Source of the DNA: Chloroflexota bacterium | Lineage (GTDB): Bacteria; Chloroflexota; Anaerolineae; J036; Brachytrichaceae | NCBI GenBank assembly: GCA_025354985.1 | Contig: JANXLU010000085.1 | Coordinates: forward strand, 1-64,000 | Direction: 5' to 3' | DNA: 64,000 bases | Part shown: positions 1 to 64,000 of the stretch, piece by piece | Layout: each line of letters starts with the position of its first letter | Position numbering within the stretch: the stretch's first letter is position 1 | Notes under the pieces: model-generated | The model's input: the letters and a program-made list of their open reading frames with translations, nothing else | Database searches by the model: none | What the model was told of the DNA's origin: nothing | Translations under genes and position numbers: made by a program

Positions 1-2
1 CC

Positions 3-662
3 GCAGGGAATATGTTAATGGGGTTCGGCGCCATGCTCAGCGCAGCTGCTGGCGGGATTCAAATGGCGGCGCTGTTTCTGGTTGGTTGCATCGCGTTTGA
101 CTCTATTGATGGATCTTTGGCGCGGCTATTAGGCGCATCCAGCACGTTTGGCGCCGAGCTAGATTCGCTTGCAGACATGAGCTCATTTTCACTTGCAAGT
201 GCGGCGGTGTTGTATTTTTGGATTGGTCCAAGAACCGAAGCTTGGATGATTTTATTGGCAACCTGCTTCCACATTGTTGCCGGCGCCGTGCGCTTGGCGC
301 GGTTTAATGTTTCACCTTATCATGCCGATTCGTTCGTCGGCATGCCCACCACGGCAGTAGCGGCGATTATCGCGGCTACGGTGATAACGGTGCCGAAGTT
401 GGATGCAGCAGTGGGATTGGTGATGATTGGCGTGCTTGCAACCCTGATGGTCAGCACTCTGCCGTATATCAAACTTACGCAACTCATGCGGATTCCAAAG
501 TGGGTTTGGCTTGTCATCGTTGCACTTTGTATCGCAAACCTGGAGTTGTCGCTTTCGCCAGTGGTGGTCTGGTTGGCCATTGGGATATATATATGCAGCG
601 GCCCGGTTTTGTGGTTTTGGCAGCAGCATGCACGGGGGCTATCGGCAACGCACGTAGATTGA
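3..662 (+). CDS. pssA: CDP-diacylglycerol-serine O-phosphatidyltransferase (5'-truncated by window)
   Basis: Membrane CDP-alcohol phosphatidyltransferase that joins CDP-diacylglycerol and serine to make phosphatidylserine. The family signature D-x2-DG-x2-AR-x8-G-x3-D-x3-D is complete at about positions 100-190 (DSIDG, then AR, then the spaced G and two Asp). The later RLARFN string is typical of PssA rather than PgsA. Several hydrophobic segments follow to the C-terminus. The frame is open to the left edge, and the Asn-rich first helix usual in the family begins before base 12, so the first ATG here is probably internal and the gene starts outside the window. It converges on dinB with 56 bases between the stops. 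PssA is favoured over other CDP-alcohol transferases on the RLARFN motif. Confidence 0.85.
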   Translation, partial: AGNMLMGFGAMLSAAAGGIQMAALFLVGCIAFDSIDGSLARLLGASSTFGAELDSLADMSSFSLASAAVLYFWIGPRTEAWMILLATCFHIVAGAVRLARFNVSPYHADSFVGMPTTAVAAIIAATVITVPKLDAAVGLVMIGVLATLMVSTLPYIKLTQLMRIPKWVWLVIVALCIANLELSLSPVVVWLAIGIYICSGPVLWFWQQHARGLSATHVD

Positions 663-718
663 CTGTGCTCGGCTGAGGGTCTTTGGGACGTAGGTGTCTT
701 GACCGGAGCGCTTCTAGG

Positions 719-1903
719 TCATGAGATTGGCGTGTTGTAGCGTGTCCTGGGATTTGGTTTTAGGCGCAGACTGGCCCGGTCCACAATTGCGTCACCATAT
801 TGACTTCTTAGTTCGTCCAATACGCCGGCAAGCGCACGTTTTGAGCTGCGACTAGCTGCATGGAGTAATTCAAGCTGCTCGCCGTCTGAGAGCCCCGTCA
901 CACCTACGCCAATCAACCGCACCCGCTGTCCAGAACGCCAATTTTGCCGCCATAGTTTTTCGACTGCGTCAAATAATTCGTCGCCTAACTGGCTTGGTTG
1001 GGCAAGCTTTGCCTGGCGCGTGATCGTTGTGAAATCGGTCCAGCGCAACTTGAGATGGATTGTGGCGGCATGCAAGCCGACCTTGCGCAAGCGAGCGGCA
1101 ACATGATCACATTGTGACAGAAGCTCAATCCTCAATTGATTTTCATCCGCCAGGTCCCGGGCAAACGTATTCTCTTCCGAAATACTCTTTGCACGTCCAT
1201 CCTCCTGGACGGGTGAATCATCTATGCCGTTGGCACGGGCAACAGCGCCGGCCGCATTGTTACCAAATGTGCCGGACAGGTTCGATGGACTGGCCCGCTG
1301 CAGGTCTCCAATTGTTGCGATTCCGATTTGCTTCAAACGAGCCGCGGTCGCCTCGCCGACGCCCCAAAGTTCGCCCACCGCCATAGGTGCGAGAAACGCC
1401 GCTTCCCCGCCGGCGGGGATCTGCAGCACACCGGCTGGTTTGGCCCTGCCACTCGCCATTTTGGATACCAGTTTGCTGGTGGCGATGCCAATTGAACACG
1501 GCAACCTGACTTCAACCGAAATGCGCTTTTGGATTTCCAACGCAAGCGCGCGTGGCGCCGTTTCGAAGCCAGTAACGTCAACCCACGCCTCATCAACACT
1601 AATTTGTTGGAGCGTATTGGTATATTCGCGCAAAATCGACATGACCCTGCGCGAATAGGCGCCATACGTATCGTGACGATGGCCGACCACGATCAACCCG
1701 GGTGCAATCTTGAGCGCTTGTGACGTCGGCATTGCACTGTGAATGCCAAGCTTTCGAGCAGGGTAGCTTGCGCTGCTGATAACGCCCCGCCCGGTTGCCG
1801 CACCGCCTACTGCAAATGCAATGCCGTGCAGGGCCGGATTCAACAATTCTTCGACAGCACAGAAGAATGCATCCATATCGACGTGCATGATGACCCGTCC
1901 CAT
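719..1903 (-). CDS. dinB: DNA polymerase IV (Y-family translesion polymerase)
   Basis: Error-prone Y-family polymerase that copies past damaged bases. The 394-residue protein opens with the family's metal-binding strand (VDMDAFF, Asp9 and Asp11). The second catalytic pair is in SVDEAW (Asp104, Glu105). The little-finger domain occupies roughly residues 240-350, and the basic C-terminal tail would be where a beta-clamp peptide usually sits, but I cannot identify one with confidence. The gene lies 87 bases after the kynurenine operon and has its own -10-like TACAAT 7 bases before the ATG, so it is probably transcribed separately. No LexA-like site was recognised upstream. Confidence 0.95.
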   Translation of the reverse strand: MGRVIMHVDMDAFFCAVEELLNPALHGIAFAVGGAATGRGVISSASYPARKLGIHSAMPTSQALKIAPGLIVVGHRHDTYGAYSRRVMSILREYTNTLQQISVDEAWVDVTGFETAPRALALEIQKRISVEVRLPCSIGIATSKLVSKMASGRAKPAGVLQIPAGGEAAFLAPMAVGELWGVGEATAARLKQIGIATIGDLQRASPSNLSGTFGNNAAGAVARANGIDDSPVQEDGRAKSISEENTFARDLADENQLRIELLSQCDHVAARLRKVGLHAATIHLKLRWTDFTTITRQAKLAQPSQLGDELFDAVEKLWRQNWRSGQRVRLIGVGVTGLSDGEQLELLHAASRSSKRALAGVLDELRSQYGDAIVDRASLRLKPNPRTRYNTPIS

Positions 1904-1910
1904 GGCATGG

Positions 1911-1916
1911 ATTGTA
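1911..1916 (-). promoter_or_regulatory. -10-like element for dinB
   Basis: TACAAT on the minus strand, 7 bases before the dinB ATG. There is no Shine-Dalgarno sequence between them. A weak TTCGCA lies 17 bases further upstream. The short distance predicts a leaderless or nearly leaderless transcript. Confidence 0.4.
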
Positions 1917-1990
1917 TTGCCCGATTATTGTTGTGCGAAGTTGGTACGAAGGTGCAATTACTGTGGTTGTAGGTGGCGGCCACGTAATAT

Positions 1991-2404
1991 TTAGCGCGAA
2001 GTGACCGGCGGAATCGGCACGATCGCCGTAGCTTCAATTTCGACGCGCGCGCGATCTTCCATTAACGCAACAACCTGTACTGCTGTCATGGTTGGGTAGT
2101 GGTCGCCCATAACGGCACGGTAGACCGGGCCGAGCCGTTTTTGGCAACCGAGATATTCGGTCTTTGAAACGACATACCAAACCAAACGGGTGACATGCTC
2201 CGGCTCGCCGCCGGCAAGCGTCAGAATGGAGAGGATATTTTGCAGGGCCAGCCCGGACTGATCAACAAAGTCGTCGCTTTCAAATTCAAACTGTTCGTTC
2301 CAACCAATCTGGCCGCTTATGAACACATGAAGCCCGGAGGCGGCAACGCCCTGGGAGTATCCTCGCGCGCGCGGCCAACCTGTGGGTTGCAATAGGCTGG
2401 TCAT
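1991..2404 (-). CDS. RidA/YjgF-family enamine/imine deaminase
   Basis: Small Rid-family protein of 137 residues, the family's usual length. The Rid core is intact (GLHVFISGQIGWN early, then the C-terminal RVEIEATAIV carrying the Arg that binds the substrate carboxylate in active RidA). The start used here is the ATG at 2404, which forms an ATGA overlap with the kynureninase stop and has a GGTG-type ribosome site. A longer in-frame extension upstream lies inside kynU and does not look like Rid sequence. It is the last gene of the aminobenzoyl-CoA operon. Rid proteins hydrolyse enamines and imines to ketones, and the expected product of the operon's monooxygenase/reductase is a cyclic enamine CoA ester, so deamination of that intermediate is a reasonable but unproven role. 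Confidence 0.85.
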   Translation of the reverse strand: MTSLLQPTGWPRARGYSQGVAASGLHVFISGQIGWNEQFEFESDDFVDQSGLALQNILSILTLAGGEPEHVTRLVWYVVSKTEYLGCQKRLGPVYRAVMGDHYPTMTAVQVVALMEDRARVEIEATAIVPIPPVTSR

Positions 2405-3642
2405 GTCACCTTTTTTCGAGTTTTCCATTCTGGTCGATCCCATGATCGGGCATCTAATATCCCGCCCAGAGTCGCAACTGCATTCCAAACGTCCATGAAT
2501 GATGTATATAGCGGCGTGAGGCCCAGGCGCAAAATATCTGGCGCTCGAAAGTCTCCAATGACATCGCTGGCAATCAGGCCCTGCATGATGGCATAGCTGT
2601 CAGGATGGCGAAAGCTTACCTGGCTTGATCGGTCGCCTCGATTCTCCGGCGTAATCAATTGAAGACTGTGACCGGCACAGCGCTGCGCTACCAGGGCGAT
2701 CAGCAAATCACTCAAGGCAAGCGACTTTGCCCGAATACGAGTCATATCGGCCTCGAGCATGAGGTCGACACCGCACTCCAATGCCGCAAGGCTTAGGATT
2801 GGAGCGGTGCCAGTTATATATCTGTGAATGCCCGGTGCCGGTTTATATGTTGATGAAAATTCAAAGGGTTGTGCATGTCCAAGCCAGCCCGAAAGTGGTT
2901 GACCTACCCCGGCCTGATGCCGCTCGGCAACGTACAAGAAAGCGGGAGCTCCCGGTCCGCCGTTTAGAAACTTATAGCCGCAGCCGACGGCAAAGTCAGC
3001 ACCGGAACCATCAAGATCAACGGGAACTGCGCCGGCGCTATGTGCCAAGTCCCACATGGTCAAGACCCCGTTGGCGTGGGCAAGTGCAGTGAGCCCCTCC
3101 ATGTCATACATCCTGCCGCTCTGGTAATTGCAATGCGTGAGTGTGACCACCGCCACTTGCTCATTGATGTGGGAAGCCAAGTCATCCGCGGGCACCAGGC
3201 GTAATTCATGGCCTGCGCCCAATTGTTGGATCAGACCCTGAATGATATAGAGATCCGTTGGAAAATTATCAACAGTCGAAAGAATAAGTTTTCGATGCGG
3301 ATTTAGGGCAAGGGCGGCCGAAATGGTTTTGAAGACATTGATTGAGGTCGAATCACAGCAAATAACCTGTCCAGAGCCTGCTCCAACAAGCCTGCCAATC
3401 TTGTTGCCGATGCGTTCCGGGAGGTCCATCCATCCGGCCGAATTCCAGCTTCTAATCAGACCGGTAGCCCATTCCTCATTGGCTACTTGTGCCAAGCGAG
3501 CGTTGGTGCTGACCGGCATGGGCCCGAGCGAGTTGCCGTCAAGATAGATAAGACCTTTGGGCAGTATGAAACGATCTCGAAAACCAGACAGCTGGTCTTC
3601 GACGTCCATTCGGGATACGTCAGATATTGATATTTTCGTCAT
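2401..3642 (-). CDS. kynU: Kynureninase
   Basis: PLP enzyme that cleaves kynurenine to anthranilate and alanine. The 413-residue length is normal. The YLDGNSLGP signature is at residues 33-41, the PLP-ring Asp lies in MWDLAHSAGA (Asp198), and the Schiff-base lysine is Lys224 in CGYKFLNGGPG. The gene sits 63 bases after the aminobenzoate-CoA ligase gene and overlaps ridA by ATGA. Placement in an anthranilate-activating operon indicates a catabolic role feeding anthranilate to the ligase, rather than NAD synthesis from 3-hydroxykynurenine. No 3-hydroxyanthranilate dioxygenase or kynurenine 3-monooxygenase is seen in the window. The start ATG has no clear Shine-Dalgarno site. Confidence 0.95.
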   Translation of the reverse strand: MTKISISDVSRMDVEDQLSGFRDRFILPKGLIYLDGNSLGPMPVSTNARLAQVANEEWATGLIRSWNSAGWMDLPERIGNKIGRLVGAGSGQVICCDSTSINVFKTISAALALNPHRKLILSTVDNFPTDLYIIQGLIQQLGAGHELRLVPADDLASHINEQVAVVTLTHCNYQSGRMYDMEGLTALAHANGVLTMWDLAHSAGAVPVDLDGSGADFAVGCGYKFLNGGPGAPAFLYVAERHQAGVGQPLSGWLGHAQPFEFSSTYKPAPGIHRYITGTAPILSLAALECGVDLMLEADMTRIRAKSLALSDLLIALVAQRCAGHSLQLITPENRGDRSSQVSFRHPDSYAIMQGLIASDVIGDFRAPDILRLGLTPLYTSFMDVWNAVATLGGILDARSWDRPEWKTRKKVT

Positions 3643-3705
3643 GGCTAGCGTTGTTTGAACTGGTAACGTTTTGAACGAGATTAAGCAAGCATGTTGAACA
3701 TCAGG

Positions 3706-5316
3706 CTATTGGCGGAGCTTGAATCGCTGGAGCTTGCCGGTTTCGGTTCGTGGCAATGCAGCCATGAATTCAATCGCACGCGGATATTTGTATGGCGCTA
3801 TAGTTTGCTTTACGTAGTCTTGCAATGACTTTACGGCTTCCGCATCGGCGACGTATCCGGCGCGCAAGACAATGAAGGCTTTAACGATCATGCCACGATC
3901 CTCATCCGGGGTTCCCACCACTGCGCACTCGGCCACTGCGGGATGCAAAAGCAAGGCTTCTTCAACTTCAGGGCCGGCGATGTTGTATCCAGCGCTGATG
4001 ATCATATCGTCGGTGCGGGCCTGATACCAAAAGTAGCCGTCTTCGTCCATCCGGTAGGCGTCTCCCGTGACGTTCCACCCATTGATGACATAGCTCCGCT
4101 GGCGGTCATCCGCCAGGTAGCGGCAACCGGTCGGTCCCTTGACCGCCAGTCGACCAACGGTATTATTAGGAGTCGGGATGCCGACTTCATCAAGGATACA
4201 CGCTTCATATCCCGGAACAACCCTGCCCGTGGCGCCAGGTCGGACGTCGGATTCAGACGCTGAAATAAAGATGTGGAGCAGTTCGGTTGTGCCCAGCCCA
4301 TCGATCATTTCCAATCCAGTTTTTTCGCGCCAAAGCGTGCGCGTTCCAGCGGGTAATGCCTCCCCTGCCGACACAGATTTTTTTAGCGTGGCAAGTTTGT
4401 AGCCACGTGCCAGGGGCGCCATTTGTCGGTAGAACGTCGGCGCGGTCCACGTAATCGTCGCGCCGAAATCGTCAATCCCTTGAAGTAAAGATGCTGGCGT
4501 TGCGCGCTCGAGCAGCACGGTGCTGGCCCCAAACCGCAATGGAAACAACAGCAGGGCGCCTAGTCCGAAGGTAAACGCAAGGGGAGGCGTGCCAATGCAA
4601 ACATCGGTGGCCCCCATTTTGACGATGAATCTCGGAAAGCAATCGCATATTGCAAGGACATCCCTATGGAAATGCATCGTTCCCTTTGGCTTGCCGGTAG
4701 TGCCAGAGGTAAACGCTATCAATGCCACATCATCCGCGGCGGTATCAACATTTTGAAATGTCGTGGGTTTGTTGCGAAACAGCGGGTGCAAACCCGAGGG
4801 TGAGTCATCATGAAAATACACGATGCGAGAGAGCGATGGACACTGCGCCTGCGCATTTAGCAGTTCATCCTTGAGCGCACTGTCGCATATTGCCGCCTGC
4901 ACGCGAGCTTTAACAATTACGTCAACCAGTTCACGTGACCTTAGAAGCGGCATTGTGACCACCACCACCAGACCGGCCTTTAGCGCGGCCAGCCAACAGG
5001 CGCACATTTGCAGGTTGTTTGCACCGCGCAACAAGATTCGGTTTCCGGGGACCAGGTGCATATCCTGAACAAACATGTGGGCAATTTGATTCGCAAACCC
5101 TTGCAATTGCCCATAGGTGGTCCAACCGTGCTCGGTGTCATGGATCGCGTGTTTTTCGGACCAACCCTTCGCGATCCAATTGTCAAGCAGTTCCGCGGCG
5201 CAATTGAGCCTGTCAGGATATAACACATGGTCTTGCGTCAAAAGCAGGTCTGGCCACAGCTCTTTTGGTGGAAGATTGTCCCGGGCGAACGTGTCGGTGT
5301 GTGCGGATGAATTCAT
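3706..5316 (-). CDS. 2-aminobenzoate(benzoate)-CoA ligase family
   Basis: Acyl-adenylating enzyme of 536 residues, predicted to convert anthranilate, ATP and CoA to 2-aminobenzoyl-CoA. The N-terminus contains [13 protein letters not shown], a pattern I associate with the benzoate/2-aminobenzoate-CoA ligase subfamily. The phosphate-binding loop is [12 protein letters not shown], the VTGD-type Asp lies in NVTGDAYR, and the catalytic C-terminal lysine lies in [10 protein letters not shown]. Its start overlaps the acyl-CoA dehydrogenase stop by ATGA. Context (kynureninase downstream, aminobenzoyl-CoA monooxygenase/reductase upstream in the same operon) is the main reason to choose 2-aminobenzoate over benzoate. 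Sequence alone does not fix the substrate. Confidence 0.85.
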
Positions 5317-6473
5317 GTGGTTGATCCCTTGAAGCTTCGTCCAATGATTAGTTTTTGTACCTCGGTCGCGCCTTCGTAGATGCGTAGTGCACGAATCTCG
5401 CGGTATAGTGTTTCGCTAATATTGCCTTTGCTGACGCCCCTGGCACCAAACAGCTGCACGGCTGAATCAATCACCAATTGGGCATTTTCGGTTGCCAGCA
5501 TCTTTGCCATAGCCGCCTCTCGCGTGGTATTTGCGTGCGGCACATCGCGCAACCAGGCCGCCCGATACGTTAAGAGCTCGGAGGAGTCAATAGCTGCCGC
5601 CATGTCCGCCAATTTGGATTGGGTAACTGGTAAATCCAACAGGGTGGCGCCAAACATGCGACGACCGCGGGCATGTTGGAGCGATTCATCGAAGGCACGG
5701 CGGGCAAAACCAATTGCTGCGGCGGCAACCGAGGCGCGAAAAATGTCCAGCGTGCTCATGGCGACCTTGAACCCTTGTCCTGGCTCACCCAGCATCGCGG
5801 AAATCGGGACTCGACAGTCTATGAATTGCAGCGTTGCAAGCGGGTGGGGCGCTATTACTTCGAGCCGCTCCGTGACATGCAGACCGGGTGTGTTGGCCGG
5901 CACGAGAAAGGCTGATATTCCATGGGCGCCGGCTCCGTTCGTGGTCCGCGCAAAAACGGTGTAAAAGTCCGCGATGCCGCCGTTGCTTATCCAGGTCTTG
6001 CAGCCATTGAGCACAGCCGAATCGTCCTGTAGTTCCGCCCGAGTGGTCATTGCGGCAACGTCCGACCCGGCATCGGGTTCGGACAGTGCAAATGCCGCAA
6101 TGAATTCACCGGATGCAACCTGGGGAAGGTAATCCGACTTCTGCCGATCAGAACCGTAAAGTGCAATAGCACCGCTGCCCAATCCTTGCATTGCAAACAC
6201 AAAGTCCGCCAGGCCGTGGTGGTAGGCGAGTGTTTCACGAATCAGGCAGATGCTGCGTGATTCGATTGAAGTGTGAATACCCCCGTGTGATGCGGGCACG
6301 GCGTATCGAAGCCAGCCGGCGGAGCCCAAAAGTTTGGCGAGGTGACGGCACTCCGAGTCAACGTCACTGGCATGTCCCGCCGTTAGGTTCGCCCCGCACC
6401 AGAGGTCAAGAGCGTGCGCAAGCGAGCCGTGGTCAGGATCGAAGAAGGGTAAATTCGTGATCGGGGAAATCAT
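5313..6473 (-). CDS. Acyl-CoA dehydrogenase
   Basis: FAD-dependent acyl-CoA dehydrogenase of 386 residues with all three domains: an N-terminal helical domain, a central beta domain with [10 protein letters not shown] and TWISNGG, and a C-terminal helical domain. The C-terminal [11 protein letters not shown] carries the catalytic Glu position of the family. It starts directly after the enoyl-CoA hydratase stop (TAAATG, no gap) and its stop overlaps the ligase start. In this operon it probably oxidises or reduces an alicyclic or ring-opened CoA thioester made from 2-aminobenzoyl-CoA. The precise substrate cannot be told from sequence. Confidence 0.9.
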
Positions 6474-7265
6474 TTAGTCGCCACGAAAAATAGGTCGCTG
6501 CTTAAGAGCAAACGCTTCATATGCCCGCCGAAAGTCATTGGTCTGCATGCACAGCACCTGTGCGTCAGCTTCAGCGTCAATCGCCTGTAAAGGTCCCATG
6601 CTCCATTCCTGCATAAGCATGCGTTTGGTCATCGCATGGGCAAAGGTGGGCCCGGTTGCGAGACCGTGGGCAAGCTCAAATGCACGGTCTAAAAGTTGTT
6701 CACTGTCATGGAGACTGTTGAAGAAACCCCATCGTTCTCCCTCCGCTGAGGTCATGGAGCGCCCGGTATATAGCAGCTCGGCCGCGCGACCTTGACCGAT
6801 CACCCGAGGTAGCAGGCTGCAAGCACCCATATCGCAACCCGCCAAGCCGACGCGGGCAAACAGAAACGCGGTTTTACATGCTGGCGTGCCCAGGCGCAGG
6901 TCAGAAGCCAGCGCGAGCATAGCGCCTGCACCAGCGCAGACGCCGTCGACGGCAGCAATGATCGGTTGGGGACAGCTGACCATTGCCTTGACCAAATCCC
7001 CCGTCATTCGGGTAAAGGCAAGCAGATCTGGCGTGCTCATCCGGGTCAGAGGCCCGATAATTTCATGCACATCCCCGCCGCTACAGAAATTGCCACCTGC
7101 GCCCGTGATAACCATTGCCTTGATGTCGCTCTGATTGGCAAGCTTACGAAACAAATCTCGCAGTTCGGCATAGGAATCAAAAGTAAGCGGATTTTTGCGT
7201 TCGGGCCTGTTGAGGATGATCGTCCCAACATTTTCACGTTGCTCCCATAAAAAGTGTGTGGCCAT
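6474..7265 (-). CDS. Enoyl-CoA hydratase/isomerase family protein
   Basis: Crotonase-fold protein of 263 residues. The oxyanion-hole segments are visible ([11 protein letters not shown] near residue 62, and [11 protein letters not shown] near 105). The region where classical hydratases carry their two catalytic Glu residues reads [16 protein letters not shown], with Asp and Cys instead of Glu at these positions. It may therefore be a ring hydrolase or other crotonase activity rather than a simple hydratase. The gene follows the MarR gene by 14 bases and abuts the acyl-CoA dehydrogenase gene. Its role in ring hydration or opening after dearomatisation is inferred from the operon. Confidence 0.85.
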
Positions 7266-7279
7266 GTTGTTAAATTGCT

Positions 7280-7798
7280 TCAGGCGGACGTTGACAGCGA
7301 GTTACCGTTGACTATGGGCGACGATTTTGCATGAATGGAATGTTTCAAGTTGCCCAACGCGACGTAAAGTCGTTGCTGGTCGGGCGCTTCGAACTTGCCC
7401 AGCAATTCAACAACCCAGGCTTCATGCGCGCGCGCCATCCGTGCAAAGGAATTCTTCCCTACGCGTGTTAGTGCAACCCGAATTGCCCGCCTGTCAGTTG
7501 GTGATTCTGTGCGCTTGACCAGACCTTCAGCAGCGAGCTGATCGGTTAATCCGGTAACGTTCCCGCCGGTCACCATCAATCTTTTAGATAGTTCATTCAT
7601 CATCAACCCTTCTGGAAACCGAGCCAACTGGGCCAGACAGTCAAACCGTGGGAGCGAGATATTGAACTCCGATCGGAGGCGGGCGCGAATAATGCGCTCG
7701 ATCATGCTGTGACAGGTGAAAAGCCGCACCCAAAGCCGCAACGACAAATGGTCAACATCAGTAACGTTTGATTCGCGGTCAAGTGTTCGATCAGGCAT
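7280..7798 (-). CDS. MarR-family transcriptional regulator
   Basis: Predicted dimeric winged-helix regulator of 172 residues, longer than the usual 140-150. The recognition region [24 protein letters not shown] and the wing [18 protein letters not shown] are typical MarR. I start it at 7798. A longer reading frame continues upstream, but that part lies inside the cupin gene and does not resemble MarR sequence. It is the third gene of the catabolic operon, 47 bases after the cupin. A palindrome in the operon promoter (10623-10640) is a natural candidate for its operator, with an aromatic CoA ester or anthranilate as possible effector. Both are inferences. Confidence 0.88.
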
Positions 7799-7845
7799 AG
7801 TTTCGCCGGAGCGGCGCAGAATTTGCTCGGTCACGTGCGAACCCA

Positions 7846-8301
7846 CTATGAATCGACGGGCCGGTATTTGGACGGATAGTTCACAATTTTGTCCCATTCA
7901 TCGGCTGCGGATCGGGCTACAAATGCCACGACGGGTTCATCACCAATGTTGAACACCTCGTGTGGGACGCCAGGCTTGATGTAGATGAAATCACCCGCAT
8001 GGTTTATGATTTCGTTTGTCAGCCCTTCACCAAATGTGTGTTTTACAGTTCCCTGGGCAATGAACAGCATGACTTCAAACCCGTCATGTATGTGCGCGTA
8101 GGCAATGGCACCAGGAGGCACCTGGGCGACATTCACGCTGAGTCCCTTTGAACCCACATTTTTGCCACTCATACCCTGCTGATAGTGGATCCCGTTCCAT
8201 CCCCGTTCCTTCCCACCGCCACGGATAACCGAGATGCCCCCGGCATCCTCCACTGCGGTAAGGTCGATTGATCCGGTGCCTGTTGTTTTTGTTTTATCCA
8301 T
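7846..8301 (-). CDS. Cupin-domain protein
   Basis: Single-domain cupin of 151 residues. Motif 1 is HIHDGFEVMLFIAQG (two His and the Glu) and motif 2 is GDFIYIKPGVPHEVFN (third His), so the usual metal ligands are present. It lies 14 bases after the monooxygenase/reductase stop, as the second gene of the operon. There is no clear Shine-Dalgarno site. Family members range from small dioxygenases to isomerases and simple binding proteins. In this setting it could act on an intermediate of 2-aminobenzoyl-CoA breakdown or sense one, but sequence does not decide. Confidence 0.85.
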   Translation of the reverse strand: MDKTKTTGTGSIDLTAVEDAGGISVIRGGGKERGWNGIHYQQGMSGKNVGSKGLSVNVAQVPPGAIAYAHIHDGFEVMLFIAQGTVKHTFGEGLTNEIINHAGDFIYIKPGVPHEVFNIGDEPVVAFVARSAADEWDKIVNYPSKYRPVDS

Positions 8302-8315
8302 GTTTTTTGATTTTG

Positions 8316-10610
8316 CTAGATTTGAGATTTGTTTCGGTAGAGTTGATCACGACCCGGCAGATATTGTTTTGGCCAGGCAATTTCCGCGCCACGAAAGTTT
8401 AGCTGGGCGGCGGCGTGAAGTGTCCAATAGGGGTCAGCCAAATGCGGGCGACCAAGGGCGCAGAGATCGGCGCGGCCCGCTGCAATGATGCTATTTACAT
8501 GATCGGGCTCAAAAATCGCTCCAACCGCCATGGTCGCCATACCTATTTCGTTGCGTATGCGATCTGAAAATGGCGTCTGATACATCCGGCCATAGGTTGG
8601 CTTTGCCTTGCGTGTCGTTTGGCCGCTTGACACATCGATCAAATCACACCCTGCAGTCTTAAAGAGTCTGGCGATTTCGACCGCGTCGTCCACGGTGTTG
8701 CCGCCGGGCGCCCAGTCATGCGCCGAGATGCGGACTGACATGGGTTTATCAGCTGGCCACACCGTGCGCATGGCAGCGAATACTTCGAGCGGAAAGCGAC
8801 AACGACCAACGAGCGATCCCCCATACTCGTCGGTTCTGAAATTGGTCAGGGGGCTTAGGAATGCGCTTAGCAAGTATCCGTGGGCGCAATGCAACTCCAA
8901 CCAGTCAAAACCGCAATGGACGGCCATTCGCGTGGCCCTTACAAAATCAGCAGATACGCGCGTCATGTCTGCGACAGTCATTTCTTGCGGGATTTGGTTG
9001 GTTGGGCCATATGCGAGCGGGCTGGCAGCAAGCAACGGCCAGTTGCCGGTTTCGAGCGGTTCATTTTCGCGCTCCCAACCAACTTGGGTGCTGCCCTTTG
9101 GCCCGGCATGACCAAGCTGCAAAGCTACTTTTGCATGCGAATGATTGTGGATAAAATCGACAATTCGGCGCCAAGCCTGGGTGTGGTCATCGGTATAAAT
9201 GCCGGCGCAACCCGGCGTTATCCGGGCATCCGGGCTCGGGCAGGTCATTTCGGTAAACACGAGGCCGGCTCCGCCCATGGCGCGGCTGCCCAAATGAACG
9301 AGATAGTAGTCATCTGGAAGGCCGTCCCGGCAGGAGTACTGCGCCATGGGTGAAACCACAACGCGGTTCGGCACTTCGACGCCCCGAAGTTTGAACGGCG
9401 TGAGCATCGGCGGAATTGCCTCAGTACCGTGCCCGCTTAATTGGTCTATGTGCGATTCGATTGTCTCGACATATTCATGATCACGCATCCGCAAGTTTTC
9501 ATGAGAGACACGCTGGCTCCGCGTTAGGAGGCTATAGGCAAACTGAGGGGCATCCAAGGCAGCGTGCAAGGCAACCTGTTCAAACCACTCCGTACTGTTT
9601 CGGGCCGCATTTTGAAGTTTAGCCACCTCCACCTTGCGAATTCGTTCGTAGTCGGCAAAGGCCTGATTGACACACGAGTGAATTGAATCCAATTGTGAAT
9701 TCAGATGGCCATGTTGGGAGAACTGGCGGGCCAATTCAATTGCATCCTCTAACGCCAATTTGGTGCCTGATCCAATTGAGAAATGAGCGGTGTGAGCGGC
9801 ATCGCCCATCAGCACAATGTTCTTGTGGGTCCAGCGGTTGGTGAAAATACGGCGGAAATTTATCCAAGGATTGGCCAAGTGCTTTGCGTTATTCAGCAGC
9901 GGGTTCCCGTTTAAGTATTTGGCAAACACGCGTTCACACCAGGCAATACCTTCATCGGCCGGCAACTGATCCAAACCAGCGGCGCACCAATTTGAGTCTG
10001 TGGTTTCGACAATAAAGGTGCTGGTGTCTTGGTCAAACTGATATGCATGCGCTTGGAACCAGCCAAATTCGGTCTCTTCAAATGCAAACGTGAACGCACT
10101 AAAGCGTTGGTGGGTGCCAAGCCAGACAAATTTGCACAGTCTCGTATCTATATTTGGCTCGAATATGTCGGCATACCTGGTGCGAATTCGACTATTGGCG
10201 CCATCGCACGCAACCACGACATCGGCGTTTGCCAATATTTGCTCATCGGTTACGTCGGTTTGAAACCTGAGGGCTACATCAAGCGAGCGGCAACGATCCT
10301 GAAGTAGATTGAGCAAATGGCGGCGCCCAATGCCGCAAAAACCATGGCCGCGTGACGTGACAGTCCGGCCCTTGTAGTGAATATCAATATCGTCCCAATG
10401 GTTAAAGCCTGCCGTAATTTGTGCGTGGGACACTGGGTCTGAAACAAGCATATTGCCAAGCGTGGCGTCGGAAAACACAACACCCCAGCCAAACGTATCG
10501 TCTGGTTTGTTTCGCTCGATTACCGTAATGTCATGACGTGGATCCTGCAACTTCATCAAAATTGCAAAGTACAGACCCGCAGGGCCTCCACCGACGCACA
10601 CGATTTTCAT
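8316..10610 (-). CDS. 2-aminobenzoyl-CoA monooxygenase/reductase (FAD hydroxylase-old yellow enzyme fusion)
   Basis: Two flavin enzymes in one 764-residue chain. Residues 1 to about 380 form an FAD aromatic hydroxylase ([10 protein letters not shown] at the N-terminus, [14 protein letters not shown] near 270). Residues from about 395 to the end form an old-yellow-enzyme domain ([39 protein letters not shown]). This architecture is known for 2-aminobenzoyl-CoA monooxygenase/reductase of Azoarcus evansii and for salicylyl-CoA 5-hydroxylase. The former hydroxylates and then reduces the ring, giving a non-aromatic amino-oxo-cyclohexene CoA ester. Kynureninase and aminobenzoate ligase in the same operon favour that activity. 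It is the promoter-proximal gene, and the start ATG lies 9 bases after the predicted -10 box. Confidence 0.92.
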
Positions 10611-10619
10611 ACGCAGATA

Positions 10620-10648
10620 TATTTAAGCATAATTGCTTTAGGTGTCAA
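10620..10648 (-). promoter_or_regulatory. Promoter of the kynurenine/aminobenzoyl-CoA operon
   Basis: On the minus strand a perfect TTGACA (10648-10643) is followed by a 17-base spacer and an AT-rich TAAATA (10625-10620). The ATG of the monooxygenase/reductase gene comes 9 bases after the -10. This is the best -35 box seen in the window. The predicted start site lies only about 3 bases before the ATG, so the operon mRNA may be nearly leaderless. Confidence 0.6.
10623..10640. promoter_or_regulatory. Palindromic operator candidate (MarR-type)
   Basis: TTAAGCA-TAAT-TGCTTTA is an 18-base imperfect palindrome with one mismatch in its 7-base arms. It covers the spacer and the -10 box of the operon promoter, where a bound repressor would block polymerase. 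Its size and AT-rich character suit MarR-family dimers, and a MarR gene is in the operon. Binding is inferred. Confidence 0.5.
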
Positions 10649-10697
10649 GTATTTCCCAACACTGACTGAGCGGTTTCACGCGATTTGTAACGGGCGG

Positions 10698-12293
10698 CTA
10701 ACCTCCCCCCGCTACTTCCGGAACGCCGTATTTAAGCAGGTGCGCGTAGTTGCTTTCGAATCGGGAAAGCAGTTCCTGAGCCTTGCTGTCGTATGCAAGT
10801 GGATCTTTCCACGTATTGCGAGGGAGCAAGACATCATCAGGAACACCGGGCACAAAATCGGGCATGCTGAGCCCAAAAACGCCGTCAGGATGATACGTCA
10901 CATGATCTAGCGCGCCATCCAAAGCCGCGCGCACCATATCACGTGTGTAGGCGATGCGCATCCGGCGACCGACTCCGTAGGGCCCGCCGGTCCAGCCAGT
11001 ATTAACCAGCCAACAATTTACGTTGTGCTTGGCCATTTTTCTAACAAGCAAATCTGCGTAAACCTGCGCCTTATGAACCAAAAACGGTGCACCAAAGCAG
11101 GTCGAAAACGTTGCCTGGGGTTCCGTGACGCCCTTTTCGGTGCCGGCAACTTTGGCAGTGTAGCCGCTTAGGAAGTGATACGCGGCCTGCTCCTTTGTAA
11201 GTTTGCTGATGGGCGGCAGGACGCCGAAGGCATCCGCCGTAAGCATCACAATGTTTCTGGGGTGGGGGCCCACGCCGGTTGGAACCGAATTGGGAATGTA
11301 GGTCAGTGGGTATGCCGCCCGGGTGTTTTCAGTAAGGCTTTGGTCATCAAAGTTTACGCGTCGTGTTTCATCATTGAGCAATACGTTTTCGAGCACAGTT
11401 CCGAATCGATTGCTCGCCGCATATATCTCGGGCTCGCTGCTCTGGCTTAGTTTGATAACCTTTGCGTAGCACCCACCTTCAAAGTTAAAGATTCCGTTGT
11501 CGCTCCAGCCATGCTCATCATCACCAATCAGGCCGCGTGTGCTGTCGGCACTTAGGGTTGTCTTACCTGTTCCGCTGAGGCCAAAAAATAGCGCGGCGTC
11601 GCCGTTGTCGCCCACGTTGGCGGAACAGTGCATGGGAAGAACACCTTGAAGCGGGAGAACGTAATTTAGCACGGTGAAAATGCTTTTCTTCATTTCGCCG
11701 GCGTACCAGGTTCCCCCGATCAAAATCATCCGCTTGGCAAAGTCAAGAATGACAAAGGTCTTGCTGCGTGTTCCATCGCGCGCCGGATCAGCTTCAAAGG
11801 TGGGCGCTGCCAGGATCGTAAATTGCGGTGCAAAGTCAGGCAGATCGCTCTGAGAGGGACGCACAAACAAGTTTCGAACAAATAGCGCGTGCCACGCAAA
11901 CTCGCTTACTACGCGCACGTGCATTTGATAGCGCTGGTCGGCTCCGGCAAACACATCCTCAACATACAGCTTTTTGTCGGCAAGATGCGCGGCGACAAGA
12001 TTATGGAGGGCGTCAAACTGTTCGGCCGTGAACGCTTGATTTACGGCGCCCCAGTCAACATCGTCCTGACTGCTGCGTTCCTTGACGACGAACTTGTCCC
12101 TGGGTGAACGACCCGTATGTACACCGGTATTGACAACGAGAGGACCGCCACTTGCGATCTTTCCCTCGCCATTTAGCGTGGCTTGTTCATATAGTGCGGG
12201 AACTATGAGATTCCAATGGACATCGTTGCGCGGCACAATTCCCAGCGCATCCAAACCGATTCTTCCTCGTCCGTTGCCGATGTACTCTGTCAT
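10698..12293 (-). CDS. pckA: Phosphoenolpyruvate carboxykinase (ATP)
   Basis: Cytosolic enzyme that makes PEP from oxaloacetate and ATP in gluconeogenesis. At 531 residues it matches the ATP-dependent form. The N-terminal [15 protein letters not shown] binds substrate, the kinase-specific P-loop is [13 protein letters not shown], and LIGDDEHGW carries a metal-binding Asp. The gene has its own -10-like box (TACACT) 8 bases before the ATG. It ends 87 bases before the kynurenine operon start, in the same direction. I see no terminator between them, but the operon has a strong promoter of its own. Confidence 0.97.
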
Positions 12294-12301
12294 GGTTCAA
12301 C

Positions 12302-12307
12302 AGTGTA
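12302..12307 (-). promoter_or_regulatory. -10-like element for pckA
   Basis: TACACT on the minus strand, 8 bases before the pckA ATG, with no Shine-Dalgarno sequence between. The same hexamer precedes glnS. Confidence 0.4.
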
Positions 12308-12350
12308 CATCTGCAAGAGGTCGGTTTTGACCTGCGCGGCCGCCAGCTTG

Positions 12351-12959
12351 TCAGCGCAGTTTGGTCTGGCGCGAGGTCTGCTTGCGCAACTGTTCCATCC
12401 TACGCAGGCGTTTTTCTTCCGCGGGTGGCAATTTCGGTTTTGGTTGTTCGATCACGACTGGCGGTGCCGGCGGTGTGGTCACGGGAGGTTCTTTGAACAC
12501 ATCGGCCCACGCCATTGCGTCCGCCATGCTCATGCGTGGCTTTTCGAGCGGCGTATGGTGTTCTTGCAACACATCTCGCATGGCCTTGCCAAACATTTCG
12601 CTACTCTGGACTTTCACGCCGCATTGGCGGGTAAACATGGCGACCGCCTGGTCGCTTGTAACTACAATCAAGCCTTGTCGATCCTTTGTGGCAGCAACGC
12701 GTTCACGAATGACTGTGTCGGCCTTTACTCCGGCATCGGAAAAAACCACGCTCAGGTTGGGACCATGCTGACTTTTTGATGGTATCAAGCGGGCGTGCTG
12801 TTCGAATGGCGCCGGGTCGAATATGATGGCAATGCGCTTTCCGGTCCGATCCGCGTACGCACGCACGCGGGCGATCAATTTACGCTCGTCGTTCGGGTCG
12901 CTAAGCGACATATCGCCCAGTTTACCGATTAAGTTGTGACCGTCAATTAGTAGCGGCAT
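12351..12959 (-). CDS. NYN-domain (YacP-like) predicted RNase
   Basis: PIN-like NYN nuclease-fold protein of 202 residues. The N-terminal LLIDGHNLIG, the later SDAGVKADTVI and VTSDQAV give the acidic residues expected of the NYN active site. The C-terminal 50 residues are Pro- and Lys-rich (PPAPPVVIEQPKPKLPPAEEK) and end in a basic segment suited to RNA contact. It lies 21 bases after the aldolase gene in the same direction and is probably co-transcribed. Its RNA target is unknown. Related YacP proteins act in rRNA or mRNA processing. Confidence 0.82.
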   Translation of the reverse strand: MPLLIDGHNLIGKLGDMSLSDPNDERKLIARVRAYADRTGKRIAIIFDPAPFEQHARLIPSKSQHGPNLSVVFSDAGVKADTVIRERVAATKDRQGLIVVTSDQAVAMFTRQCGVKVQSSEMFGKAMRDVLQEHHTPLEKPRMSMADAMAWADVFKEPPVTTPPAPPVVIEQPKPKLPPAEEKRLRRMEQLRKQTSRQTKLR

Positions 12960-12980
12960 TTAGTTGCGGTTGATTGGCAG

Positions 12981-14393
12981 TTAATCCGCCAATCCTTCAA
13001 CGTCCTCGGCAGGCAAGGGTGGGGCACCAAAGTCCTCGGGGACCTTGTGAATGGGCACGGTGGTCACCGAGTTGGCGACGTAGCCCGTTGTGTTTTCCAC
13101 GCCAAGGCGGTTGAAATACAGCGCAAATCTCCCGCCCAGCTGCTCGCGTACGTTTGAGCGCTCGGATTCAGGAAGGTTCCACATCGCTTTCTTGAAGGGT
13201 CCGATCGCTTTCTTGCGCGTTTTATAAAGAAATTGCTCGTCCGTATCCGAGGGTTTGCGCTCGTCAATCGCGTTCTTAAACAACCAGGCATTTACCTCTT
13301 CATTGACCGCCTTGGGGAGCACATCGAATACATTTGTCTGGAACGCGGTTGCCAGGTGGACCTCAATGGCACCGCTTTGAACAAACTTGCCGTACGCCGT
13401 TTCTGGAACAGTGCTGGCGCCGTGTTGGACCGCTCCACCCATGCCATAGGCGTACGATGCCGCGGATATTTCCTTCAGCACGTTGAAATCGATCGCGACA
13501 TCTGCAATTGTTCCATCTGGAAGCACGGTTCCTCCATGACTGGTTCCCGTGGCGACGCTTATCTTGCTAATTCCCGGTTTGTTTGCGATCAAAGGCAGGT
13601 AGCCGTCCATAAATGCCTTCAGCTCATGGATGTCACTGTTCTTGTGGCCAACCTCGCCTATCTCGCCGCCAAGCGAAACGGTCACAGCAGCGGGTTGCAT
13701 GGCGCGAATGTAATCAGAAAACATGGCGCACAGTTCATAGTTGAGGCGCTGTTGCTCCAGGAGGGTGGGCTTGCTCAAGTCAACCAGGGTGCTGGTGTCT
13801 ATGTCAATGTTGTAATAACCGGCGGCAACAGCTTCCTTCATGAGCGCCTTTAGAGCGGACAACTCACCTTCACGGTCTTTGTCACTGGTGTATTTCTTGG
13901 CGTTAACCTGGTAATGGTCACCCTGGACAAACACTGGACCACGAAAACCTTCCTTAATGGCCGCCGCCAAAACCACGGTTACGTATTCGGCTGGTCTTTG
14001 ATCGGTGTAGCTGCTTTCACTGCGTGCCAGTTCAAATATCATGGCACCCACCTTGCCCGCGTTTGCGGCTGCAAAGCCGGCGCGGCACAGGTCATATGTA
14101 AGCATACGGATATTCATCGCCGGCGTGGTAAACGTGTGGGGGAGTGCGCCTGCTCCGCGAGCAATATAGAGCTCATGGATGCTTGACGGGTAAATGCCCA
14201 AGGTTTGTGCGGTTTCCCAAATCAACCACCGCGCATTTGCGCGGCGGCTATCGTCACCAAACACTGCCAGATGGACTAATGCGTCAATGCCCTTGGCTTT
14301 AAGCATCACCTCATCGCGCACGATCACGCGTCCGTGTTTTATTTCCAATGAATTGCTGGCCGCTACCAGCAGGGTGCTAAGTGAGTCTGTCAT
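12981..14393 (-). CDS. Class II fructose-bisphosphate aldolase family, large form
   Basis: Zinc-dependent aldolase-fold protein of about 470 residues, well above the 280-360 of ordinary class II aldolases. The core is recognisable: VQGDHYQ with a metal His and substrate Asp, NIDIDTSTL, GGEIGEVG with a metal Glu, ATGTSHGG with a metal His, and a late VQHGAST. A large insertion and a C-terminal extension account for the extra length. It probably splits or forms fructose 1,6-bisphosphate, but a tagatose or other ketose bisphosphate is possible. I use the ATG at 14393. A TTG at 14408 lies only 6 bases after a perfect TATAAT and is a possible leaderless start. It is divergent from the panE-like gene. 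Confidence 0.85.
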   Translation of the reverse strand: MTDSLSTLLVAASNSLEIKHGRVIVRDEVMLKAKGIDALVHLAVFGDDSRRANARWLIWETAQTLGIYPSSIHELYIARGAGALPHTFTTPAMNIRMLTYDLCRAGFAAANAGKVGAMIFELARSESSYTDQRPAEYVTVVLAAAIKEGFRGPVFVQGDHYQVNAKKYTSDKDREGELSALKALMKEAVAAGYYNIDIDTSTLVDLSKPTLLEQQRLNYELCAMFSDYIRAMQPAAVTVSLGGEIGEVGHKNSDIHELKAFMDGYLPLIANKPGISKISVATGTSHGGTVLPDGTIADVAIDFNVLKEISAASYAYGMGGAVQHGASTVPETAYGKFVQSGAIEVHLATAFQTNVFDVLPKAVNEEVNAWLFKNAIDERKPSDTDEQFLYKTRKKAIGPFKKAMWNLPESERSNVREQLGGRFALYFNRLGVENTTGYVANSVTTVPIHKVPEDFGAPPLPAEDVEGLAD

Positions 14394-14414
14394 TTTTGAG
14401 CTATCCAAATTACG

Positions 14415-14420
14415 ATTATA
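14415..14420 (-). promoter_or_regulatory. -10 element (TATAAT) for the aldolase gene
   Basis: Perfect TATAAT on the minus strand. It ends 6 bases before an in-frame TTG and 21 bases before the ATG at 14393. No convincing -35 was found at 16-18 bases. Confidence 0.5.
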
Positions 14421-14477
14421 AGTGAGTTCGTGTCTAAACTACGCAAAGCCTGACAGCGCACGTGAAACAATCGCCAA

Positions 14478-15548
14478 GTGAAATTTTTAGTGCTTGGCGC
14501 CGGTGCGATTGGCATGTATATCGCGTCTCGCATCGTCACCCATTCAATAAATTCGTCCATTTGCATTTTGGGGCGGGAGCAATTTGTACAGTCTGCTGAT
14601 GGAAAAATTACAGTTGACTGGCCGGGAAGTGGCCGATGCTCACTTCCGATGGATATCCATGTGTCCGTTGATTCCTTATCGGAGCGCGCTCCATTTGATT
14701 GCGTTATTTTTGCAACCAAAGCATATGCGCTGGAAGCAGCTGTTGCACAAATAGCAACTTTTCCCCGGCTGTTTTCAGAATCCACCAGATTTCTGTGTCT
14801 GCAAAATGGGATTGGGTCGGAAGAAGTGGCAGTAGCGGCTTTTGGCGTTGATCGAGTTATGGCCGGGACGGTAACGACACCAGTTAGCGTCATTGGCGCG
14901 GCTCACATTCGGATAGAGCGCGAACGTGGCATCGGTCTGGCACGGCAAAACGGCGCCAAGGGTGTACTGACGGAAGCCGAGGCCGGGGTTTTGCGTGCCA
15001 TGGCAGGAACATGGTATGCGAACGCTCAAGATATGAAGTGGAGCAAGCTACTACTTAACCTGGTCGGAAACGCATCTGGTGCAATTTTCAACATGACCGT
15101 GCCCGAGATATATCGTGATCCATCGGGCTTTGAAATTGAGTACCGAATGTTACGAGAGTGCCTCGCCGTCATGAGTAGTATGGAAAGGAGGGCTGTCGAC
15201 CTGCCGGGAGGCCCGGCTCGACAGCTGGCACTATTGGTTCAAGTGGCGCCAAAAGGCTTGGTACGCCCATTGCTGGGTTGGCTGGCTTCACGTGGTCGCG
15301 GCCACAAGCGCCCTTCGCTCTATTATGAGCTTGAAAATAAAACTGGGCGTACGGAGGTTGGGTTTTTGAACGGAGCCATTGCCGAGGCCGGCGCTGTGTG
15401 TGGCGTCGCGACGCCCATAAATGCCTGCTTAAGCAAACTTCTGCTTGATATATCGCAAGGAGCCACTCCCTGGAGACGTTGGCGCCACCAGCCCACTTCG
15501 TTTCTTCACGGTTGTATGGGTGCTACGCTGACTTCGGGATCTGCATGA
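14478..15548 (+). CDS. 2-dehydropantoate 2-reductase (ketopantoate reductase) family
   Basis: NADPH-dependent reductase fold. The 356-residue protein begins with the dinucleotide-binding loop FLVLGAGAIGMYIA. ATKAY near residue 80 and CLQNGIG near 110 match PanE/ApbA. Lys and Asn of the catalytic set are plausible in MKWSKLLLNLVGNASGA (near 190-205). In pantothenate synthesis the enzyme makes pantoate, but paralogues with other substrates are common and no other pan gene is nearby. The start is GTG at 14478. The 3' end runs 43 bases into the convergent SH3-protein gene. Confidence 0.82.
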   Translation: MKFLVLGAGAIGMYIASRIVTHSINSSICILGREQFVQSADGKITVDWPGSGRCSLPMDIHVSVDSLSERAPFDCVIFATKAYALEAAVAQIATFPRLFSESTRFLCLQNGIGSEEVAVAAFGVDRVMAGTVTTPVSVIGAAHIRIERERGIGLARQNGAKGVLTEAEAGVLRAMAGTWYANAQDMKWSKLLLNLVGNASGAIFNMTVPEIYRDPSGFEIEYRMLRECLAVMSSMERRAVDLPGGPARQLALLVQVAPKGLVRPLLGWLASRGRGHKRPSLYYELENKTGRTEVGFLNGAIAEAGAVCGVATPINACLSKLLLDISQGATPWRRWRHQPTSFLHGCMGATLTSGSA

Positions 15549-16642
15549 GCACGTGTCGCTGAAATCCAGCCAAGTCTACGCGGATTGATCGAAATTCGAT
15601 ACCATTTGCTGTCTGCAGTGCGGGCAACTACCAGGTAGTTTGAGCCGGGCCAAACGTACTTGACGCGGAATCCGCGACGCGCAGACAAGCTCGTAATCCA
15701 TGTTCCCACCTTTACTGTAATTGCGGCATTGCGTGGGTCCAACGGCGGCGGAGCGATGGCAGGAGCGGGTATTGGCGTCGCTTGGGGCGAGGCCGCCGGA
15801 GTTATAACGATTATGGTTATTACCGAGGAGGTGGGAGTTGAAGTCGGAGCCGTCGGAGGCGTGACCGACGGCGCTACTGGCGTCATGGTTTGAGTGGCTG
15901 TGGCTGCAGGAGTAGGGCTGGAAGGTGCAACGGTTGGCGTTGCCGTGGGCATTACGGTGGGTGCAGCCAGCCCGGAGTCAAGCAGCACCGGAGCAATGGA
16001 CGCCTCAATATTTGTGCGGACGCGTGATGCCGCTATCCAGCCAAATTTGCGCCCGTCAGGCGAAATGCGATACCAGCCGCCGTCTGCCGATCGGCCTGAA
16101 ATTTGGTAGCTGCCACCAGCCGCAACGTATCGCTGGCGCCATCCGCGGCCTTCGGTCAACGACGTGATCCATGATCCGCTGATCACGGTTAACGCTGCAT
16201 TTTTCGAGTTAAGGGGTGCAGGTGTGGCCGTGGGTGTGGCTGTAAAAGTGCTGGTCGGCGTCCGCGTTGGGGTGGACGTTTGAGTTGGGGTGGCTGTTGG
16301 GGTTGCCGGGTCGCCAACAACAGGCAAGGCAACTGCTGCCGAATTTGGTTCCACCAGCGAACTGCGCACATAGGACAAGCTACCGGCATCGCCCACAACT
16401 TGCCACCATCCACCGTCAGACGTATGACCGGCGACATCAAGTGTGGTTCCTGCGGCAACGGAGCGCACGATTCGCGAGTCAAAGCTTGGCGCAGAATACA
16501 AATCTGCAGTCCTTGCGGCAACGATTACCCGGGGTGGCTCGGACGCGGTAACTGAATTGAACCTGGCCAACCCGACGATTCCAAGTATCGTTGCCGTGAA
16601 CAGGATTACTGCAATAAGTGCTACACGGGAGATTTTTCGCAT
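15506..16642 (-). CDS. Exported SH3-repeat protein with Thr-Pro linkers
   Basis: 378-residue predicted surface protein. Residues 8-28 form a signal peptide or membrane anchor. A bacterial SH3 domain (about 37-100) is followed by a TPT-rich linker (111-143), a second domain (145-213), a longer Thr/Pro/Ala linker (227-300) and a third domain (303-378). The second and third domains are clearly duplicates, sharing NAA-TV--G-WITSL and KWYRI or GWYRI, then GWI-A-R. TPT linkers of this kind are frequent in Chloroflexota secreted proteins. Such domains usually bind cell-wall or surface glycans. No catalytic domain is present. The 3' end overlaps the convergent panE-like gene by 43 bases. Confidence 0.8.
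   Translation of the reverse strand: MRKISRVALIAVILFTATILGIVGLARFNSVTASEPPRVIVAARTADLYSAPSFDSRIVRSVAAGTTLDVAGHTSDGGWWQVVGDAGSLSYVRSSLVEPNSAAVALPVVGDPATPTATPTQTSTPTRTPTSTFTATPTATPAPLNSKNAALTVISGSWITSLTEGRGWRQRYVAAGGSYQISGRSADGGWYRISPDGRKFGWIAASRVRTNIEASIAPVLLDSGLAAPTVMPTATPTVAPSSPTPAATATQTMTPVAPSVTPPTAPTSTPTSSVITIIVITPAASPQATPIPAPAIAPPPLDPRNAAITVKVGTWITSLSARRGFRVKYVWPGSNYLVVARTADSKWYRISINPRRLGWISATRAHADPEVSVAPIQP
15743..15964 (-). repeat. Thr/Pro/Ala low-complexity coding repeat (second linker)
   Basis: Codes residues 227-300 of the SH3-repeat protein, a run of short TPT, APT and ATP units. It gives long antisense open frames on the plus strand, which I regard as artefacts of composition. Confidence 0.7.
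16214..16312 (-). repeat. Thr-Pro coding repeat (first linker)
   Basis: Codes residues 111-143 of the SH3-repeat protein, mostly alternating TPT, TAT and PTS units. Confidence 0.7.
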
Positions 16643-16766
16643 GGGATTTTTACGTTTTTAACTACGAGCGCCACGTGGCTGCTTACCTGATTGATTTCTA
16701 TTTGAATTCTAAGTATATCCTATTTCTCGGTGAAGTCAATACTGCGACTTTGTTTAACGTAAATTG

Positions 16767-16797
16767 CGCGCGCTGCCAGCAACGAGTGGCGTGCGCG
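16767..16797 (+). other. GC-rich hairpin in the leader of the MFS gene
   Basis: CGCGC and GCGCG form an outer 5-bp stem, and GCCA and TGGC an inner 4-bp stem, with a small internal loop and an 8-base terminal loop. It ends 8 bases before the AAGG ribosome site of the MFS gene. It may affect translation or bind a regulator. It could also be incidental in GC-rich sequence. Confidence 0.3.
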
Positions 16798-16813
16798 GAT
16801 AATTAAGGTATTC

Positions 16814-18115
16814 ATGTCTACCGCATCATCGTTGCCAGTGTCGGTGCTTTTACCGCGGGGTTTGCCCGGCTACCTGGCCTTGCTGCGAGGGAATTCGGAC
16901 GTTCGCAACCTTTGGATTGGTCAGGTTATCTCAGATCTAGGAGACTGGTTTAACACGGTCGCCGTGCTGGGCCTGCTGCAAGATTTGACTCACAATGCCC
17001 TGGGCACAAGCCTTCAGATTGTGTTTCAGATGTTGCCGAGCGCGATTGCGGGATTGTTTATTAGTGGTTGGGTGGCGGACAGGTTCGACAGACGATTGGT
17101 TATCATTGCAACTCACCTGATTCGGGCCGCCGTTGCGCTTGCCTATTTGCTTGTTCGAACGCCCGAAATGGTTTGGCTGGCCTACGTTGCCACGATCACA
17201 CTTAGTGTTGGCAATTCTTTCTTTCAGCCGGCAAGTAGTGCGGCCCTGCCAAACTTATGCAAGCCGGGTGAATTGACAACGGCAAACGCGCTGCAACAGA
17301 GTTCGTTCGCGAGCGTTATTTTTGTTGGGGCGTTTGTAGGCGGCGTCGTTGCGCAGTGGCTTGGTCGCAACGTGGCGTTCATAATCAATTCACTTTCGTT
17401 TGTTTGGGCGGCTTACTGGACATGGCGCGTGGTTGGCACGTTTGCAGATGCCACAAAGCGTGAGCAGTTGAGTGGTGCCGGTGCTTTGCACGTTCTGACG
17501 GACGGGGCACGGTTCTTGCGGTCGAATCCGAGGCTGGGAATGTTTTCGTTGCTAAAGCCAGTCTGGGCGTTCACTTTTGGCGCGAGTGGTTTGTATTCGG
17601 CATATTCCTATGTCATCTATGGCGCCGGGGATCTCGGTACAAGTTGGCTTTATGCAGGTCGGGGTTTGGGCGCCTTTGTCGGACCGCTGGTAGTTGGCGT
17701 TCTTATCGCGCCACGGAGCGTGCGACAGTTTGCCCTGATAGCGTTGGCGTCGTTATCATTGACATTTTTTGGATATTTGGTATTTGGACTGAGTTTGATT
17801 CCACTGGTGGGGGCGATCGGGTTGGGATTTGGCCACTTAGGCGGGGCAAGTTTGTGGACGTTTAGCAGGTTATATTTGCAGCGAGAAACACCGGATCACT
17901 TGCGTGGTCGCGTGCTTTCAATGGACCAGGTGTTGTTTTGGCTGGCAAGCTCATGCGCCACGCTTTTGCTCGGGGCACTGGCGACATCGTTTTCGCTGCC
18001 GACAGCAGTGTTGGCGGGTGTTGGTATTAGTATGGTCTTGACGGTTGTCTGGGGAATTGTAATGTTCGGAAACTACGTTGACTTGGAACCGGTCGCAGCG
18101 GCTGGTGACGCATGA
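16814..18115 (+). CDS. MFS transporter (EntS-like efflux branch)
   Basis: Major facilitator of 433 residues with about 12 hydrophobic segments. The loop between segments 2 and 3 reads GWVADRFDRR, the MFS signature. The N-terminal half (LWIGQVISDLGDWFNTVAVL) resembles the efflux branch that includes enterobactin exporter EntS. The start ATG has an AAGG ribosome site 5 bases upstream. Its stop overlaps fdhD by ATGA, so it heads an operon with fdhD, moeA and the cofC fusion. The substrate is unknown. Sitting in front of cofactor genes does not by itself show that it carries molybdate or a cofactor. Confidence 0.85.
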   Translation: MSTASSLPVSVLLPRGLPGYLALLRGNSDVRNLWIGQVISDLGDWFNTVAVLGLLQDLTHNALGTSLQIVFQMLPSAIAGLFISGWVADRFDRRLVIIATHLIRAAVALAYLLVRTPEMVWLAYVATITLSVGNSFFQPASSAALPNLCKPGELTTANALQQSSFASVIFVGAFVGGVVAQWLGRNVAFIINSLSFVWAAYWTWRVVGTFADATKREQLSGAGALHVLTDGARFLRSNPRLGMFSLLKPVWAFTFGASGLYSAYSYVIYGAGDLGTSWLYAGRGLGAFVGPLVVGVLIAPRSVRQFALIALASLSLTFFGYLVFGLSLIPLVGAIGLGFGHLGGASLWTFSRLYLQRETPDHLRGRVLSMDQVLFWLASSCATLLLGALATSFSLPTAVLAGVGISMVLTVVWGIVMFGNYVDLEPVAAAGDA

Positions 18116-18870
18116 CTTCTCAGCGTATTTCGTATTTGGAAGTCACACCCGATGCACGGCGAAGTGTCATGGGCGGTGTTGTGGATGAGGTGCAGGCCTG
18201 CATTTCACTAAATGGGCAGGAACTAACGCGCATTATGTGCAGCCCGGGTGATATCGATGAACTGGTGGTTGGTTTCCTAAAGAGCGAAGGATTTATCGAC
18301 AGCTTGCAAAATGTGCGGTCGATTCACGTTAGCGATAACTCATGTGTCGAAGTTTGGCTGGATCATTCCGTGGCAATCCCGATCGTTTCGACCAAGACAT
18401 CGGGCTGTGGCGGCGGAATAACGTTTGATGATATGAGCGCGAACTTCAAGCCGCTTGTGAGTAAGTTACAAGTATCAGCAGGCCAGGTGTGTGACCTCAT
18501 GAATAAGATGATGCGCGCTGCATCCACGTATAACGATGTTCGCGGAATTCACACCAGCGCCTTGTGCAGCCCAACCGAGCTGCTTTATTTGGCGGAGGAT
18601 GTTGGCCGTCACAACACGATTGATCGGCTGTGGGGTAGCGCATTGCGACGGCGATGTGAAACACGCGAAACGATACTCGTCGCAAGTGGCAGGATAAGTA
18701 GTGAAATGATTGGCAAGGCGATGAAAATGTCGGTTCCGGTCGTTGTTAGTCGAACATCACCAACGGCATTAAGCGTAGCTCTTGCGCGTGCTTGGAATAT
18801 TACCGTAATCGGCTACTGCCGCGGACATCAGTTCAGGATCTATTCTGGTGAGCAGAGGATTACAACCTGA
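18112..18870 (+). CDS. fdhD: Formate dehydrogenase accessory sulfurtransferase FdhD
   Basis: Passes sulfur to the bis-MGD molybdenum cofactor of formate dehydrogenases and related enzymes. The 252-residue protein has the family's EDVGRHNTIDRLWG and the C-terminal VVSRTSPTALSVALA. The cysteine loop reads TSGCGGG (Cys99). Escherichia coli FdhD carries a CxxC here, so only the first cysteine is present. The start overlaps the MFS stop by ATGA. It is followed 46 bases later by moeA. No formate dehydrogenase gene is in the window, so its client enzyme is encoded elsewhere. Confidence 0.93.
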   Translation: MTSQRISYLEVTPDARRSVMGGVVDEVQACISLNGQELTRIMCSPGDIDELVVGFLKSEGFIDSLQNVRSIHVSDNSCVEVWLDHSVAIPIVSTKTSGCGGGITFDDMSANFKPLVSKLQVSAGQVCDLMNKMMRAASTYNDVRGIHTSALCSPTELLYLAEDVGRHNTIDRLWGSALRRRCETRETILVASGRISSEMIGKAMKMSVPVVVSRTSPTALSVALARAWNITVIGYCRGHQFRIYSGEQRITT

Positions 18871-18916
18871 CGCAGTATTTAGTTTTTTGAGTTTGAAGTT
18901 GAGTTTTTGATTCCAA

Positions 18917-20197
18917 ATGGCTGCAACATCTGAACTTTTTGGCGTGATGACGGTGAATACGGCCCGCGAATTGTTGCTTCATGCGATTGAGCACTTCCGC
19001 CGCCATGAATACGTGCCATTGGATAAAGCCTGTGGTCGCGTGTTGGCTGCAGACATAGTTTGCAATCAGGATTTGCCGCAATTTCGTCGAAGTGTCGTGG
19101 ATGGCTATGCAGTACGGGCCAATGAAACGTATGGCGCCAGCGCGGCGCTACCCGCTTATTTTCGGGTGACGATGGAATCTGCCATGGGTCGGAACATCAC
19201 GGGTGCACTTGGTGTGGGCGAGGCTGCACGCGTGCACACCGGTAGCTCGCTGCCTGAGTCCGCAGATGCGGTGATCATGGTGGAACATACGGCCAGACTT
19301 GAACGATCTGATTCTGATCCTTGCGCCGAATTCGAAATGGAGGCATTCCGTGCGGTGGCACCCGGAGAAAACATACTTTTGGTTGGCGAGGACGTGTCAC
19401 GAGGATCGATACCATTTCGAGCCGGACAGGAATTGCGGCCCCAGGATATTGGTGGACTTGCAGCGCTCGGATTCGCCACGGTACTTGTTGCAGACAGACC
19501 GCGCATTGGCATTATTTCTTCAGGGGATGAGATCATTGCGATTGATGTTATTCCGAACCCGGGTCAGATCCGGGATGTAAATAGTCACGCCCTTGGGGCA
19601 TTGGTTCGTCAAACCGGGGGCGAGTCAATTCTTTTTGGGGTCGCGGCAGATGATCGTGAAGACTTGATTCGAAGGTTACGTCATGCCCACCAAACGTGCG
19701 ACGCCGTGGTACTATCGGCGGGCAGTTCGGTGAGTAATCGCGACTTTTCGCTGGAAGCCATTGAGAGCTTATGCGACGAGGCCGTGCTAGCGCACGGGCT
19801 AAGCATCAAACCTGGCAAGCCAACAATTGTTGCCGTGTTTGAAGGCAAACCCATATTGGGACTTCCGGGCAATCCAGTGAGCGCAATGATCGTTGCCGAA
19901 CGGTTGCTGGTGCCTTTAATCCGTCATATGCTGGGAACCGGTCACGTGGAGCCAGTAGAAGTCGTTGCAAAATTGGGAAGAGCCGTTGCTTCGGTGAATG
20001 GTCGGGAGGATTATGTGCAAGTTCAGGTGGGAATGCGCGCGGGTGAACTCTGGGCTGAACCATTATTTGGAAAGAGCAATTCGATATTTACCATGGTGCA
20101 CGCCAACGGGGTGATATGCATTCCATTGAACGCCACGGGCCTGGAGGCAGGAAGCTCGGTCATGGTTACACTACAAGGAAAATTGAAAATCAAGTGA
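18917..20197 (+). CDS. moeA: Molybdopterin molybdenumtransferase MoeA
   Basis: Inserts molybdenum into adenylylated molybdopterin. The 426-residue protein has the expected MoeA domains: the N-terminal SVVDGYAV loop (near residue 55), SSGDEI and NPGQIRDVNS near 200-220, the molybdate-site loop SAGSSVSNRDF near 270, and KPGKPT then GLPGNPVSA near 305-325. The C-terminal beta domain is complete. No Shine-Dalgarno sequence is evident. Its TGA overlaps the GTG start of the next gene. It would serve any molybdenum enzyme, including the molybdenum hydroxylase large subunit encoded at 57.8-60.1 kb. Confidence 0.95.
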   Translation: MAATSELFGVMTVNTARELLLHAIEHFRRHEYVPLDKACGRVLAADIVCNQDLPQFRRSVVDGYAVRANETYGASAALPAYFRVTMESAMGRNITGALGVGEAARVHTGSSLPESADAVIMVEHTARLERSDSDPCAEFEMEAFRAVAPGENILLVGEDVSRGSIPFRAGQELRPQDIGGLAALGFATVLVADRPRIGIISSGDEIIAIDVIPNPGQIRDVNSHALGALVRQTGGESILFGVAADDREDLIRRLRHAHQTCDAVVLSAGSSVSNRDFSLEAIESLCDEAVLAHGLSIKPGKPTIVAVFEGKPILGLPGNPVSAMIVAERLLVPLIRHMLGTGHVEPVEVVAKLGRAVASVNGREDYVQVQVGMRAGELWAEPLFGKSNSIFTMVHANGVICIPLNATGLEAGSSVMVTLQGKLKIK

Positions 20198-21402
20198 GCA
20201 GTGGATTTGATCGGCCATATGCAGGCACATGGGCCGTAGTACCGGTAAAGCCATTTGGCCAGGCTAAGAGCCGTCTTGCCAAGACACTTTCGGCCACGGC
20301 GCGAATGGAGCTGGCTGAGTCTCTTATGCGCCATACCCTGCAGGTATTGCGCACGTGCTCTGAACTGGCCAATGTCGTTGTCGTGAGTCAGGACGATCGT
20401 GTGCTGGAGATTGCCTCGGAGTTGGGTGCGGTGGCGCTCCGGGAACGATCACAGTCAAATCTTAACCGCGCAATCATGCAAGCACTTGGATACATAACAT
20501 CGGTTGGTGGAAAGGCGGGGTTGGTTTTGCCCTCGGATTTGCCGAATTTGCACCAGACCGATGTTGCAGAGTTGCTAAATTGCATGGATCACACGGGCTC
20601 AGGAATCGTGATTTGCCCAGATCGCCACGAGCAGGGAACCAATGCGTTGCTGCTCTCGCCCCCGGATTTGCTAAACGTGGCATATGGGCCACAAAGTTTT
20701 GAGGCTCACGTTCGGGCGGCTAACGCCCTTGGCATTGACGCACACGTCGTGCGGGCTCCCGGAATTGTGCTTGATCTTGATACACCCGACGACTGGAAGT
20801 TGTGGCATGCTCAGCAGCCACTTTTTGAAAGGCGGAGTGTTCGACGGTATTCAAACGCGTTGATATCTCGCACCGCGATTGAAAGGCTCGTTGCCGCGGC
20901 CACCTGGGCGCCCAGCGCACACAACCGGCAACCGTGGAGATTCGTGGTCGTCACTAAAGAGTCGTCCAAACTTGAATTGGCGCAGGCAATGGGCGACAGG
21001 TTGCGGTCAGACAGAATGACCGATGGCGATGATTCCGCAGTTATTGAAGCGGACGTGGCGAGAAGCCATGCGCGAATCAGTGGTGCTCCGGCGGTAATTG
21101 TCGCATGCATGAGTACAGCAGACATGGATCATTATTTGGATGATCGCCGGGCACGGGTTGAGGAAACAATGGCGACTCAAAGTGTGGCAATGGCTGTGCA
21201 GAATTTGTTGCTGGCCGCATACAGTGAGGGTCTTGGGGCGTGCTGGATGTGCGCACCGCTGTTTTGCCCGGATGTTGTTTCGCAGGTGTTGCGGCTGCCA
21301 TCAGATTGGCAACCGCAGGCCCTTGTCACTCTGGGTGTCCCCGCCAATGATGGCAAGCCTGCCAATCGCAAATCTATTCAGATGCTAACGCGTTGGATTT
21401 AG
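20194..21402 (+). CDS. CofC guanylyltransferase fused to FbiB-type dehydro-F420 reductase domain
   Basis: Predicted coenzyme F420 biosynthesis fusion of about 402 residues. The N-terminal 210 residues are a CofC/FbiD nucleotidyltransferase ([16 protein letters not shown], then [17 protein letters not shown] and [10 protein letters not shown]). The C-terminal 190 residues are an FMN nitroreductase fold ([38 protein letters not shown]). The latter closely matches in pattern the C-terminal domain of mycobacterial FbiB, which reduces dehydro-F420. FbiB itself pairs this domain with the glutamate ligase CofE, so the CofC pairing is unusual. I choose GTG at 20194 (GTGA overlap with moeA) over an ATG at 20116 deep inside moeA. 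An AAGGA lies about 14 bases upstream. No cofD, cofE, cofG or cofH is in the window. Confidence 0.87.
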
Positions 21403-23093
21403 GACGCTGATTGACGAACTTCGATGCGAGCCCAAGCGTCTTTTAGCCCAACCGTTTTGTTGAAAACAATGCGTGAGGGGGTCGTTTCGGGATCGACACA
21501 GAAATAGCCAGTGCGCTCAAACTGAAAGCGTGACCCGACCGTGGCGCCAGCCACACTTGGTTCAACGATAAGGTTGTCTACCACCTCCAATGAGTTTGGA
21601 TTGAGGAAATCCAGAAATGAGGCGCCCTCTGGTCCGCTATCAGGGTTGGCCCTTGTAAACAACGTGTCGTATAGGCGCGCGGTGGCATGAATGCCGTGCT
21701 GTGCGCTCACCCAATGGATCGTGGCTTTTACCTTGCGTCCATCCGGGGCGTCACCTCCCCGAGTCGCAGGATCATACGTGCAGCCTAATTCCACTACGTT
21801 TCCCGATTCATCCTTTACCACGCGGACGCACTTTATGAAATATGCGTAACGAAGACGCACCTCTTTACCCGGAGAAAGGCGATAATATTTTGGTGGTGGT
21901 ATTTCACGAAAATCATCGTGTTCGATGTAAATTTCCCGACCAAACGGTAGTTTTCGCGTTCCCGCTGAGGCATCCTCCGGATTGTTGATGGCGTCCAGTT
22001 CCTCCATTTCGCCTTGCGGATAGTTGTCGATTACTATTCGGAGAGGCTTGATGACCGCCATCACGCGCAGTGAGGTCTTGTTCAGGTCCTCACGAACGGC
22101 GTGTTCGAGCATACCCGGGTCCACCACGCTGTTGGCCTTTGCCACGCCGGTTGACGCACAAAAATTTCGGATCGCCGGTGCCGTGTAGCCACGGCGCCGC
22201 ATGCCAGCCAGGGTCGGCATACGCGGGTCATCCCAGCCGTTAACGTGACCGTCTCTGACCAACTGGAGTAGTTTGCGCTTGCTCATGACCGTGTAACTGA
22301 GGTTAAGGCGGGCAAATTCCAATTGTCGTGGCGCATAAAGTCCAAGCTCGCGCACAAACCAGTCATAAAGCGGTCTATGATCCTCGTATTCAAGCGAGCA
22401 CAACGAGTGCGTCACGCGTTCAATGGAGTCGCTCTGACCGTGGGCAAAGTCATACATTGGATAGATGCACCAGTCATCACCGGTGCGGTGGTGGGTGGCA
22501 TGAAGGATCCGATACATGGCCGGATCACGCAAGTTGATGTTTCCGGCCGACATGTCTATCTTCGCCCGGAGCGTGCGGGCACCATCAGGATACTCTCCAG
22601 CTTTCATACGCCCAAACAGGTCGAGGTTTTCCGCCACGCTGCGGTCACGGAAGGGGCTGTTCCTGCCGGCTTCTGTAAGGGTGCCGCGATACTCGCGCAA
22701 CTGAGTTGCAGTCAAGTCACACACGTATGCCGAGCCCTTCTTTATGAGAGCAACGGCCATTTCATACAACTCGGAAAAGTAGTCGGAGGCGTAGTGCAAT
22801 TCAACCCAGTTGTAGCCCAACCAACGAATGTCGTCCATGATTGCATCAACATATTCCTGGTCTTCCTTCACAGGGTTGGTATCGTCAAAGCGAAGGTTGC
22901 AGCCGCCGCCAAAGTCGGCCGCGATGCCGAAATCCACTGAAATGGCCTTGGCGTGTCCAATATGCAGATAGCCATTTGGCTCCGGTGGGAAGCGCGTCTT
23001 TACATGGGCGAACCTGCCCTTTGACAGGTCCTCGATTACGGCGGTTCGAATGAAATCGGATGTCGTGCTGGTATTGGTGCTGGTTTCACTCAT
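21399..23093 (-). CDS. glnS: Glutaminyl-tRNA synthetase
   Basis: Class I synthetase that charges tRNA-Gln directly. The 564-residue length fits GlnRS. The HIGH motif is in [15 protein letters not shown] near residue 40, and the KMSKS equivalent is VMSKRKL near 270. Complete C-terminal beta-barrel anticodon domains follow. I use the ATG at 23093, because a longer upstream reading frame would run through the divergent gene and has no synthetase character. A TACACT box lies 10 bases before this ATG. The stop overlaps the convergent cofC-fusion stop by 4 bases. Many bacteria lack GlnRS and use GatCAB instead, so this suggests direct glutaminylation here. Confidence 0.96.
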
Positions 23094-23103
23094 TGAACTA
23101 TGG

Positions 23104-23109
23104 AGTGTA
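23104..23109 (-). promoter_or_regulatory. -10-like element for glnS
   Basis: TACACT on the minus strand, 10 bases before the glnS ATG, in the 46-base gap shared with the divergent Cys-rich gene. There is no Shine-Dalgarno sequence. Confidence 0.35.
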
Positions 23110-23139
23110 CCGCAGGCAGGTTGCGTTAGTATTGGCCTG

Positions 23140-23574
23140 ATGAGCGAGTCTATGTGCGCATGTGAGGAGTGCCAAGCAATGTGTCGTCGTCGACCGTGCT
23201 GGCCCACGCCATTCGATGCGGAGAAGATCATTGCCGCAGGCATGGCTGATCGCTTGATGCTGGACTGGTGGTACGACATCGCACAAGACACGACCGTATA
23301 TGTGTTAACTCCGGCCATCAGCGGGCGGGAGCGCGGGCAATCTCCGGCAATTCCAACAGGCGCATGCACGTTTCTAAACCAGAGCGGATTGTGCGATTTG
23401 CATGATCTGGGGTTGAAGCCCACAGAGGGTAGAGAGTCCCTGTGTCGTGATCGGACTGCGCCAGACCTGCACGAGCAGGTGGCCAATTCATGGAATTCCA
23501 ATACAGCGCAATCCAACGTTGAGGCGTGGGAAAAGGAAGGCTTGCGCGGTCGCCGACGGATCTTTGGTCGGTAA
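23140..23574 (+). CDS. Cys-rich YkgJ-like metal-binding protein
   Basis: 144-residue protein of unknown function. The N-terminus packs cysteines ([19 protein letters not shown]). A second cluster, [19 protein letters not shown] then SLC, resembles the YkgJ zinc/iron-chelating family, where such cysteines bind a metal or Fe-S cluster. The C-terminal 40 residues are polar and probably disordered. I start it at the ATG at 23140 because upstream codons lie in the divergent glnS promoter region. The stop is 10 bases before polX, so the two genes are probably an operon. The role is unknown. Confidence 0.72.
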
Positions 23575-23584
23575 TAATAGGCGG

Positions 23585-25351
23585 ATGCTCACCCAATTGC
23601 CAACTAATGAAGCGCTTGCCGAAATTTTTTCCGACATTGCGGTGCGCTGTGAAATAAAGGGCGACGAAAATCCATTTGCCATCCGTGCTTATAAGGCAGT
23701 CTCGGATACGATTGCAGGGTATCAGCAGCCCATTAGTAATGTTTGGCGTGAGGGCGGGCTGGAAGGTCTGACAGCAATCAAGGGCATTGGCAAGGAAATT
23801 GCAAAAAAAATAGATGAGTTAATGCGAACCGGGACCCTGGACTTTTACACACGATTGTGCGCAGCGGTTCCGGACAGTGTTGCCGCCATGCTAAAAGTGC
23901 CGGGATTTGGACCAAAACGGATCAAGCTCGTTTGGGACGAACTAGGGGTCGATTCAATTGAAGTGCTGGAAAAATATGCAAAAGAAGGGAAGCTTCGGGC
24001 ACTGCCAAAATTTGGAGCGAAATTGGAATCAAAAATTGTGGAGGGCATTTCGGCGTTAAAGCGGTTGGACACCGGCAGAAAACCAATTACGACTGTCTGG
24101 CCGGTTGCTGAGACGATTCGTGCCCGTCTGGCGGGATTGCCTCAGGTACTTAAGGTTGCCTATGCGGGCTCACTTCGACGAGGTCGAGAGACAATTGGCG
24201 ATTTGGATTTTGTCGTGGCTACGAATGCCCCGGCACCAGTTATGGCGGCATTTGTCGGTCAGGATACAGTTGAGACCGTCCTGGGCCAGGGTGAAACGAA
24301 GAGTAGCGTTCGTTTGAATACGGGTCTCCAGGTTGATTTGCGCACTGTTGCACCTGGAGTGTGGGGCACTGCGATGCAATATTTCACGGGATCGCAACAG
24401 CACAACATCCGTTTGCGTGAAATTGCGCAACGCGCCGGATTTTCCCTCAACGAATATGCACTCTCAGTAGATGGCGAGAACGTCAAAGGCGGACCAGACC
24501 TGACTTTTGACACCGAGGAAGCGCTCTATGAACGGCTTGGATTGAATTACGTTCCACCGGAGCTGCGCGAAAATCGCGGTGAGTTTGAAACGCACGTGCC
24601 GCCATTGTTGATTCGTCAAAATCAGCTAAAAGGTGACTTGCAGATGCATACTACCTGGAGCGATGGTGCAACAGATATTTTGACCATGGCACGAACCTGT
24701 GTCCGACTGGGTTATTCGTATATTGCAGTTACCGATCATACCCAGGGGCTGGGCGTAGTGAACGGACTGACACCCAAAAAGATTGCGGATCAGCGCCGTG
24801 ACATTGACGGCGTTAATGATAGGCTGCGCGGCGAAGGAATTACATTCAGAGTACTGCAGGGTGTGGAATGTGAGGTCAAATCTGACGGCTCTCTGGATAT
24901 GCCAGATGACGTACTGGCGGGGTGCGATTGGGTTCAGGCCAGTATTCACACCTCGCTGACACAGCCGCGGGATCAAATAACCACACGGGTGACTCGAGCT
25001 CTGAATAATCCATATGTAGATGTTCTTGGCCACCCGGCGGGCCGCCTTATTGGCGAACGCGAAGGTGCGGACTACGATTGGGACGCGGTGTTTTTGGCGG
25101 CCAAGTCGCGATCAGTTGCAGTTGAAATTAATGCCACGCGGATCGATCTCAGTGATGTGCTTGCCAGGCGCGCGCACGAGCTTGGATGTATGTTTACGAT
25201 TAGTACTGATGCACACTCGCCGGAGATGTTGCATAACATGCACTATGGCGTAATCACGGCACGCCGAGCGTGGGTGACCAGCGACGTTGTACTCAACACA
25301 TTGCCGCTCCAGAATTTGTTGGATTGGATTAAAAATCGCAGGCGCCGTTGA
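23585..25351 (+). CDS. polX: DNA polymerase X with PHP exonuclease domain (PolX)
   Basis: Base-excision-repair polymerase of 588 residues. Residues 1-90 form the helix-hairpin-helix 8-kDa-like domain ([12 protein letters not shown]), and a second HhH follows ([17 protein letters not shown]). The palm carries GDLDFVV (Asp206, Asp208) and VDLR (Asp251), the three metal-binding acids of family X. The C-terminal PHP domain begins at [10 protein letters not shown] (His near 355), continues with TDHT, and ends with STDAHSPEM, so its metal ligands for 3'-5' exonuclease activity look intact. I use the ATG at 23585, since the upstream extension lies in the preceding gene. It converges on an MFS gene with 8 bases between stops. 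Confidence 0.95.
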
Positions 25352-25359
25352 TTGTGGAA

Positions 25360-26664
25360 TTAAGCGGGTAGTATCGCCTGAGCCAACTCAAACTTGCGCA
25401 TCACGGGATATTTGTGGGCAACCCAAAGGGCAAGGACCACCGTGAGGACGCCGCCACTAATGATGCTGAACGGCACGCCAAACGCGGCGGCAACAGCACC
25501 CGCCTCCAACTCGCCCAACTGCGGACCACCCATAAAGAACAGCATATTGACGCCAACCATGCGGCCGCGCATGTTGTCTGGCGTAAGTAATTGGCGCACA
25601 GTTCCACGGATGACCGTGCTCACCGTGTCGGCGGCTCCAATGGCTGCATAGAGCAGATAGCTGGCAACGGCCAGCGTACTGAGACCGAATAACGCCGTGG
25701 CCAGACCGTAAATCACAACCGCAACAAGCAAAACCAGGCCCTGGCGCTGAATAGTGGGTCGTAATGAGACGACCAAACTAGCAAGTACTGAACCAACCGC
25801 TTGACCGGTACGCAGAATCCCATACCCGGCGGCGCTAAGGTTGAGAATGTCGCCTGCAACAAGCGGCAGCATGCTGCTTGCGGACGAGAAAAACGTTGCG
25901 AGCGCATCGAGCAACATGGTGCTCCAGATCATCGGCGTACGCCTAACAAACCGAAAACCCTCAAACATGGATTTGAAGCTTGCCGGCGCAGCATCCACCG
26001 GCGCATTACCAGGGTGCCGCATGATAATAACTGCAACAAGAACGGCCGCAAATGAAATGGCATTGCAAGCATAGACGACGCCCGGGTCAAACCAGTGCAA
26101 CAACAGGCCCCCCAAAGCTGGGCCGAGCACCTGACCCAGGTTCATGGCCATGCTGTTCAGCCCCAGCGCGTTTGTAAGATGCGGACGCGGGACCAGACTT
26201 GGGATTAACGCCTGTCGAGATGGGTTACCGAACGCTGCAGTCGCGGATAGTGCTGCATTTAGCGCATAAATTATAGCGATATTTATCGCACCCACAAGAG
26301 AGATCAGCGCCATCAGCGCGGCAACAACGGCGGCGATCAATTGGGTCCAAAATAGTATTTTTCTCCTGTTCTGCGTGTCTGCAGCCATGCCGCCAATGAG
26401 CGAGAGGCAAAAGATCGGTACAAGGCGGGTTAGGCCAATTGCACCCAGCCCCAAAGCGGCTGCGCTGAATTCGTGACTTGTGCCAAGAATAGTGATTGAT
26501 ATTTGCTGACCCTGGAGAAGCTTAAATATATGCCAGTCGAGTGCGGTATTTTGCATTTGCGTGCCAATAATGCTTACTAGCTGGCCCAGCCAAAGTGCCC
26601 GGTAATCATGCGATTGCAGGGCGACGAAACGCCCACTGTTGCGATCTACCGACGTGTTCTGCAA
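25360..26664 (-). CDS. MFS transporter
   Basis: Major facilitator of 434 residues with about 12 hydrophobic segments and the opening DYRALWLGQLVSIIGTQMQ common to the EntS/MefA-like branch. The usual loop 2-3 signature is degenerate (GGMAADTQNRRKI). The start codon is TTG at 26664. It lies 9 bases from a TATACT on the minus strand, which is one arm of a perfect inverted repeat shared with the divergent glycosyltransferase gene. There is no ribosome site, so leaderless translation is likely. The substrate is unknown. Confidence 0.83.
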   Translation of the reverse strand: MQNTSVDRNSGRFVALQSHDYRALWLGQLVSIIGTQMQNTALDWHIFKLLQGQQISITILGTSHEFSAAALGLGAIGLTRLVPIFCLSLIGGMAADTQNRRKILFWTQLIAAVVAALMALISLVGAINIAIIYALNAALSATAAFGNPSRQALIPSLVPRPHLTNALGLNSMAMNLGQVLGPALGGLLLHWFDPGVVYACNAISFAAVLVAVIIMRHPGNAPVDAAPASFKSMFEGFRFVRRTPMIWSTMLLDALATFFSSASSMLPLVAGDILNLSAAGYGILRTGQAVGSVLASLVVSLRPTIQRQGLVLLVAVVIYGLATALFGLSTLAVASYLLYAAIGAADTVSTVIRGTVRQLLTPDNMRGRMVGVNMLFFMGGPQLGELEAGAVAAAFGVPFSIISGGVLTVVLALWVAHKYPVMRKFELAQAILPA

Positions 26665-26668
26665 AGTT

Positions 26669-26713
26669 GCGCGAGTATAGCGGTCGCGTATGGGAAGTCA
26701 CCTATACTCGCGC
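26669..26713. promoter_or_regulatory. Perfect 12-bp inverted repeat holding two divergent -10 boxes
   Basis: GCGCGAGTATAG (26669-26680) and CTATACTCGCGC (26702-26713) are exact reverse complements separated by 21 bases. Each arm contains TATACT pointing outward, ending 6 bases before the ATG at 26715 on the plus strand and 9 bases before the TTG at 26664 on the minus strand. This reads as a symmetric bidirectional promoter, possibly also an operator. Confidence 0.6.
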
Positions 26714-26714
26714 C

Positions 26715-28343
26715 ATGTCGCGCAGGTATGACTGGTTTGTTGCGGGAACATTGGTCATTGTTTCGGTTGCAACAGGTATTTTTGTTTTCGAACGGCTCAT
26801 TATTCAAGCACCACCGTTGAATTTTGACGAAGCCGCCCACAGTCTCCCTGGCTACTATATTCTCCGGGACGTTCGGAATTTGGATCTTCACGCATTCTGG
26901 GGTGATTTCAATATCCAGACCTTGTGGCCACCCGGTTTCAGTTTGCTACAGGCGCCATTTCTGGCAGTTTTCGGTACGTCTGACTCGGGCGCTCGGATGT
27001 TCTCGTTCGCAATGCTGGTTGCTACTGTTGCGCTTTCCTGGTTGGTTGTCAACGAAGTTTCTCCCCATAGTGGTTCGATGGCTGTGCTAATTGGTGCACT
27101 CGCAAGCTTTTGCGCACCAGGCTGGTTGTTTACCAGCAGCTGGGCGATGCAGGAGACTCCAGTGGCGATGGTCTGCATGGTAACGTTCTTTTTTTGGGCG
27201 CGCGCCTACAACACAAAAAGTGCGGTCTGGCATTTTGCAACGGGATTCTCCCTACTATTTTTGTTCGTTACCAAATACAACTATGCAGCGTTTGCGTTGG
27301 TTTCCATCGGCTTGGTTGACAGTGTCATGCGACTTCGCGCAATTGCGAAATATCGACATGCACCCGGCAGTTTGAAAACGGATATTCTTAGCATGACCTG
27401 TTTGTACTTACCCGTTTTGATAGGCGTACCAGCATGGTTTTTGTCAGGAACCGATATCGTTTCATCGGCAACCAAGTGGCGGGACTTTTCATTTTTCGTT
27501 AGTAATGAGGACAGCGGCTATGCGCTTTTGTCGGAGCAAAATCTGCTGTTTTATGTCCGCGCCACTACAAGCTGGTTAATGGCCGGACCTGTTGCCGCCA
27601 TCATATGTATTGTCGGGGCCGTTTGGGCAGTCGTTAAGACCAAGCATCCGGGTACAGCACTACTGGCGGTTTATTTCGTAGCCGGGTTCATTCTTGCATC
27701 GCTGCACCAGTTGAAGGCAGAACGCTACATAACCCCGTTGTTTCCATCTCTTTGGCTGTTATTTGGCATAGGTGCGGTTGACGTTGTGCAATGGCTTGCG
27801 GCGCACGTGATCCACCAGCAAGATATGTCAGAACGAGCCAAGCTGGTTGTTTCCGCAGGTTTTTTGGCGGTATCGACAGCAACGATGGCAGCCAACGGCG
27901 CACGGCTCGAGCCAGTATGGGCGGGGGCCACGGCCACAGATTTGCGCCTCGTTTCCGATCACATCGTGGCCTGGCAGGAACCTGATAATCCTTTGCTTAT
28001 CATAGGAACATTTGGTGAGTTGGGTCCCCCGCTTTTTGAATGGAGATTGCGACCGATGCCACAATTTGCCAAGGCAAAGGAAATCCAATATGACGCACCT
28101 CCCGGAGACGGGGATGCCGTGGCCCGGGTAAGCAGTTGGCTGCGGCAAAACCCAACAGCGAGGGTGAGCCTCATTCAGGTTGCACCGACTTCGCCGCTAT
28201 TTAGAACGAACGACATGCAAGCCAAAAATTTGTGGAAGCAGAAACTCGCCACCGATGTCGATAAGTTTCCAAATTTGAAGATTGAACGGCAGGAACAATT
28301 TGAAGAGACTGGCTTGCGCATTTCGTATTTGGTACAGAAATAG
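26715..28343 (+). CDS. ArnT/PMT-like membrane glycosyltransferase
   Basis: Integral membrane protein of 542 residues with about 11-13 hydrophobic segments followed by a soluble tail of about 130 residues. After the first segment, NFDEAAHSLPGYYIL supplies the conserved acidic pair of GT-C family 39 and ArnT enzymes, which transfer sugar from a polyprenyl-phosphate donor outside the membrane. The ATG at 26715 follows the inverted repeat by 1 base. It is one of four such proteins in the window. The acceptor is unknown, and cell-surface glycan or protein glycosylation is a guess from the family. Confidence 0.75.
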   Translation: MSRRYDWFVAGTLVIVSVATGIFVFERLIIQAPPLNFDEAAHSLPGYYILRDVRNLDLHAFWGDFNIQTLWPPGFSLLQAPFLAVFGTSDSGARMFSFAMLVATVALSWLVVNEVSPHSGSMAVLIGALASFCAPGWLFTSSWAMQETPVAMVCMVTFFFWARAYNTKSAVWHFATGFSLLFLFVTKYNYAAFALVSIGLVDSVMRLRAIAKYRHAPGSLKTDILSMTCLYLPVLIGVPAWFLSGTDIVSSATKWRDFSFFVSNEDSGYALLSEQNLLFYVRATTSWLMAGPVAAIICIVGAVWAVVKTKHPGTALLAVYFVAGFILASLHQLKAERYITPLFPSLWLLFGIGAVDVVQWLAAHVIHQQDMSERAKLVVSAGFLAVSTATMAANGARLEPVWAGATATDLRLVSDHIVAWQEPDNPLLIIGTFGELGPPLFEWRLRPMPQFAKAKEIQYDAPPGDGDAVARVSSWLRQNPTARVSLIQVAPTSPLFRTNDMQAKNLWKQKLATDVDKFPNLKIERQEQFEETGLRISYLVQK

Positions 28344-28386
28344 GAGTGCAATCTCCAATTAGAATAGAGTGCTCATCCCACCCATC

Positions 28387-29328
28387 ATGAGCCAAGAAAA
28401 CGACCCTGTGAGTCGGCACTACCTCGCTATTTCCGACCTGACCGCCAGTGAACTAAGTGAACTGCTCGCAACGTCGCTGCAACTCAAGCGCGAAAAAATG
28501 TCCGGGGGGACAGCACAAATTCTCAGAGGCAAAACGCTTGGCATGCTGTTCACCAAGCCTTCACTGCGAACGCGGGTAAGCTTCGAGCTTGCGATGAAGC
28601 AGCTCGGTGGAGACGCGCTGTATCTCGCACCAGGCGAACACCAGATGGGCACCCGCGAGAGCGTGCCTGACGTCGCCCGTGTATTAAGTCGCTTTGTGGA
28701 TGGAATAATGGCGCGTGTTCACGCTCATTCTGATGTGGTCACCCTGGCGAAGTATTCGCGCGTGCCGGTGATAAATGGCTTGTCTGATCGCGAACATCCC
28801 TGTCAGGCGCTTGCAGATTTGCTGACGATTCTGGAGCGGGTGGGCGGAATCGCCGGAGTAAACATAACCTATGTTGGCGATGCAAACAACGTTAGTAACT
28901 CGATCATGTTGGGTGCCGCCATGCTGGGCGCACATGTGACAATTGCGTCACCAAAGGATTATCAGCTGGCGCCCGATTTTTTGGCACTGGCGGTCGCCTA
29001 CGCCCATGCCAGTGGCGGTTCTGTGACCCAAATGGAGGACCCGAGAGCATCGGTTGAGGATGCGGATGTGATTTATACCGATGCTTGGGTGAGCATGGGA
29101 CAAGAGACCGAAACGGAGCAGCGGGAAAAGGTCTTTCCACCATATCAAGTGAATGCCGCGCTGGTCGCGTTGGCGAAACCGGATGCGCTTGTCATGCATT
29201 GCCTACCGGCACATCGTGGGCACGAAATTACGGACGAGATCGCCGACGGGTCGCAATCCGGGTTGTGGGATCAGGCTGAAAACCGGCTGCACGCCCAAAA
29301 AGCCTTGCTGATTAGAACACTGAAATGA
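28387..29328 (+). CDS. argF: Ornithine carbamoyltransferase
   Basis: Joins carbamoyl phosphate and ornithine to make citrulline in arginine synthesis. The protein is 313 residues from the ATG at 28387. The carbamoyl-phosphate loop is FTKPSLRTRVSFE (SLRTR in place of the more usual STRTR), HPCQALADLLT follows near residue 140, and the ornithine-specific HCLPAHRGHEIT is near 270. An in-frame GTG at 28369 could extend it by 6 residues, but a TAGAAT box sits immediately before that codon, so the ATG is preferred. The stop overlaps cdaA by ATGA. Confidence 0.95.
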   Translation: MSQENDPVSRHYLAISDLTASELSELLATSLQLKREKMSGGTAQILRGKTLGMLFTKPSLRTRVSFELAMKQLGGDALYLAPGEHQMGTRESVPDVARVLSRFVDGIMARVHAHSDVVTLAKYSRVPVINGLSDREHPCQALADLLTILERVGGIAGVNITYVGDANNVSNSIMLGAAMLGAHVTIASPKDYQLAPDFLALAVAYAHASGGSVTQMEDPRASVEDADVIYTDAWVSMGQETETEQREKVFPPYQVNAALVALAKPDALVMHCLPAHRGHEITDEIADGSQSGLWDQAENRLHAQKALLIRTLK

Positions 29329-30170
29329 CCGACTTAGTTTGGGTGCTTGAGCGGCTCAATTGGCTGGCCGCGTTGGATATCGCACTTGTGGCGCTCGTCA
29401 TATTTGCCGTATTGCAGCTGGTCCGAGCCACGCAGGCGATTCCACTCCTGAGAGGGGTGTTGCTTATTGTTACGTTGAGCGCGCTCATGAGCGGTTTATC
29501 GCAGTTGCCTACATTTGGTTCCATTGCACGGACGATTGTTCCTGCGCTGCTCGTTTCCATCCCAATTATTTTTCAACCTGAGTTGCGTAGAGTTTTGGAA
29601 CGACTCGGGCGATTTGGCGAAGTAATAACCGTTACACGCCGCAGCCACATCGAGACGGAAGTTCGAACAATATGTGATGCAGCGCAGCGGCTGGCCGCAA
29701 TGGGACACGGCGCGCTCATCGTGATGGAACGCGAGACGGGGTTGCAACACTTGATCGAAACAGGCACGAAAATTGAAGCGGTGTTGAGCGTTCCGCTATT
29801 GCTCACCATCTTCTATCCGAAAACCTCGCTGCACGATGGAGGCGTCATCGTTCATAATAGTCGGCTGCTGGCTGCAGGCTGCGTGTTACCTTTGTCGAAC
29901 ATCGCGATGGACTATAACCTGGGGCTGAGACATCGTGCGGGGATCGGTGTTTCCGAAAGTACCGACGCCATATCGATCATCGTCAGTGAAGAAACCGGCA
30001 CAATTTCAGTGGCGAGTGAAGGCAAACTAACTCGAAACGTTGATGTCGATGCGCTTGAACAAACCATTTTGGACATGTTTCGCCCCCAGCTTCAAAGAGC
30101 TCAAGATCTCTTACCTGGGTGGCTGAGGCCCAAGCCGTCAAATCCACAACCGAACCCTCGGGTAACGTAG
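29325..30170 (+). CDS. cdaA: Diadenylate cyclase CdaA
   Basis: Makes the second messenger c-di-AMP from two ATP. The 281-residue protein has three N-terminal membrane segments (about 15-35, 38-60, 68-85) and a DAC domain from about 100. The two ATP-site motifs are present but altered. DGG replaces the usual DGA (Asp171, Gly172, Gly173), and RHRAG follows (Arg202-His203-Arg204) where RHRAA is usual. The essential Asp and RHR residues remain. The last 40 residues are polar and Pro-rich. It overlaps argF by ATGA. No cdaR/YbbR gene follows, unlike the cdaA-cdaR-glmM arrangement of Firmicutes. Confidence 0.9.
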   Translation: MTDLVWVLERLNWLAALDIALVALVIFAVLQLVRATQAIPLLRGVLLIVTLSALMSGLSQLPTFGSIARTIVPALLVSIPIIFQPELRRVLERLGRFGEVITVTRRSHIETEVRTICDAAQRLAAMGHGALIVMERETGLQHLIETGTKIEAVLSVPLLLTIFYPKTSLHDGGVIVHNSRLLAAGCVLPLSNIAMDYNLGLRHRAGIGVSESTDAISIIVSEETGTISVASEGKLTRNVDVDALEQTILDMFRPQLQRAQDLLPGWLRPKPSNPQPNPRVT

Positions 30171-30183
30171 CTGATGGAGCCGC

Positions 30184-30224
30184 GCTGCAACAGGGCAAGC
30201 TAATTGCACTTGCCCCGTTGTAGC
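30184..30224. terminator. Strong hairpin between convergent cdaA and PHP-protein genes
   Basis: GCTGCAACAGGGCAAG pairs with CTTGCCCCGTTGTAGC to form a 16-bp stem with one A-C mismatch (a G-U pair in the minus-strand RNA), one wobble and a 9-base loop. It lies between convergent stops and could terminate or protect both transcripts. There is no U-run, so intrinsic termination is uncertain. Confidence 0.5.
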
Positions 30225-30245
30225 ACTTTGGGATAGCGTGACTGC

Positions 30246-32615
30246 TTAGCCGGCAGCACCAGGCGCAATCTCATCCATTAGTGCCTTCCAGTCTTGATCA
30301 ATCCCGTCGGTCGTAACGCCGTAGACGATTCGAGGCCCGGTTGGGGATTGAAAAGCCACGTCGAAGCGTTGTTTGCCCGCTCGTATGGAACTGCTTAGGA
30401 TTGCGCGCTGCCCGTTCTTCCAGTTTATTTTGTCCACAGCGTACGATTTTCTATTGTGCATGGTGATGGCATAGTGCCATAGATCGCGGGCGCTTTTGAA
30501 GGTTACGTTTCGCGTAATGCCACCGTTTCTTGTATCTCTCAAGGCGAAGTACACGGTTCCTCCGCGTTCTTCCATACCTACCACTTCCACGCCGCTTTTT
30601 GGCAGGGCGTCATGCGGTCCTGGATCGAAGATTAGGGTTTCTGCGGGTTTGGGTGCTGGTTCAGAGACACGAGGCATATTCATCCGCGTGACTTGAGGTA
30701 AATCGCTGCCTTGGGAGCCGATTGACTCCCGAGTCAGTTGATCAGGCAATTGTGCTGTCGCCGGGGCAGAGCCACTTTGCTCACCTCGGTGGGGGGGTAA
30801 CGGTCTGCGAACTTGAGCCGAGCTCGGCCGATCATTGGTGTCGGCCTTGGAAGTTTCAGCTCGTTGCACTAGTGGCGCTTCCTGCGACCGGCTGTCCTGT
30901 GGAATGGGCTGCATCGCCTGCACCTGACTATTGATCACATCCGGGTTCGACTTGGCGGACCCAATGGACAACGTGCGTGCTCTGGTTGGAGCAGGTTGAG
31001 ATCGATTACTGTCCGTTCGTGTGCCAGCTGCCTGGCTTTCACGCCTAGGTCCATAGTTGCGACCGTCCCTTTGGTCGCGGGAGGATGGTCGCGTTTCGCG
31101 CGGCTCTGAGACCCGTGCCACTGTCACCGCAGAGAGTTGCCGCACTTCAACCGGGGTCGTCTTGCGGGCGAGTGCGACGATCTCATCTCGTGTAGCGATG
31201 CGTGTCTGTATCCCGTCCCGTATCAGAAATTCAGTGCCCTGCAAAGTATGTGGCGCCTTGTTGCTGTTGGGGATAACTATTCGGATCAGATCCACCCCGT
31301 TTTCGGGAACAACCGTCAGCTCGGCGTGAAGAAGAGGCGTGATAGCGGACGCTATGGCATCACTTATTGCCGCAGCGACCTGATGGGCTTTTTTGACACC
31401 AACAGTCTTTTTCTTCGAATTTGCGTCGCATCCGAACCAGATTGTTCCGCCCGATGCATTTGCAAACGCCGTGGCATCCCGAAGAATTGGTGCAAACTGT
31501 CCCTCGGGTTTCTTCGCAAGCACCGCATGAAATGCCTGGGTGGCAGATTCACCTGCCTCACGACGAGGTTGAGCGATCTCCGGCATAACGTCCAGAATAT
31601 CAAATACGGGCCTTACCCGATGGAAGTCTGGTGACACAAAAAGAGCCCTGAGTTCCGCAAAAGTTGGTGCCGCAAGTTGAACCTCTGTTGTTCGTTCGCC
31701 GATCCCCAATCTCTTCGGGTTACTTTTGAGTGCGGAGTCGCGATGGGAATCGCTGCCTTGTATGGCATGCATTTTACGGGGGTATTCCTGGCGAACACCC
31801 GTCACCAGCCATGAGGATGATCTCCGTCCGCGCTCGAGGTCGGTCCATTCGATCGCAATCAAGTTCGGATCCTGGGTAAAGGCAATTCGGGTTTGCCCGC
31901 CAAAATCCATTTCGCGCATGCTAACGCCATGTGTGCTGTTCGCATGCGCTGCAATTGCCATTCCGCCCGCCTCGGCAATCGCCTTGTAAGCAGTTAATAC
32001 ATCTGCCGTCGCGCCGGCCTCCGTGAGTCCGTGATCCAAAACGTTGCCAGGGACGTTCAATTTAACGAGAACCGATTCAACGTCCCGTAGAGCCTTTTCA
32101 GGCGGGAATATTCCGAGAATATGAAAACCAAAAGTTGCCGTGAATTCAAAACCCGGCATCACGGTAATTTTCTTCAGTAGCCGCCTAAATTCGTTGAGCC
32201 TGCCTAGTTCGTCGGGTTTGATGCGCTCTAGTCGTTCAAGAAGGGTGAGGTCATCAATTTCCCGTTGCATCTTGCGGAACCCATTAACCGTATTGTGATC
32301 GGTAAACGCGATGATGCTCAATCCGCGTCGTTCAGCCATCTGCAATATGCCGAGATAACCCAGTTCCGGCGTCTCATAATCGTGAGAAGCAGGCGTATGC
32401 ATGTGCAAGTCCATGCGGTACCACGTGCCGACGCCAAGTCCAGCGGGTTGGGGTGTGTTCGTTACCGGTGCAACAGACAATGCCGCCGCTACCTTTGGTG
32501 GTGCCGGTGCTCGACGGATCTTGGTTTGTGTGACCTTTGGAGCTATCTTCGGTGTGGAAGCGGGGATTTTCTTTGCCAGCTTCGCAGTTGTTCTATTCTG
32601 TTTTTTTTCAGCCAT
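30246..32615 (-). CDS. PHP phosphoesterase fused to an AlbA_2 (Schlafen-like) domain
   Basis: 789-residue multidomain protein of unknown role. A basic, Ala/Pro-rich N-terminus (1-60) leads to a PHP domain (about 66-345) with YRMDLHMHTPASHD, FTDHNT, the FGFHILGIF His, AAHANSTHG and GSDSHRDS, so the metal ligands look complete. Residues 357-485 match the AlbA_2/Schlafen AAA_4 pattern (DATAFANASGGTIWFG, VIPNSNKAPHTL, FLIRDGIQTRIAT). A disordered Arg/Gln/Pro-rich stretch of about 160 residues follows, then a distinct C-terminal domain of about 130 residues that I do not recognise. PHP domains are phosphoesterases or nucleases, and AlbA_2 domains bind nucleic acid. A nucleic-acid-processing enzyme is the simplest guess. 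I use the ATG at 32615. Confidence 0.75.
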   Translation of the reverse strand: MAEKKQNRTTAKLAKKIPASTPKIAPKVTQTKIRRAPAPPKVAAALSVAPVTNTPQPAGLGVGTWYRMDLHMHTPASHDYETPELGYLGILQMAERRGLSIIAFTDHNTVNGFRKMQREIDDLTLLERLERIKPDELGRLNEFRRLLKKITVMPGFEFTATFGFHILGIFPPEKALRDVESVLVKLNVPGNVLDHGLTEAGATADVLTAYKAIAEAGGMAIAAHANSTHGVSMREMDFGGQTRIAFTQDPNLIAIEWTDLERGRRSSSWLVTGVRQEYPRKMHAIQGSDSHRDSALKSNPKRLGIGERTTEVQLAAPTFAELRALFVSPDFHRVRPVFDILDVMPEIAQPRREAGESATQAFHAVLAKKPEGQFAPILRDATAFANASGGTIWFGCDANSKKKTVGVKKAHQVAAAISDAIASAITPLLHAELTVVPENGVDLIRIVIPNSNKAPHTLQGTEFLIRDGIQTRIATRDEIVALARKTTPVEVRQLSAVTVARVSEPRETRPSSRDQRDGRNYGPRRESQAAGTRTDSNRSQPAPTRARTLSIGSAKSNPDVINSQVQAMQPIPQDSRSQEAPLVQRAETSKADTNDRPSSAQVRRPLPPHRGEQSGSAPATAQLPDQLTRESIGSQGSDLPQVTRMNMPRVSEPAPKPAETLIFDPGPHDALPKSGVEVVGMEERGGTVYFALRDTRNGGITRNVTFKSARDLWHYAITMHNRKSYAVDKINWKNGQRAILSSSIRAGKQRFDVAFQSPTGPRIVYGVTTDGIDQDWKALMDEIAPGAAG

Positions 32616-32881
32616 TCGTACGCGTAACCTGTGGCTGCTCCGCCGCCTGTGATGCAAAATCGAACTTCAGAGGTTTGTTTGCCCGCACTTGAGCTGGATG
32701 TTACGACATCGCCCAAACTTGCCTTTCAAAGTCAAAGTATTCGTGCTGCGTCCAAGCGACACAACGAGCCTATATAAAATAATTTTTCAATGGTTGTAGG
32801 CATATTTACCTGCAACTTGCACCATTATAGCGCCTTGAATAATGCGTCTGGCCGCTTCAGCTCTTATTCATTAGCCTCGCA

Positions 32882-32887
32882 TACAAT
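32882..32887 (+). promoter_or_regulatory. -10-like element for nth
   Basis: TACAAT, 13 bases before the nth ATG at 32901, with no Shine-Dalgarno sequence. The 285-base gap from 32616 to 32900 between the divergent PHP-protein gene and nth holds nothing else I can name apart from AT-rich sequence near 32770-32790. Confidence 0.35.
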
Positions 32888-32900
32888 TTGGGTCACCAAA

Positions 32901-33560
32901 ATGGAAGAATTGCAGCGCCACGCGAGCGCAGTTTATGTTGCGTTACGTGAGGCCTTTGGCACACCGCACTGGACCAGACTTGATGGCGTTAGTGAACTGG
33001 TATCCACTATTCTGTCTCAGAATACGAACGATCGAAACCGGGATCTGGCGTATGCAAGGCTTCGAGCTCGCTTCAACACGTGGGATCTAGTGCGTGACGC
33101 CGAACAAAGTACGGTTGTCGATGCCATTCGACCCGCAGGACTGGCAAATCAAAAGGGTCCTCGGATACAAAATGCACTGCGCAAGATTACGAAGGAACGC
33201 GGCGCCCTGAACATCGACTTTTTGTCTTCACTATCCATGCCGGAGGCCAAAGGATGGCTGCTGGGCATCGATGGCGTGGGCCCAAAAACAGCAGCGATCG
33301 TTCTGTTATTTACATATGGCATGCCTGCATTCCCGGTGGACACGCATGTGCATCGCGTGACCGGCAGGATCGGGTTGCGAGACGCAAAGCTGAGCGCGGA
33401 TGCGACACACGATCTCATGGAGCAACTGTCCCCGCTTGATGCATCGGGTCCGTTTCATCTAAACTTGATTCGACTCGGTCGCGAAATTTGTCATGCGCGC
33501 ACACCAGAATGCGGGATCTGCCCTGTGAAGCACCTGTGCGCCTACAACAAAGCCCGGTGA
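32901..33560 (+). CDS. nth: Endonuclease III-like DNA glycosylase/AP lyase
   Basis: HhH-GPD base-excision-repair enzyme of 219 residues that removes oxidised pyrimidines. The hairpin LGIDGVGPKTAAIV carries the catalytic Lys position, FPVDTHVHRV carries the catalytic Asp, and the C-terminal CHARTPECGICPVKHLC gives the C-x6-C-x2-C-x5-C iron-sulfur ligands. The motif SQNTNDRN near residue 40 is typical. I use the ATG at 32901. An upstream in-frame extension covers the promoter region and lacks family similarity. The stop overlaps the GTG start of the next gene. Confidence 0.92.
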   Translation: MEELQRHASAVYVALREAFGTPHWTRLDGVSELVSTILSQNTNDRNRDLAYARLRARFNTWDLVRDAEQSTVVDAIRPAGLANQKGPRIQNALRKITKERGALNIDFLSSLSMPEAKGWLLGIDGVGPKTAAIVLLFTYGMPAFPVDTHVHRVTGRIGLRDAKLSADATHDLMEQLSPLDASGPFHLNLIRLGREICHARTPECGICPVKHLCAYNKAR

Positions 33561-34747
33561 GAATCACATTTGTAGCGCCGTTTGCCGTCTCACCCAAAGC
33601 AACTATTAGTGCCCGCATGCTTCCAATTGCTGCCGAACTTGTCGCGATAGGTCACGACGTTACGATTTTGGTGCCACCATACGATAACCCAAAGGACTCC
33701 GGGCGCACGTGGCGGCAGGATGGTGTTTTGATTGAGAACATGCGACGTGGTGCAATGCCGGATTTTCTCCTCCAAGTGTCTCTGGCGCTGCGACTGGCTG
33801 GTCGCGTCCGTCAGCTAAATCCAGATGTGTTACACATATTTAAGCCCGTTGGACCGGGTGCGTTGGCGCTCGATGTGCTAACTTCACACAAATCAAGCAA
33901 ATATATGCTCGTGGTGGACACAGATGATTGGGAAGGCCGGGGTGGGTGGGCGGACGTCAACCCTTATCCTTGGTTTCAGAAGCTGTTTATGAGCTGGCAG
34001 GAGGGTCATGTGCTGTCCAAGGCAGATCATATTACGTGCGCCAGCTATGCGTTGGTTGATCGCACGCGGCTGATGACGAGTGGACGGGTGCCATGCGCGT
34101 TGATCCCAAATGGCCCGTTGGCCTCTTGGCGAGCCGAAGGCATGGCTGGCAGGGAATTGCGGACCGCAACGCGGGCACGTTTGAATTGGACGCCCCACAC
34201 TGTTTTTGTTTACGCAGGCACAGTTTCGCGGAATCATGACCTCGATATTGCGCTTGAAGGATTTGCCGCTGTCATCAAAGGCGCGCAGACCAGCGCCAAA
34301 TTGGTCATGATCGTGACCGGTGACGGAGTAGTCGATTTACGGCGTCGCGTGGCCGCGCTTGGTTTGTCCGAATACGTTGAATGGTCCAGCTTTATGGAGC
34401 ATCGATTGCTGGTCGAGATGCTATGCGCTGCGGATGTCGGTATTTTCCCCTATCGCGACACAAATATCAACAGGGCCAAGTGCAGCGGGAAGGTTATGGA
34501 CTACATGAATGCCGGTCTGCCAGTCCTAGCGACTGACGTCGGCATGATGGGGCAATATGTTGCAAATGGCCTCACCGGGCTCTTGGCACCATTAGACGAC
34601 AACGGCGCATTCGCCGAGAATATGCTGTCCATGGTCGATCAACCAGGAGTAAGGCGTCACATGGGACTGGCTGGGCTGGAGCGCATTTGGACTGAATTTG
34701 CCTGGAGCAAGAACATTGGCCAATTGGAATCCATATATATGGCATAG
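33557..34747 (+). CDS. GT4-family glycosyltransferase
   Basis: GT-B fold glycosyltransferase of about 396 residues. The N-terminal strand VRITFVAPF and PKATISARMLPIAAELVAIGHDVTIL are typical of the acceptor domain. The donor domain has FVYAGTVSRNHDLDIALEGF and the late ADVGIFPYRDTNINRAKCSGKVMDYMNAGLPVLATDVGMMG, which corresponds to the EX7E nucleotide-sugar region although the first Glu is not obvious. The GTG start at 33557 forms a GTGA overlap with nth. An ATG further upstream lies inside nth. The product is unknown. Polysaccharide or glycolipid synthesis is likely. Confidence 0.8.
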   Translation: MRITFVAPFAVSPKATISARMLPIAAELVAIGHDVTILVPPYDNPKDSGRTWRQDGVLIENMRRGAMPDFLLQVSLALRLAGRVRQLNPDVLHIFKPVGPGALALDVLTSHKSSKYMLVVDTDDWEGRGGWADVNPYPWFQKLFMSWQEGHVLSKADHITCASYALVDRTRLMTSGRVPCALIPNGPLASWRAEGMAGRELRTATRARLNWTPHTVFVYAGTVSRNHDLDIALEGFAAVIKGAQTSAKLVMIVTGDGVVDLRRRVAALGLSEYVEWSSFMEHRLLVEMLCAADVGIFPYRDTNINRAKCSGKVMDYMNAGLPVLATDVGMMGQYVANGLTGLLAPLDDNGAFAENMLSMVDQPGVRRHMGLAGLERIWTEFAWSKNIGQLESIYMA

Positions 34748-34775
34748 TCCTCAGGTAACTGTCACGTCGGTCACG

Positions 34776-34781
34776 TACAAT
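34776..34781 (+). promoter_or_regulatory. -10-like element for der
   Basis: TACAAT, 10 bases before the der ATG. There is no Shine-Dalgarno sequence between. Confidence 0.35.
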
Positions 34782-34791
34782 CTTTTCCCTT

Positions 34792-36336
34792 ATGGCAACG
34801 CCCTTTGTAGCATTGGTAGGCCGACCGAACGTTGGCAAAAGCACGCTATTCAATCGAATTGTGGGCGAGAAGATTTCCGTGGTAGACAACCAGCCGGGCA
34901 CAACACGTGACAGGGTCTATGAGCAAACGGATTGGAATGGAGCGACGTTTACTCTGGTAGACACCGGCGGAATTGAGCCACTTGAATCCCTTCGTGACAA
35001 GGATATTAAGCCGCTTGCGGAAGGCAGCAAAGATTTTGTGCTCGAGATTCGCCAACAAGCCGAGGCAGCCATCGAGGACGCGGATGTCGTAGTCTTTACG
35101 GTTGACGCACAAACTGGTTTAACGGCCACGGACGAGGCGGTTGCCGGTATTATTCGCAAGCTGGTCGGACAGCGCCAGAAGGCCGGAAAGCACGTGCCGC
35201 CAATCATCGTCGCCGCGAGTAAGGCGGAGGCGCGAAGCCCGCGCGAGAACGCAGTGGAGTTTTATAAGCTGGGGTTTGGCGATGTCTATGCCGTTAGTGG
35301 CATGCAAGGTGACGGACTTGGAGACCTGCTGGATGAAATCGTAAATTTGCTGCCGGTCAAGCAGGCGGAGGATGAGCTTGATGACACAGTTAAAGTTGCC
35401 ATAGTTGGTCGGCCAAACGTTGGCAAAAGTAGTCTTTTTAACAAGTTGATCGGCGAACCACGCGTTATCGTAAGCGCGGTCGCCGGAACCACGCGCGACT
35501 CGATTGATACTGTAATCGAGTTTTCCGAAGTGTTGCCGGATGAAATGGCACCGATTGTCGATCCCGCAGGTCGGATCGTAATCGGCGATAAAAACGATCA
35601 GATTCAACTCTCGCCGACTGAGCGTGTGGTCTCAACCAAAATTACACTGATCGATACAGCGGGGATTCGCAAGCGTGGAACGATCGAGCCAGGTGTCGAA
35701 AAATTCAGCGTGTTGCGCGCCTTCAAAGCCATCGACCGGGCAGATGTTGTATTTCTACTTATCGATGCGGCTGATGGCGTTACCTCGCAGGACGAGCATA
35801 TTGCCGGATTTATTCTCGAAGCCCACAAAGGCGTTGTGGTCGTCGTTAACAAATGGGATCTGGTTGAAAGCGAAGAGAAGGTGGACCGGGTGGCCAAGGA
35901 CATACCCGGGTTTGGATCGTTGACTGAAAAGATGCAGGAAACGGTGCTTCAGACACGTGACCGTTTCAACTTTATGAGCTATGTGCCCGTGCTTTTTGCG
36001 TCGGCGCAAACCGGGTTTCGGGTTGATCAAGTCATTCCAACGGCTTTGCGTGTGAACGAGGCCAGAGAAATGCGGATATCCACGAGTGATATTAACCGCA
36101 TCCTGCGCGACGCAAACGATAAACATGCGCCGCCGGTCCAAAATGGTCGTCGTTTGAAGATATTCTTTGGTACTCAAGTGGGTATCAACCCGCCTACGTT
36201 TGTCATCCATTGCAATGACAGCAAGCTGGCCCACTTTACATACCGCCGGTTTATTGAAAATAGGTTGCGTGATGAATTTGGATTTGTTGGCGCTCCCCTG
36301 CGAGTTATTTTCCGTGGTCGGGTCGAGCGAGACTAA
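34792..36336 (+). CDS. der: Ribosome-assembly GTPase Der (EngA)
   Basis: Two tandem GTPase domains and a KH-like C-terminal domain, acting in 50S subunit maturation. G1 motifs are GRPNVGKST (10-18) and GRPNVGKSS (206-214), and G3 motifs are DTGG and DTAG. The second domain has a normal G4 (NKWD, 353-356). In the first domain the G4 position reads SKAE (143-146), lacking the Asn and Asp that read guanine. The second domain has an insertion of about 35 residues before DTAG (about 245-281), and the first domain has extra sequence before G4. This makes the protein 514 residues, longer than the usual 440-490. It converges on cmk with a single base between the stops. Confidence 0.96.
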   Translation: MATPFVALVGRPNVGKSTLFNRIVGEKISVVDNQPGTTRDRVYEQTDWNGATFTLVDTGGIEPLESLRDKDIKPLAEGSKDFVLEIRQQAEAAIEDADVVVFTVDAQTGLTATDEAVAGIIRKLVGQRQKAGKHVPPIIVAASKAEARSPRENAVEFYKLGFGDVYAVSGMQGDGLGDLLDEIVNLLPVKQAEDELDDTVKVAIVGRPNVGKSSLFNKLIGEPRVIVSAVAGTTRDSIDTVIEFSEVLPDEMAPIVDPAGRIVIGDKNDQIQLSPTERVVSTKITLIDTAGIRKRGTIEPGVEKFSVLRAFKAIDRADVVFLLIDAADGVTSQDEHIAGFILEAHKGVVVVVNKWDLVESEEKVDRVAKDIPGFGSLTEKMQETVLQTRDRFNFMSYVPVLFASAQTGFRVDQVIPTALRVNEAREMRISTSDINRILRDANDKHAPPVQNGRRLKIFFGTQVGINPPTFVIHCNDSKLAHFTYRRFIENRLRDEFGFVGAPLRVIFRGRVERD

Positions 36337-36337
36337 A

Positions 36338-37024
36338 TCAGGCTCCAGTTACAGGGGCGACGCGTGCCACGCATGCCAGCATCTGCGCGAGCGTTTGGTC
36401 GCGGGTTAAGCCGGTTGAATCAATTTGGATGGCGTCGACAGCGGGTTTTAGCGGACTTTCAGCCCGCGTCGTATCAAGGCGATCACGTTCACGCATGCTG
36501 GCAAGCACATCGCCAAAGATTGAATGTTGACCTCGTGACACCAATTCCGTATGCCGGCGATGGGCGCGTTCTTCAACCGTCGCGGTAAGAAATATCTTTA
36601 CATCGGCGGTTGGCAGAACGACCGTGCCGATGTCCCGGCCAGCCATGATGATGTTGCCCTGCGCGGCTATGCGCCGTTGCTGGCTAACCATTTCGGCTCG
36701 GACGCCGGCATATTTACTGGGAATTGACACGCTTGCATCGACGTCCGGGCGCCTTATTTCCCAGGTCACGTCATCGCGGTCGAGCAGCACAGTCTCCATA
36801 CGACCGTCGTCAGACGTAGCCGGGATGACTTCGATGTGAGAGCGTCGGGCAAGGGCTGTAACCGCCGATTCCTCATCAAGGGGCACACCATGTTTGAAGC
36901 ATGCAAGTGTGACTGCGCGATACATCACGCCCGTATCAAAAAACAAATAGCCGAGGCGCCGGGCAAGCGCAGCCGCCAGCGTACTCTTGCCACTCGCCGC
37001 AGGACCATCGAGTGCAATTTTCAT
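36338..37024 (-). CDS. cmk: Cytidylate kinase
   Basis: Phosphorylates CMP and dCMP. At 228 residues it matches the long bacterial form. The P-loop is DGPAASGKSTLA near the N-terminus, GVMYRAVTLA follows, GRDIGTVVLPTADVKIFLTA is the central NMP-site motif, and the lid region has DRLDTTRAESPL. Its ATG overlaps the pseudouridine synthase stop (ATGA). Cmk and an RluB-type synthase side by side, with scpB before them, is a common bacterial cluster. Confidence 0.95.
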   Translation of the reverse strand: MKIALDGPAASGKSTLAAALARRLGYLFFDTGVMYRAVTLACFKHGVPLDEESAVTALARRSHIEVIPATSDDGRMETVLLDRDDVTWEIRRPDVDASVSIPSKYAGVRAEMVSQQRRIAAQGNIIMAGRDIGTVVLPTADVKIFLTATVEERAHRRHTELVSRGQHSIFGDVLASMRERDRLDTTRAESPLKPAVDAIQIDSTGLTRDQTLAQMLACVARVAPVTGA

Positions 37025-37797
37025 ATCGCCTCTTTTACCTCATCATTGCGAAGCTGCGCTATTTCTGACGGGTCAAGATGACGCCACGCACCCGGGCGTA
37101 AACCACCCAATTCCAGCGTTCCAATTCGAACACGAACCAGGGAACGTACCGGGTGACCCAGCAGCTTTGCCACTTTTTTTATTTGACGCTTGCGTCCTTC
37201 CCGCAATATTACTTGAAGCCACGTTGCTGCACCAGATGGTTCCCGGTGTACAGCTGCACGCACGGGCAGGGCGAGGTGCTCGTCGGGCAACTGCGGCGCC
37301 GCCGGTAAACTTGTGACGCGAGCCTTGGAGGTCAAGGTGCCATCCAGCAGAATACCCTGACGCCACGCTTCCAACGTCTGATGCGATGGTACTCCCTCAA
37401 CAAGGACACGATATTCCTTTTCATGCTCGAACGACGGGTGGGCAAGGCGAAAACTTAGATCACCGTCGTTCGTTAGCAGCAGAAGACCGGTTGCATCCTT
37501 GTCCAGCCTTCCGACGGCATGCAGTCCGCGAGGCAAACCGGGCAAATCCAATGCACTTTTGGCACGCGGTATGCCATGGTCGCTGATCAAACCATGCGGC
37601 TTGTTTAGCGCAATGTATTGTGTGGGAGCGATTTCTCCAATTCTGGAACCGTCCACACACACAAGGTCGCCATCATCAATTTGATTGCCAAATTCAAGGA
37701 TGGCGCCATTTACCGTTACGCGGCCCTCACGAATCAGGGCATCACAGGCGCGCCTGGAACCGAGGCCCGCGAGCGCCAAAAAGCGCTGAGGATTCAT
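37021..37797 (-). CDS. rluB: RluB/RsuA-family rRNA pseudouridine synthase
   Basis: Isomerises uridine in 23S or 16S rRNA. The 258-residue protein has an N-terminal S4 RNA-binding domain (RFLALAGLGSRRACDALIREGRVTVNG) and the catalytic GRLDKDATGLLLLTNDGDL with its Asp. The C-terminal LREGRKRQIKKVAKLLGHPV is the family's conserved end motif. It overlaps scpB and cmk by ATGA on each side. Choosing RluB over RsuA or RluE rests on the scpB context and is not certain. Confidence 0.92.
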   Translation of the reverse strand: MNPQRFLALAGLGSRRACDALIREGRVTVNGAILEFGNQIDDGDLVCVDGSRIGEIAPTQYIALNKPHGLISDHGIPRAKSALDLPGLPRGLHAVGRLDKDATGLLLLTNDGDLSFRLAHPSFEHEKEYRVLVEGVPSHQTLEAWRQGILLDGTLTSKARVTSLPAAPQLPDEHLALPVRAAVHREPSGAATWLQVILREGRKRQIKKVAKLLGHPVRSLVRVRIGTLELGGLRPGAWRHLDPSEIAQLRNDEVKEAI

Positions 37798-38465
37798 GGC
37801 TCGGAAGCTTCAATCTGCCTAGTCCGCTCCAGATCGGTGACGCTTAGCGTTTCGATGTGTTCCACCATTGGAAGGTCATCCGAACCCTTGAGCCCAAAGT
37901 GTTGCAAGAACTCAAAGCTGACGCCGTACTTCATGGGATGACCGACAGTTTCAGTGCGCCCTTGTTCGTGAACCAGGTTGCGCTGAATTAATGTGTGCAT
38001 CACACCATCGCTGTTCACACCGCGAACCATTTCGATTTGAGGTTTTGTAATCGGCTGCTTGTACGCAATGATTGCGAGCGTTTCGAGCGCCGCTGCAGAC
38101 AAGCGATTGCTTCCTTCGACGCCCAAGAATTTCTGTACTGTCGCGGACAGTTCCGGGGCGCTAACAAGCTGGAGCTTGTTGGACATGCGCTGAATCCGAA
38201 CGCCGCGATCAGTCAGCGTGTGTTCAAGCGCTGCCACCGCCTCCTCAATTTGTGTTGCGCTGACCTCAAGTGCAGACGCTATGGCGGCGATTGTCGTGGG
38301 CTCGCCCGCCACGTACAAAATAGCTTCAACGGCTGCGCCAAGCGATAGCCGTTGAGTGGCTAACGTGACTGCTTCATAAAAAACAGGATCCTTTTTGGGA
38401 TCTGTGTCGTAAGTAGCTTGGGTGTCAGAACCCACGTGATTTATTTCTTTGTTCGATTCGCTCAT
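37794..38465 (-). CDS. scpB: Chromosome segregation and condensation protein ScpB
   Basis: Winged-helix kleisin partner of the SMC complex. The 223-residue protein has both winged-helix halves (AVEAILYVAGEPTTIAAIA and LSAAALETLAIIAYKQPITKPQIE, then VNSDGVMHTLIQRNLV). The first 35 residues are polar and variable, and TLSVTDLERT closes the C-terminus. It overlaps rluB by ATGA. The gene before it is an AmaP-like protein, not scpA, so the usual scpA-scpB pair is split. scpA was not seen in the window. Confidence 0.95.
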   Translation of the reverse strand: MSESNKEINHVGSDTQATYDTDPKKDPVFYEAVTLATQRLSLGAAVEAILYVAGEPTTIAAIASALEVSATQIEEAVAALEHTLTDRGVRIQRMSNKLQLVSAPELSATVQKFLGVEGSNRLSAAALETLAIIAYKQPITKPQIEMVRGVNSDGVMHTLIQRNLVHEQGRTETVGHPMKYGVSFEFLQHFGLKGSDDLPMVEHIETLSVTDLERTRQIEASEP

Positions 38466-38515
38466 TGCAATATGCCTGCGGTCACTTACTTGGAAACTCT
38501 ACGGCACGACTACCG

Positions 38516-39178
38516 TTAGGAAGGGCTCGTGGGTTCCACGTCAATGATGGCCTCGGGCGGCGCCGGAAGCTGAGCTTGCGCTGGTGGTTTGATTCGGCCA
38601 ATTGACCCACGGGGAGTGACCGGCTTCATTTTCACCGTGCGCTGCTTCCCAACCTTGACCGTAACGTGTGGTTTTACGGACATCTTTAGACCAAGCTGGT
38701 TCTCAACTACGGTGCGGGCTGTTTCCGCAATTTCCTCACCTTTGGAAATGGGGTCCAGGCCAGGAGCCGTCACCGCTTCGATTTCGGTACCCACACCTTT
38801 GTTGCGTGCAATTACCTTGACCCTGGCGGAAATAACTCCGGAAATCGCTTCGACATTTTCGCTGATTCGTTGTTGAACATCGCTAACACCAAGCCTAATC
38901 CGGCCACCCTGAGCGCGTTGAACCTCGACCGATTTTGCATTTGGGCGGCGCAGCTCGAGCCAGAGCACAAGGCCCATCAGGCACAAGAATAGCACTGCAA
39001 CTGCAAGGCGGACAAGGAGCCTAAGTCCGGGTTGCAGCTCACCAAGCAAGTCATGCCCGGCACTTGCCAACCATTGAACACCCCAAATTACAGTTGGTGG
39101 CGAAATTAGGGCCAGCGCACCTACAACCGCACCAACGCATAATAAGATAACGATTAGAAATCGATTAAAGGCATTCAT
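38516..39178 (-). CDS. amaP: AmaP-like membrane protein with Asp23/Gls24 domain
   Basis: 220-residue protein with two membrane segments (about 7-28 and 52-75) and a cytoplasmic Asp23-like region (about 90-190: GRIRLGVSDVQQRISENVEAISGV, then VKVIARNKGVGTEIEAV). In Firmicutes AmaP anchors the Asp23 envelope-stress protein to the membrane. The last 30 residues are Pro-rich and basic. It lies 50 bases before scpB and 20 bases after the DUF3109 gene. The function in this organism is inferred from the fold only. Confidence 0.8.
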   Translation of the reverse strand: MNAFNRFLIVILLCVGAVVGALALISPPTVIWGVQWLASAGHDLLGELQPGLRLLVRLAVAVLFLCLMGLVLWLELRRPNAKSVEVQRAQGGRIRLGVSDVQQRISENVEAISGVISARVKVIARNKGVGTEIEAVTAPGLDPISKGEEIAETARTVVENQLGLKMSVKPHVTVKVGKQRTVKMKPVTPRGSIGRIKPPAQAQLPAPPEAIIDVEPTSPS

Positions 39179-39198
39179 GTCCGAATTCTAGCACCCAG

Positions 39199-39807
39199 TT
39201 ACAGGCGGGGTGTTTCTTGTTGGATCGCACACAGTTCACGATACCCTTCAACGCCCAGCATTATGCTTATTTCTTCGGCATAAATTTGGAAGATCGGTGA
39301 CAACGTGCCCGGGCACTCATCGTGACAGCCGCCGCCGCGGCTAAACAAGTCGTTATCGCTGTCGATCGTCAGGGTTTTTACGCCACCATCGTAATCGTCC
39401 ACGATTGGATACAAACAGCAATAGAGGGGTTTCAGGGTCCACGGCTGCATGCTGTTTTGTAAGCTGGCGTATTGGATTGCGCAAAAGTGATCCTCGGGTC
39501 GCAGAAAGCGACAGCATGTGCCACTTGGGTGGGCCTCATCTGGAACAATGGTGGTACCCGTGTACTTTCCGCTGGGGAACGATGCATCATCATCATGCAA
39601 TTCTGCAAACCAGGTGCTTTGATCCCGGCGATCTTCGGGCATAAACGGTTTGATCATTTCAGCATGATCCAAAATCCGTTCGGCCTGATCTACATCCAGC
39701 CACACCCCATCCGCGCAACAGCCGCCCCTGCATGTTGCAAGCTGGCAGCGCTTGATTTCCTTTTGTTCAAGTAACTTTGGATCGATCTGAAAGTCATTAA
39801 TAGTCAT
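39199..39807 (-). CDS. DUF3109-like Cys-rich protein
   Basis: 202-residue protein with cysteine clusters typical of zinc/iron-chelating proteins related to YkgJ: CQLATCRGGCC near residue 21, CCRFL near 95, FCAIQ, KPLYCCLYPI near 125 and GGGCHDECPG near 155. The pattern KPLYCCLYPI is characteristic of DUF3109. It begins 3 bases after gdhA and ends 20 bases before amaP, so it belongs to the gdhA-cmk run. A metal- or cluster-binding role is likely from the cysteines. Nothing shows what it does. Confidence 0.8.
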   Translation of the reverse strand: MTINDFQIDPKLLEQKEIKRCQLATCRGGCCADGVWLDVDQAERILDHAEMIKPFMPEDRRDQSTWFAELHDDDASFPSGKYTGTTIVPDEAHPSGTCCRFLRPEDHFCAIQYASLQNSMQPWTLKPLYCCLYPIVDDYDGGVKTLTIDSDNDLFSRGGGCHDECPGTLSPIFQIYAEEISIMLGVEGYRELCAIQQETPRL

Positions 39808-39810
39808 TAT

Positions 39811-41070
39811 TTACGGATAGAGCCCCCGCGTTTGGTGCGCATCTGCCACTCGACCGATTCCAAGAACCAATGCCGCAGTGCGCAGGCTTATGTTCATTCT
39901 TTTCGCAGTATCATCCATGTCGTGATAGCTGCGGATCATGATGCGCTCTAATTTTAGTGTAACGTCACTCTCCTCCCAAAACAAGTTTTGCAAGTCTTGG
40001 ACCCACTCGAAATAGCTTGCAACCACGCCTCCGGCGTTGCACATGATGTCTGGTAGTACGAGAATATTTTTTGCGCGTAGAATTTCATCTCCATCAGGGG
40101 TTGTCGGACCGTTTGCGCCTTCCGCCACCATGCGCGCCTGCACCATGGGAGCAGTGGTTCTGGTCAGTTGGTTTTCCATCGCAGCCGGGACGAGCACGTC
40201 ACAGGGCAATGAGAGCAACTGGCCGTTGGCTTGCGGAATGGTGCCGGGAAAACCAGCAATGGATTTGTTCGCCCGGTTGTATTCGATGAGCTTGGGTACG
40301 TCAATTCCTTCGGCGTCGTAAATTCCACCGCTAATGTCACTTACTGCGATGACCCGGCACCCCATTTCGTGGGCTGTTTGCGCCGTTACGCTTCCAACAT
40401 TGCCAAACCCCTGGACAACGACACTGGCGCCCTGCAGTTCCCAGTTCATGGTTCGAAATGCTTCTCGCACTGCAAACATGACACCACGACCGGTTGCTTC
40501 CAACCTTCCGGCAGACCCGCCAATGTTTAGCGGCTTGCCCGTTACCACTGCGGGCACCGAATGCCCCTTATGCATCGAATAGGTGTCCATAATCCACGCC
40601 ATGACCTGTGGATTTGTGCCCATATCCGGCGCGGGAATGTCGCCATCGGGACTGATCATCATGGTTATTTCAGTTGTAAAGCGACGGGTTATTCCTTCAA
40701 GCTCGCGCAGTGAAAGGTCGTGCGGATCGCACAATACGCCACCCTTGGCCCCACCATACGGAATGTTTACCACAGCACATTTCCAGGTCATCCACATGGC
40801 CAGCGCCCGTACTTCGTCCAAGCTCACATGCGGGCTATATCTGATCCCGCCTTTGGTTGGTCCGCGAGATGTGTTGTGATGCACACGATAGCCGGTAAAA
40901 ATTCGTACATCTCCGGAATCCATTCTTACAGGGAAATTTACGGTAAGTTCTCGCTTGCAATGCTTTAGCATTTCCACCGACCCCGTGGACAGTTTGAGGT
41001 GGTGAGCGGCTTGGTCGACCTGGGTGAGAGCGGTAGTGAGCGCGGAATCTTCAGCTTGTATGTTCGTCAT
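39811..41070 (-). CDS. gdhA: Glutamate dehydrogenase (Glu/Leu/Phe/Val family)
   Basis: Interconverts glutamate and 2-oxoglutarate with NAD(P). At 419 residues it matches the hexameric bacterial form. The substrate Lys is in YGGAKGGV near residue 110, PAPDMGTNPQVMAW follows near 160, and the dinucleotide loop is VVQGFGNVGSV near 220. I use the ATG at 41070, with a GGAG ribosome site 11 bases upstream. The coxCD terminator U-tract ends just before that site, so gdhA needs its own promoter or read-through. Leucine or phenylalanine dehydrogenase activity cannot be excluded but the motifs favour glutamate. Confidence 0.93.
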   Translation of the reverse strand: MTNIQAEDSALTTALTQVDQAAHHLKLSTGSVEMLKHCKRELTVNFPVRMDSGDVRIFTGYRVHHNTSRGPTKGGIRYSPHVSLDEVRALAMWMTWKCAVVNIPYGGAKGGVLCDPHDLSLRELEGITRRFTTEITMMISPDGDIPAPDMGTNPQVMAWIMDTYSMHKGHSVPAVVTGKPLNIGGSAGRLEATGRGVMFAVREAFRTMNWELQGASVVVQGFGNVGSVTAQTAHEMGCRVIAVSDISGGIYDAEGIDVPKLIEYNRANKSIAGFPGTIPQANGQLLSLPCDVLVPAAMENQLTRTTAPMVQARMVAEGANGPTTPDGDEILRAKNILVLPDIMCNAGGVVASYFEWVQDLQNLFWEESDVTLKLERIMIRSYHDMDDTAKRMNISLRTAALVLGIGRVADAHQTRGLYP

Positions 41071-41085
41071 GGAACACGTTACTCC

Positions 41086-41116
41086 AAAAATAAAGCGCAT
41101 CGACTTGATGCGCTTT
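41086..41116 (-). terminator. Intrinsic terminator after coxD
   Basis: In the minus-strand RNA, AAAGCGCATC and GATGCGCTTT form a perfect 10-bp stem with a 5-base loop (stem-loop 41116-41092), followed by ATTTTT. It lies 33 bases after the coxD stop and before gdhA. Confidence 0.85.
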
Positions 41117-41149
41117 ACACAGTACTATTTCCAGCGGGAGCGAACTCAA

Positions 41150-41476
41150 CTATCTGCCAAACATAAGAATCGTTGTGAGTAGAAGTGCCATTAGTGATGG
41201 AACTACAAACGCGAATCCATAAATGAATTTTTCATACCGCAGGTGCATGAAATAAAGTGCAACCAATGAGGCCTTTACGAATGACAATCCCAACAGTAAT
41301 GGGACGGCTGCCGGGCGCGGCATTTTGAATACGGTTATCGCTATTTCAAGCAGTGTCGCAGTTGCCAACAGCAAAATCACAGCCTCAGGCGCCACCGTCT
41401 TGTGATCTGACGTCGGGGCTTGTGGAGTAACGCCATGGGCAATAGCGTTGGAGGGTATTGGGGAATCTTCAGTCAT
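41150..41476 (-). CDS. coxD: Cytochrome c oxidase subunit IV
   Basis: Small membrane subunit of a caa3-type oxidase, 108 residues. A polar N-terminal 30 residues is followed by three hydrophobic segments (about 32-50, 57-78, 85-106). FVKASLVALYFMHLRYE is the family's recognisable core. It follows coxC by 17 bases and ends shortly before an intrinsic terminator. Subunit IV is thought to help assembly or stability of the complex rather than catalysis. Confidence 0.9.
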   Translation of the reverse strand: MTEDSPIPSNAIAHGVTPQAPTSDHKTVAPEAVILLLATATLLEIAITVFKMPRPAAVPLLLGLSFVKASLVALYFMHLRYEKFIYGFAFVVPSLMALLLTTILMFGR

Positions 41477-41493
41477 GTTAATTCGTATTGATG

Positions 41494-42102
41494 CTAGCCT
41501 AGCAAGTAAATAACGGTAAAAATCAGGACCCAGACGAGGTCAACAAAGTGCCAGTAAAGCCCAAACATCTCAACTGATGTGTAATTAGCCGCTGTGTAAG
41601 CACCTGCACGCGCTCGGTAAGCCACCAGTGTCGCCCAGATCACGCCAGCCAATACGTGCAGGCCATGAAGTCCCGTCAAAATGAAAAAAGCCGTTCCAAA
41701 TGGATCGTCTTCCTTAAACCCAAAACCTTCAGAGAAAAGATTGGTGTATTCAACGGCTTGTCCGGCTATAAACATTAACCCCAGTACGCCGCTTATCAGT
41801 ATGAACAGCGACAAGCGCTTATTGTTATTGTGTTGGGCCGCCTGAATCGCCTTTACAACTGTATAACTGCTGGCGAGAAGAATAAACGTGTTCAGGGTCA
41901 CCAGAAAGAATGGCGTGCCCTCTGTAAGCTTTGGCCACTTTTCCGCCTGGGCCTTCACCACCAGGAAGGCCACAATCAGGCCGGAGAAAATAAGAAGCTC
42001 TGAACTCAAAAACAGCCAAATACCGAACTTGCGGTTTGCATTGCCGTCGTGCGCGCTTTCGGGTTCGTGCATGGTCGCGGGCAGAGTTGTTGGATTATTC
42101 AT
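41494..42102 (-). CDS. coxC: Cytochrome c oxidase subunit III
   Basis: Five-helix haem-copper oxidase subunit III of 202 residues. Characteristic strings are KFGIWLFLSSELLIFSGL near 25, TGLHGLHVLAGVIWA near 142, and YWHFVDLVWVLIFTVIYLLG at the C-terminus. This is the short form usual in caa3-type oxidases. It is the first gene of a two-gene unit with coxD, and it is divergent from the penicillin-binding protein gene. The catalytic subunits I and II are not in the window, and nothing upstream in the same direction could encode them. A TAGAAT box lies about 21 bases before the ATG. Confidence 0.93.
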   Translation of the reverse strand: MNNPTTLPATMHEPESAHDGNANRKFGIWLFLSSELLIFSGLIVAFLVVKAQAEKWPKLTEGTPFFLVTLNTFILLASSYTVVKAIQAAQHNNNKRLSLFILISGVLGLMFIAGQAVEYTNLFSEGFGFKEDDPFGTAFFILTGLHGLHVLAGVIWATLVAYRARAGAYTAANYTSVEMFGLYWHFVDLVWVLIFTVIYLLG

Positions 42103-42246
42103 ACGTATGAATTGATGACCTGAATTCTACCAAGAGTCGCGGCAATTTACAGCGCACCTTTATGGCACGTTTAGACAACTGGCTAACTGCATCAGTTGCG
42201 GAGTCATAGGTATGATGGACGGTGGTCGTCATGCAGGAGTTTGAGT

Positions 42247-44643
42247 TTGAACTACCGTAGTACCATGCGTTTGATAGTCAGAGGTGCCTTGGCGGTCGGC
42301 GCTATTGGCGTTGTGGCTGCGCTGAGCCTGTACGCATCGCTACCCAGCGTGCAGACGCTGTCACTCGTAAGGCAACTTCCGAGCACGCGCATTCTGGATC
42401 GAACGGGCCAACTCCTCTACGAAATTGGCGATGCGAGGACAGGCAGAAGTGCTCCCATCGCGTCGGAACAAATTCCCCCGTGCTTTAGGTCTGGTGTGGT
42501 TGCCGTTGAGGACAATACCTTCTATCAGAATCCCGGTGTGGACTTCATCGCCATTGTCAAAGCGATCTGGCGCAGCGTCAGGGCAGGCGAGGTATCAGGC
42601 GGCGCCAGTACGATAACGCAACAATTGGCACGCATGATGTTGTTCACGTCAGACGAACAGCATGAGCGCAGCGTTGTGAGAAAGCTCCGTGAAATCCTGC
42701 TGGCGGTCAAGATCTCGACCGTTTACTCAAAGCCGGAAATTCTGGGCTTGTATCTCAATAACGTCTACCTTGGCAATCTTTCTTATGGAATCGAGTCGGC
42801 TTCCCATACTTATTTTGCAAAATCATCCGCGGCGTTGGACGTATCGGAATGCGCGATGATCATTGGACTAATTCAGGCCCCGGTTGCCTATGATCCTTTT
42901 ACAAACCTGGCAGCGGCACGCCAGCGTATGTCAACGGTGCTTGACTTGATGGTGCAACACGGAGTACTCGATAGCACGGCAGCCGGGATTGCACGTCAGT
43001 CAAGACTGTCACTTGCGCCGGCAGAATATGCAATTCGCGCACCACACTTTGTAAACATGGTTCGCGATTGGCTGGAGGATCACTTTGATGCGGATGTGCT
43101 GTCGCATGGCGGACTGATCGTGACCACCACGCTGGATTTGGCCCTTAATGATGCTGCAACAAGTGCCATGCGGGCGCGGCTAAATCAATTGGATCGCCCG
43201 GATCCGTCCAACAATTTGCCTGCCCACAAGGCTAATAATTCCGCGATTGTGGTGATGCAGCCAAAGACAGGGCAGGTGGTGGCTCTTGTTGGCAGTCCCA
43301 ATTACTTTGACGCCTCTATCGACGGATCGGTCAATGTCGCTACGTCCCTTAGGCAGCCTGGTAGCGCCATAAAGGCGATAACCTATGCTTCTGCGTTTGA
43401 GAAAATACCCGGATTCAGCGGTGCAACCATGATTCACGACGAACGCCGCTCATTTTCCACCCGTGAAGGCGAACCGTATGTGCCGCAAAATTACGATCGC
43501 GTGAATCACGGTTGGTTAACCGCACGAGACGCCCTTGCGACAAGCAACAACGTGGCTGCGGTAACGGTGTTGGATGCCGTTGGCATACCGGCCATGATCG
43601 AAACAGCGCAGGCGATGGGTATCCATTCATTCGCGGATGCGGATCGGTTTGGCCTGGCGCTCACCCTTGGAGGTGGCGAGCTGAAACTAATTGAACTTGT
43701 GCAGGCGTACGCCGTCATGGCCAATAATGGCGTAAAGGTTGAGCCGATACTTGTACTGGAAGTACAAGATTTTAGCGGTCACGTACTATATGATTCCGCA
43801 AACCAAGTTATGGATCCGGCTCAGGTGCTTTCACCGCACGTTGCAGGAATCTTAACCGACATACTTGCGGATAACCAAGCCCGGACAGCCGCGTTTGCTG
43901 CAAACAGTCCGTTAAACCTGTCTCGACCAGCCGCCGTCAAAACCGGCACAACAACCGATTGGCGAGACAACTGGACCGTAGGATTCACACCAGACTTGGT
44001 TACGGGTGTATGGGTGGGCAATGCTAATGGCGACCCGATGGAACACATTACTGGCGTCACCGGAGCTGCACCCATTTGGAACGACGTAATGGAGGTGGCC
44101 CACAGAAGTATCCCTGTACACTCTTTTGGTCGGCCGGACGGCGTGAACGAGGAACAGGTCTGCTTGCCAGTACCCATCAATTGTGGTCAGGTTAGAACGG
44201 AATGGGTGCGGGATGGTGAGGTTCAACTTAAATTGCTGGGCCGCACGAATGCGGATTCAGTCTATATCGACTCCACACCGACTTTGCAAACGTTTGGCAG
44301 TCAGGGTACTGCGGCGCAATTATCCAGGTCCGCCGAGGTTTCAGAAAGGACTTTGCGCATGCTGTCTCCGGACGATCATGCGACGTATCGCATGGCGCAG
44401 AATTTGCCGATGCGGATTCAGCGAATTCTTCTCGAGGTGCAAGTTGCGCAGGAAGACAGTGCAAAAGTTGAGCGCATCGAATACCTGATCGATGGATCTG
44501 AGAGGCTAATAGCAGGTCCTGAGGGCCAACCCAGGGTTTTTTGGTCGCCGCAGCCGGGGACTCACGTGGTGGTTGCGCGTGCCATCATGCGTGATGGAAG
44601 CGTCATTGGTACCAAGCCCGTACAATTCGTCGTACTTTCGTGA
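42247..44643 (+). CDS. Class A penicillin-binding protein (transglycosylase/transpeptidase)
   Basis: Bifunctional peptidoglycan synthase of about 798 residues. One N-terminal membrane segment is followed by a GT51 domain (AVEDNTFYQNPGVD with the catalytic Glu, GGASTITQQLARM, LREILLAVK, GLYLNNVYLGN). The transpeptidase domain has QPGSAIKAITY (SxxK), TSNN (SxN) and VKTGTT (KTG). A C-terminal beta-rich extension of about 150 residues resembles the PBP1C tail. I choose TTG at 42247 because AGGAG lies exactly 7 bases upstream. The ATG at 42265 has no ribosome site. The stop overlaps the next gene by GTGA. Confidence 0.92.
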   Translation: MNYRSTMRLIVRGALAVGAIGVVAALSLYASLPSVQTLSLVRQLPSTRILDRTGQLLYEIGDARTGRSAPIASEQIPPCFRSGVVAVEDNTFYQNPGVDFIAIVKAIWRSVRAGEVSGGASTITQQLARMMLFTSDEQHERSVVRKLREILLAVKISTVYSKPEILGLYLNNVYLGNLSYGIESASHTYFAKSSAALDVSECAMIIGLIQAPVAYDPFTNLAAARQRMSTVLDLMVQHGVLDSTAAGIARQSRLSLAPAEYAIRAPHFVNMVRDWLEDHFDADVLSHGGLIVTTTLDLALNDAATSAMRARLNQLDRPDPSNNLPAHKANNSAIVVMQPKTGQVVALVGSPNYFDASIDGSVNVATSLRQPGSAIKAITYASAFEKIPGFSGATMIHDERRSFSTREGEPYVPQNYDRVNHGWLTARDALATSNNVAAVTVLDAVGIPAMIETAQAMGIHSFADADRFGLALTLGGGELKLIELVQAYAVMANNGVKVEPILVLEVQDFSGHVLYDSANQVMDPAQVLSPHVAGILTDILADNQARTAAFAANSPLNLSRPAAVKTGTTTDWRDNWTVGFTPDLVTGVWVGNANGDPMEHITGVTGAAPIWNDVMEVAHRSIPVHSFGRPDGVNEEQVCLPVPINCGQVRTEWVRDGEVQLKLLGRTNADSVYIDSTPTLQTFGSQGTAAQLSRSAEVSERTLRMLSPDDHATYRMAQNLPMRIQRILLEVQVAQEDSAKVERIEYLIDGSERLIAGPEGQPRVFWSPQPGTHVVVARAIMRDGSVIGTKPVQFVVLS

Positions 44644-46631
44644 TCGACCAACACCGTGCACGTGCCATCTATGTTCCAAAGGCGCTGCGCAACGTTTTTG
44701 CCCCAATATTTATCGCTTGTTTGGTTCTCGCAGCGGTGCTGCGACTCGCTTCACTTGACCTAATCGATCTTCGTTATGACGAGGCCGTCGCCGCGGTCTT
44801 GGCGCAAAACATCGCACATGGTGCGCGTTATTTGGTCGTGCCAAATAGTGGTTCAGTGGCAAACCATCCACCGTTATGGATCTATTTATTGGCCGTCCCG
44901 TACACGTTTAGCAAAAGTTTGCTTGTTGCGGCCGGTTGGCGCGTGCTCTGGGATCTTGCTGCTGTTGCCGTGTGCGGCGTGCTATGTCAGCGTGCCTTTG
45001 GCTGGCGTACGGCAGTCGTGGCCATGTTGTTTTTTAGTGTCAATCCATGGGCGATCTGGTTTAGTCGCAAGCTGGGCGTTGCGGCAAGCCCGCTGAGTAG
45101 CGCTGTGATCTTATGGGGTTTCATCGAGGTTTTTCAGCGAAAAAATTTCCGTGGCTGGTTTATAGCAAGTATTGGCATGGCAACTGCACTGGCGTCGCAC
45201 CTGTCAAGCCTGTTTTTTTTACCCGCATATATTCTTGTTACTCTATTGGCATTGAAGAACCGTGACCGGAAAAATCCTTTGCTGGCGCTCTTGCCAATTA
45301 TTGTTGTGCTTGTTGCGATCGCTGCAATTGATGCATCGCGCGGATTTCCGGGGTTAAGCGCAATTGGTCGCAGTACGAGTGACCTGGTGCGAACTGACGT
45401 GGACGGAGTCCGGTTTGCAACTTGGATGACGGGTGGGGCACACTTGAGTGATATCACCGCGGAGTCATTTCCAATTTGGGCGGACCAGCCTATTCAAATG
45501 CTGGCATGGATCGACATCATGCAGCAATTTCTTGCAGTAGTGTCCATTTTTGCTCTTGCGGTGGTGCTAATGAATAGCAGGTTGCAAAAAGTGTTGGGGG
45601 TTGAAAGGTCAGTGTTAGCAATATTGCTTCTATGGATAGCGGTTCCGCTGGTGCTATACGTTCGGCACACCGGGGCGATGCAGGTGCATTACTTGGTGCT
45701 AATTTGGCCGGCGCCTTTTATTGTGATCGCGCTTGGGCTTCGATTGTCGTGGCGCATAGTTGGTCCGATTCAGCGGACAGGCTTGACAATCATCTGTGTT
45801 GGGATTGTGATCTGGCACGTCGTGACAACCTTCCGATTCAACGATTTTGTAGAGTCAGTTCCTACATCCGCACACGTGCCTGCGCGCGTCAGACTGGATG
45901 CTGCCGCTTCAGCGACCCGGATGGTATGTCGCACGGCAAATGACTGCGAGCCTAAAGTTATTGTGCTTGCCAACGGCGACGATCCATTGGTCGATCCCGA
46001 GGTAACGGTTTGGGCGGCAGCCTTGGGCGATGTCCAAGCTAGATTTGTTGACGCGCGGCAAGCGGTTCTGGCGCCTGGTTCGCCGGCCAGTATCATCGGA
46101 TCAGATGGCCCAGATGTTCGCACCGGCATGAGCGAACTAAGGTTAATTTCAACTGGCTTTGGGTCTTCAAGCGAAACCACACTCGGTCACACGGTTAGTG
46201 TTTCGGCCGTTGAAGGCAATTCTGGTGTTAGAGGTGCGTTACGTCTAGCCGGGGCGGTCGAGGACGTGCCAGCCGTTTGGGAAAATGGAGTCGAATTACT
46301 CGGCGTTCAGAGTGTTACCTCAGGCGGAAACGAAAGGATTACAGTTTGGCTCATGGTTACTAAATTGCAGGTTGATGGCCGGGACTTTCATTGGACACAT
46401 AGGAAATTTGTCAATGGTGCGCAGGTTTGGCAAAGGGACATAGGCGGCGTCCGCGCAAGAAATTGGCGGGTCGGTGATGTGCTTGTGCACCATTTCGACA
46501 TGCCCGCAACCGGCATTGGCGAGTTGGAGCAGATTCGCATAGGTCAGTATTCTTATCCCGCCATCCAAGCGGTAACTGTACTTACGTCCAAGGGAAGTTT
46601 TGAAGACGGTGTAACGGTCGATCTACCTTAG
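44640..46631 (+). CDS. ArnT/PMT-like membrane glycosyltransferase
   Basis: Membrane protein of 663 residues with about 11-12 hydrophobic segments up to residue 430 and a soluble C-terminal region of about 230 residues rich in beta-type sequence. The acidic pair is in LRYDEAVAAVLAQNIAHGARYL after the first segment. The start is GTG at 44640, overlapping the penicillin-binding protein stop (GTGA), so the two are translationally coupled. This suggests a role at the cell surface. Donor and acceptor are unknown. Confidence 0.75.
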   Translation: MIDQHRARAIYVPKALRNVFAPIFIACLVLAAVLRLASLDLIDLRYDEAVAAVLAQNIAHGARYLVVPNSGSVANHPPLWIYLLAVPYTFSKSLLVAAGWRVLWDLAAVAVCGVLCQRAFGWRTAVVAMLFFSVNPWAIWFSRKLGVAASPLSSAVILWGFIEVFQRKNFRGWFIASIGMATALASHLSSLFFLPAYILVTLLALKNRDRKNPLLALLPIIVVLVAIAAIDASRGFPGLSAIGRSTSDLVRTDVDGVRFATWMTGGAHLSDITAESFPIWADQPIQMLAWIDIMQQFLAVVSIFALAVVLMNSRLQKVLGVERSVLAILLLWIAVPLVLYVRHTGAMQVHYLVLIWPAPFIVIALGLRLSWRIVGPIQRTGLTIICVGIVIWHVVTTFRFNDFVESVPTSAHVPARVRLDAAASATRMVCRTANDCEPKVIVLANGDDPLVDPEVTVWAAALGDVQARFVDARQAVLAPGSPASIIGSDGPDVRTGMSELRLISTGFGSSSETTLGHTVSVSAVEGNSGVRGALRLAGAVEDVPAVWENGVELLGVQSVTSGGNERITVWLMVTKLQVDGRDFHWTHRKFVNGAQVWQRDIGGVRARNWRVGDVLVHHFDMPATGIGELEQIRIGQYSYPAIQAVTVLTSKGSFEDGVTVDLP

Positions 46632-46703
46632 GCGCCCGAGATTTTGAAGTTCGTGAGTGGTTGGCACGTGCAAATTGCATGCGGTTGGGTTGTAACTACT
46701 GAC

Positions 46704-46709
46704 TATCAT
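46704..46709 (+). promoter_or_regulatory. -10-like element for the MFS-IDO operon
   Basis: TATCAT, 8 bases before the ATG of the MFS gene at 46718. No Shine-Dalgarno sequence and no clear -35. Confidence 0.35.
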
Positions 46710-46717
46710 TGGACTCG

Positions 46718-48073
46718 ATGACTAGTGACATCGATGCGCCTATCGCGGCATCAATTGACCAAACGGCGCACCTTGATACGCGTAGGAATGTTTTTGCCTT
46801 TGGCACCGATATTTTTAGCTGGAATTTGGGAACGTTTATTGTTCCGGTTACGACGATCCTGGCCGCGCTCGCCGCAAAGTTAACCGAGGATCGGGCGCTC
46901 GTAGGACTCGTGGGGCTCGCGTGGAGTGCAGGATGGGCATTGCCCCAGTTGCTTGGCGCCAGACTAATTCACGGAAAGCCACGCAAGCTCAAATACGTCA
47001 TCTGGTCGGGAGTGGTTGGTCGGCAATGGTTTTTGGTGCTCGCTCTTTGGCTCTTGTTTACCGGAGCGGTTTCCAAGCCGCTGACGTTGCTTTTGTTAAT
47101 AGTGTGTGTTGCCGTATTTGCACTGGCAGATGGCGTAGCCTCGGTTGCCTGGTTTGATGTGCTGGCAAAGACAATTACATCCAGAACACGAACACGTCTT
47201 TTTGCAACAGTTACATTTGCGGCGACGATCGTCGCCTTGTTGGCGAATGGCCTGGTCGTCCGCAACATCTTTGAGTCTCCATTGCTGCCGTTTCCGCTCA
47301 ATTTCGGTTACGTAATTTTGATCGGGTGGGTCTTCATATTTATATCATTTCTCGGCATCACCGCGGTTCGGGAGCCGGCTGATCCACCGCTAAGTGCGGC
47401 TGTAGATAGTCACGTCGGCTTTTTCACCCAACTGATTATCGCAATTCGAACGGATTTGGTGTTTCGCAAATTACTGGTCGCTCGGTTGTTGACGGCGTTT
47501 GAGGTTATGGCCGCCCAGTTCTACATCGTGTTTGCGCAAGATCGATTAAAGATTAGCGATGCCGTGATCGGAGACTTTAGCACGGCATATACGGTCGGCT
47601 CGCTCATTGGCGTGCTTGCTCTTGGATCTGTCGCTGATAAGTTTGGCTCTCGAAGAGTAATTCAGGGGTCGAGTTTTTTTCAATTTATTGCGCCCGCCAT
47701 AGCATTTGGTACGGCCGTGCTTCTTTCTACGGTCGACAAGCTGCCATGGTTGGGGCTTTGGGCCATGATAGTGGTTCAGGGAATTAACGGTCTTGTCAAC
47801 CATAGCATGATGCTTGGTTTCCTAAACTATACCCTTGATGTGGCGCCGACAGACAAGCGTCCAATGTATGTGGGAACGCTTAACCTGCTGTATGGGTTGA
47901 TGGGCCTTACGCCACCGCTTGGGGGGCTCTTGATTGACGTATTTTCACGATCGGGGTCTCAAACTACGGGTTATGCCGTACTATTTGGAGGCGTGTGCCT
48001 CACTGTTTTAGTCGGGCTATGGGTTACGTCCAAGTTGCCAAAACATGGAAATGCTGAATTTACGCCAATTTGA
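46718..48073 (+). CDS. MFS transporter coupled to indoleamine 2,3-dioxygenase
   Basis: Major facilitator of 451 residues with about 12 hydrophobic segments. The segment DKFGSRRVIQGSSF after segment 8 matches the second MFS loop signature, while loop 2-3 is atypical (GARLIHGKPRKLK). The gene's end overlaps the IDO gene by 29 bases, so both are translated from one message. Transport of tryptophan, kynurenine or a related metabolite is a reasonable inference from this coupling but has no direct support. A TTG 9 bases upstream is an alternative start. Confidence 0.82.
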   Translation: MTSDIDAPIAASIDQTAHLDTRRNVFAFGTDIFSWNLGTFIVPVTTILAALAAKLTEDRALVGLVGLAWSAGWALPQLLGARLIHGKPRKLKYVIWSGVVGRQWFLVLALWLLFTGAVSKPLTLLLLIVCVAVFALADGVASVAWFDVLAKTITSRTRTRLFATVTFAATIVALLANGLVVRNIFESPLLPFPLNFGYVILIGWVFIFISFLGITAVREPADPPLSAAVDSHVGFFTQLIIAIRTDLVFRKLLVARLLTAFEVMAAQFYIVFAQDRLKISDAVIGDFSTAYTVGSLIGVLALGSVADKFGSRRVIQGSSFFQFIAPAIAFGTAVLLSTVDKLPWLGLWAMIVVQGINGLVNHSMMLGFLNYTLDVAPTDKRPMYVGTLNLLYGLMGLTPPLGGLLIDVFSRSGSQTTGYAVLFGGVCLTVLVGLWVTSKLPKHGNAEFTPI

Positions 48074-49175
48074 TATTGATCCCGCAAGTGGTTTTTTAGC
48101 AAACCCTGATCCGCTTACAACGTTACCGGATTATTTCATTGCTCTGGACAGGCTTGGACGGGAGTTGCCGGCACTGATATGCGCGGGTCGTGTGCGCGAA
48201 CGTGCGGACGCGTTACCCCTTTTGGATATTGCACGACTGGAGCGACCTGGAGAATGTGAGCGCGCCCTGTTGTTATATGCTACTTGTGCGAGTGCCTACG
48301 TTTGGGGCGGGGAGGAACCCAGGCTAAGACTTCCACGCTCTCTCGCCGAACCATTGTGGTTACTGGCAGAGGCATTAGGGCGCCAACCTATTATTCACTA
48401 TGCATCGAACGCGCTAAACAATTGGCGAAGGATAGATGCGGATGGGCCAATCGAGTTGGGCAATCTTGCAATGATCCAGGGCTTCCTATCCAGCTCAGAC
48501 GAATCCTGGTTTTACCTGGTGAGTGTAGCTGTCGAACAAGCTGGATTGCCAGCGCTTGGATTACTGTGCAGTCTGCATTTCGCAGTTGAATTAGCTGATG
48601 TCACTTTATTGGTCGACAGTTTGACGGCGGTTGCCAAGGTTATTGAGGCAATGTCGGGCCAGCTTCTTCGAATGTATGAAAACTGCGATCCGCACATCTT
48701 CTTTAAGCGGGTGCGGCCGTTTGTAGCAAGTTGGCCCTATCCCGGTGTGATTTATACCGGCGTAAGTGAAACACCATTAAAGCTGGCTGGCGCCAGTGCC
48801 GGACAGAGCTCACTTATACAAGCCTTGGATGCCTCTTTGGGAGTTCGTCATCACAGCAACTCCACCCAACCGTTTCTTGCAGCCATGCGTGCCTACATGC
48901 CGCCAAACCACCGACGATTCCTAAGTGCATTGGAGTCATGCCCCAGCGTGCACCAGTTTGTTGGTGCGCGAGGTGATCAATATCCTATCTTGGTCGAGGC
49001 TTACAACAGTTGTATTCATAGATTGGCCGAGTTCCGTCGCCACCACATGGAGATGGCGGCGCGGTATATCACAATGCAAGGCAGTGAAGGCAGGGAGGAT
49101 ATCGGCACGGGTGGAACGTCTGTGAGTACTTTCCTTGGGGCCGCCAGAAGGGAAACGCGTGAATATCGCGTCTAG
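48045..49175 (+). CDS. Indoleamine 2,3-dioxygenase
   Basis: Haem dioxygenase that opens the indole ring of L-tryptophan to give N-formylkynurenine. The 376-residue protein has the family landmarks: FKRVRPFVASWPYPGVIY (substrate Arg near 222), GASAGQSSLIQALDASLGVRH (249-269), MPPNHRRFL (285-293), RRHHMEMAARYI with the proximal haem His (His334), and GTGGTSVSTFLG (354-365). The start overlaps the MFS gene by 29 bases. Together with the kynureninase operon at 2-10 kb it would supply the first step of tryptophan breakdown. A kynurenine formamidase is not seen in the window. IDO rather than tryptophan 2,3-dioxygenase is clear from motifs and length. Confidence 0.93.
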   Translation: MEMLNLRQFDIDPASGFLANPDPLTTLPDYFIALDRLGRELPALICAGRVRERADALPLLDIARLERPGECERALLLYATCASAYVWGGEEPRLRLPRSLAEPLWLLAEALGRQPIIHYASNALNNWRRIDADGPIELGNLAMIQGFLSSSDESWFYLVSVAVEQAGLPALGLLCSLHFAVELADVTLLVDSLTAVAKVIEAMSGQLLRMYENCDPHIFFKRVRPFVASWPYPGVIYTGVSETPLKLAGASAGQSSLIQALDASLGVRHHSNSTQPFLAAMRAYMPPNHRRFLSALESCPSVHQFVGARGDQYPILVEAYNSCIHRLAEFRRHHMEMAARYITMQGSEGREDIGTGGTSVSTFLGAARRETREYRV

Positions 49176-49191
49176 GCAAGGCACCAACGCC

Positions 49192-50805
49192 CTAGTTTTT
49201 CTCAAATATGGCGAATTGACCAATGTCCAGCGCGTAGTGGTAGTGCGATTCAATATACTCATGCAACTGCGGCCAACCTTTCCAGACGTTGATGAACTGC
49301 GCTGTTGGCCACGGATAATCGTCCTTGCTTAGAATAAAAAAACGGGGTTTCCGGGCGGCTATTTGAGAAATCATCCGGACTTGATAGGCGGTGGTCACTT
49401 CCAGATCCCTACCTTCAGTTATCCAGCGGACATACGGAAATGCCATACCCATTGGCCGGTTCGCCAATGCATAGACAGCCGGTACATCTGAAAAAATCAC
49501 AGAAGGTTCGGCCGGTAGCGTTTTTTCTTCAATGAAGGCCGCCAGACTTACATAATCGCCAAGTTTTGATTCGGCATGGATTGCATTCATAGACTTGCGT
49601 TCGATGAACAGGTTTGACACGGCGTCCGCCGTCCAGGGCGCTATGGAGGCCGCCAGCCCTATCATGGCCGCGATGCACGCCATGCCACTAATTATTCTGA
49701 GAGGGCGGAAGCGAACGCCGGCTACGCTGCTCGCCGCGCATAATGCCATTGCGGGCAACCATATTACGAAGTGGTATCTGTATGAGTGACCTTGCCAGAT
49801 GTTTAGGGCAACCCCCAGTACCAGGTAGAAAAACGCGATGAGGCGCTGCCTGGTAAAGCCGGAATTAAGGAGCAGCACAAGTGAGCAGGTCATTGCGAAA
49901 ACAACGGGAGGAAATCCGCGTCCCAACCAATTGATTGATTGAACGGTGTCCTTCCAGCCGGCCATGGGCACGTTCCCAATCAGCATAAATGTGACGATTT
50001 CTTCGCGAAAAAGTGATGTAAGCCAAATCCAGCGATCTTGAAGAGTTACCTGGGCAAACGTTGCCAGGTCATAACGAATGTGCAGCCACCAATCAGGTAG
50101 CGTTCCTTGCACGACAATAAGCGCCAGTCCGGCGGCTATCGTTGCGAATCCTCCGGCCAAGGTTGCGAGGATTGCTTTGTTCTTTTGCGGGTCGTTTGGC
50201 CAGATCGCTAAGGTCAAAATGGGGAGCACTGCAAAGGCTACAAACGGATACTTAAACCAGAATGTCATACCTATGGAAATGCCGGCCATAAACGCACTTG
50301 TCAGCGTTTTTGATCCGAGCTGTTTATATCCAAGCCATATGCTGAGAACAACAAATAAGTTTGCAAATCCTTCAGCTTGAGAGACCGCCCAATAATTTAG
50401 GCTGCCATAGAGCAGCAGATAAAGTCCGGACGCAAATACCGCGGACAGTTGGGAGCGAAACAGTCTGCGAGCGAGATCGCCAAGCACGAGCGCGGTTAAT
50501 CCCTGCCAGAATAAGTCCAGGATATGAATTGCAATAGGTTGCGATGAAACCACTCTTGCCAGCGCATACACAACCGGAGTCGCCGCACCACGAACATCCC
50601 AGCAGTCGCGATACATCATTCCCCCTCCACGGAGGACGTCCGCACACGTTGCAAAAACGCCCTGGTCAAACCACAGGGGATAGAGCAACTGTGGAAGCCC
50701 AACGAGCACCAGCAACAAAATCAATCCAACTGGGAGCAGGAATTTTGACATGGCTGGCTTCGCCATTGCAAAGATTCGGAGCCCTGCGCTGAATTCAACT
50801 CGCAT
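49192..50805 (-). CDS. GT-C-like membrane glycosyltransferase, DQ variant
   Basis: Membrane protein of about 537 residues with roughly 11-12 hydrophobic segments and a soluble tail of about 120 residues. After the first segment the position of the GT-C acidic pair reads WFDQGVFATCADVLRGG, with Gln in place of Glu. The other three related proteins in the window keep DE. It ends the run mfd, phosphatase, GT2, this gene. The ATG at 50805 overlaps the GT2 stop by 11 bases. ATGs at 50766 and 50751 are alternatives, and none has a ribosome site. Converges on IDO. Confidence 0.68.
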   Translation of the reverse strand: MRVEFSAGLRIFAMAKPAMSKFLLPVGLILLLVLVGLPQLLYPLWFDQGVFATCADVLRGGGMMYRDCWDVRGAATPVVYALARVVSSQPIAIHILDLFWQGLTALVLGDLARRLFRSQLSAVFASGLYLLLYGSLNYWAVSQAEGFANLFVVLSIWLGYKQLGSKTLTSAFMAGISIGMTFWFKYPFVAFAVLPILTLAIWPNDPQKNKAILATLAGGFATIAAGLALIVVQGTLPDWWLHIRYDLATFAQVTLQDRWIWLTSLFREEIVTFMLIGNVPMAGWKDTVQSINWLGRGFPPVVFAMTCSLVLLLNSGFTRQRLIAFFYLVLGVALNIWQGHSYRYHFVIWLPAMALCAASSVAGVRFRPLRIISGMACIAAMIGLAASIAPWTADAVSNLFIERKSMNAIHAESKLGDYVSLAAFIEEKTLPAEPSVIFSDVPAVYALANRPMGMAFPYVRWITEGRDLEVTTAYQVRMISQIAARKPRFFILSKDDYPWPTAQFINVWKGWPQLHEYIESHYHYALDIGQFAIFEKN

Positions 50806-51562
50806 CAATCACGTGCGGCGTACCCTGGCCTCGACCATTTACAAGATAGTGGTTCCGGTGAAGAACTATGCCGGCACACAATGTGAACAAGCGCCACAGC
50901 CCTCGCGCGGCTTCCCTTACGTCCATTTTGCTGTTGCCTTCCGCGCGCGCTGGCAAGCGGATGGCGACCTCGCGGATGCGCATCTGGTTTATTTGCAGGA
51001 CAAATAGTGATTCGAAGAAGAATCCGTAGCCGGTGGCATTTACCAGTTCAAACGCTTGCAGTGGCACGGTGGCAAGATCATATAACCTGAACGCGGAAGA
51101 CGCATCGTATGGAATACCAAGCAAAGACTTGGTCAGAAAGTGCCCGGCTTTTGTCATTAGGACGCGCATCACCGTCCACTCCTGCAAGCTATCATCACGC
51201 AAATATCTGGACCCGCACACAACGTCACACGTGCCAGCGAGGGCCAAAAATTCCGAAATGCTCTCTGGCGGATGCGTGCCGTCGCAGTCCATGGATATCA
51301 GAGTCTGATAGTCCCTGGCGTATGCGAACCGGATACCGGCCATATGGGCTGATCCTATGCCTGCTTTTGCATTGCGGTGAATGACTTTTACTCGTGCGTG
51401 ACGCGTTGCAAGCGCATCAAGAATATCGCCGGTTCCATCCGGCGAGGCATCGTCCACAAATAAGATATCCGCGTCGTATTGCAATGCGACAAGTTGCTCC
51501 GTGAGGCGTTCGACGTTGCCGCGTTCGTTATATGTCGGAATAAATATCAGCGTTCCTGACAA
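50795..51562 (-). CDS. GT2 polyprenyl-phosphate sugar transferase (dolichol-phosphate mannosyltransferase-like)
   Basis: GT-A fold enzyme of 255 residues. FIPTYNERGNVERL opens the domain, DILFVDDASPDGTGDIL gives the nucleotide Asp, SMDCDGTHPPE the metal DxD-like site, and GSRYL and AFRLYD follow. There is no large C-terminal membrane region, as in soluble DPM1-type enzymes. I start at TTG 51562, because AGGA lies 9 bases before it and it follows the phosphatase stop. A longer frame to 51652 lies inside that gene. It probably makes polyprenyl-phosphate sugar, the donor class used by the neighbouring GT-C-like proteins. Confidence 0.82.
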   Translation of the reverse strand: MSGTLIFIPTYNERGNVERLTEQLVALQYDADILFVDDASPDGTGDILDALATRHARVKVIHRNAKAGIGSAHMAGIRFAYARDYQTLISMDCDGTHPPESISEFLALAGTCDVVCGSRYLRDDSLQEWTVMRVLMTKAGHFLTKSLLGIPYDASSAFRLYDLATVPLQAFELVNATGYGFFFESLFVLQINQMRIREVAIRLPARAEGNSKMDVREAARGLWRLFTLCAGIVLHRNHYLVNGRGQGTPHVIDAS

Positions 51563-51588
51563 ACTATTGATTCCTGGTGCGACGGAGA

Positions 51589-52170
51589 CTAAATACTTTG
51601 CAACCCAAGCTGTAGCCCATCCTGCATCAGCGGTTGTTTTCGACGATCCCAATCCCCTGAATCTGGCTCAAACAAAAACGAAAGTGTCCATCTTGGACCG
51701 TTGCGGGTTGCGCCCCATATACCGGCGGGCGGCGCCGGATTACCCATTGCAGTTTCATACGGTTTCAGGTCGAGCAAACCATCGGAAAGATGTACAAGCA
51801 ACGCCCGGATAGGTGACCCATGGGAGGTGATGGCGACACGTTGATAGGGTGATTTATCCAGGGAGGCAATACTCTGAATCACCCGGCGGGATACGTCATC
51901 GCGGCTTTCGTCATCTCGGTGTTCAGCCAGACGGTCATCAATCGTGTACATGAGCCTATTGTGGAGTGCGATCTGACTGCCAGTCTGCAGAGCGCGTTGA
52001 AGAGGTGAAACGACAACGTGCTGCAGATCTGAACTTGCCAGGAACATAGCGGCTGCCTTTGCCTGGATCTGCCCAAGGTCTGACAAGCCTGGTCCAGGCG
52101 GAACCTTGTAGTTTAGTGTGCTGTTTCGGTCAGGTGTGGCATGCCGGACAATAAATAGGTGGTCGATCAT
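51589..52170 (-). CDS. Histidine phosphatase family protein
   Basis: Phosphoglycerate-mutase-like phosphatase of 193 residues. The catalytic loop is FIVRHATPD (RHA instead of the commoner RHG), the second arginine is in SPLQRALQTG, and the second His lies in AITSHGSPIRALLVHL. The start at 52170 is 28 bases after the mfd stop. An upstream ATG at 52224 lies inside mfd. The substrate is not predictable, and alpha-ribazole phosphatase or general sugar phosphatase activities are possible. Confidence 0.82.
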   Translation of the reverse strand: MIDHLFIVRHATPDRNSTLNYKVPPGPGLSDLGQIQAKAAAMFLASSDLQHVVVSPLQRALQTGSQIALHNRLMYTIDDRLAEHRDDESRDDVSRRVIQSIASLDKSPYQRVAITSHGSPIRALLVHLSDGLLDLKPYETAMGNPAPPAGIWGATRNGPRWTLSFLFEPDSGDWDRRKQPLMQDGLQLGLQSI

Positions 52171-52198
52171 AGCGTTCTGTTTTGTGGTTGGGAATGCT

Positions 52199-55100
52199 TC
52201 AGGCAAGGACGGCCAGGCGTTCAATAATATCCATTAGTTTCTTTTTCCATTGGTCGGCAGTGCCAGATCGAAGAAATGACAATTGCTTGCGGCCAATGAT
52301 GCCCTCTGGACCAACTAGCAATCGCAACCGCGCTTGGTCCAGGTTTTCAATGGCGTCCGCCCGAACGGTGAATCGATTTCCTTCACTAGTGATACTTTGA
52401 GCACCAAATTTATCCGCCAACAATTTTAACCGGGCCTGAAACGTAAGGTTTTGTGCCGCAATAGGCATTTTGCCGAACCGATCCGTCAGTTCTTCTTCAA
52501 ACGCCTGGATTTTTGCCTCTGAGTCTAGGCTGCCAACGCGCCGATACATTTGTACACGCAGCATCGCATCAGGAACATAACTTTCGGGTAACCCGACCGT
52601 CAGCGGCAAATCGATCGTAATTGGTTTAATTTCCGGACCAGGTATTGCGGTCCCATCGCGGACGGCACGGAGCTTGCCAACTTCTCTTGAGAGTAACCTG
52701 GTGTACAGGTCAAGACCAACCGTTTGAACCTGACCGCTCTGCTTTGGTCCGAGCATGTCGCCCGCACCACGAAGCTCAAGGTCACGCATGGCAATCATGT
52801 AACCGGCCCCGATTCCCTTGGCTTCTCGCATGGTTTCGAGCCGGTCACGGGACTCCTGGGTGAGCTTGCCACGTTTGTCGTGCAGGAAATAGGCGTATGC
52901 CTGGATTGAGCTGCGGCCCACGCGCCCGCGAAGCTGATACAACTCGCCCAGACCGAACATATCCGCCCGATCAATGATGATCGTGTTGGCGTTCGATATG
53001 TCCAGACCACTCTCAATTATGTTTGTGCAAAGAAGTATTTGAAACTTTCCTTCGGAGAAAGCGGTCATAGCAGCCGCCAGTTTTCGCTCTTCCATTTGAC
53101 CGTGAGCTACGGTCATGGTGGCTTCCGGCACAAGGCGACTTAATCGCTCCTGCAATACTCCCAGCGTTTGCACGCGATTGTGCACAATAAAAACTTGGCC
53201 ATCGCGATCCAATTCGCGGCGGATCGCCTGTTGAATTACCGAATCATCCGCAGGCCCGACATAACTGATGATAGGTAGACGATCAACCGGAGGTGTTTCG
53301 ATTTTGCTTATGTCTCGAATGCCGGTGAGGCCCAAGTAAAGTGTTCGTGGAATTGGGGTTGCAGTGAGCGTTAGCACATCCACGCTCGATCGAAGTTTTT
53401 TTAGTCGTTCCTTGTCGCGAATACCAAAGCGCTGTTCTTCGTCGATGATCAATAGACCAAGATCCTTGAACGTTGTGCTTTCACTTACCAAACCGTGAGT
53501 GCCAATGACAATATCAATCTTCCCTTCGCGGAGACCGTCATGGATCTTCCTTTTTTCGGCTGCGGTTCGGAATCTGGACAGCATTTCGACCTTCATCGGG
53601 TAACTAAGCAGGCGACGGCTAAACGTTGTCCAATGCTGCTGCGCCAACACCGTCGTTGGAACGAGGACCGCCACCTGTTTGCCATCTTGAACTGCTTTAA
53701 AAGCGGCGCGCAATGCTACTTCCGTCTTTCCAAATCCGACATCGCCGCATACCAGCCTATCCATCGGGCGGGGGCGTCGCATGTCCTCTTTTACGGCCTC
53801 GATGGCTCGGAGCTGATCATCGGTTTCTACAAATGGAAAACTCGCCTCAAGTTCATGCTGCCAGGCAGTGTCCGGCCCGAAGCTGTGTCCAACCGCCAAT
53901 TCGCGTTCAGCGTAAACCTGAAGTAACTCTCGAGCGACCTCGGCCGCAGCCCCTTTTGCTTTCTGCCGTTGAACCTGCCAGTCACCGTTACCGAGCTTGC
54001 TTAGGACCGGTTGAAGATCATCGCCGCCGACGTACCGATTGATCCGATCGACATGATGCAACGGAACATACAATCGATTTGCTTCGGCATATTCCAGGAG
54101 TAGGTATTCACGTTCACCCTCTTGCGGCAACTGTTGGGTTCCGGTGTTGACCGTGAGCTTGATCAGCCCGCGAAAGATGCCAACACCGTAATCCTCGTGT
54201 ACGACCGCATCGCCAGGTTGCCAATCGGAAAAGGCGCGTTCGGGTGCCGCGCGACGCGCCCGGTTGAAGCTCGATGATTCGGGTTTTACAAACCCAAAGA
54301 TTTCATTGTCAGTTAAGACGACGAGATTGAAGGTTGAATCTTCGGCATCAGTCTGTGCGAATTCGAATCCACCTGGAAGCGCTGCCGTTACGAATGAAGG
54401 CACTTCTCGCTGGTCCGCCAAAAGTTCGGACTGTCCTGACTGATATGGATGTTTCTGACCCCAAATGTCGGCCAATCGCGCAGACTGTCTGGAAACGACG
54501 ATGACCCGGCTGCCGCTTGAAGGCTTGGCACCCTTATATGACTCTTCCAGATAGTTTACGAGCGGAGTAAATTGCCCTCCGAAATGTGGAGGAGATATGA
54601 AGGATTTACTTATGGCGCTTTGACCGAGCGTGGCCGAGTTTTCATATCCTTGACCCAGCACGAGGCAACGGATTGACGCCACCAGAGTTGCATAATCCTG
54701 CCAAGAGATATATGGACGTTCAACTTCAGACTCAGATATCTGATTGACACCACGTTCTCGTTCCGCACGCTGCTCAAGCTCGTGCCACGCATCGGCAAGT
54801 TCGGCCTCATCGTCGACAATGACCAGGCCTGCGCCGATATGATTAAGAAGAGATGTTTGCCGGGCGGATGCTGCGGTGCCACCACGTGAGGCCGGGGAAT
54901 CCATCGGAGTAAGCAAGATTCGACCGAGCCGGCTTCCACTACGCTGCGTCTCGGGGTCAAATGTACGAATGGAGTCAATTTGATCCCCAAATAGTTCGAT
55001 CCGCGCCGGGCTATCCATGGCGGGAGACCAAACATCCAGTATTCCACCACGCCGGCTAAAAGTCCCCAAGCGCTCAACGACGCTGTCCGGTGTGTACCCT

Positions 55101-55609
55101 ACATTTAACCAATGACTTAGTTGTTGCTCAAGGTTTATCGGCTGATCCTCAGCAAGTATGCGAGAGTTTGTTTGTGCAAAGTGCGGTGACCAAACGGGTT
55201 GCATTAGCGCACGGGGGCTGGTAATGATGCATTTGACCACCTGTACACTCTGGTTGGGTTGCGTGTGAATGTCGCGAACCAACGAGGCCAGCACGGCGCT
55301 CCTGTGGGCGATAACATCTTGTACCGGTGCTACCGTGTCATAAAAGGCGGTGTTTGGCTCGGCAAATCGCATGACTTGGTCCGGACCACACAAGGCGCGC
55401 AATGCATCAAAATACATGCGCGAACCGTCCACAGAGGACGCCACAATAACGATGGGCTTGCGAAGCCGTTCAAATAGCGCCGCGGAAACTACGGATCGTG
55501 CTCCACGCATAAGTTGCAGCGGAGCAACCTGCGCACGATCCAAATCTTGAATAAGCGTATCAAACGCCGCGCCCCCGCTTATTAAATCAATCAGAGGCCG
55601 CAGATTCAT
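52199..55609 (-). CDS. mfd: Transcription-repair coupling factor Mfd
   Basis: Removes RNA polymerase stalled at lesions and recruits UvrA. The 1136-residue length and domain order are standard: a UvrB-like N-terminal module, the CarD-like RNA-polymerase-interacting domain ([16 protein letters not shown] near 450-500), the RecG-like translocase ([42 protein letters not shown]), and the C-terminal domain. The ATG has no ribosome site, and TAAAAT lies 9 bases upstream. It heads a unit with a phosphatase and two glycosyltransferase genes. Confidence 0.97.
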
Positions 55610-55618
55610 TAGCCAACT

Positions 55619-55624
55619 ATTTTA
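55619..55624 (-). promoter_or_regulatory. -10-like element for mfd
   Basis: TAAAAT on the minus strand, 9 bases before the mfd ATG, with no Shine-Dalgarno sequence between. Confidence 0.4.
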
Positions 55625-55682
55625 AGGGATGATGGTCTACACTCGTTTCAAACCATTGGAATATGATTGCAAGATGGACGGC

Positions 55683-56693
55683 TCAATCATCCGCGTGGAT
55701 GGTCTTTCTCCGGACCTTCAAGATTGCAATTTTGGTCGCATGATTAAAGGGAGCCGGGTCGGTCACTGGTGAACCCGCGATCGTTGGCGGATAGCCGGTG
55801 CAGTCGTCGGGCACTGCTATGGTGCCGTCTACGGTCAAATAACCATCTGAGCAAAGATTATCCAAATCCGCCATAAATTCGGCACCACTTACGAATAGCG
55901 CGTTGTTAATAACGATCATACTGCCTTGATCAGTAACAAGTGGGCGCACTTTGTTTATTAGCCTGCCGAAGTTGTGTTCGGTATCGACGCGACCCTTACT
56001 GGTTGCCGAGTAGAACGGAGGGTCCAGGATGACAGTATCAAACCGCTCCTTGTCGCGAACTAACTGGCTCATGTGGGGCCAAAAATCATTTGCCAAGAAA
56101 TCCACCTTGCGAATCGCATATCGATTGGCACCGTATGACATGCGTCCGAGTGCTAGAAAGCGCGGATTGATGTCTGCATTTAGCACCCTAATGGCGCCCC
56201 CAGCTTTCGCAGAAACACCCAGGCTGCATGTATACGCGAACGTATTCAGGACGGATTGGCCAAGCATATTTGCCCGCAGCCATGTTCGCAAGTTTCGCGT
56301 ATCAAGGTAGAGGCTTGTATCCTGGTTTAATTGGAGGTTGATCGCGTAAGTGACATCGCCTTCACTGACGCGCGTCTCCAACGCGCTGCCAGCCATTGGT
56401 GTGCCTGCGCGTTCCATTTCGGACGCGCTGTTTCGTTTCTTCCACAGCACGTTTGTCACCCACGGCATTGACTGAAGCAGATAATCGGTGAGGTCGTGTT
56501 GTTGCGAGGGACTAACGGAATCATGGGCATAGTCATGAATAACAGCCGTGCGGCCATACACCTCAATCGACAGGGCAGGGTAGCCTTCAAGAAAGCCATT
56601 GAACAACCGGAACGCCGTGGTGTGCGGTTCGGAAAGCAAGGTCTGGCGGTGGAGAACCGCCAGGCTTATGCGACCAAATAACGTCTCATCCAT
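55683..56693 (-). CDS. Class I SAM-dependent methyltransferase (RlmI-like)
   Basis: Predicted RNA methyltransferase of 336 residues. The SAM-binding strand region is QSVLNTFAYTCSLGVSAKAGGA near 155-175, the acidic residue follows in VLNADINPR, and the catalytic loop is TVILDPPFYS near 225, a form seen in RlmI/RlmK-type rRNA cytosine or guanine methyltransferases. The N-terminal 110 residues resemble the RlmI-type region before the Rossmann domain, but I see no clear PUA domain. The start at 56693 overlaps the kinase-like gene by 8 bases (ATGGATGA). An ATG at 56711 is possible. Confidence 0.78.
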   Translation of the reverse strand: MDETLFGRISLAVLHRQTLLSEPHTTAFRLFNGFLEGYPALSIEVYGRTAVIHDYAHDSVSPSQQHDLTDYLLQSMPWVTNVLWKKRNSASEMERAGTPMAGSALETRVSEGDVTYAINLQLNQDTSLYLDTRNLRTWLRANMLGQSVLNTFAYTCSLGVSAKAGGAIRVLNADINPRFLALGRMSYGANRYAIRKVDFLANDFWPHMSQLVRDKERFDTVILDPPFYSATSKGRVDTEHNFGRLINKVRPLVTDQGSMIVINNALFVSGAEFMADLDNLCSDGYLTVDGTIAVPDDCTGYPPTIAGSPVTDPAPFNHATKIAILKVRRKTIHADD

Positions 56694-57795
56694 GTGCGCC
56701 CCGGTCAACAAATTCGCAATACTTTTCCAGAAGGCAGAGCTGGTTTAACGCACGATCCCTGTTGTGGTGTTCATACCGGCAGCCGTAGTAGCGGTCATTG
56801 TCAAAGTAATCTGTCATAAATCGTACGGCCTGCATCAAGATCATGTATTTACCGGCAAACGGAATAAGTTCGATTTCGCTGGGTTTTAGGTGCGCTGTAA
56901 AGCCGCGTAAATATCCTCTGAGAACGGCACGGTAGTAGTCTTGACGGATGCAAATGCTTTCCAGTTTCACGTGGTTTTCATCCACAGGACATAGATAAGT
57001 TCTCATCATATCCCCCACATCACTCACGATTGTTCCCGGCATAACGGTATCCAAATCTATGACGCATATGCCGGCCGCTGTGTGGCTATGAAACAGCACA
57101 TTGCTGATTTTCGTGTCATGATGCATCAATCGAACTGGCAAACGTCCTTGCTTAACCTCCTGAGCGAACCGGCTCGCAATATGGAAGTGGTTGCGGAGCG
57201 ATGCAATTGCTTCGAATTGTTCCGAGACACGCTTCACATTACCAGTTTCCACGCTTCGTTCAAATGCATTAATGCGCATATTGAGATCGTGAAAATGCGG
57301 AATTGAAGGCGTGATCTTGTCGGCCGAAACGTATTCGAGCAGGCGGCCAAAGACGCCGAATTGGCACGCCGCTTCCTCAGCTCTTTCGGGTGAGTCCGCA
57401 AATATTTGGGATTTGCTGTGAGGTATGAATTCGAACATTCTCCAAAATCCCGAACCGGTTTGAATCATCGTGCTTCCGTAGCTGCTTCGCACTGCAGCAG
57501 GCAGAATGTAAGCGGGATTGCGAGCTATGATCGCCTCGACAACCGCAGTTAGGTTCCGATCAAGGATAGTTGGGTTGGGAAAAACATTCGTGTTAATCCG
57601 TTGCAGCACAAATGCCGGACTCTCCCCGGGAAGACTAAGAACCACGGTTGTGTTTATCAGTCCATGCCCATAATCGCGGGGTTGGTAATCCGGACCAACG
57701 TTAAATGCGTCCAGAACTTCGGCCAGACCATCGTATGCAGGAACGCCTTCCAATACGCTATATGGTGAGGTATTTTGCTCGGCCAGGTCAGGCAT
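56686..57795 (-). CDS. Phosphotransferase similar to N-acetylhexosamine 1-kinase
   Basis: Aminoglycoside-phosphotransferase-fold protein of 369 residues. It has the pattern of the NahK-like group: YGHGLINTTVVL near 42, LQRINTNVFPNPTILDRN near 63, the catalytic loop RLMHHDTKISNVLFH with Asp and Asn, and VIDLDTVMPG then DVGDMMR for metal binding. Members phosphorylate N-acetylhexosamines at C1, but other sugars or small molecules are possible. The start overlaps the molybdenum hydroxylase stop by 8 bases (ATGCCTGA), and the stop overlaps the methyltransferase start. These three unrelated functions share one message. Confidence 0.8.
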   Translation of the reverse strand: MPDLAEQNTSPYSVLEGVPAYDGLAEVLDAFNVGPDYQPRDYGHGLINTTVVLSLPGESPAFVLQRINTNVFPNPTILDRNLTAVVEAIIARNPAYILPAAVRSSYGSTMIQTGSGFWRMFEFIPHSKSQIFADSPERAEEAACQFGVFGRLLEYVSADKITPSIPHFHDLNMRINAFERSVETGNVKRVSEQFEAIASLRNHFHIASRFAQEVKQGRLPVRLMHHDTKISNVLFHSHTAAGICVIDLDTVMPGTIVSDVGDMMRTYLCPVDENHVKLESICIRQDYYRAVLRGYLRGFTAHLKPSEIELIPFAGKYMILMQAVRFMTDYFDNDRYYGCRYEHHNRDRALNQLCLLEKYCEFVDRGAHG

Positions 57796-60094
57796 CTTTT
57801 TGTGAACTATTAATTGCGCGCCATATTCGCTCTGGCTTTAGCGGAATGTCAATATGAGTAATGCCAAATGGTGACAGCGCGTCGAGCACGGCATTTGCTA
57901 TGGCGGGCGTAGACCCTATGGTTGCCGCTTCACCAATTCCCTTGACCCCGAGTGGATTAAGGGGTGTGCGCGTCTCGGTTTGTGCAAGAATAAATTGCGG
58001 AAAGTAGGATGCCTTTGGCATCGCATAGTCCATCATCGTACCGGTCATGAGTTGACCATCGTCGCCGTAAACCGCTTCTTCATATAGCGCCTGGCCGATT
58101 CCTTGGGCGATTCCACCATGAATTTGACCCGCCGCGAGTTTTGGACTGATCCTCGGGCCACAATCGTCAACGCTGAAATACTCACGAATGAATACACTGC
58201 CCGTTTCTCTATCAACATCAACCACGGCAATGTGGTTGCCGAAAGGATAAACCAACTCGGGTGGTTTGAAATAGTCGGTGTATTCCAGTCCGGGATCGAT
58301 ATCGTCAGGGAGCTCATCCGAATAGGCTTTTTCGGCGATTTGAGCCAGCGACAATGCCTTCATCGGGCTGCCCTTTACAAAATATTTTCCATCTGCAAAT
58401 ACGACATCTGTTGCGTCCGCTTCAAGAATGTGGGCGGCAATTTTTAGGGCCTTTGAGCGAATGTGTCGGCTCGCGCGCAACAGACTGCTGCCACCAACGA
58501 CAATACTTCTGCTGCCCATCGTGCCGTTTCCCATAGGGGTGTTTCCAGTATCGCCGTGGCGAACTTGGATCCGATCGAAGTCAACGCCGAGTTCGTCTGC
58601 AACGATTTGAGCAAACGTGGTTGCTCCGCCCTGACCATGGGGACTAACGCCAGTTGTAACTGTGACGGTACCAGACGGCTCAACACGTATTTGGGCGCTG
58701 TCAAACGGGCCAAAGCCGCACATTTCAACATAGCTGGCTACACCAATGCCCATAAGGAGACGGCCGCCATCGGAGCGTCTGTTGGCTTGCTCCACACGTA
58801 GACCGGCATAGTTGCTCAAGGACAGTGCAGTGTCCAGATTGCGCTCATAATCCCCGCTATCGTAGACTTTTCCGGTAGGCGTGGCATATGGAAACGCGGA
58901 TGGCGGGATGTAATTTCTGCGACGAACTTCGGCGGGATCAATGCGAAGTTGTCTTGCGACCAAATCCATTAATCTCTCAAGGTAGTACGCGGCTTCAGGA
59001 CGTCCGGCACCCCGGTAAGCAGCCACCGGAGTCGTGTTTGTGTAAACACAATTTGCCGCTATTTCAATATCTGTCACGGCGTATGTTCCCACACCCATCA
59101 ACAGCGTGAGGTCCGGGATGTCACTGGCAACCGGATACGCGCCAATGTCACCATAAATGGTCATGCGCAGACCGGTTACCACGCCCCGCGCATCCACGGC
59201 CGCCGACACATCAGCAACCTGAGCTCGCCCGTGGGTGGTCGCAAGTCCATGCTCGCTGCGATCCTCGATCCACTTGATGGGTGCGCACAATTTCTGTGAC
59301 ACAAGCGCCACAACCGCATCTTCAGGATATAGACCTATCTTTACGCCGAAACCACCCCCGACATCCGGAGTGACCACCCGAACGGAATTTTCAGGTATAG
59401 AGAGCATCTTCGCGACGTCGCGGCGAATCCAGTGGGGAGCCTGGGTACTGGTCCAGATCGTGAGACCACCGCTTATTAGATCAGGCTGGGCAATCGTTCC
59501 ACGCGTCTCCATGGGCATTCCAAGCAGTCGCTGATTTACCATCCGCTGGGAAATAGTGGCAAATGCGTTTGAAAAGGCTTTGTCGGGATCACCATGCTTC
59601 ACGGATTTCCGATGTTCGATGTTGTCGGGGGAACTTGGATGAACAATCGCGGCATTTGGTACAAGCGCTGCGAGAACACCAATTGTTGCAGGCAGCACCT
59701 CAAAGTCAACGTTGATTAATACCGCTGCATCCGCTGCGATCGAGGCCGAACGGGCAATGACGACTGCGAACGCCTCGCCCACGTGGCGCACTTCAGAAAT
59801 CGCAAGGGGCGGATGGGATTCAAGCCGCACTCCGTTGAGTTGCTTTCCCCAAGCCATGGCGCCAAGTTCATGTTGCAGATCTGCGCCGGTAAACACGGTC
59901 ACAACGCCATCCAAATTACGTGCAAAAGTTGAATCGATCGCAATAATCCTGGCGTGCGCGTGCGGACTGCGCACGAAATGTGCGTAGAGTTGGCCCGGAA
60001 TGTTGATGTTTGGTACAAAGTTTCCGCCGCCAACAATCAAGTGTGGATCTTCCTTACGCTTGACTTCGGCACCCATCATTTTGGCTGTAGGCAT
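57788..60094 (-). CDS. Molybdenum hydroxylase large subunit (xanthine dehydrogenase/form II CoxL family)
   Basis: Molybdopterin-cytosine-dinucleotide subunit of 768 residues. The N-terminal KRKEDPHLIVGGGNFVPN is typical of the CO/aldehyde dehydrogenase group. The active-site loop reads AYRGAGR, the form II signature, not the AYxCSFR of true CO dehydrogenase. GVKGIGEAATIG near the C-terminus carries the catalytic Glu. The Fe-S and FAD subunits are absent nearby. The upstream neighbour is divergent and the downstream ones are a kinase-like protein and a methyltransferase. The start ATG at 60094 has AAGGAG 11 bases upstream. The substrate is probably an aldehyde or N-heterocycle, but it is unknown. 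Confidence 0.88.
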   Translation of the reverse strand: MPTAKMMGAEVKRKEDPHLIVGGGNFVPNINIPGQLYAHFVRSPHAHARIIAIDSTFARNLDGVVTVFTGADLQHELGAMAWGKQLNGVRLESHPPLAISEVRHVGEAFAVVIARSASIAADAAVLINVDFEVLPATIGVLAALVPNAAIVHPSSPDNIEHRKSVKHGDPDKAFSNAFATISQRMVNQRLLGMPMETRGTIAQPDLISGGLTIWTSTQAPHWIRRDVAKMLSIPENSVRVVTPDVGGGFGVKIGLYPEDAVVALVSQKLCAPIKWIEDRSEHGLATTHGRAQVADVSAAVDARGVVTGLRMTIYGDIGAYPVASDIPDLTLLMGVGTYAVTDIEIAANCVYTNTTPVAAYRGAGRPEAAYYLERLMDLVARQLRIDPAEVRRRNYIPPSAFPYATPTGKVYDSGDYERNLDTALSLSNYAGLRVEQANRRSDGGRLLMGIGVASYVEMCGFGPFDSAQIRVEPSGTVTVTTGVSPHGQGGATTFAQIVADELGVDFDRIQVRHGDTGNTPMGNGTMGSRSIVVGGSSLLRASRHIRSKALKIAAHILEADATDVVFADGKYFVKGSPMKALSLAQIAEKAYSDELPDDIDPGLEYTDYFKPPELVYPFGNHIAVVDVDRETGSVFIREYFSVDDCGPRISPKLAAGQIHGGIAQGIGQALYEEAVYGDDGQLMTGTMMDYAMPKASYFPQFILAQTETRTPLNPLGVKGIGEAATIGSTPAIANAVLDALSPFGITHIDIPLKPERIWRAINSSQKDA

Positions 60095-60187
60095 GTTGTA
60101 AATTGCTCCTTTGCATGAACGAAACGCGGTTTGGCTGTATCGTAACAGACGTTGGAGCATCGGCCTACGACATTGTCACGATGCGTT

Positions 60188-60193
60188 TAAACT
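60188..60193 (+). promoter_or_regulatory. -10-like element for the glycosyltransferase at 60201
   Basis: TAAACT, 7 bases before the ATG, with no Shine-Dalgarno sequence. Confidence 0.35.
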
Positions 60194-60200
60194 GACGGGT

Positions 60201-62234
60201 ATGCGCAGTTCGCTCGGAATACTCGTGGTGTCAATCGTGGTGTATTTGACAATTGGGCTTTATGATCTGAGTCTCCCCGGTCTGCATTATGACGAAGCGG
60301 CTGACGCCGTGCCCGCCATGCAAATGATTCAGGGTGCGCACCCTAGCAGCATCAGCACCATAAATCTCTTCGGACGCGAATGGCCGTTAATGATGTTGCA
60401 CCACATTGGGCCGACAACAATCTACACGAGTTGGGTCGGTTTCCTCATCCTTGGTGTGTCAGTTGGAGCATTGCGAATCTCGCAGATGGCTGTCGGTACT
60501 ATTGCCTTGGTTCTATTATGGTGCCTGGCGCGGATTTGGTACGGATCTTTGGTGGCGGCACTCGCTGCCGCACTGTGCGCAACCAGCCCGGCCTTTATTT
60601 GGTGGAGCAGGGCGGGCGCAAATTGGACTATTCCACTACTTCCTCTTTCGTTAGCACTAATGATATGCCTTACCGCCTGGTGGCGATCACAGCGCTGGCA
60701 GTGGCTGGTCGTTACCGCAATTGTTTTTGGCGCGGGTGTAATGACCAAAATTCTGTTTATCTGGCTGGCGGCTCCGGTGGTTTTGACGGCACTTCTGGTC
60801 AAAACTCCCAAAGTATGGCTGCGGTCTCTGGCGCAGTTGGGAATTTCCAGGGTCTGCGCCGTGCTCATTGGTCTGTGTTTCGGGGCGTTTCCGCTGATCG
60901 TATACAACATCCCTTCTCTGGCCACGTTGCGATTTGTGATGTCCAATGCGCAATTGACAACAACATACGGTCACAATAATCTTGACTTTTTGACGAATAT
61001 ACGGACAGTTTTGATCGAGTGGTTTCACATGGTCGGAGGGGACACATTGTCATTTGAGGGGCCGCCTGGACTATGGCAGCTTGGAGCGATGGTCTGGCTG
61101 ATGATTCTGCTGGCTGGAGTGATTGAGCAGCAGAAGAAAACAAAGAGCGGACGGTCCCCTTCTGCCGTGTTCCTGGTCGCCTTACCAGTTGCCGTTCTGC
61201 CTATCAGCACAGTAAGCACCAGTAGTATTGGTGCAACGTATGTTTTCTTCCTGGTGCCATTTGCAATGCTGATGATTGCAAAGTATTGTGCCAGAGGGTT
61301 GCAAAAACGACCAGGTGGAATCAAGATATTTCGCACACTGGTTGGATTCTTGATTGCATTAGTTCTTATCAATCAGCTCGCAACCAATATCATGTTGCTG
61401 CAGTTTTTTGAGCAATCCGGCGGCAATCATCTGTGGTCAGATTCGATCGTTTCTTTAAGTTCATATTTGGCCGAAAGGCCCGCTGCTGGCAGGTTGATCG
61501 TATTGGATTGGGGCTTCAAACGAAACTTGGAATTGCTGACTGGTGACAAGGTAAACCCGGAAGAAATGTTTGGCTTTTCGCAAATTCCGGAGGCGAACTT
61601 TGAAGTGATTTGCAGTGATGCCCTACGGCAACCTAATGTGCGTTTTATCGCACACGCTCTCAGCAATGAAGTGTTTCGAGGCCGCCTGCAAATTTGCGAA
61701 CGCAATGCACAAAAGTTGGGCTTGCAATTTCAGAAAGATGCTGTATTTGTCCAGCGTGACGGCGCGGTTAACTCGGAACTCTACTCGGTGGTCAGTCCCG
61801 AGCCACTTCGTGCCATACCAGCCGACTATACGGCCAGGAACGCTACCATTGGAGACGGAGTCACATTGCTGGGTCATCACATGTCGGTGAACCATGCACT
61901 GGGCGAAATAACGCTTCGGCTGCTTTTCCGCGCGGACCAGGACAAATTGGTCGACGACACCCTGTTGATACACGTGATCAATGAGTCAACAGGCCAGCTT
62001 GTTCTTGCGGCAGACCAGAAGCCGCGCTATGGATATCACTCTTTTGATCAATGGTTGCGGGGAGAGCTGGTGGATGATATCCATTGGTTGGCCATGCCGC
62101 CGGATTTGCCATCCGGCACGTACCAAATACGAGTAGGTCGTTATGATGCCGCGACCGGAGTCAGACGGGCAATTGTTGATCCTCTGCAGGACTCCGCCGG
62201 CGACAGCTTGCGCATCGAAACCTTTCAATGGTAG
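60201..62234 (+). CDS. ArnT/PMT-like membrane glycosyltransferase
   Basis: Membrane protein of 677 residues with about 11-12 hydrophobic segments to residue 420 and a soluble tail of about 250 residues with a beta-rich end. The acidic pair is in LHYDEAADAVPAMQMIQG after the first segment, the GT-C/ArnT pattern. I use the ATG at 60201, since the upstream frame lies in the promoter region shared with the divergent molybdenum hydroxylase gene. It is most like the protein at 44640-46631 in length and layout. Monocistronic, with unknown acceptor. Confidence 0.75.
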   Translation: MRSSLGILVVSIVVYLTIGLYDLSLPGLHYDEAADAVPAMQMIQGAHPSSISTINLFGREWPLMMLHHIGPTTIYTSWVGFLILGVSVGALRISQMAVGTIALVLLWCLARIWYGSLVAALAAALCATSPAFIWWSRAGANWTIPLLPLSLALMICLTAWWRSQRWQWLVVTAIVFGAGVMTKILFIWLAAPVVLTALLVKTPKVWLRSLAQLGISRVCAVLIGLCFGAFPLIVYNIPSLATLRFVMSNAQLTTTYGHNNLDFLTNIRTVLIEWFHMVGGDTLSFEGPPGLWQLGAMVWLMILLAGVIEQQKKTKSGRSPSAVFLVALPVAVLPISTVSTSSIGATYVFFLVPFAMLMIAKYCARGLQKRPGGIKIFRTLVGFLIALVLINQLATNIMLLQFFEQSGGNHLWSDSIVSLSSYLAERPAAGRLIVLDWGFKRNLELLTGDKVNPEEMFGFSQIPEANFEVICSDALRQPNVRFIAHALSNEVFRGRLQICERNAQKLGLQFQKDAVFVQRDGAVNSELYSVVSPEPLRAIPADYTARNATIGDGVTLLGHHMSVNHALGEITLRLLFRADQDKLVDDTLLIHVINESTGQLVLAADQKPRYGYHSFDQWLRGELVDDIHWLAMPPDLPSGTYQIRVGRYDAATGVRRAIVDPLQDSAGDSLRIETFQW

Positions 62235-62270
62235 CCAGTTGGGTTCTAGTGACAAGCGCGACCGGGCGGA

Positions 62271-63485
62271 CTAAGATTTTCGAAGAATTGAAAATCCCAC
62301 GAGTAGGGCACCGCTTGCCAGTGCGATATGCGCAAGATTGAACACCGGCATGGCGCCAATTTGAATAAAGTTTAATACGCCACCAGCCACGAGGCGGTCC
62401 AATATGTTTGAAAGTAGCGCACCTAGCGCCACCGAGAGCCCGATTTTTTGGATTCGGGCTGCCGTGGTGGGCCCGGCTGAACTTGCAACTGCGAGAATTA
62501 TCAGAAGGCTCGCAAGTGTGGCGGCGAGCAATTCAACCAATACCGGCAAAACCGTGCCGAATACGGTGGAAGGCGCCGCCACATCCAGAACACCAATTCG
62601 AAGCAACCCACCCAAGAGTTGCCAAGGCGCCAGGCCGCGTATGATTATTTTTGACAACTGGTCTACAAAGAGGACGCCAAGGCCGATTGAAACCATGGGC
62701 CCGATAGCCAAAACTTTCGACAGCGCCCAATCACCATTGGCACTTCTCGTTGCCTGAGTTCTGGAGGATAAGCTCGCCCCTGTGAAGCGCGTTGTGCCTT
62801 GACCGGGCAGCTTATCAGTTGCAATGGTCATCCATTTTCCAAGCTCCACTTTGGCGCTCCATGATTCGGACAGGTTAATGGGTGTGAGCTTGGCGCCAAG
62901 CATCTTATCGTCGCCGATGCAGACCAGCCTGACGTCGTCTGCTTGCAAAAAATAGCTTGCGGCTTCAAACAGTTCAGCCGCGCCTACCGAGCTCACTTTG
63001 TCCAAATGATCCAGGGCGATTATGAGCAGGCGTCCGACGGCCCCGACCACATTTTGGGCCAACTTTGGAAACGAGTTGCGGAAGCGGTTTGCAAAATTCC
63101 CAATAAGAATTTCAGATGCCTCGGGGGATTCCAATTTTGCTGCTTGAACGGCGGTAAGCAACTCTCCCCGAAGAGATGCAATGACGCCTTGATCACGCGG
63201 AACCGCGTTTTCACTCAACTTGTCCAAAACAACGCTCAGCAGGTGTTGCCAGGGCAGGAGGTATCCTGGCAACTCAGTTGCGTCGATCAGAACTACCATG
63301 CAGGTTCGTCCACCTGGTGTGGAAACGGTGGAGGACGATAAATCCTTGATCAGGGTTGTCTTTCCACTGCCCCTCGGACCAAACAACCCAAGCCAGGGCT
63401 TGCTCGCCGGGGATTCGAGATCACACGCCAGCAAAAGCTCGTTGCGCGCATTCTGTTGGTCTGTCGTTAGCCGTGAAGGTGACAT
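62271..63485 (-). CDS. KAP-like P-loop NTPase fused to an LspA-like (signal peptidase II) domain
   Basis: 404-residue fusion in the position where lspA usually follows ileS. Residues 1-220 are a P-loop NTPase with Walker A GPRGSGKT (36-43), Walker B LLIIALDHLDK (153-163, DH rather than DE) and FLQADDVRLVCIGDD (180-193), resembling KAP-family NTPases. Residues 258-402 have four hydrophobic segments in the LspA pattern: VDQLSK (274-279), SNILDRL (359-365), and PVFNLAHIALASG (380-392). Signal peptidase II needs two Asp. The first is present (Asp363), but the FNxAD Asp is His386 here, and the conserved NxGAAF segment is unrecognisable. It may be a pseudo-peptidase or a divergent enzyme. It starts 8 bases after ileS. 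Confidence 0.78.
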   Translation of the reverse strand: MSPSRLTTDQQNARNELLLACDLESPASKPWLGLFGPRGSGKTTLIKDLSSSTVSTPGGRTCMVVLIDATELPGYLLPWQHLLSVVLDKLSENAVPRDQGVIASLRGELLTAVQAAKLESPEASEILIGNFANRFRNSFPKLAQNVVGAVGRLLIIALDHLDKVSSVGAAELFEAASYFLQADDVRLVCIGDDKMLGAKLTPINLSESWSAKVELGKWMTIATDKLPGQGTTRFTGASLSSRTQATRSANGDWALSKVLAIGPMVSIGLGVLFVDQLSKIIIRGLAPWQLLGGLLRIGVLDVAAPSTVFGTVLPVLVELLAATLASLLIILAVASSAGPTTAARIQKIGLSVALGALLSNILDRLVAGGVLNFIQIGAMPVFNLAHIALASGALLVGFSILRKS

Positions 63486-63493
63486 TGATGCCG

Positions 63494-64000
63494 TTAAAGA
63501 CGCTCGCCCTTGGTTTTTTTGATTTTGATCGCGAGTTGTTCGCCATCGAACGCATCGGTGAGTGCATCCGGTGAGGCGTTGTCCAAAACGTTCATTTGAT
63601 CCGTGAGTGTCTCGTCCTTAATAAATCCCGCAAAGGATTTGATCGCGTTTGCAAGCCGAGGAGAAGCGGAATAGTCCAATGTGATTCTGTCAGACAGTTT
63701 GAATCCACTCGTTTTGCGCAAGTCATTTACTCTCCGGATCACCTCGCGTGCCAATCCCTCTTCGATCAGGGGTTCATCGAGTTGAGTATTTAACGCAACA
63801 ACTATTCCGCCACTTGCCTCCACGACCAACCCCGCACGTGGCTGTGGCTGCACGATTAATTCATGAGCTTCAAGTTGCTGACCGGCAATCACGATAGGCT
63901 GGCCGGCGCGAACACTGCGAACTATTTCAACCGAGTTCGATTCTGCCAATGCCGCCTTTACGGCCGGCATGTGATGCCCAAGGCGTTTCCCCAACTTTCG
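63494..64000 (-). CDS. ileS: Isoleucyl-tRNA synthetase C-terminal part (truncated by window)
   Basis: Only the last 168 or so residues are in the window, and the frame is open to the right edge. The sequence KLGKRLGHHMPAVKAAL, then EGLAREVIRRVNDLRKTSGFKLSDRI, is the C-terminal region (DUF5915-like) of type 2 (eukaryotic-like) isoleucyl-tRNA synthetases. The catalytic core and HIGH/KMSKS motifs lie outside. The stop is 8 bases before the NTPase-LspA fusion, so the classic ileS-lspA order is kept in altered form. Confidence 0.88.
   Translation of the reverse strand, partial: RKLGKRLGHHMPAVKAALAESNSVEIVRSVRAGQPIVIAGQQLEAHELIVQPQPRAGLVVEASGGIVVALNTQLDEPLIEEGLAREVIRRVNDLRKTSGFKLSDRITLDYSASPRLANAIKSFAGFIKDETLTDQMNVLDNASPDALTDAFDGEQLAIKIKKTKGERL

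Follow-up and report, generated by a model that had tools for sequence, protein, structure and literature searches.

The window, a stretch of 64,000 nucleotides of Chloroflexota DNA, carries a gene for a 789-aa protein that joins a PHP domain, an SLFN_AlbA_2 domain, a disordered linker and a folded C-terminal domain (CTD). Because EndoQ, RNase AM and Ppl, relatives of its PHP domain, are nucleases, the protein is probably a nuclease. Our proposal as a whole, to which we give a probability of about 0.45, is a PHP nuclease of the Ppl/EndoQ/RNase AM branch that carries accessory modules and would have a stress role together with Lon and Hsp20. The order of a Ppl-type PHP domain, AlbA_2 and this new CTD was not found described in the literature searched. 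A PHP module known from a phage-defence nuclease also occurs here in a lineage-wide chromosomal gene. Searches for PHP with AlbA_2, and for Chloroflexota with Lon protease and operon, returned no article; as judged by title, nothing about the 789-aa protein was found under Chloroflexi, PHP and Schlafen, or among the matches listed for Schlafen-like and AlbA_2 proteins.

Architecture and PHP metal site

The reading frame has 789 codons, and a TTG start further upstream would extend the product to 803 aa (Table 1). The earlier note had placed the gene correctly, in coordinates and in length, leaving the strand unstated; its reading of the protein as PHP, AlbA_2, linker and an unassigned C-terminal module was upheld by Pfam, by the predicted structure and by homologues. 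In the AlphaFold2 model (43 homologues, mean pLDDT 75.3), the PHP, AlbA_2 and C-terminal parts were confident and the middle was disordered. Most of residues 504-660 were predicted with a pLDDT below 50, which bears out the long linker of that note, and linker length ranged from 14 to 275 residues across the 43 aligned proteins (stretch aligned to residues 487-668). The proposed search for the same domain order showed that many genomes carry such homologues, with about 40-63% identity across the regions matched; chance is therefore excluded and, at the level of sequence comparison, the gene and its domain order are confirmed as real.

Table 1. Positions in the window of the PHP-AlbA_2 gene and of the parts of its product
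Feature	Position	Strand	Description
Whole gene	30246..32615	-	789 aa, ATG start at 32615, stop codon 30246-30248; homologues found
Basic disordered N-terminal tail	32427..32615	-	Residues 1-63, net charge +11
PHP domain	31590..32426	-	Residues 64-342; metal site H71 H73 D79 H107 E157 H165 H224 D289 H291
SLFN_AlbA_2 domain	31146..31589	-	Residues 343-490; without Schlafen catalytic acids
Disordered linker	30606..31145	-	Residues 491-670
C-terminal domain (CTD)	30261..30605	-	Residues 671-785; three strands-helix-three strands-helix; no convincing Pfam/PDB match

Ligand counts and the gene tree were based on 66 rows, each a locus that matched PHP as well as AlbA_2, excluding the contig-end pieces L077 and L078. 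Eight metal-site residues (H71, H73, H107, E157, H165, H224, D289 and H291) are identical in 65 of these 66 rows. The ninth position, D79, is D in 58 rows, C in 6 and E in 1. The ligands are thus conserved among homologues, in agreement with the apparently active PHP metal site of the earlier note. The one exception is L125:7889-10105 (genome G198). Together with L155 (G430:C267), from a second species of the same genus in family f86, it has lost nearly all PHP metal-site residues and kept the AlbA_2 domain and two CTDs, which implies that catalysis is not always needed.

Pfam PF02811 (PHP) matched residues 69-124 of the 789-aa protein with 19.3 bits, below the gathering cut-off of 26.4, and one homologue (L113) cleared this cut-off with 27.7 bits; the gathering score is a cut-off and no defining residue, and the ligands and the fold of the PHP superfamily are both present. 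The family profile aligned with residues 5-213 of Escherichia coli Ppl (E 3.5e-20, one target), and every ligand was matched, including those in the HTPASHDY and GSDAH motifs. The structure prediction proposed as a check gave a fold that is clearly PHP, with EndoQ, TM0559 and RNase AM among its nearest relatives. EndoQ was the best match (Z 20.3, 230 residues, 3.2 A), ahead of TM0559 (17.4), PsfC (17.0), a two-domain PHP protein (16.5), RNase AM (15.8) and the AMP-bound PHP enzyme of C. violaceum (2yb1, 14.1). YcdX (8.7-8.8), histidinol phosphatases and PHP-fold tyrosine phosphatases (7.8-8.5) were weaker. Among NCBIfam models, Ppl_antiphage (71.2 bits vs a cut-off of 1000) and TrlF (84.6 vs 350) matched the PHP part only (residues 64-330), as did Spaf_1101 (residues 85-316), far under its cut-off.

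EndoQ is an endonuclease acting on damaged DNA, and its conserved residues in the accessible part of the source are D6 L7 H8 H10, E76 and H84, H139, E167 and SDAH (PMC4357722). Their counterparts occur here in the same order (D69 L70 H71 H73, E157 and H165, H224, E256, SD[AS]H), and the E-to-H spacing of eight is common to both proteins. RNase AM binds three manganese ions and is inactivated by D20A, as stated in the available text of PMC9410882. By fold, these two enzymes rank with the proteins closest to the PHP part, but the accessible descriptions give EndoQ a zinc-finger C-terminal part and RNase AM an insertion domain, and mention AlbA_2 for neither. Ppl, described in the excerpt available as an ssDNA 3'-5' exonuclease (PMC12904381), shares its metal site with the 789-aa protein over the aligned region. 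However, Ppl has an NTPase, whereas the PHP domain is followed here by AlbA_2 (residues 343-490), the linker and the CTD, and no NTPase or ATPase domain was found by Pfam behind it; Ppl is also plasmid-borne, whereas this gene is chromosomal and its tree tracks families. TrlF belongs to a temperature-restricting locus of Photorhabdus, in which, in the part of the source available, trlF itself had no demonstrated importance.

AlbA_2 and C-terminal domains

Pfam SLFN_AlbA_2 (PF04326) matched residues 367-473 with 45.1 bits, above the gathering cut-off of 25.3. The predicted fold was as expected from the AlbA_2 assignment of the earlier note, with DIP2311 (Z 12.3), a RecG-related protein (12.0), Schlafens (about 10) and SAMD9 (9.6) as matches. 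The domain thus has the same fold as the AlbA_2 domains of Schlafen, of SAMD9 and of bacterial RecG-related proteins, and it carries their N..GG signature, N386, G389 and G390 being invariant in 66/66 rows. Schlafen-type cleavage, according to the accessible text of PMC11221667, requires two Glu and one Asp in the AlbA_2 domain. In contrast with Schlafens, these acids are not kept in this family: where the first Glu would be (E356 in the 789-aa protein), 7 of the 66 rows have E and 2 have D, catalytic E211 of SLFN14 (A in the E211A structures) aligns with A361, a position that is acidic in 3, at most 4, rows, and the Asp region has mixed residues. A second, Schlafen-type ribonuclease was therefore rejected, and with the catalytic acids missing AlbA_2, to judge by its residues, more likely serves in binding or in the formation of oligomers. 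The median net charge is -2 for AlbA_2 and +1 for the CTD; such near-neutral values do not favour strong nucleic-acid binding.

The C-terminal module, which the earlier note had called conserved-looking, has 9 invariant columns in 37 sequences. Folded alone, it was predicted with a pLDDT of 90.6 and a pTM of 0.82, as strand-strand-strand-helix-strand-strand-strand-helix. The best Pfam match among the 37 members was tRNA_anti_2 (E 1.3e-4; 5 members matched, with E up to 5), and two members scanned again reached 16.0 and 15.2 bits against a cut-off of 27. An OB fold, PadR and DUF4757 were not adopted as assignments, the scores listed being under the cut-offs; for the OB fold, the structure searches gave no clear match. 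The best PDB sequence match had an E of 0.84 only, and Foldseek with the CTD model gave no match reaching 0.001. The VIA-align list gave polo-box (Z 5.3, top), chromodomains (4.6-4.7) and PURA (4.0), Z scores too weak to use. A duplicated strand-strand-strand-helix unit was likewise not supported by profile comparison of the two halves (E 0.15). We consider the CTD, on its predicted structure, a separate folded domain with no assigned family, and do not claim that its fold is novel.

The CTD occurs behind PHP-AlbA_2, and it is doubled or accompanied by a further partial copy in proteins of families f50, f60, f86 and f89; a quick tree of few columns gives a single origin for the second copy in proteins with two CTDs. 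It was also found at the end of a 509-aa NYN protein (L076:8288-9817 of genome G042; NYN Pfam match 4.6e-32), in which NYN replaces PHP-AlbA_2; no PHP-AlbA_2 match was found in that genome. Among the matches listed from 298 genomes of the class, this was the only case of NYN and CTD in one frame. In another member of the family of G042, G458, the protein has its usual form, PHP-AlbA_2-CTD, in a 618-aa frame. The single NYN fusion hints, weakly, that the CTD may serve nucleases; as a domain with no assigned family, it is one whose binding partner can be sought.

Gene neighbourhood and descent

The neighbourhoods covered were those of the genomes with a strong match in the set of 60, except G012 and the PHP contig of G030, and, from the phylum surveys, 20 loci together with the G430 contig (3.5 kb) and a stretch of G458. 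Outside the family of the window (f1) and families f50, f60, f86 and f89, 23 of 36 loci have lon upstream of the PHP gene, on the same strand; among the 13 loci lacking it, 4 include less than 3 kb of upstream sequence. The gap between the two genes is shorter than 500 bases in 20 of the 23 lon-bearing loci, and some overlap. A gene for a receiver domain stands between them in some loci, and an overlap of 4 bases with the PHP gene was seen for this receiver gene in L054 and for lon in L068. An hsp20 gene is present near the PHP gene in 14 loci, and where the gene order was mapped it lies upstream of lon. These neighbours were identified by Pfam on one example of each. In our proposal, the PHP gene would often be co-transcribed with lon. 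Thanks to its repeated position, a connection between the cleavage of nucleic acids and protein quality control is open to direct testing. A gene judged by eye to be MogA/MoaB-like was also observed near the PHP gene in 6 loci, downstream of it in L109, L115, L068 and others.

No lon was found nearby in any of the 23 f1 loci or the 6 loci of f50, f60, f86 and f89; the genome of the window has Lon_C matches on other contigs. In the window, the neighbours are genes for ornithine carbamoyltransferase, CdaA, a DNA glycosylase-like protein, a glycosyltransferase, Der and Cmk, none of which falls in a neighbour family shared by at least 4 loci. As a shared signal, a CIRCE-like heat-shock repeat was rejected: it matched 4 of 156 loci, three of these matches being at one position within the NYN gene, and the only lon-bearing locus concerned (L059) has it away from lon.

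The surveys of distribution covered genomes within Chloroflexota. A strong match (E 1e-70 or better) was found in 47 of 60 genomes, that of the window included; five had weak single-domain matches and eight had none. Of 400 genomes drawn evenly across the phylum, the PHP-AlbA_2 profile matched 62 (cut-off 1e-20) and the CTD profile 63 (cut-off 0.001), with 60 genomes in both lists. Only the CTD was matched in G042 (the NYN protein) and in G198 and G430 (decayed PHP), and only the PHP profile, weakly, in G065 and G413. Nearly every carrier has one copy of the gene. In the gene tree, a quick tree with no bootstrap, the 24 rows of f1 form one side of a branch with an SH-aLRT of 100; the tree follows families, which fits vertical inheritance in Chloroflexota as far as sequences can tell. 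Two versions were observed in one genome only, G046, of which the second (L075:2026-4326) is divergent, has two CTDs and groups with f50, f60, f86 and f89; this suggests that it may have been acquired by transfer.

Proposed function and alternatives

That the protein may be a phosphoesterase acting on nucleic acids or nucleotides, as the earlier note suggested, is supported by the conserved PHP ligands and by the PHP nuclease relatives. In our proposal, the PHP domain would be a metal-dependent hydrolase of the phosphodiester bonds of single-stranded nucleic acid, whereas AlbA_2 might bind nucleic acid or form oligomers, and the CTD on its flexible tether could select the substrate or a partner. 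The enzyme may then serve nucleic-acid turnover or repair during protein-damaging or heat stress, alongside Lon and Hsp20. Gene order is the sole ground from which this stress role is deduced, and the loci of f1, to which the window belongs, lack it. In a narrower form, which we consider very unlikely, a PHP nuclease from an hsp20-lon operon would be a partner of Lon, its AlbA_2 domain and CTD sensing damaged or stalled nucleic acid or ribonucleoprotein; if true, nucleic-acid cleavage and Lon proteolysis would be coupled in heat or other stress. What speaks most strongly against a purely catalytic role is the decay of PHP in one genus, together with the near-neutral charge of the accessory modules. 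It is doubtful that the protein mainly binds or regulates, with AlbA_2 and the CTD holding nucleic acid or a partner, maybe for delivery to Lon, and PHP activity being secondary. The loss of the PHP site in G198 and G430, where AlbA_2 and CTDs stay, the use of the CTD on an unrelated NYN protein and the linkage with lon are all compatible with it, but eight ligands kept in 65 of 66 rows argue that catalysis, or metal binding at the least, is under selection.

Hydrolysis of a small molecule, such as 3',5'-bisphosphonucleotides or a cyclic dinucleotide like c-di-AMP, is unlikely. RNase AM and the AMP-bound 2yb1 are structural neighbours and the diadenylate cyclase gene cdaA is a convergent neighbour in the window; however, cdaA is in no neighbour family of 4 or more loci, so that its adjacency is local, and two large accessory modules would be unusual for a small-molecule enzyme. 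A c-di-AMP role was for this reason, the neighbour not being conserved, rejected as the main reading. We regard as quite improbable an anti-phage nuclease, that is, a relative of Ppl in which AlbA_2 and the CTD replace the NTPase as sensor, even though Ppl and TrlF are among the curated models closest to the PHP domain, the Ppl alignment retains all ligands, and AlbA_2 domains also occur, according to the accessible parts of the sources, in the antiviral Schlafen and SAMD9 proteins. The gene is present in 47 of the 60 relatives examined, in single copy in nearly all carriers, f1 is one clade with full support, the neighbours are metabolic and proteostasis genes, and Pfam finds no NTPase domain. 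PADLOC gave generic matches only on the ten window neighbours to which it was applied, and phage records gave no match. Plasmid records, in the 30 of 347 matches listed, covered the PHP part only, and nothing but two remote PHP matches (24% and 21% identity) came from viral contigs. With neighbours covered for part of the loci, the gene did not show the patchy spread, horizontal movement and defence neighbourhoods of a mobile defence system. The defence role envisaged in the earlier note is thus not supported, given single copies, a tree that follows families and lon and hsp20 as recurrent neighbours; the gene looks more like one for a house-keeping or stress enzyme than like a mobile phage-defence gene.

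Other open reading frames of the window were observed in passing. A second PHP-bearing protein, PolX (NCBIfam, above cut-off), is encoded at 23447-25351 on the plus strand, about 5 kb from the PHP-AlbA_2 gene. By eye, two frames appear to be fusions, one of a CofC-type guanylyltransferase with a nitroreductase-like domain (20116-21402, plus strand) and one of a flavin monooxygenase with an old-yellow-enzyme-type domain (8316-10610, minus strand), and a third appears to have a P-loop NTPase-like first half and a lipoprotein signal peptidase-like second half (62271-63485, minus strand).

Follow-up and report, generated by a model that had tools for sequence, protein, structure and literature searches.

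LspA, the signal peptidase II and a target of antibiotics, is generally viewed as an aspartyl peptidase that acts alone. In the 64,000-nucleotide stretch of Chloroflexota DNA analyzed here (the window), the gene directly behind ileS encodes a P-loop NTPase joined to an LspA-like domain, which raises the question of whether this protein is still a signal peptidase and, if it is not, what an LspA fold might be doing at the end of an NTPase. The fusion reading frame is open and begins with an ATG 8 nt past the ileS stop codon. The gene, its upstream neighbor, and the parts of the encoded protein are as follows.

63494..64000, minus strand: 3' part of ileS, the conserved upstream neighbor of the fusion (the full ileS, 1135 aa, lies on contig C93)
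62271..63485, minus strand: KAP-like NTPase/pseudo-LspA fusion gene, 404 aa, from the open reading frame and its translation; homologous fusions occur in 27 of 28 family genomes
62796..63485, minus strand: KAP/AAA+-type P-loop NTPase domain, about residues 1-230, from Pfam, the model match to RdrA (Z 14.0) and other AAA+ proteins, and the motif table
62274..62714, minus strand: pseudo-LspA domain, about residues 253-404 (coordinates given for residues 258-404), from the Peptidase_A8 match (48 bits) and the AlphaFold model aligned with VIA-align to 5dir_B (Z 13.6)
Residues 262-290, 308-334, 341-367, and 384-403: the four predicted transmembrane (TM) helices of the pseudo-LspA domain

A gene read as a membrane glycosyltransferase-like protein (60111-62234, plus strand; reading alone) is convergent with the fusion gene, so that no lspA comes next in the window. 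A xanthine-dehydrogenase-type molybdenum subunit, likewise assigned by reading alone, is encoded at 57788-60160 (minus strand).

The C-terminal part of the protein was matched to LspA by both profile and structure. Pfam Peptidase_A8 (PF01252) covered residues 269-400 with 45-48 bits (best, 48.2; cut-off, 25). In the AlphaFold model (input, a 17-row alignment; mean pLDDT, 76.7), an alpha/beta NTPase at residues 1-228 and a low-confidence link at residues 226-261 are followed by four helices and a short hairpin. Aligned with solved LspA structures, the C-terminal part gave a Z of 13.6 over 136 residues with 5dir_B and 13.1 with 6ryo_A, and a 632-aa fusion from a relative (L065) gave a Z of 15.2 with 5dir_C (rmsd, 2.5 over 127 residues). 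A Z of 13 can be reached by chance for helical bundles, but the sequence profile independently agrees on the LspA fold. Part of the beta-cradle of LspA is held in the TM1-TM2 loop; no strand was assigned in this loop of the window model, where confidence is low. The models, with pTM values of 0.55 for the window protein and 0.44 for the relative, do not fix the placement of the two domains relative to each other. A preliminary description of the locus, made from the nucleotide sequence, had proposed a P-loop NTPase joined to an LspA-fold domain behind ileS; this observation is confirmed, the C-terminal part lying within the LspA fold and the fusion being family-wide.

In the NTPase domain of the window protein, both the Walker A motif (GPRGSGKT, residues 36-43) and a Walker B-like motif (LIIALDHLD, with Asp159) are intact. 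The domain scores slightly below the Pfam cut-offs for AAA_16 and KAP_NTPase (PF07693; 17-19 bits against 20). The KAP_NTPase profile matches 21 of 24 fusion homologues at an E value of ≤0.01 (a typical member, L039, reaches 38.6 bits against the cut-off of 20), and the earlier KAP-like assignment thus stands, with the window copy itself just below the cut-off. Structurally, the NTPase part came closest to RdrA, at a Z of 14.0, followed by many other AAA+ proteins with Z values of 11-13.

To assess the active site, residues were mapped by HMMER alignment onto the numbering of Pseudomonas aeruginosa (Pa) LspA. The catalytic dyad of LspA is formed by D124 and D143 (PMC7482066), and by D118 and D136 in the Staphylococcus aureus enzyme (PMC6952399). 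The corresponding and neighboring sites of the window protein are listed below.

62328..62330, minus strand: His386 (codon CAT) at the position of catalytic Asp143; His in 25/25 fusions
62370..62372, minus strand: Asn372 at the position of catalytic Asp124; Asn in 21/25 fusions
62397..62399, minus strand: Asp363 of NxxDR (Pa D115), conserved but not catalytic; kept in 25/25 fusions
62661..62663, minus strand: Asp275 in TM1 (Pa D23); kept in 25/25 fusions

The preliminary description had one catalytic Asp replaced by His386 and the other retained in NxxDR. The His and its CAT codon are as described, and Asp363 is kept; however, D115 of LspA, although it belongs to a set of 14 highly conserved residues, is not part of the dyad, and the second catalytic residue, D124, is lost as well. 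At this position, the four fusions that lack Asn carry Asp, Thr, His, and Ala, one each. The reported loss of the NxGAAF segment extends throughout the family, with Asn54 and Gly56 missing in the window and in nearly all fusions. Both dyad Asp residues were intact in all 26 single-domain LspA proteins compared, the window genome's own copy included. Among the 25 fusions, further pocket residues are largely kept (K27 in 24, F139 in 24, N140 in 21, and R116 in 20). Five columns of the pseudo-LspA domain are fully invariant, the His among them, and it stands out because the mean top-residue frequency of the domain is only 0.50.

Since Asn and His replace the dyad, Asn54 and Gly56 are lost, and in S. 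aureus LspA either Asn substitution, D118N or D136N, leaves 0% activity (Table 1 of PMC6952399), the window protein is predicted to be catalytically inactive. This prediction, which extrapolates from mutants of another species, agrees with the inactive LspA proposed earlier. A still-active signal peptidase II in which His and Asn stand in for the Asp dyad could account for the retained fold and pocket residues, but we regard it as very improbable given the dead Asn mutants, the additional loss of Asn54 and Gly56, and an intact LspA in each of the 25 genomes whose fusion is complete. Judged by the features compared, the protein does not belong with active LspA: it has the fold and the profile of the family but neither the Asp dyad nor Asn54 and Gly56.

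The genome searches that the preliminary description called for recovered both genes in question, a separate lspA with intact catalytic residues, on contig C47 beside ligA, and lgt. A missing canonical lspA is also ruled out for the rest of the family, every genome with a complete fusion having an intact copy. The C47 gene (L034:7357-7881, minus strand), the sole intact lspA of the window genome, is very divergent and overlaps ligA. It differs from the lspA type of the window's genus mates and may be a replacement by gene transfer.

The fusion lies directly behind ileS in 27 of 28 genomes of a Candidatus Roseilinea/Thermoflexales-type Chloroflexota family; 25 of these fusions are complete and 2 are interrupted by a contig end. 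The 28th genome, an assembly 78% complete, has no ileS at all. No full-length fusion was found outside the family among the 396 class genomes and 251 phylum genomes searched. A scan of named genomes gave no match with the window protein alone, and an alignment query recovered 16 named relatives. These are Candidatus Roseilinea, Thermoflexales, and other Anaerolineae metagenome-assembled genomes, so that the window probably comes from this part of the Chloroflexota. Neither an LspA pseudoprotease nor a KAP-LspA fusion turned up in the open literature searched, although this does not prove that none has been described; the fusion is a real, conserved, and apparently undescribed protein built from two known families.

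This distribution also bears on whether the window gene could be a sequencing or assembly error or a decaying pseudogene. The copy is short (404 aa) and sits on a long branch, yet the same His occurs in 25 independent assemblies, a single-contig genome included, the reading frame is open, and the relatives show purifying selection (below), making an artifact scarcely credible. The preliminary description had itself raised the possibility of a single-base error turning an Asp codon into CAT; with the His fixed in 25/25 assemblies, that explanation is ruled out. The short length is due to the middle helical region, most of which is missing in the window's genus and in G006.

In the tree, a single branch (support, 100/99) separates the LspA domains of the fusions, which have long branches, from the rest, without a firm placement of their exact sister group. 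Across four close pairs, the dN/dS of the pseudo-LspA domain was about 0.2-0.6, which is less than 1, indicating purifying selection at the sequence level, and is above that of canonical lspA, and the domain evolves faster than canonical lspA. Several other Anaerolineae have KAP NTPases whose NTPase and middle regions resemble those of the fusion (fusion profile match, 1e-22 to 1e-32). These KAP-type proteins, found at L081, L086, L088, L090, and L091, carry C-terminal domains read as formylglycine-generating-enzyme-like. The simplest route to the gene, and probably its birth, would be a tandem duplication of lspA followed by fusion of one copy to a KAP NTPase of the type seen in other Anaerolineae. 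Tandem pairs of intact lspA occur in other Anaerolineae families (L082:852-1895 and L085:4956-6049) and are possible analogues of such a duplication.

In 22 of the 25 complete loci the fusion has ileS upstream and an intact lspA immediately downstream, and the fusion and lspA frequently overlap at their stop and start codons. The genes beyond lspA depend on the lineage, and a conserved third operon partner was sought in the fusion loci and not found. In the window's genus (g1) this arrangement has been lost at three of three loci, and the intact lspA lies elsewhere in the genome.

In KAP NTPases, a TM insert usually interrupts the NTPase domain. No TM-like helix was assigned inside this domain in the fusion models, and by model and by reading the membrane helices are only C-terminal. 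A dead LspA copy might therefore simply replace the usual insert, as a plain membrane anchor for a KAP function unrelated to lipoproteins. The LspA part being the only membrane part, the joint loss of NxGAAF and the dyad, and the broken linkage in g1 all suit such an anchor. The conservation pattern does not: a bare anchor would not be expected to keep the His in 25/25 fusions along with D23, D115, K27, F139, and mostly N140 and R116, and few parts of the domain are better conserved than this polar pocket and its His, nor would the fusion gene be expected to overlap lspA in many genomes. The ATP site, which would then be the functional part, has fared worse. About 7 of 24 fusions (L052, L054, L056, L058 [genus g7], L045, L053, and L059) have a degenerate Walker A motif, and these members still keep the pseudo-LspA His, so that in these alignments the pseudo-active site is better kept than the ATP site. 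Taken together, these points leave the anchor explanation plausible but rather unlikely. The same P-loop decay implies that ATP-driven work is not general to the family and disfavors an obligate motor.

A conserved pocket might instead signal new chemistry, with the invariant His and the retained Asp115/Asn140 pocket forming a putative catalytic or metal site in the membrane. The His, Asp115, and Asp23 are each present in 25/25 fusions, and Asn occupies position 124 in 21/25; but canonical LspA keeps Asp23, Lys27, and Asp115 just as strictly, so that these may be structural, and some fusions differ at Arg116, Asn140, or position 124. We consider a new enzyme improbable.

Kinship of the NTPase suggests a further alternative, in which the protein is a guard that senses, through the LspA-like domain, an attack on LspA or the envelope by phage or by LspA-directed antibiotics (such as globomycin or myxovirescin), perhaps as a decoy. 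QatA profiles match the NTPase of 18 of 24 members and PifA profiles that of 4 of 24, the best structural match is RdrA of RADAR, and Tmn is a KAP-family defense NTPase described with TM domains (PMC11846954). This kinship is all that favors the reading. The fusion occupies one housekeeping locus throughout the family, its distribution is neither patchy nor island-like, and neither partner defense genes nor a defense-island setting was seen at the fusion loci, where the neighbors are ileS and lspA. Moreover, globomycin and myxovirescin contact the catalytic Asp residues (PMC6952399), which are absent here, and the P-loop has been lost in several lineages. An immunity-type role is thus unlikely, if slightly less so than a new enzyme.

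The known systems delimit the fusion from several sides. It shares with LspA (5DIR, 6RYO) the four-TM fold (Z 13-15), the Asp/Lys of TM1, NxxDR, the FNxA- segment, and an ileS-linked locus, and differs in lacking both catalytic Asp residues and NxGAAF, in being joined to an NTPase, and in coexisting with an intact LspA. Like KAP NTPases (PF07693; QatA, PifA, Tmn), most members match the family profile, and their NTPase and middle helical regions resemble those of other Anaerolineae KAP proteins; unlike them, the fusion has no TM insert that could be seen, its membrane part is the C-terminal pseudo-LspA, and its P-loop is degenerate in some members. RdrA (8hr8, 8fnt) resembles the NTPase domain but has no LspA domain and only about 15% identity, and a shared fold does not prove a shared function. 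In mode only, the fusion recalls the iRhoms, rhomboid-family pseudoproteases that regulate membrane clients without cleavage (PMC6451368): both are dead intramembrane proteases with added domains, kept beside active relatives. The iRhoms, however, have an unrelated fold, are eukaryotic, and lack an NTPase.

We tentatively favor, at somewhat less than an even chance, a membrane pseudoprotease, in which a dead LspA duplicate provides the membrane part for a cytoplasmic KAP-type NTPase and works with LspA or its clients. In its favor stand the family-wide distribution, the intact lspA next door in most loci, the fixed His in place of a lost dyad residue, the single clade, and purifying selection; the broken linkage in the window's own genus and the faster evolution of the domain speak against it. 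The pseudo-LspA domain would sit in the membrane and, because the topology of LspA places its N terminus in the cytoplasm, the NTPase would be cytoplasmic. The altered pocket or the helices would bind LspA, prolipoproteins, or cut signal peptides, although the family-wide loss of NxGAAF, a ligand contact in LspA, counts against plain LspA-like substrate binding. The NTPase would form a ring or scaffold on the cytoplasmic side and there control or clear such clients, and the action as a whole would be comparable to that of iRhoms, regulating membrane clients without cutting them. The interpretation offered in the preliminary description, an inactive LspA turned into a membrane anchor or substrate sensor for an ATPase, is in this respect partly supported.

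If this reading is correct, an NTPase-linked dead LspA, kept family-wide next to the working enzyme, would give the iRhom idea a parallel in bacteria and would add a component to bacterial lipoprotein maturation. It could be the first lineage-wide LspA pseudoprotease, with ATPase-coupled control or clearance of LspA or its clients, or else a new His-based chemistry, though we hold this, too, at slightly less than even odds. The question of regulatory partners for LspA becomes directly testable, and the fixed Asp-to-His change offers a single residue to probe. Collectively, the architecture and the destroyed active site suggest that, in this family, the protein takes part in lipoprotein processing as a regulator or partner and not as an enzyme.
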